A stretch of DNA of 8,861 bases, taken from contig SXKQ01000100.1 of the NCBI GenBank assembly GCA_005778045.1, forward strand, positions 1 to 8,861. The letters are read 5' to 3'. A program made the position numbers and the translations under genes. Position 1 is the first letter of the stretch. Each line of letters starts with the position of its first letter. This stretch comes from Planctomycetia bacterium. Its GTDB lineage: Bacteria; Planctomycetota; UBA1135; GCA-002686595. The notes beneath the pieces were generated by a model. The model saw only the letters and a program-made list of their open reading frames with translations, made no database searches and had not been told where the DNA came from. Below, one piece after another: positions 1 through 8,861 of this stretch.

Positions 1-84
1 CGAAGCCTCGCTCATAGTGCGGGCCACGCGGCGGCGGGCCGTCGAAGCCTCGCTCATAGTGCGGGCCACGCGGCGGCGGGCCGT
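1..84 (-). repeat. Perfect 42-bp tandem duplication inside the truD tail
   Basis: Bases 1-42 and 43-84 are identical, so the unit repeats at least twice and may continue beyond the left edge. The unit is 14 codons long and keeps frame; on the coding strand it encodes FDGPPPRGPHYERG. A related, degenerate unit (DGPPPRRGPRDDR) lies next to it at about 85-126. This is coding DNA of the TruD tail, not a CRISPR or mobile-element repeat: there is no spacer between copies. Confidence 0.93.
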
Positions 85-1441
85 CGCGGTCATCGCGCGG
101 ACCGCGACGCGGCGGCGGGCCATCGAAGCGCCGCGCTCCGGCACGCGGCGCCCGCTCGTCCCGACCTTCCGGTCGCGGACTGCGGCGCTGCAGACGACCT
201 TCGAGCGGCTCGCCGCTCTCCTCCGCGAGCTCGCGCCCCTGCACTTCGGCGAGCGACTGCGGCGCGCGACCGGGCACCTCGAACAGGCGCCGCGCCACCA
301 GCGTCGCGTAGGCGCCGCGCGGGAGCTCGAAGCGCACGCCCACCATGGCCGCGTTGCGGTGGTACGGGTCGGCCTTCGGCGGTCGCACGCGCAGGTGGGC
401 CGGATGCACGAATAGCGGACGGTCCTCGCCCTTGAGCGCCATGCCGCTGACGCCCTCGATTTGGAACTGTCCGGGCGTGAGGCTATGCCCGGCGAGCACG
501 TCCGCGAGCAGGCCGCGCTGCACGGGGTCGATCACGTCCTCGAGGCCCGGACCCGGCAGGCGGAAGGTCGCATCCGACGCGACCGGCAGGAGATCGCGCT
601 CGACCGGATAGATTAGCGGGCCTTCCTCGCTCTCGATCACGACGCGCTTGTCGACGGGCACGTGCTCGCGCACGAAGTCGGCTACCGAGCGGTTCCACAC
701 GTGCGACTGGTACGCGTACAGGTGGATCAGTCGCACGCGCGACCCCACGTGGTAGAACGCGCCAGCGAAGTCATCCGGATGGCGGCGCAATTGTTCGAAC
801 ACCGAGTGGTGCGCGCCGAGCTTGCCGGCGATGTCGCGGCAGGCCGACCAGTCGCCCCAGTTCTCCCACAACGCCTGCTTGAGCACCTTGGTGCGCGGAT
901 CGTCGTGCAGCGAGCGCGCGGCCAGAAGCATCTTGAGCGCGCGATCCGCGTGGCCCTTCATCAGGTCGAGCGCGATCCAGCCCTGCCCGTGGCGCAGGTT
1001 GCCGAAGCGCTGCTCGTCGAAGTAGTTGATCACACCCTGCTTGCGAATGCGCGCGAGGTTGATGCGCAGCGCGGCGAGTTCCTCGGTATGCAGGTCGCGC
1101 ACCACGAGCTCGAAGGCGTTGCCCGTGCTGTCCTTCGAGTCGAGCTCCTTGGCCGCGAAGCCGATGGTCTCGATCTTGACGTCGGAGCCCGCGGCGCTGA
1201 CCTCGGGCCCATGGCGGATCGACATGTACTGCGTCGTGACGCCCTGGCGGTCCTTGAGTCCGCACATCGCGATCTCGCCGGCGCCTCGGCCGGATTCCTG
1301 CGCGAGGACCTCGGCCGCCTCGAGGGAGGTCAGCTTGCGCTTGATGACGCGGTAGACGCGGAACTCGCCCTTCTTCTGCACCACCTCCGGCGCGAGCAGC
1401 TCGCGCACGCGGAAGTCGGCGGCCCTGGATTTCAGCTTCAT
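1..1441 (-). CDS. truD: tRNA pseudouridine(13) synthase TruD with repetitive C-terminal tail (3' end outside window)
   Basis: TruD isomerises uridine 13 of certain tRNAs to pseudouridine in the cytoplasm. I read 480 codons from the ATG at 1441 with no stop before the left edge, so the C-terminus is missing. The family signature CGLKDRQGVTTQ lies at residues 60-71, with Asp64 as the expected catalytic aspartate. A second TruD motif, NYFDEQRFG, is at 139-147, and the YQSHVWN segment is at 244-250. The conserved core ends near residue 390 (FELPRGAYATLVARRLF), while E. coli TruD is about 350 aa in total. Residues from about 391 onward are an added, probably disordered tail rich in Pro, Gly and Arg, with repeated DGPPPRG and HYERG units. 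The ATG overlaps the TGA of the upstream RluA-type gene (ATGA), so translational coupling is likely; a GGTGAGG stretch sits 11 nt before the start. The family assignment is secure. The role of the tail is unknown. Confidence 0.93.
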   Translation of the reverse strand, partial: MKLKSRAADFRVRELLAPEVVQKKGEFRVYRVIKRKLTSLEAAEVLAQESGRGAGEIAMCGLKDRQGVTTQYMSIRHGPEVSAAGSDVKIETIGFAAKELDSKDSTGNAFELVVRDLHTEELAALRINLARIRKQGVINYFDEQRFGNLRHGQGWIALDLMKGHADRALKMLLAARSLHDDPRTKVLKQALWENWGDWSACRDIAGKLGAHHSVFEQLRRHPDDFAGAFYHVGSRVRLIHLYAYQSHVWNRSVADFVREHVPVDKRVVIESEEGPLIYPVERDLLPVASDATFRLPGPGLEDVIDPVQRGLLADVLAGHSLTPGQFQIEGVSGMALKGEDRPLFVHPAHLRVRPPKADPYHRNAAMVGVRFELPRGAYATLVARRLFEVPGRAPQSLAEVQGRELAEESGEPLEGRLQRRSPRPEGRDERAPRAGARRFDGPPPRRGPRDDRDGPPPRGPHYERGFDGPPPRGPHYERGF

Positions 1442-2442
1442 CGGCGCGGAGGCCTCACCTTGGAGAGTTGCTTGAGCGCACGCGCGAGATCGCGCGGGAT
1501 CGGGGCCTCGACGCGCTGGAGGCGCGCAGGCTCGGAGACGGAAGGGAACTCGAGACTCGCCGCGTGCAGGGTGAGTCGCTCGATCAGCGGAGTCTCGACC
1601 TGTCCGGGCTTCTTGCGATAATCGCGTTTCAGCTCCGAGAGCTGCAGCGCCTTGCGGCGACCGTAGATCGGATCGACCGCCAGCGGGAAGCCCTTGGCGG
1701 AGAGGTGCACGCGAATCTGGTGCGTGCGGCCGGTACGGGGCTCGCACTCGAGCAGCGTGTAGCCGCGGAAGCGCTGCGCGACGCGCACGAGCGTGAGCGC
1801 TTCCTTGCCGTCGCGGCGCGCGCACATCTGGCCGGTGCGCTTGGGGTCCTGCGCCACAGCGAGGCGGATCTCCTCGACCTCCCCGTCGGCGAGCGGGTGC
1901 TCGCCCTCGACCAGCGCGAGGTAGCGCTTCTGCACGCGCCCCTCCTCGAACGCCGCCCCGAGCACGCGCTCGGCCTCGACGGTCTTGGCGAGCACCATCG
2001 CGCCCGACGTGTCGCGGTCGAGCCGATGCACGAGCCGCGGCCGAAAGGCCTCGGCTGCGCCCGCCGTCGCCCGCGCCTCGACGAGGCCCTGCACCGTCGC
2101 CACCACGTTCGGGCGCAGGTCGTCCCAGCGGTCGGGCTCGACCGCGAGCCCGGCCGGCTTGTCGATCGCGAGCACGTGCTCGTCCTCGGACAGGAACGGC
2201 ACCTCGCCATCGAAGGCGTCGGGCTCGTTCGACTCCGGCAGCTCATTGTCCTCGAGGTCGACGATCACGACCTCGTTGTCGCGCAGGCGGTGACCGGGGT
2301 GCGCGTCCTGCCCGTTGACCGTGATGCGCCCTTCGCGCACCAATTGCCGCAGCAAGCGCTTGTGGACGCCCGGGTAGAGGCGGCTCAGGAACTCGTCGAG
2401 TTCCATGCCGATCTGCTCGGGCGGCACGGTGTAGGGTTGCAT
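1438..2442 (-). CDS. RluA/RluD-family 23S rRNA-type pseudouridine synthase
   Basis: This 334-aa cytoplasmic enzyme converts uridine to pseudouridine in RNA, most likely large-subunit rRNA. An S4 RNA-binding domain covers about residues 13-61 (MELDEFLSRLYPGVHKRLLR onward). It is followed by the catalytic domain with the family signature HRLDRDTSG at 139-147, in which Asp142 is the catalytic residue. The later conserved block GRTHQIRVHL is at 238-247. The length fits RluD-type proteins of about 320-330 aa. I chose the ATG at 2442 because the S4 domain begins soon after it. A longer reading from a GTG at 2526 would overlap hpt and add residues without family similarity. No clear Shine-Dalgarno site precedes the ATG. 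The stop codon overlaps the start of truD, and hpt lies 50 nt upstream. The exact target uridine (RluC- or RluD-like) cannot be decided from sequence alone. Confidence 0.93.
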   Translation of the reverse strand: MQPYTVPPEQIGMELDEFLSRLYPGVHKRLLRQLVREGRITVNGQDAHPGHRLRDNEVVIVDLEDNELPESNEPDAFDGEVPFLSEDEHVLAIDKPAGLAVEPDRWDDLRPNVVATVQGLVEARATAGAAEAFRPRLVHRLDRDTSGAMVLAKTVEAERVLGAAFEEGRVQKRYLALVEGEHPLADGEVEEIRLAVAQDPKRTGQMCARRDGKEALTLVRVAQRFRGYTLLECEPRTGRTHQIRVHLSAKGFPLAVDPIYGRRKALQLSELKRDYRKKPGQVETPLIERLTLHAASLEFPSVSEPARLQRVEAPIPRDLARALKQLSKVRPPRR

Positions 2443-2492
2443 GGGCGCGACGGGGCGGCGGTGGAAGCACGGGAAGCGGGCCCGGGATGGGC

Positions 2493-3050
2493 TCAGCGCG
2501 CGGAGCTGCGCGGGCGCTCGTAGCACTCGCGCTTGAGGGCGCCGACGTAGGGCAGGTTGCGGTAGTGCCCCGCGAAGTCGAGCCCGTAGCCGACGACGAA
2601 CAGGTCCTCGACCTCGAACACGCGGAAGTCGGCTTGGAACGGCACCGCGCGCCGGGCCGGCTTGTCGAGGAACACGCAGCTGCGCACCTCGGCCGCACCG
2701 CGCTTGTGCATCTCCCCCACCAGTCGCGAGAGGGTCTTGCCGGTATCGAGGATGTCGTCTACGAGCAGCAGGTTGCGACCGGCGATCTCGCTCTCGGCCG
2801 GGAAGAAGTTGAGGGCGAGCTGGCCGGATTGGGTGCCGTCGCCGTAGCTCGAGGCGCTAACGAAGGCGAGTTCCAAGGGGATCGGGATGCGCCGGATCAG
2901 GTCCGAGGCAAAGATACAGCTGCCCTTGAGCACGCTCACGACCGTGAAGGGACGCCCCGTGTAGGCCGAAGTCACCTCGGCGGCGACGCGGTCGATGCCC
3001 TTGCGGATCTCGGCCTCGTTGAAAAGGATGCGTTCGACGTCGTGGTCCAC
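2493..3050 (-). CDS. hpt: Hypoxanthine (hypoxanthine-guanine) phosphoribosyltransferase
   Basis: The enzyme salvages hypoxanthine and guanine, transferring phosphoribose from PRPP to form IMP and GMP in the cytosol. Read from the GTG at 3050 it has 185 residues, matching the usual 175-190. The PRPP-binding loop LLLVDDILDTGKTL is at 94-107, with the acidic pair Asp98-Asp99. The LKG loop is at 41-43 and the flexible loop SSYGDGTQSG is at 67-76. The C-terminal DLFVVGYGLDFAGHYRNLP block is typical of bacterial HPRTs. The frame stays open upstream to a TTG at 3146, but that stretch is Arg/Pro-rich and non-homologous, so I reject it. A GAGGACGAG stretch about 10 nt before the GTG could serve as ribosome-binding site. 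It is the first gene of the hpt - rluA-type - truD cluster, so salvage and RNA modification are probably co-transcribed. Confidence 0.94.
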   Translation of the reverse strand: MDHDVERILFNEAEIRKGIDRVAAEVTSAYTGRPFTVVSVLKGSCIFASDLIRRIPIPLELAFVSASSYGDGTQSGQLALNFFPAESEIAGRNLLLVDDILDTGKTLSRLVGEMHKRGAAEVRSCVFLDKPARRAVPFQADFRVFEVEDLFVVGYGLDFAGHYRNLPYVGALKRECYERPRSSAR

Positions 3051-3424
3051 GGCTGCGTCTCGTCCTCGGGCGCCTCTGGGCCCCCAGGGTCGAGGGCGGC
3101 CCGCACTCGGGTGGTACAGGGTACGGGGAAGCGCGCGCTGCGGCAACCGCGCCCATTTTCCGGCGGTAGGACGAGGTCCCGAGTGGTGCTAGAGTGCACA
3201 TGGCGAAGGTTTTCACTCGGCGTCGATCGTCGCAGGGGCGCGGCCTCCCCGCACCCGCGTCGGTGGCGCCCTTTCGGTCCGGGGCGAAACTGTTCGCAGT
3301 CTCCGCCTCCTGCGCCCGACTGATCCGCCGGATACGCCGTCCCCGCGCGTTCGGTCCGGCCCGACTGGTTCCGCGCCCTCGCTCCACTCTCCTCTACACG
3401 ACTGCGACAGATAGCAAGCTAACG
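3051..3424. other. Divergent intergenic region without a convincing gene
   Basis: These 374 bases separate the minus-strand hpt cluster from the plus-strand block and must hold both sets of promoters. Open frames cross it on both strands, including upstream extensions of hpt and of the 90-aa gene. Their predicted peptides are Arg/Pro-rich, lack domain character and look like GC-driven open frames. I find no tRNA-like fold, terminator with a T-tract, or riboswitch that I can support. Apart from the weak hpt promoter candidate I see nothing specific. Confidence 0.6.
3118..3146 (-). promoter_or_regulatory. Weak candidate sigma70-type promoter for hpt
   Basis: On the minus strand TTGCCG (-35, 4 of 6 matches) is followed after 17 nt by TACCCT (-10, 3 of 6). 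Transcription would start roughly 60 nt upstream of the hpt GTG. Spacing is ideal but the -10 box is poor, so this is only a candidate. Confidence 0.22.
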
Positions 3425-3697
3425 ATGGTCCAACGACGCTCGGATGAAGAACGAATCGCGGCCCTGCGGGCCAAGATCGAGATGCTGCGCTCCAAGGCAC
3501 AGGAGGCGGCCCGGCCGGATCAGGTCCTCCTGCGCGAGGCACCGAAGATCCACAAGCGCCTGCGTGAGTTCGCCCAGCTGGCCCACGACCAAGGCCGCGC
3601 GGACGTGGCCAACTCGATCGTGGCCTTCATGGCGGGACTCGACCGCATGATTCAGGAGCTGCCCGAACCGACGCGGCGGCCCTTGGCTCGACGCTGA
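3425..3697 (+). CDS. Small charged helical protein of unknown function (90 aa)
   Basis: I do not recognise this family. The protein is 90 aa, rich in Arg, Ala, Leu and Glu, with no signal peptide or membrane segment, so it is probably cytoplasmic. Residues about 6-25 (SDEERIAALRAKIEMLRSKA) have heptad-like spacing of Ile/Leu/Met and could form a short coiled coil. A second amphipathic helix probably covers about 40-76. The Pro/Arg tail EPTRRPLARR is likely flexible and basic. The ATG at 3425 is chosen because coding character begins there; a GTG at 3194 is in frame, but the intervening 77 codons look like noise. No good Shine-Dalgarno site is visible. It lies 87 nt upstream of the Nudix gene on the same strand, so co-transcription is possible. 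A DNA- or nucleoid-binding or protein-interaction role would be a guess. Confidence 0.65.
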   Translation: MVQRRSDEERIAALRAKIEMLRSKAQEAARPDQVLLREAPKIHKRLREFAQLAHDQGRADVANSIVAFMAGLDRMIQELPEPTRRPLARR

Positions 3698-3784
3698 CCG
3701 CTGGCTGAGGTTCGAGATCTGGCGCGCGCCCGAGTGGCGCGAGGTCTGATGCTTGTCCTTCGGCGCTCGAAATCCGGAGCTTCG

Positions 3785-4351
3785 ATGAAGAATTCGAATT
3801 CAATTCAAGTGCACTCCAAAGCCGTCCTGTTCACGGGGCGAGTCTTCGACGTAGTGCGCGAGGAGATCGAGCTTGCCTCGGGCCTCCGTCAGGACCTCGC
3901 CATCGTGCGCCACCCCGGCGCCGTCGGCGTGGTCGCGATGCAGCCCGATGGACAGGTGCTGCTCGTGCGCCAGTACCGTCACGCGGTGGGGCGAGAGCTG
4001 CTGGAGATCCCGGCCGGCCGGCTGGAGCCGGGCGAAGAGCCGCGCAAGGCCGCCCTGCGTGAGCTCGAGGAGGAAACGGGCTACCGCGCGCAGTCCCTCG
4101 AGCCGCTCGGGAGCTTCTTCCCGGCGCCGGGCTTCTGCTCCGAGGAGCTGCATCTGTTCCTCGCCCGAGATCTCGGCTGGGCCGGACCTGAGCGGGCCGC
4201 CCACGATGCCGACGAGGAGCTCGCCACCGTGCAACTCCCCCTCCGCGAGGCCCTCGAGCGCTGCTCCGTCGATGCCAAGTCGTGGATCGGGCTGTCCCGA
4301 GCCGCCGCGCGACTGTCGATGCCCCCTGAGGGGCCGCCTCCCGACCGGTGA
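3785..4351 (+). CDS. nudF: Nudix hydrolase, ADP-ribose pyrophosphatase type
   Basis: The predicted activity is hydrolysis of ADP-ribose (and similar nucleoside diphosphate sugars) to AMP and ribose 5-phosphate in the cytosol, limiting toxic free ADP-ribose. The protein has 188 residues, close to B. subtilis NudF (about 185). The complete Nudix box reads GRLEPGEEPRKAAL then RELEEETGY at about residues 78-100, with the metal-binding REXXEE core intact. Upstream, RHPGAVGVVAMQPDGQVLLV and the RQYRHAVGRELLEIPAG block are characteristic of the ADP-ribose pyrophosphatase branch. Downstream, LGSFFPAPGFCSEELHLFLA completes it. The ATG at 3785 is preferred because GGAG sits 5 nt before it (3776-3779). 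In-frame starts at 3734 (GTG) and 3749 (ATG) add only a short Arg-rich stretch. The substrate is inferred from motif flavour; other Nudix substrates are possible. Confidence 0.9.
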   Translation: MKNSNSIQVHSKAVLFTGRVFDVVREEIELASGLRQDLAIVRHPGAVGVVAMQPDGQVLLVRQYRHAVGRELLEIPAGRLEPGEEPRKAALRELEEETGYRAQSLEPLGSFFPAPGFCSEELHLFLARDLGWAGPERAAHDADEELATVQLPLREALERCSVDAKSWIGLSRAAARLSMPPEGPPPDR

Positions 4352-4377
4352 CTCTCGGGCCGAGCGCCTTCCTGCGC

Positions 4378-4406
4378 TTGAGACGGCCGCGGCGGAGGGG
4401 TACAAA
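4378..4406 (+). promoter_or_regulatory. Candidate sigma70-type promoter for the response regulator
   Basis: TTGAGA at 4378-4383 (5 of 6 matches to TTGACA) and TACAAA at 4401-4406 (4 of 6 to TATAAT) are separated by exactly 17 nt. The predicted start near 4413 leaves a leader of about 40 nt before the ATG at 4452. It lies just after the nudF stop, so the regulator can probably be transcribed independently. Confidence 0.5.
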
Positions 4407-4451
4407 CGCTGGGGCACGCACTCGCCCGCGGCTTCCCGGCCCGGTCCCACC

Positions 4452-5789
4452 ATGCTCGACCGCATCCTGATCGTCGACGACGAGCCGCTCGTGCTCGAGA
4501 CCCTCTCCGAGGTCCTGAGCTCCGAGGGCTATCCCGTCTCCCAAGCTCCCGACGCACGGGAGGGGCTGGACGTTCTCGCGCGCGAGCCGCACGCACTGGT
4601 GCTTTCGGACATTCGCATGCCGGGCATGGACGGTGTCGAGTTTCTGCGCGAAGTGCGCCGCCTGCATCCGGGCACCGACGTGGTCCTGATGACCGGCTAT
4701 GGCAGCCTCGACGGGGCCATCGACGCGATGGCACTCGGCGCGGCGGACTACCTGATCAAGCCGCTCAAGCCCAAGGAGATCCTCGCGCGCGTGCGCTCGA
4801 TCCTCACGCGCCGCCGGCTCGAGAGCGAAGTGCACTCGCTGCACTCCGCCCTGCGCTCGCGCTACGACATGCACAACCTCGTCGCCGACAGTCCGCGCAT
4901 GAGCGCCCTCGTCGCCGCGGTGCGCCGCGTCAAGGACGGCAGCGAGGCGCTGATGGTCTATGGAGAGTCTGGCAGCGGACGCCACTTCCTCGCCCGCACG
5001 ATCCACTACGCCAGCGAGCGCCGCAGTCATGAGTTCGCGCTCGTCGAAGCGCGCGTGACGGCGCCGCTCGATCTCGCCGCAATGCTGTTCGGCGTGCGCA
5101 CGCCGGGCGGTCGTCGCCGGCGAGGCCTGCTCGAGAAGGTCGAGAAGGGCACAGTCCACATCGCATCCCTCGAGGCGCTGCCCGAGGACCTGCAGCAGCG
5201 GCTCGGGGCTGCGCTCTCGACCCGCAAGCTCGACGTGGGAGAGAAGATCGTCGAGCTCGAGTGCCGCGTGATCATCTCCAGCGACGAGCCTCCGATCGAC
5301 CTGCTAAAATCCGCTCGGCTCGTGAAGGAGCTCGCGCTGCTGCGCGAGTGCCCCGCCCTGCATGTGCCGCCCCTGCGCCAGCGCAAGGAAGACCTCGCCG
5401 GACTGGTGGCCGTGTTCGTGGAGACCTACTCCAGCGAGCACGGGCGTTCCATCCGTGTCGGCTCCGGCGTGATCGAGCTCCTCGCCTCGCACCAGTTCCC
5501 CGGCAACGTGACCCAGTTGTTCGCGGTGCTCACCAACGCGGCCAAGTACTCGGTCGACGGCGATCTGTCGGTGGACTCGATCGAGCGCGCCCTGCGCCAG
5601 TCGATCTTGGCGGAAGACCGTGGCATCGCGGACCACCTCGGTGACCGCGAGTACCAGGTCATCGTGCGCGCCGTGCAGCGCAACCCCGGGCGCCTCGACC
5701 ATGCGGCCAAGGAGCTCGGCATCAGCCGCACGACGCTGTGGCGCCGCATGCGCAAACACGGCATCAAGCTCGAAGGCGAAGAAGAGTGA
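4452..5789 (+). CDS. NtrC-like response regulator with degenerate AAA+ domain and Fis-type HTH
   Basis: This 445-aa cytoplasmic DNA-binding protein has three domains. The receiver (about 1-120) looks functional: acidic pocket Asp9-Asp10, phosphoacceptor Asp53 (SDIRMPGMDG), Thr81 and Lys103 (KPLKP). The central domain (about 140-375) is clearly derived from sigma54-activating AAA+ ATPases but is damaged at key points. Walker A reads GESGSGRH (171-178), with Arg177 replacing the usual Lys. The GAFTGA sigma54-contact loop is absent (VRTPGGRRRRG at 215-225). The Walker B acidic residues are missing (GTVHIASLEALP where family members have GTLFLDEI.ELP). Later landmarks persist (PPLRQRKEDL; QFPGNVTQL for WPGNVREL). 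The C-terminus (about 410-440) is a Fis-type helix-turn-helix, AAKELGISRTTLWRRMRKHG. I infer a regulator that binds DNA but does not hydrolyse ATP or activate sigma54 polymerase. No sensor kinase is in the window. The ATG at 4452 starts the receiver directly. Confidence 0.92.
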   Translation: MLDRILIVDDEPLVLETLSEVLSSEGYPVSQAPDAREGLDVLAREPHALVLSDIRMPGMDGVEFLREVRRLHPGTDVVLMTGYGSLDGAIDAMALGAADYLIKPLKPKEILARVRSILTRRRLESEVHSLHSALRSRYDMHNLVADSPRMSALVAAVRRVKDGSEALMVYGESGSGRHFLARTIHYASERRSHEFALVEARVTAPLDLAAMLFGVRTPGGRRRRGLLEKVEKGTVHIASLEALPEDLQQRLGAALSTRKLDVGEKIVELECRVIISSDEPPIDLLKSARLVKELALLRECPALHVPPLRQRKEDLAGLVAVFVETYSSEHGRSIRVGSGVIELLASHQFPGNVTQLFAVLTNAAKYSVDGDLSVDSIERALRQSILAEDRGIADHLGDREYQVIVRAVQRNPGRLDHAAKELGISRTTLWRRMRKHGIKLEGEEE

Positions 5790-5820
5790 GGGCTGCGCGC
5801 TTGCTGCGTGACTGCGGCGC

Positions 5821-6870
5821 TCAACGCACGCACTCCACGTCGACGAGATAGCCGAAGCCGCCCTGACCCGGCACGCTTCCCCCAGCCGCATCCAAGCACA
5901 GGAGCGCACCCGGGGCCGCGATCCAGACGCTGCCATCGTTTCCAACGCTGGCTCGACTGGCGCCCACGTGCGCGAGTCCGATATGGGCGAGCTCGAGCGA
6001 CCCGCCGGGCCCGAAGCGACGCACGAGCGCGCCCTCTCCGTCGCACAGCCAGACACGCTCCGCTTCGCGCACGGGCGTGAGCGTGAGCGCGGCGAGGCCC
6101 GCGGGCACCACCCAGCGCGGAGCAAGGTCGCGACCGAGCAGCGCGAGTCGCGTGCCTCCCGCACCACCCGCCGCATCGAGCACCCACCAAGTGCCCGACT
6201 CCGGCCCCGGCGCGAGGTCGCTGAGGACACCGCCGAAGTCCCTGCGCGCGAGCCGCTGCCCATCGGGACCGAAGAGCCGCAGCTCCCCACGCTCGGATCC
6301 GACCAGCGTGCATCCGAAGGCCGCCGCCGCGCAGAAGGCGTCCTCGCTCCGCTCGACCATCGTGACCGCGCCCGTCGGCGACACCCGCACGACCTGCCGG
6401 GCTCCGGTGGATCCGAACTCGACGGCGAGCACGGCGCCCGAGCCACCCTCGATGGACTCCAGATCGAGCACCGGACCGAGCGCGAGCTCCCGCTCGATGC
6501 GCCCGCTCTCGTCCTCGACGAGCAGCAGGCGGTGCGGCCCCACCGGCCCCGCGGCACCGGCGCAGGCGACCCACAGGTCTCCATCGGGTCCGAGCGCGAG
6601 CTCGACCGGCGACTCCAGCGCGATGCGACGGACCACGAGCCGCTCGCGATCGAGCCCCACGACGGCGCCCCCATCACGATCGGCCAGCCAAGCCGCCACG
6701 GGTCCGCCCCCCGACGCCCCCGACGCACCAAACGCCCCCGACGCCCCCAAGGCCCCCGACGTGAGCCCGAGCAGCGCGCCACCCACCGCTGCGCCCGCCG
6801 CGACCCACACGCCGCTGCGCCCGGCTCCTCGAACGACCGTCGCAACCGAGTCCCGCCCCCCGCTGTCCAT
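5821..6870 (-). CDS. Membrane-anchored NHL/SMP-30-like beta-propeller protein
   Basis: This is a 349-aa protein of unconfirmed function. An N-terminal hydrophobic helix (about 20-37) preceded by Arg14 and Arg18 predicts an uncleaved anchor with the rest outside the cytoplasm. A low-complexity Gly/Ala/Ser linker (about 38-56) follows. Residues about 58-349 repeat short beta-strand blade motifs: WLADRDGGAVVGLD, DLWVACAG, TWWVLDAAGG, RVWLCDGEGALVRRFG and SVWIAAPGALLCLD. Such spacing is typical of NHL or SMP-30-like propellers, which bind ligands or partners. The ATG at 6870 is supported by GGAGGG 5 nt upstream (6876-6881). It lies 71 nt after the candidate selenoprotein on the same strand and is convergent with the response regulator, whose stop is 31 nt away. 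It may be the last gene of the oxidase operon or separately transcribed. No catalytic residues are recognised. Confidence 0.75.
   Translation of the reverse strand: MDSGGRDSVATVVRGAGRSGVWVAAGAAVGGALLGLTSGALGASGAFGASGASGGGPVAAWLADRDGGAVVGLDRERLVVRRIALESPVELALGPDGDLWVACAGAAGPVGPHRLLLVEDESGRIERELALGPVLDLESIEGGSGAVLAVEFGSTGARQVVRVSPTGAVTMVERSEDAFCAAAAFGCTLVGSERGELRLFGPDGQRLARRDFGGVLSDLAPGPESGTWWVLDAAGGAGGTRLALLGRDLAPRWVVPAGLAALTLTPVREAERVWLCDGEGALVRRFGPGGSLELAHIGLAHVGASRASVGNDGSVWIAAPGALLCLDAAGGSVPGQGGFGYLVDVECVR
6705..6762 (-). repeat. Degenerate 9-nt repeats / G-run cluster encoding the Gly-Ala-Ser linker
   Basis: The coding strand carries GGGGCGTCG-like units encoding Gly-Ala-Ser. Five runs of five or six G are separated by CCTT, CGTC, a 13-nt gap and CGTC. 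The repeats form the flexible linker between the membrane anchor and the beta-propeller. The G-runs could fold in DNA or mRNA, but the 13-nt gap breaks the canonical G-quadruplex rule. Confidence 0.7.
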
Positions 6871-6941
6871 GTATGCCCTCCGCTCCCCCGTCGCTCGGGA
6901 GCCGCGGCAGTCGCGGGGCAATCGAGGAAAAAGTGCGCGCC

Positions 6942-7238
6942 TTAGCGCTGCTCGTCCGTGTCCCAGCGCATCGCGCCGGGGGTCGAGATCTGCTCGCCCC
7001 GCGCCCGCCGCGTGTCCGCGTTCCGGAACGAACGCCAGACGACGAAGCCGAAGCCCGCCGGGATCAGGAACACCATCGAAATCATGAACAGCACACTGGT
7101 GTTGATGCCCGCAGCCAGGTTCCCGCCTTCGGAGGCGACCGCCTCCTTGCAGCTCTCTCAGGCATAGCCCGTCGCACGCAGCACGACGACCGCGAGCAGC
7201 GGTGCGGCAAGGCGAGCGAAACGGGCGCGGGCTCTCAT
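6942..7238 (-). CDS. Candidate selenoprotein: small membrane UxxC protein of the cytochrome oxidase cluster (UGA at codon 27)
   Basis: I read 98 residues from the ATG at 7238 to TAA at 6944-6942 if TGA codon 27 (7160-7158) is decoded as selenocysteine. Residues 1-26 form a signal-type segment: Arg-rich start, hydrophobic APLLAVVVL, ending GYA. Then Sec27-Glu-Ser-Cys30-Lys gives a UxxC motif. Residues 45-67 are a clear transmembrane helix (NTSVLFMISMVFLIPAGFGF). The Arg-rich tail (69-98) should be cytoplasmic, which places UxxC outside. Coding character continues past TGA: 66 of the 71 downstream codons end in G or C, and there is no plausible restart before the transmembrane helix. A SECIS-like hairpin follows the UGA. 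The gene starts 11 nt after ctaM, which follows sco, so a role in copper or thiol/selenol redox handling during CuA or oxidase assembly is inferred. I recall small Cys-x-x-Cys-Lys membrane proteins near oxidase genes in other bacteria, but could not check this. The alternative is a nonsense mutation or sequencing error in a Cys codon (TGC to TGA). Confidence 0.8.
7131..7160 (-). promoter_or_regulatory. Candidate bacterial SECIS element with Sec UGA codon
   Basis: On the minus strand the UGA (7160-7158) is followed by 11 nt and then GGAGGC-GGUC-GCCUCC (7146-7131), a perfect 6-bp GC-rich stem with a GGUC loop. Bacterial SECIS elements lie inside the coding region just after the UGA, with a G (usually GU) in the apical loop, and bind SelB. 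The loop sequence and the 11-nt spacing match what I remember of E. coli fdhF. The loop starts 17 nt after UGA, near the 5' end of the range normally accepted. A weaker competing hairpin, GCCU-CCGA-AGGC, overlaps the 3' arm. Confidence 0.75.
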
Positions 7239-7249
7239 GACCAAGGATT

Positions 7250-7690
7250 CTAGGATACAGCCGGCGTCGGATTCAGGTGGTAGAGCACGACATACACCGC
7301 CACGCCCGTCACCGAGACGTACAGCCAGATCGGGAACGTCCACTTCGCCAGCTTGCGGTGTGCTTCCCAGCGCTCCTTGTGCGCCAGCCAGAAGGTGCGC
7401 AGCACCATCGGCAGGTTGACGACCGCGAGCACCGTGTGACTCAGGAGCAGCGCGAGATAGCCCGTGCGCGCGAGCCCCTCGCCGTGGAAGCGCGTCGGCT
7501 GCCCCTTGGCGATCGCGAAGTGGTAGTAGAGATAGCAAGCGAGGAACGCCGCGCTCGCGACGAAGGCGAGCTTCATGGAGCGCTCATGCAGGTCGCGTCG
7601 TCCGCCCTTGATGGCGAGCAGTCCGGCCACGAGGAAAGCGGCTGCGACGCCGTTGAGCGTCGCGTTGACCGCCGGCAAGTGCACGTTCAT
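7250..7690 (-). CDS. ctaM: DUF420 / CtaM-like cytochrome oxidase maturation membrane protein
   Basis: This 146-aa integral membrane protein has four predicted helices at about 10-27, 40-58, 76-99 and 117-138. Histidines lie in or next to membrane segments (His35, His57, His85, His111, His138), the pattern of the DUF420 family. Recognisable stretches are LHERSMKLAF (34-43), YYHF (55-58), LLLSHTVLAVVNLP (81-94) and HRKLAKWTFPIWLYVSVTGV (111-130). Family members called CtaM or YozB are required in Firmicutes for activity of haem-A-containing terminal oxidases. The mechanism is not settled; haem or copper insertion has been suggested. The ATG at 7690 overlaps the TGA of sco (ATGA), indicating translational coupling. 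The candidate selenoprotein begins 11 nt after its TAG. The gene name is transferred by family resemblance and context. Confidence 0.88.
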   Translation of the reverse strand: MNVHLPAVNATLNGVAAAFLVAGLLAIKGGRRDLHERSMKLAFVASAAFLACYLYYHFAIAKGQPTRFHGEGLARTGYLALLLSHTVLAVVNLPMVLRTFWLAHKERWEAHRKLAKWTFPIWLYVSVTGVAVYVVLYHLNPTPAVS

Positions 7691-8325
7691 GCGTCGGGAT
7701 TCCCTTCCAGCCAGCGCGCGCGCGCGACGGCGGCCTCGACGCCGGCCTCGCTCTCGCCGTCGTACATGCCGCGGATCACGCCGTGACCGTCGAGCACGAT
7801 CAACCGCGTCGAGTGCGTCACGCGCATGCCGAGCGCCGCCTCCGCATTCTTGCTCCGCGCCAGCCACAGAGAGCGCAGCACACCGTCGATCTGCTCCTCA
7901 GCGCCCGTGAGGAAGCACCAGCGCTCCGCGTCCGCCCCATGCTCCTTCGCATAGGCCGCGAGAACCTCGGGCGAGTCCGTCTCCGGGTCGACCGAGAAGG
8001 TCGCGAGCCGAACGCGCGAGCCCGCGGTCTTCTGCTGGACCTGCGCCATGTTCGCGGAAACGCGCGGGCATGGCCCCGTGCAGGTCGTGAAGATGAAGTC
8101 GAGCACCAGTGGCGCCCCTGCGAAGTCCGCGCGCGTCAACTTGCGCCCGAGCTGGTCCACGAGCTCGAATTCGGCGAGCACATCGCCGCGGAACGGGGAA
8201 CTCCGCTCCACATCGAGGCGCGTCACCGCCGACTTCGCGGGCGCGTCGCTCCCACGCGAGCATCCGCCGGAGACGAGCACGGCGACCGCAAGGGTCGCCG
8301 CGCCGAGGAACTGCGCTCGTCTCAT
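7687..8325 (-). CDS. sco: SCO1/SenC-family copper chaperone, probable lipoprotein
   Basis: SCO proteins are thioredoxin-fold copper-binding proteins that metallate or redox-prepare the CuA site of cytochrome oxidase subunit II on the outer face of the membrane. This 212-aa protein starts MRRAQFLGAATLAVAVLVSGGC. That is a short basic N-region, a hydrophobic core and Cys22 in a lipobox-like position, though Ser at -3 makes the lipobox imperfect. The copper motif FTTCTGPCP holds Cys82 and Cys86 (CxxxCP). The third ligand is His171 in RVTHSTRLIVLD. ATFSVDPETDSPEVLAAYA (108-126) is the typical SCO middle block. The ATG at 8325 follows the cox4 stop by 8 nt; longer in-frame readings run into cox4 and are rejected. 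The stop overlaps the ctaM start by ATGA. All known SCO ligands are present, so it should be functional. Confidence 0.95.
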   Translation of the reverse strand: MRRAQFLGAATLAVAVLVSGGCSRGSDAPAKSAVTRLDVERSSPFRGDVLAEFELVDQLGRKLTRADFAGAPLVLDFIFTTCTGPCPRVSANMAQVQQKTAGSRVRLATFSVDPETDSPEVLAAYAKEHGADAERWCFLTGAEEQIDGVLRSLWLARSKNAEAALGMRVTHSTRLIVLDGHGVIRGMYDGESEAGVEAAVARARWLEGNPDA

Positions 8326-8333
8326 GGGCGTCC

Positions 8334-8756
8334 CTAGTGACCGGCAGCCTCGCCGCCCGCTTCGGGCGTGTGGCCGTGCGGCTTGCCGCGGCCCAGAGCC
8401 GGATGCTCGGGATCGAGACCGTTCACGACCTCGCCCGTCTCGTCGATCAAGTAGCCGATCTTGTAGTCGCGCTTCTCGTTGAACACCGTGTCGGGCAAAT
8501 TCGCGCACAAGACGACCGCCACCAGCAGCGGCGTCGGCAGGATCAGCGACCACACGATCATCTTCTCGAACCGCATGTGCATGAAGTACATGAGGATCAG
8601 TAGGCCCTTCCACAGGGCGCAGACCAGTAGGCCCGACCAGAGCAACCAGCGCGGCTCGCGCAGGAACATGCCCCACGCCACCTCCACCGCCGTCAGGACG
8701 AAGAGGATGACGAAAATGCGCCCGATGCTGTAACCCATGTCCTTGCCGTGTGCCAT
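8334..8756 (-). CDS. Cytochrome c oxidase subunit IV (prokaryotic type) with long His-containing C-terminal tail
   Basis: This is a small structural subunit of the haem-copper oxidase, 140 aa, with three membrane helices at about 10-29, 36-57 and 67-87. The family hallmark ALWKGLLILMYFMHMRFE is at 47-64. The E. coli counterpart CyoD has its N-terminus inside and C-terminus outside, and the same topology is expected here. Residues 88-140 form an extra hydrophilic tail ending in a Gly/His-rich stretch (His118, His127, His129, His140). Prokaryotic subunit IV proteins are usually only about 95-110 aa, so this is an extension. The ATG at 8756 has a strong ribosome-binding site, GGAGG, 7 nt upstream (8764-8768). 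It begins 14 nt after the cox3 stop and ends 8 nt before sco, within the operon. Confidence 0.9.
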   Translation of the reverse strand: MAHGKDMGYSIGRIFVILFVLTAVEVAWGMFLREPRWLLWSGLLVCALWKGLLILMYFMHMRFEKMIVWSLILPTPLLVAVVLCANLPDTVFNEKRDYKIGYLIDETGEVVNGLDPEHPALGRGKPHGHTPEAGGEAAGH

Positions 8757-8770
8757 GTTCGTTCCTCCGC

Positions 8771-8861
8771 TCACATCAGGTAGACGATGGTAAAGAGCAG
8801 CACCCACACGAGGTCGACGAAGTGCCAGGAGAGACCGGCGAGCTCGACCTTCATGTACTTC
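8771..8861 (-). CDS. coxC: Cytochrome c oxidase subunit III, C-terminal end only
   Basis: Only the last 29 codons and the TGA (8773-8771) are inside the window; the gene continues beyond the right edge. The peptide ends GLSWHFVDLVWVLLFTIVYLM, which closely matches the final membrane helix of haem-copper oxidase subunit III (WHFVDxVW.xLF..VYL). It is therefore a core subunit of the terminal oxidase and anchors the operon as cytochrome-oxidase related. The stop is followed after 14 nt by cox4. Nothing can be said about its start, promoter or full domain content. Confidence 0.92.
   Translation of the reverse strand, partial: KYMKVELAGLSWHFVDLVWVLLFTIVYLM

Follow-up and report, generated by a model that had tools for sequence, protein, structure and literature searches.

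The closest described systems are the UxxC and CxxU selenoproteins of bacteria and the proteins that help to build cytochrome oxidase. The bSECIS model given in the accessible text of a 2026 selenoproteome review has a loop of 3-9 nt, a stem of 4-16 bp, a G in the first two loop positions, a distance of 16-37 nt from the UGA and a folding energy of -7.5 kcal/mol or lower, and the same text states that most characterised selenoproteins have a thioredoxin-like fold (PMC13188914). Planctomycetes from Porphyra have a full Sec insertion system, and the selenoproteins named in the accessible part of that paper are fdhA and fmdB, the full list being in its supplementary table S9 (PMC4807772). TlpA of Bradyrhizobium, a membrane-anchored thioredoxin-like protein, keeps the CuA site and SCO reduced, many bacteria are without TlpA, and CtaM is important for CuB assembly or another late step, as set out in the accessible text of PMC9145763.

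We have analysed here a small gene within a stretch of planctomycete DNA of 8,861 nucleotides (the window), and we consider it very probable on the sequence evidence that, whatever its mechanism, this is a real selenoprotein gene of an oxidase operon. The gene shares with the UxxC and CxxU selenoproteins of bacteria an in-frame UGA, a putative bSECIS downstream of it, homologues with Cys, and a Sec machinery, found here in the nearest genome. It shares with TlpA a proposed job, in which the Cys residues of SCO and the CuA site are kept reduced outside the membrane (PMC9145763, accessible text), but unlike TlpA it encodes only 98 residues and no thioredoxin-fold domain recognizable by sequence, either with Pfam or in the PDB, where nothing matched below E 0.36. 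CtaM (DUF420) and SCO are encoded in the same cluster and belong to the same presumed process, although they are of different families and are neighbours of the candidate rather than its relatives.

The family is missing from the 119 families and subfamilies in Table 1 of the selenoproteome review, the main text of which does not contain the string 'planctomycet', and none of the families in its accessible text is a small protein of such a kind in a cytochrome oxidase operon (PMC13188914). No NCBIfam 20.0 model was over cut-off for the eight sequences tested, and Pfam gave nothing over cut-off for the window protein; across 33 members the only Pfam domain was DUF6338, in one member (E 0.0088, cut-off not given). 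Weak Pfam and NCBIfam matches such as Neurokinin B and NapE were below cut-off and were set aside. A search by title and the start of the abstract, in a literature made up mostly of papers outside subscription, returned no paper on the family. We know of no earlier selenoprotein of oxidase biogenesis.

The gene and its oxidase neighbourhood

The frame runs on the minus strand from an ATG at 7238 through a TGA at codon 27 (7160-7158) and 71 sense codons to a TAA, and with the TGA written as U the product is MRARARFARLAAPLLAVVVLRATGYA-U-ESCKEAVASEGGNLAAGINTSVLFMISMVFLIPAGFGFVVWRSFRNADTRRARGEQISTPGAMRWDTDEQR, followed by the TAA (Table 1). The sequence-only reading had placed a gene here without naming a strand; the gene is present on the minus strand, and the plus strand of 6942..7238 does not hold the gene described. 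A recount agrees exactly with its figures of a TGA at codon 27 and, after it, 71 codons of which 66 have G or C in third position; before the TGA the corresponding number is 19 of 26. The window contains many overlapping ORFs of at least 60 residues (ORF list), and because the DNA is GC-rich, an open frame with high GC3 is by itself little proof; it is conservation that raises this frame above chance. For six sequences (the window and L001-L005, giving 15 pairs), pN/pS after the TGA is 0.20 in the gene frame versus 2.6 in the other two frames, and 0.61 in the gene frame before the TGA. A scan of genome contigs gave the five planctomycete loci L001-L005, each of which has its TGA at the codon seen in the window, and the nearest locus (L001) is 94.0% identical to the window across 7,952 bp.

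Table 1. Features of the candidate gene and its neighbours in the window
Feature	Position	Strand	Basis
Putative selenoprotein gene, 98 residues, Sec at residue 27, stop TAA	6942..7238	-	frame and conserved TGA
UGA codon, in all likelihood read as selenocysteine (residue 27)	7158..7160	-	kept in relatives
U-E-S-C motif, aligned with CxxC of Cys homologues	7149..7160	-	alignment and motif counts
Putative bSECIS hairpin GGAGGC-GGUC-GCCUCC	7131..7146	-	loop 17 nt past the UGA; folding energy of this hairpin -10.4 kcal/mol
N-terminal hydrophobic segment, signal peptide or first helix, GYA before Sec	7164..7217	-	limits are our reading
Predicted membrane helix, residues 48-69	7032..7097	-	hydropathy; limits are our reading
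Arg-rich tail, predicted cytoplasmic	6945..7031	-	positive-inside rule
DUF420 protein (CtaM family), directly upstream	7250..7690	-	Pfam PF04238, E 1.1e-41
SCO1/SenC protein, CTGPC motif	7687..8325	-	Pfam PF02630, E 9.9e-26, tested from 8253; start at 8325 is our reading
Cytochrome c oxidase subunit IV (COX4), prokaryotic	8334..8807	-	Pfam PF03626, E 4.6e-13

Placement of the gene in a cytochrome oxidase operon, as the sequence-only reading had it, is borne out well beyond the window. The gap between the DUF420 stop and the candidate start is 11 nt, and in all 30 of the best-scoring class loci (29 UxxC and one CxxC) the candidate is directly preceded, on its own strand, by a DUF420 ORF, the largest gap between the two being about 250 nt (L030); SCO is found in 28 and COX4 in 24 of these loci within a flank of about 1.5 kb. 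At L003 the order is COX1, a UbiA-family protein (by its position presumably CtaB), COX3, COX4, SCO, DUF420 and the candidate. Among 20 phylum loci chosen by hand (10 UxxC, 5 CxxU and 5 CxxC), DUF420 is just upstream in 15, oxidase or assembly genes are nearby in 18, and the stretches fetched around L199 and L201, both CxxU, contain no oxidase genes near the candidate. COX3 matches overlying DUF420 in the phylum loci appear to be cross-matches of an iterated profile and were ignored. At L195 and L196 the oxidase genes near the candidate differ in strand or in order; the cluster is rearranged there while the neighbourhood persists.

Several other parts of the window may be described briefly. 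At the extreme end of the record, within positions 1-86, a 42-bp unit occurs in two perfect copies, which is either a real repeat or an assembly edge. On the plus strand, an ORF at about 4350-5789 reads as an NtrC-like response regulator, in which the Walker motif (GESGSGRHF) seems to be degenerate, as does the sigma-54 loop, where no GAFTGA is seen. The protein encoded on the minus strand at 5821-6921, just downstream of the candidate, has only weak NHL or propeller-like Pfam matches below cut-off, and the one Rfam match in the window is below the gathering threshold. Among viral contigs, 33 stretches matched a pattern and none encoded a relative, and plasmid records gave no match to 5821-8861.

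Exchange of selenocysteine and cysteine across the family

Relatives were recovered by a protein search (5 among 20 candidates), by a profile search (102 among 2346 candidates) and by a third, broader profile search that gave 1004 proteins at E of at most 0.001 among 7993 scored candidates, with no precomputed Pfam domain in the 120 of those 1004 matches that were listed. They are of two main sorts, full-length Cys forms with motifs such as CESC, CEMC, CAMC, CPMC and others, and short entries that start after the site. The latter (P0005 with 78 residues and P0022 with 48 are examples) begin past the site, as in MCKEAV..., which is what would be expected if a gene caller had met a UGA. The genome searches matched 56 of 154 genomes in the class and 112 of 392 drawn from the phylum. 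Six weak places of the class search (the second G057 match, G072, G059, G035, G036 and G098) and five of the phylum search (G269, G386, the second G343 match, G254 and G377) were left out, L086, L087, L088, L089 and L096 are duplicates of class loci, and L177 and L183, which are without a U/C-x-x-U/C motif, stand outside the set.

The resulting 147 sequences with a motif (the window, 51 from the class and 95 from elsewhere in the phylum) comprise 68 UxxC, 13 CxxU and 66 CxxC forms, the CxxU loci being L149, L159, L160, L161, L164, L165, L168, L169, L172, L174, L178, L181 and L182; 81 of the 147 sequences thus have a UGA in one of the two motif Cys columns. In alignment A4 (33 rows, with Sec written as Cys) positions 27 and 30 are invariant, and besides these two motif Cys five further columns show no variation (A, S, L, F and M52, the last inside the membrane helix), which makes seven invariant columns in all. 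A wide alignment of 45 rows contains no stretch conserved enough for scanning. These counts and the invariance in A4 supply the homologues with Cys or Sec at residue 27 that the sequence-only reading had looked to for support, and its concern that the TGA might be a sequencing slip is answered by recurrence of the TGA in tens of separately assembled species genomes. On a tree of the 147 rows, parsimony gives 16 state changes and 19 of 144 inner branches are starred, but because the starred branches force only one change per group we claim no number of independent gains of Sec.

Two loci outside the set are peculiar. L177 reads Q-S-A-K-U-U-E on its minus strand at about 514-519, with two adjacent UGA codons where relatives show CxxU, and an ACCCUC/GAGGGU stretch follows the paired codons; it may encode a vicinal double Sec, or else the copy may be broken. 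L183 is a weak family match in which S-C-U-P replaces the usual motif.

The hairpin past the UGA and the decoding machinery

The window hairpin begins 11 nt downstream of the UGA and falls within the limits in the accessible text of PMC13188914, with its GGUC loop, 6 bp, 17 nt and -10.4 kcal/mol. A GGU-loop hairpin is present in 59 of 68 UxxC and 11 of 13 CxxU genes (70 of 81 Sec forms) versus four of 66 Cys forms, the latter counted from either Cys codon, and in 11.2% of codon-shuffled Sec genes; the simple GGU hairpin is missing from nine UxxC genes of the 68 and from two of the 13 CxxU genes (L161 and L182). A scan that takes unbroken stems only finds agreement with all of the published bSECIS limits, as given in the accessible text of the review, in 51/68 UxxC and 5/13 CxxU genes (56/81 Sec forms), versus 5/66 and 9/66 Cys forms (measured from the first and second Cys codon respectively) and 179/1620 shuffles.

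Codon use points the same way. Synonymous difference (pS) across the six relatives is 0.000 in the six stem codons, KEAVAS, versus 0.393 in the 56 codons after them, and the Val at residue +7 is encoded by GTC in 60 of 60 UxxC versus 7 of 10 CxxC sequences. Over 45 Sec sites from the class and the window (43 of them distinct), 88.4% of stem cells are paired versus a shuffled mean of 83.0, and partners slid out of register are paired in 33 to 73%. In 10 cells both partners of a pair have changed, versus a shuffled mean of 2.2, with none of 500 shuffles as high; the pairs showing such change number three, a count that 71 of 500 shuffles reach. Folding of a 63-nt stretch contains the hairpin with a stability z of 0.15 relative to shuffles, which is no excess, and energy alone is therefore no marker of a SECIS here. 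A covariance model built from 45 class sites, which carries a sequence signal besides a structure signal, matched 16 of 23 UxxC loci outside the training set at E <0.01 and none of 73 CxxC or CxxU loci; when the limit is relaxed to E 1, matches appear in five CxxC loci (E 0.019 to 0.86).

Spacing between the UGA and the hairpin is informative as well. The distance from the first UGA base to the GGU is 21 to 24 nt in CxxU genes versus 20 in 50 of 59 UxxC genes, and the hairpin therefore holds a nearly constant distance from a UGA that has moved by 9 nt; the alignment of three CxxU sites serves as an illustration of the CxxU hairpin only. In a subgroup of seven loci (L039, L042, L047, L048, L049, L051 and L065) there is no longer a GGUC hairpin of the usual kind, and a hairpin with a GGGU loop is found 17 nt beyond its place, as though the SECIS had been relocated. 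L182 has no GGU hairpin, a GGC-loop hairpin that fits the published limits, and no selA in its genome (G434), and we regard it as a doubtful Sec form.

The genome that is closest to the window (G001, 94% identical over 7,952 bp) encodes selA, selB, selD and a tRNA-Sec (selC) with a UCA anticodon, so that the full Sec machinery, which the sequence-only reading had asked for in the source genome, is seen in this close relative. Over the cut-off, selA and selD are found in 5/5 of the five nearest genomes and selB and tRNA-Sec in 4/5 each, selB being missing in G005 and tRNA-Sec in G004, and ARAGORN reads the tRNA-Sec anticodon in the nearest genomes as TCA. The selD of all five nearest genomes (L057-L061) has one in-frame TGA of its own, and is probably itself a selenoprotein of a known family. 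Of the 154 genomes of the class, 139 have a selA match over cut-off, and by the form read these include 44 of 45 Sec-form genomes (the exception is G034) and also 6 of 6 Cys-form genomes, so that within the class the machinery is no predictor of the form. Outside the class selA is over cut-off in 32 of 35 Sec-form versus 17 of 45 Cys-form genomes (Fisher p 6.4e-7, with kinship ignored), a comparison covering 80 of 92 genomes, namely every one of the 35 with a Sec form and 45 of the 57 with a Cys form.

We consider it almost certain, from these sequence comparisons, that the UGA is decoded as Sec by way of the downstream bSECIS, SelB and tRNA-Sec; the hairpin and SelB with its tRNA-Sec would together cause the codon at 7160-7158 to be read as selenocysteine rather than as a stop. 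The selenoprotein interpretation put forward in the sequence-only reading is supported, and none of the tests run refuted it. A true stop at the UGA would leave a 26-residue leader and at most a shorter protein re-initiated downstream, and the many database entries that start after the site, the in-frame ATG codons downstream and the pN/pS of 0.61 before the TGA could all be accommodated in this way. However, the full-length Cys homologues read straight through the site, the UGA recurs at a motif Cys column in more than half of the 147 sequences, and a leader with a restart predicts neither the SECIS hairpin nor the synonymous freeze over its stem, and we regard a true stop as very improbable. 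Reassignment of UGA genome-wide to another residue such as Trp or Gly, which an in-frame UGA by itself cannot separate from Sec, has a negligible chance of being correct, since 48 of 68 UxxC genes use UGA as their own stop and it is thus not reassigned throughout, no internal TGA occurs among the selA matches listed, and the counterpart residue in relatives is Cys rather than Trp or Gly.

Topology and a plausible role in oxidase maturation

Hydropathy shows a strong membrane segment after the motif (about residues 46-67) and a weaker, signal-peptide-like hydrophobic segment before it (about residues 7-28). The proposal in the sequence-only reading of a single membrane helix agrees with the strong segment, and holds only if the weaker first segment is cleaved. 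The N-terminus is positive in 114 of 147 sequences and the tail in 101, and from these charges the UxxC pair is predicted to face outward from the cytoplasmic membrane. Immediately ahead of the motif, 121/147 sequences have A, G, S or T at residue -1, and 135/147 have one of AGSTVIL at residue -3, which makes cleavage just before the Sec possible.

The product would be a small membrane protein with a Sec-x-x-Cys on the outer face, situated between the N-terminal segment and the helix, and its gene stands at the end of a cluster for a heme-copper oxidase, following SCO and DUF420/CtaM. The gene order makes it likely that the protein works with SCO and DUF420/CtaM in oxidase maturation, and a small selenol/thiol protein beside these two could act either as a reductant or in handing on copper. 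The mechanism that we prefer is one in which the selenol/thiol pair would hold the copper-binding Cys residues of SCO and subunit II in the reduced state, or would pass on Cu(I), at the surface of the membrane. We put the chances of a reductant role at about even, and a role as a copper ligand seems to us a lesser possibility. The presence of Sec at either position would fit a selenenylsulfide or a metal pair better than a strictly one-sided nucleophile.

The likeliest of the competing models is a Cu(I) chaperone, in which the pair of S or Se atoms would carry copper destined for SCO or CuB, with no exchange of electrons. Gene order with SCO and CtaM is as expected for such a protein, and Sec at either position would be no less natural in a symmetric ligand pair than in a redox pair; set against this, no further His or Cys ligand is invariant in A4, and most uncharacterised selenoproteins are likely to be redox proteins according to the accessible text of PMC13188914. 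We think the chaperone model less likely than not. Alternatively, the protein might be a small permanent oxidase subunit in which the UxxC senses redox state or stabilises the complex, a model in keeping with one or two membrane segments and with a gene co-encoded with COX1, COX3 and COX4. However, the gene adjoins SCO and DUF420 rather than the subunit genes, and no solved chain in the PDB matched by sequence below E 0.36, and we think a permanent subunit unlikely. Heme c can be attached at a CxxCK motif with lysine as a ligand, as in NrfA, and a Lys does follow the second Cys or Sec in 96 of the 147 sequences. This residue is R in 24, though, and something else in 27 (A 10, S 7, G 5, Q 3, V 1 and Y 1), it is never H and there is no CxxCH among the 147, and a Cys that forms a thioether with heme would hardly be expected to give way to Sec at one position or the other; a c-type cytochrome is thus highly improbable, and we have dropped it.

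Returning to the selenol/thiol pair, we think there is an even chance that this phylum-wide family of tiny membrane proteins represents a selenium-dependent step in building the oxidase, in which Sec can occupy either position of an exposed Sec/Cys pair, the SECIS shifts along with it, and Sec is perhaps the mature N-terminus. Gene callers report the Sec members of a widespread family as fragments. Since some members have Sec in place of the first Cys, some in place of the second and others not at all, the contribution of selenium to a CxxC site can be compared within the family as nature has varied it. The protein would be a candidate for reducing subunit II where TlpA is absent, a step left to unnamed enzymes in the accessible text of PMC9145763. 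If this is true, selenium would be tied to the aerobic respiratory chain of a large environmental phylum.
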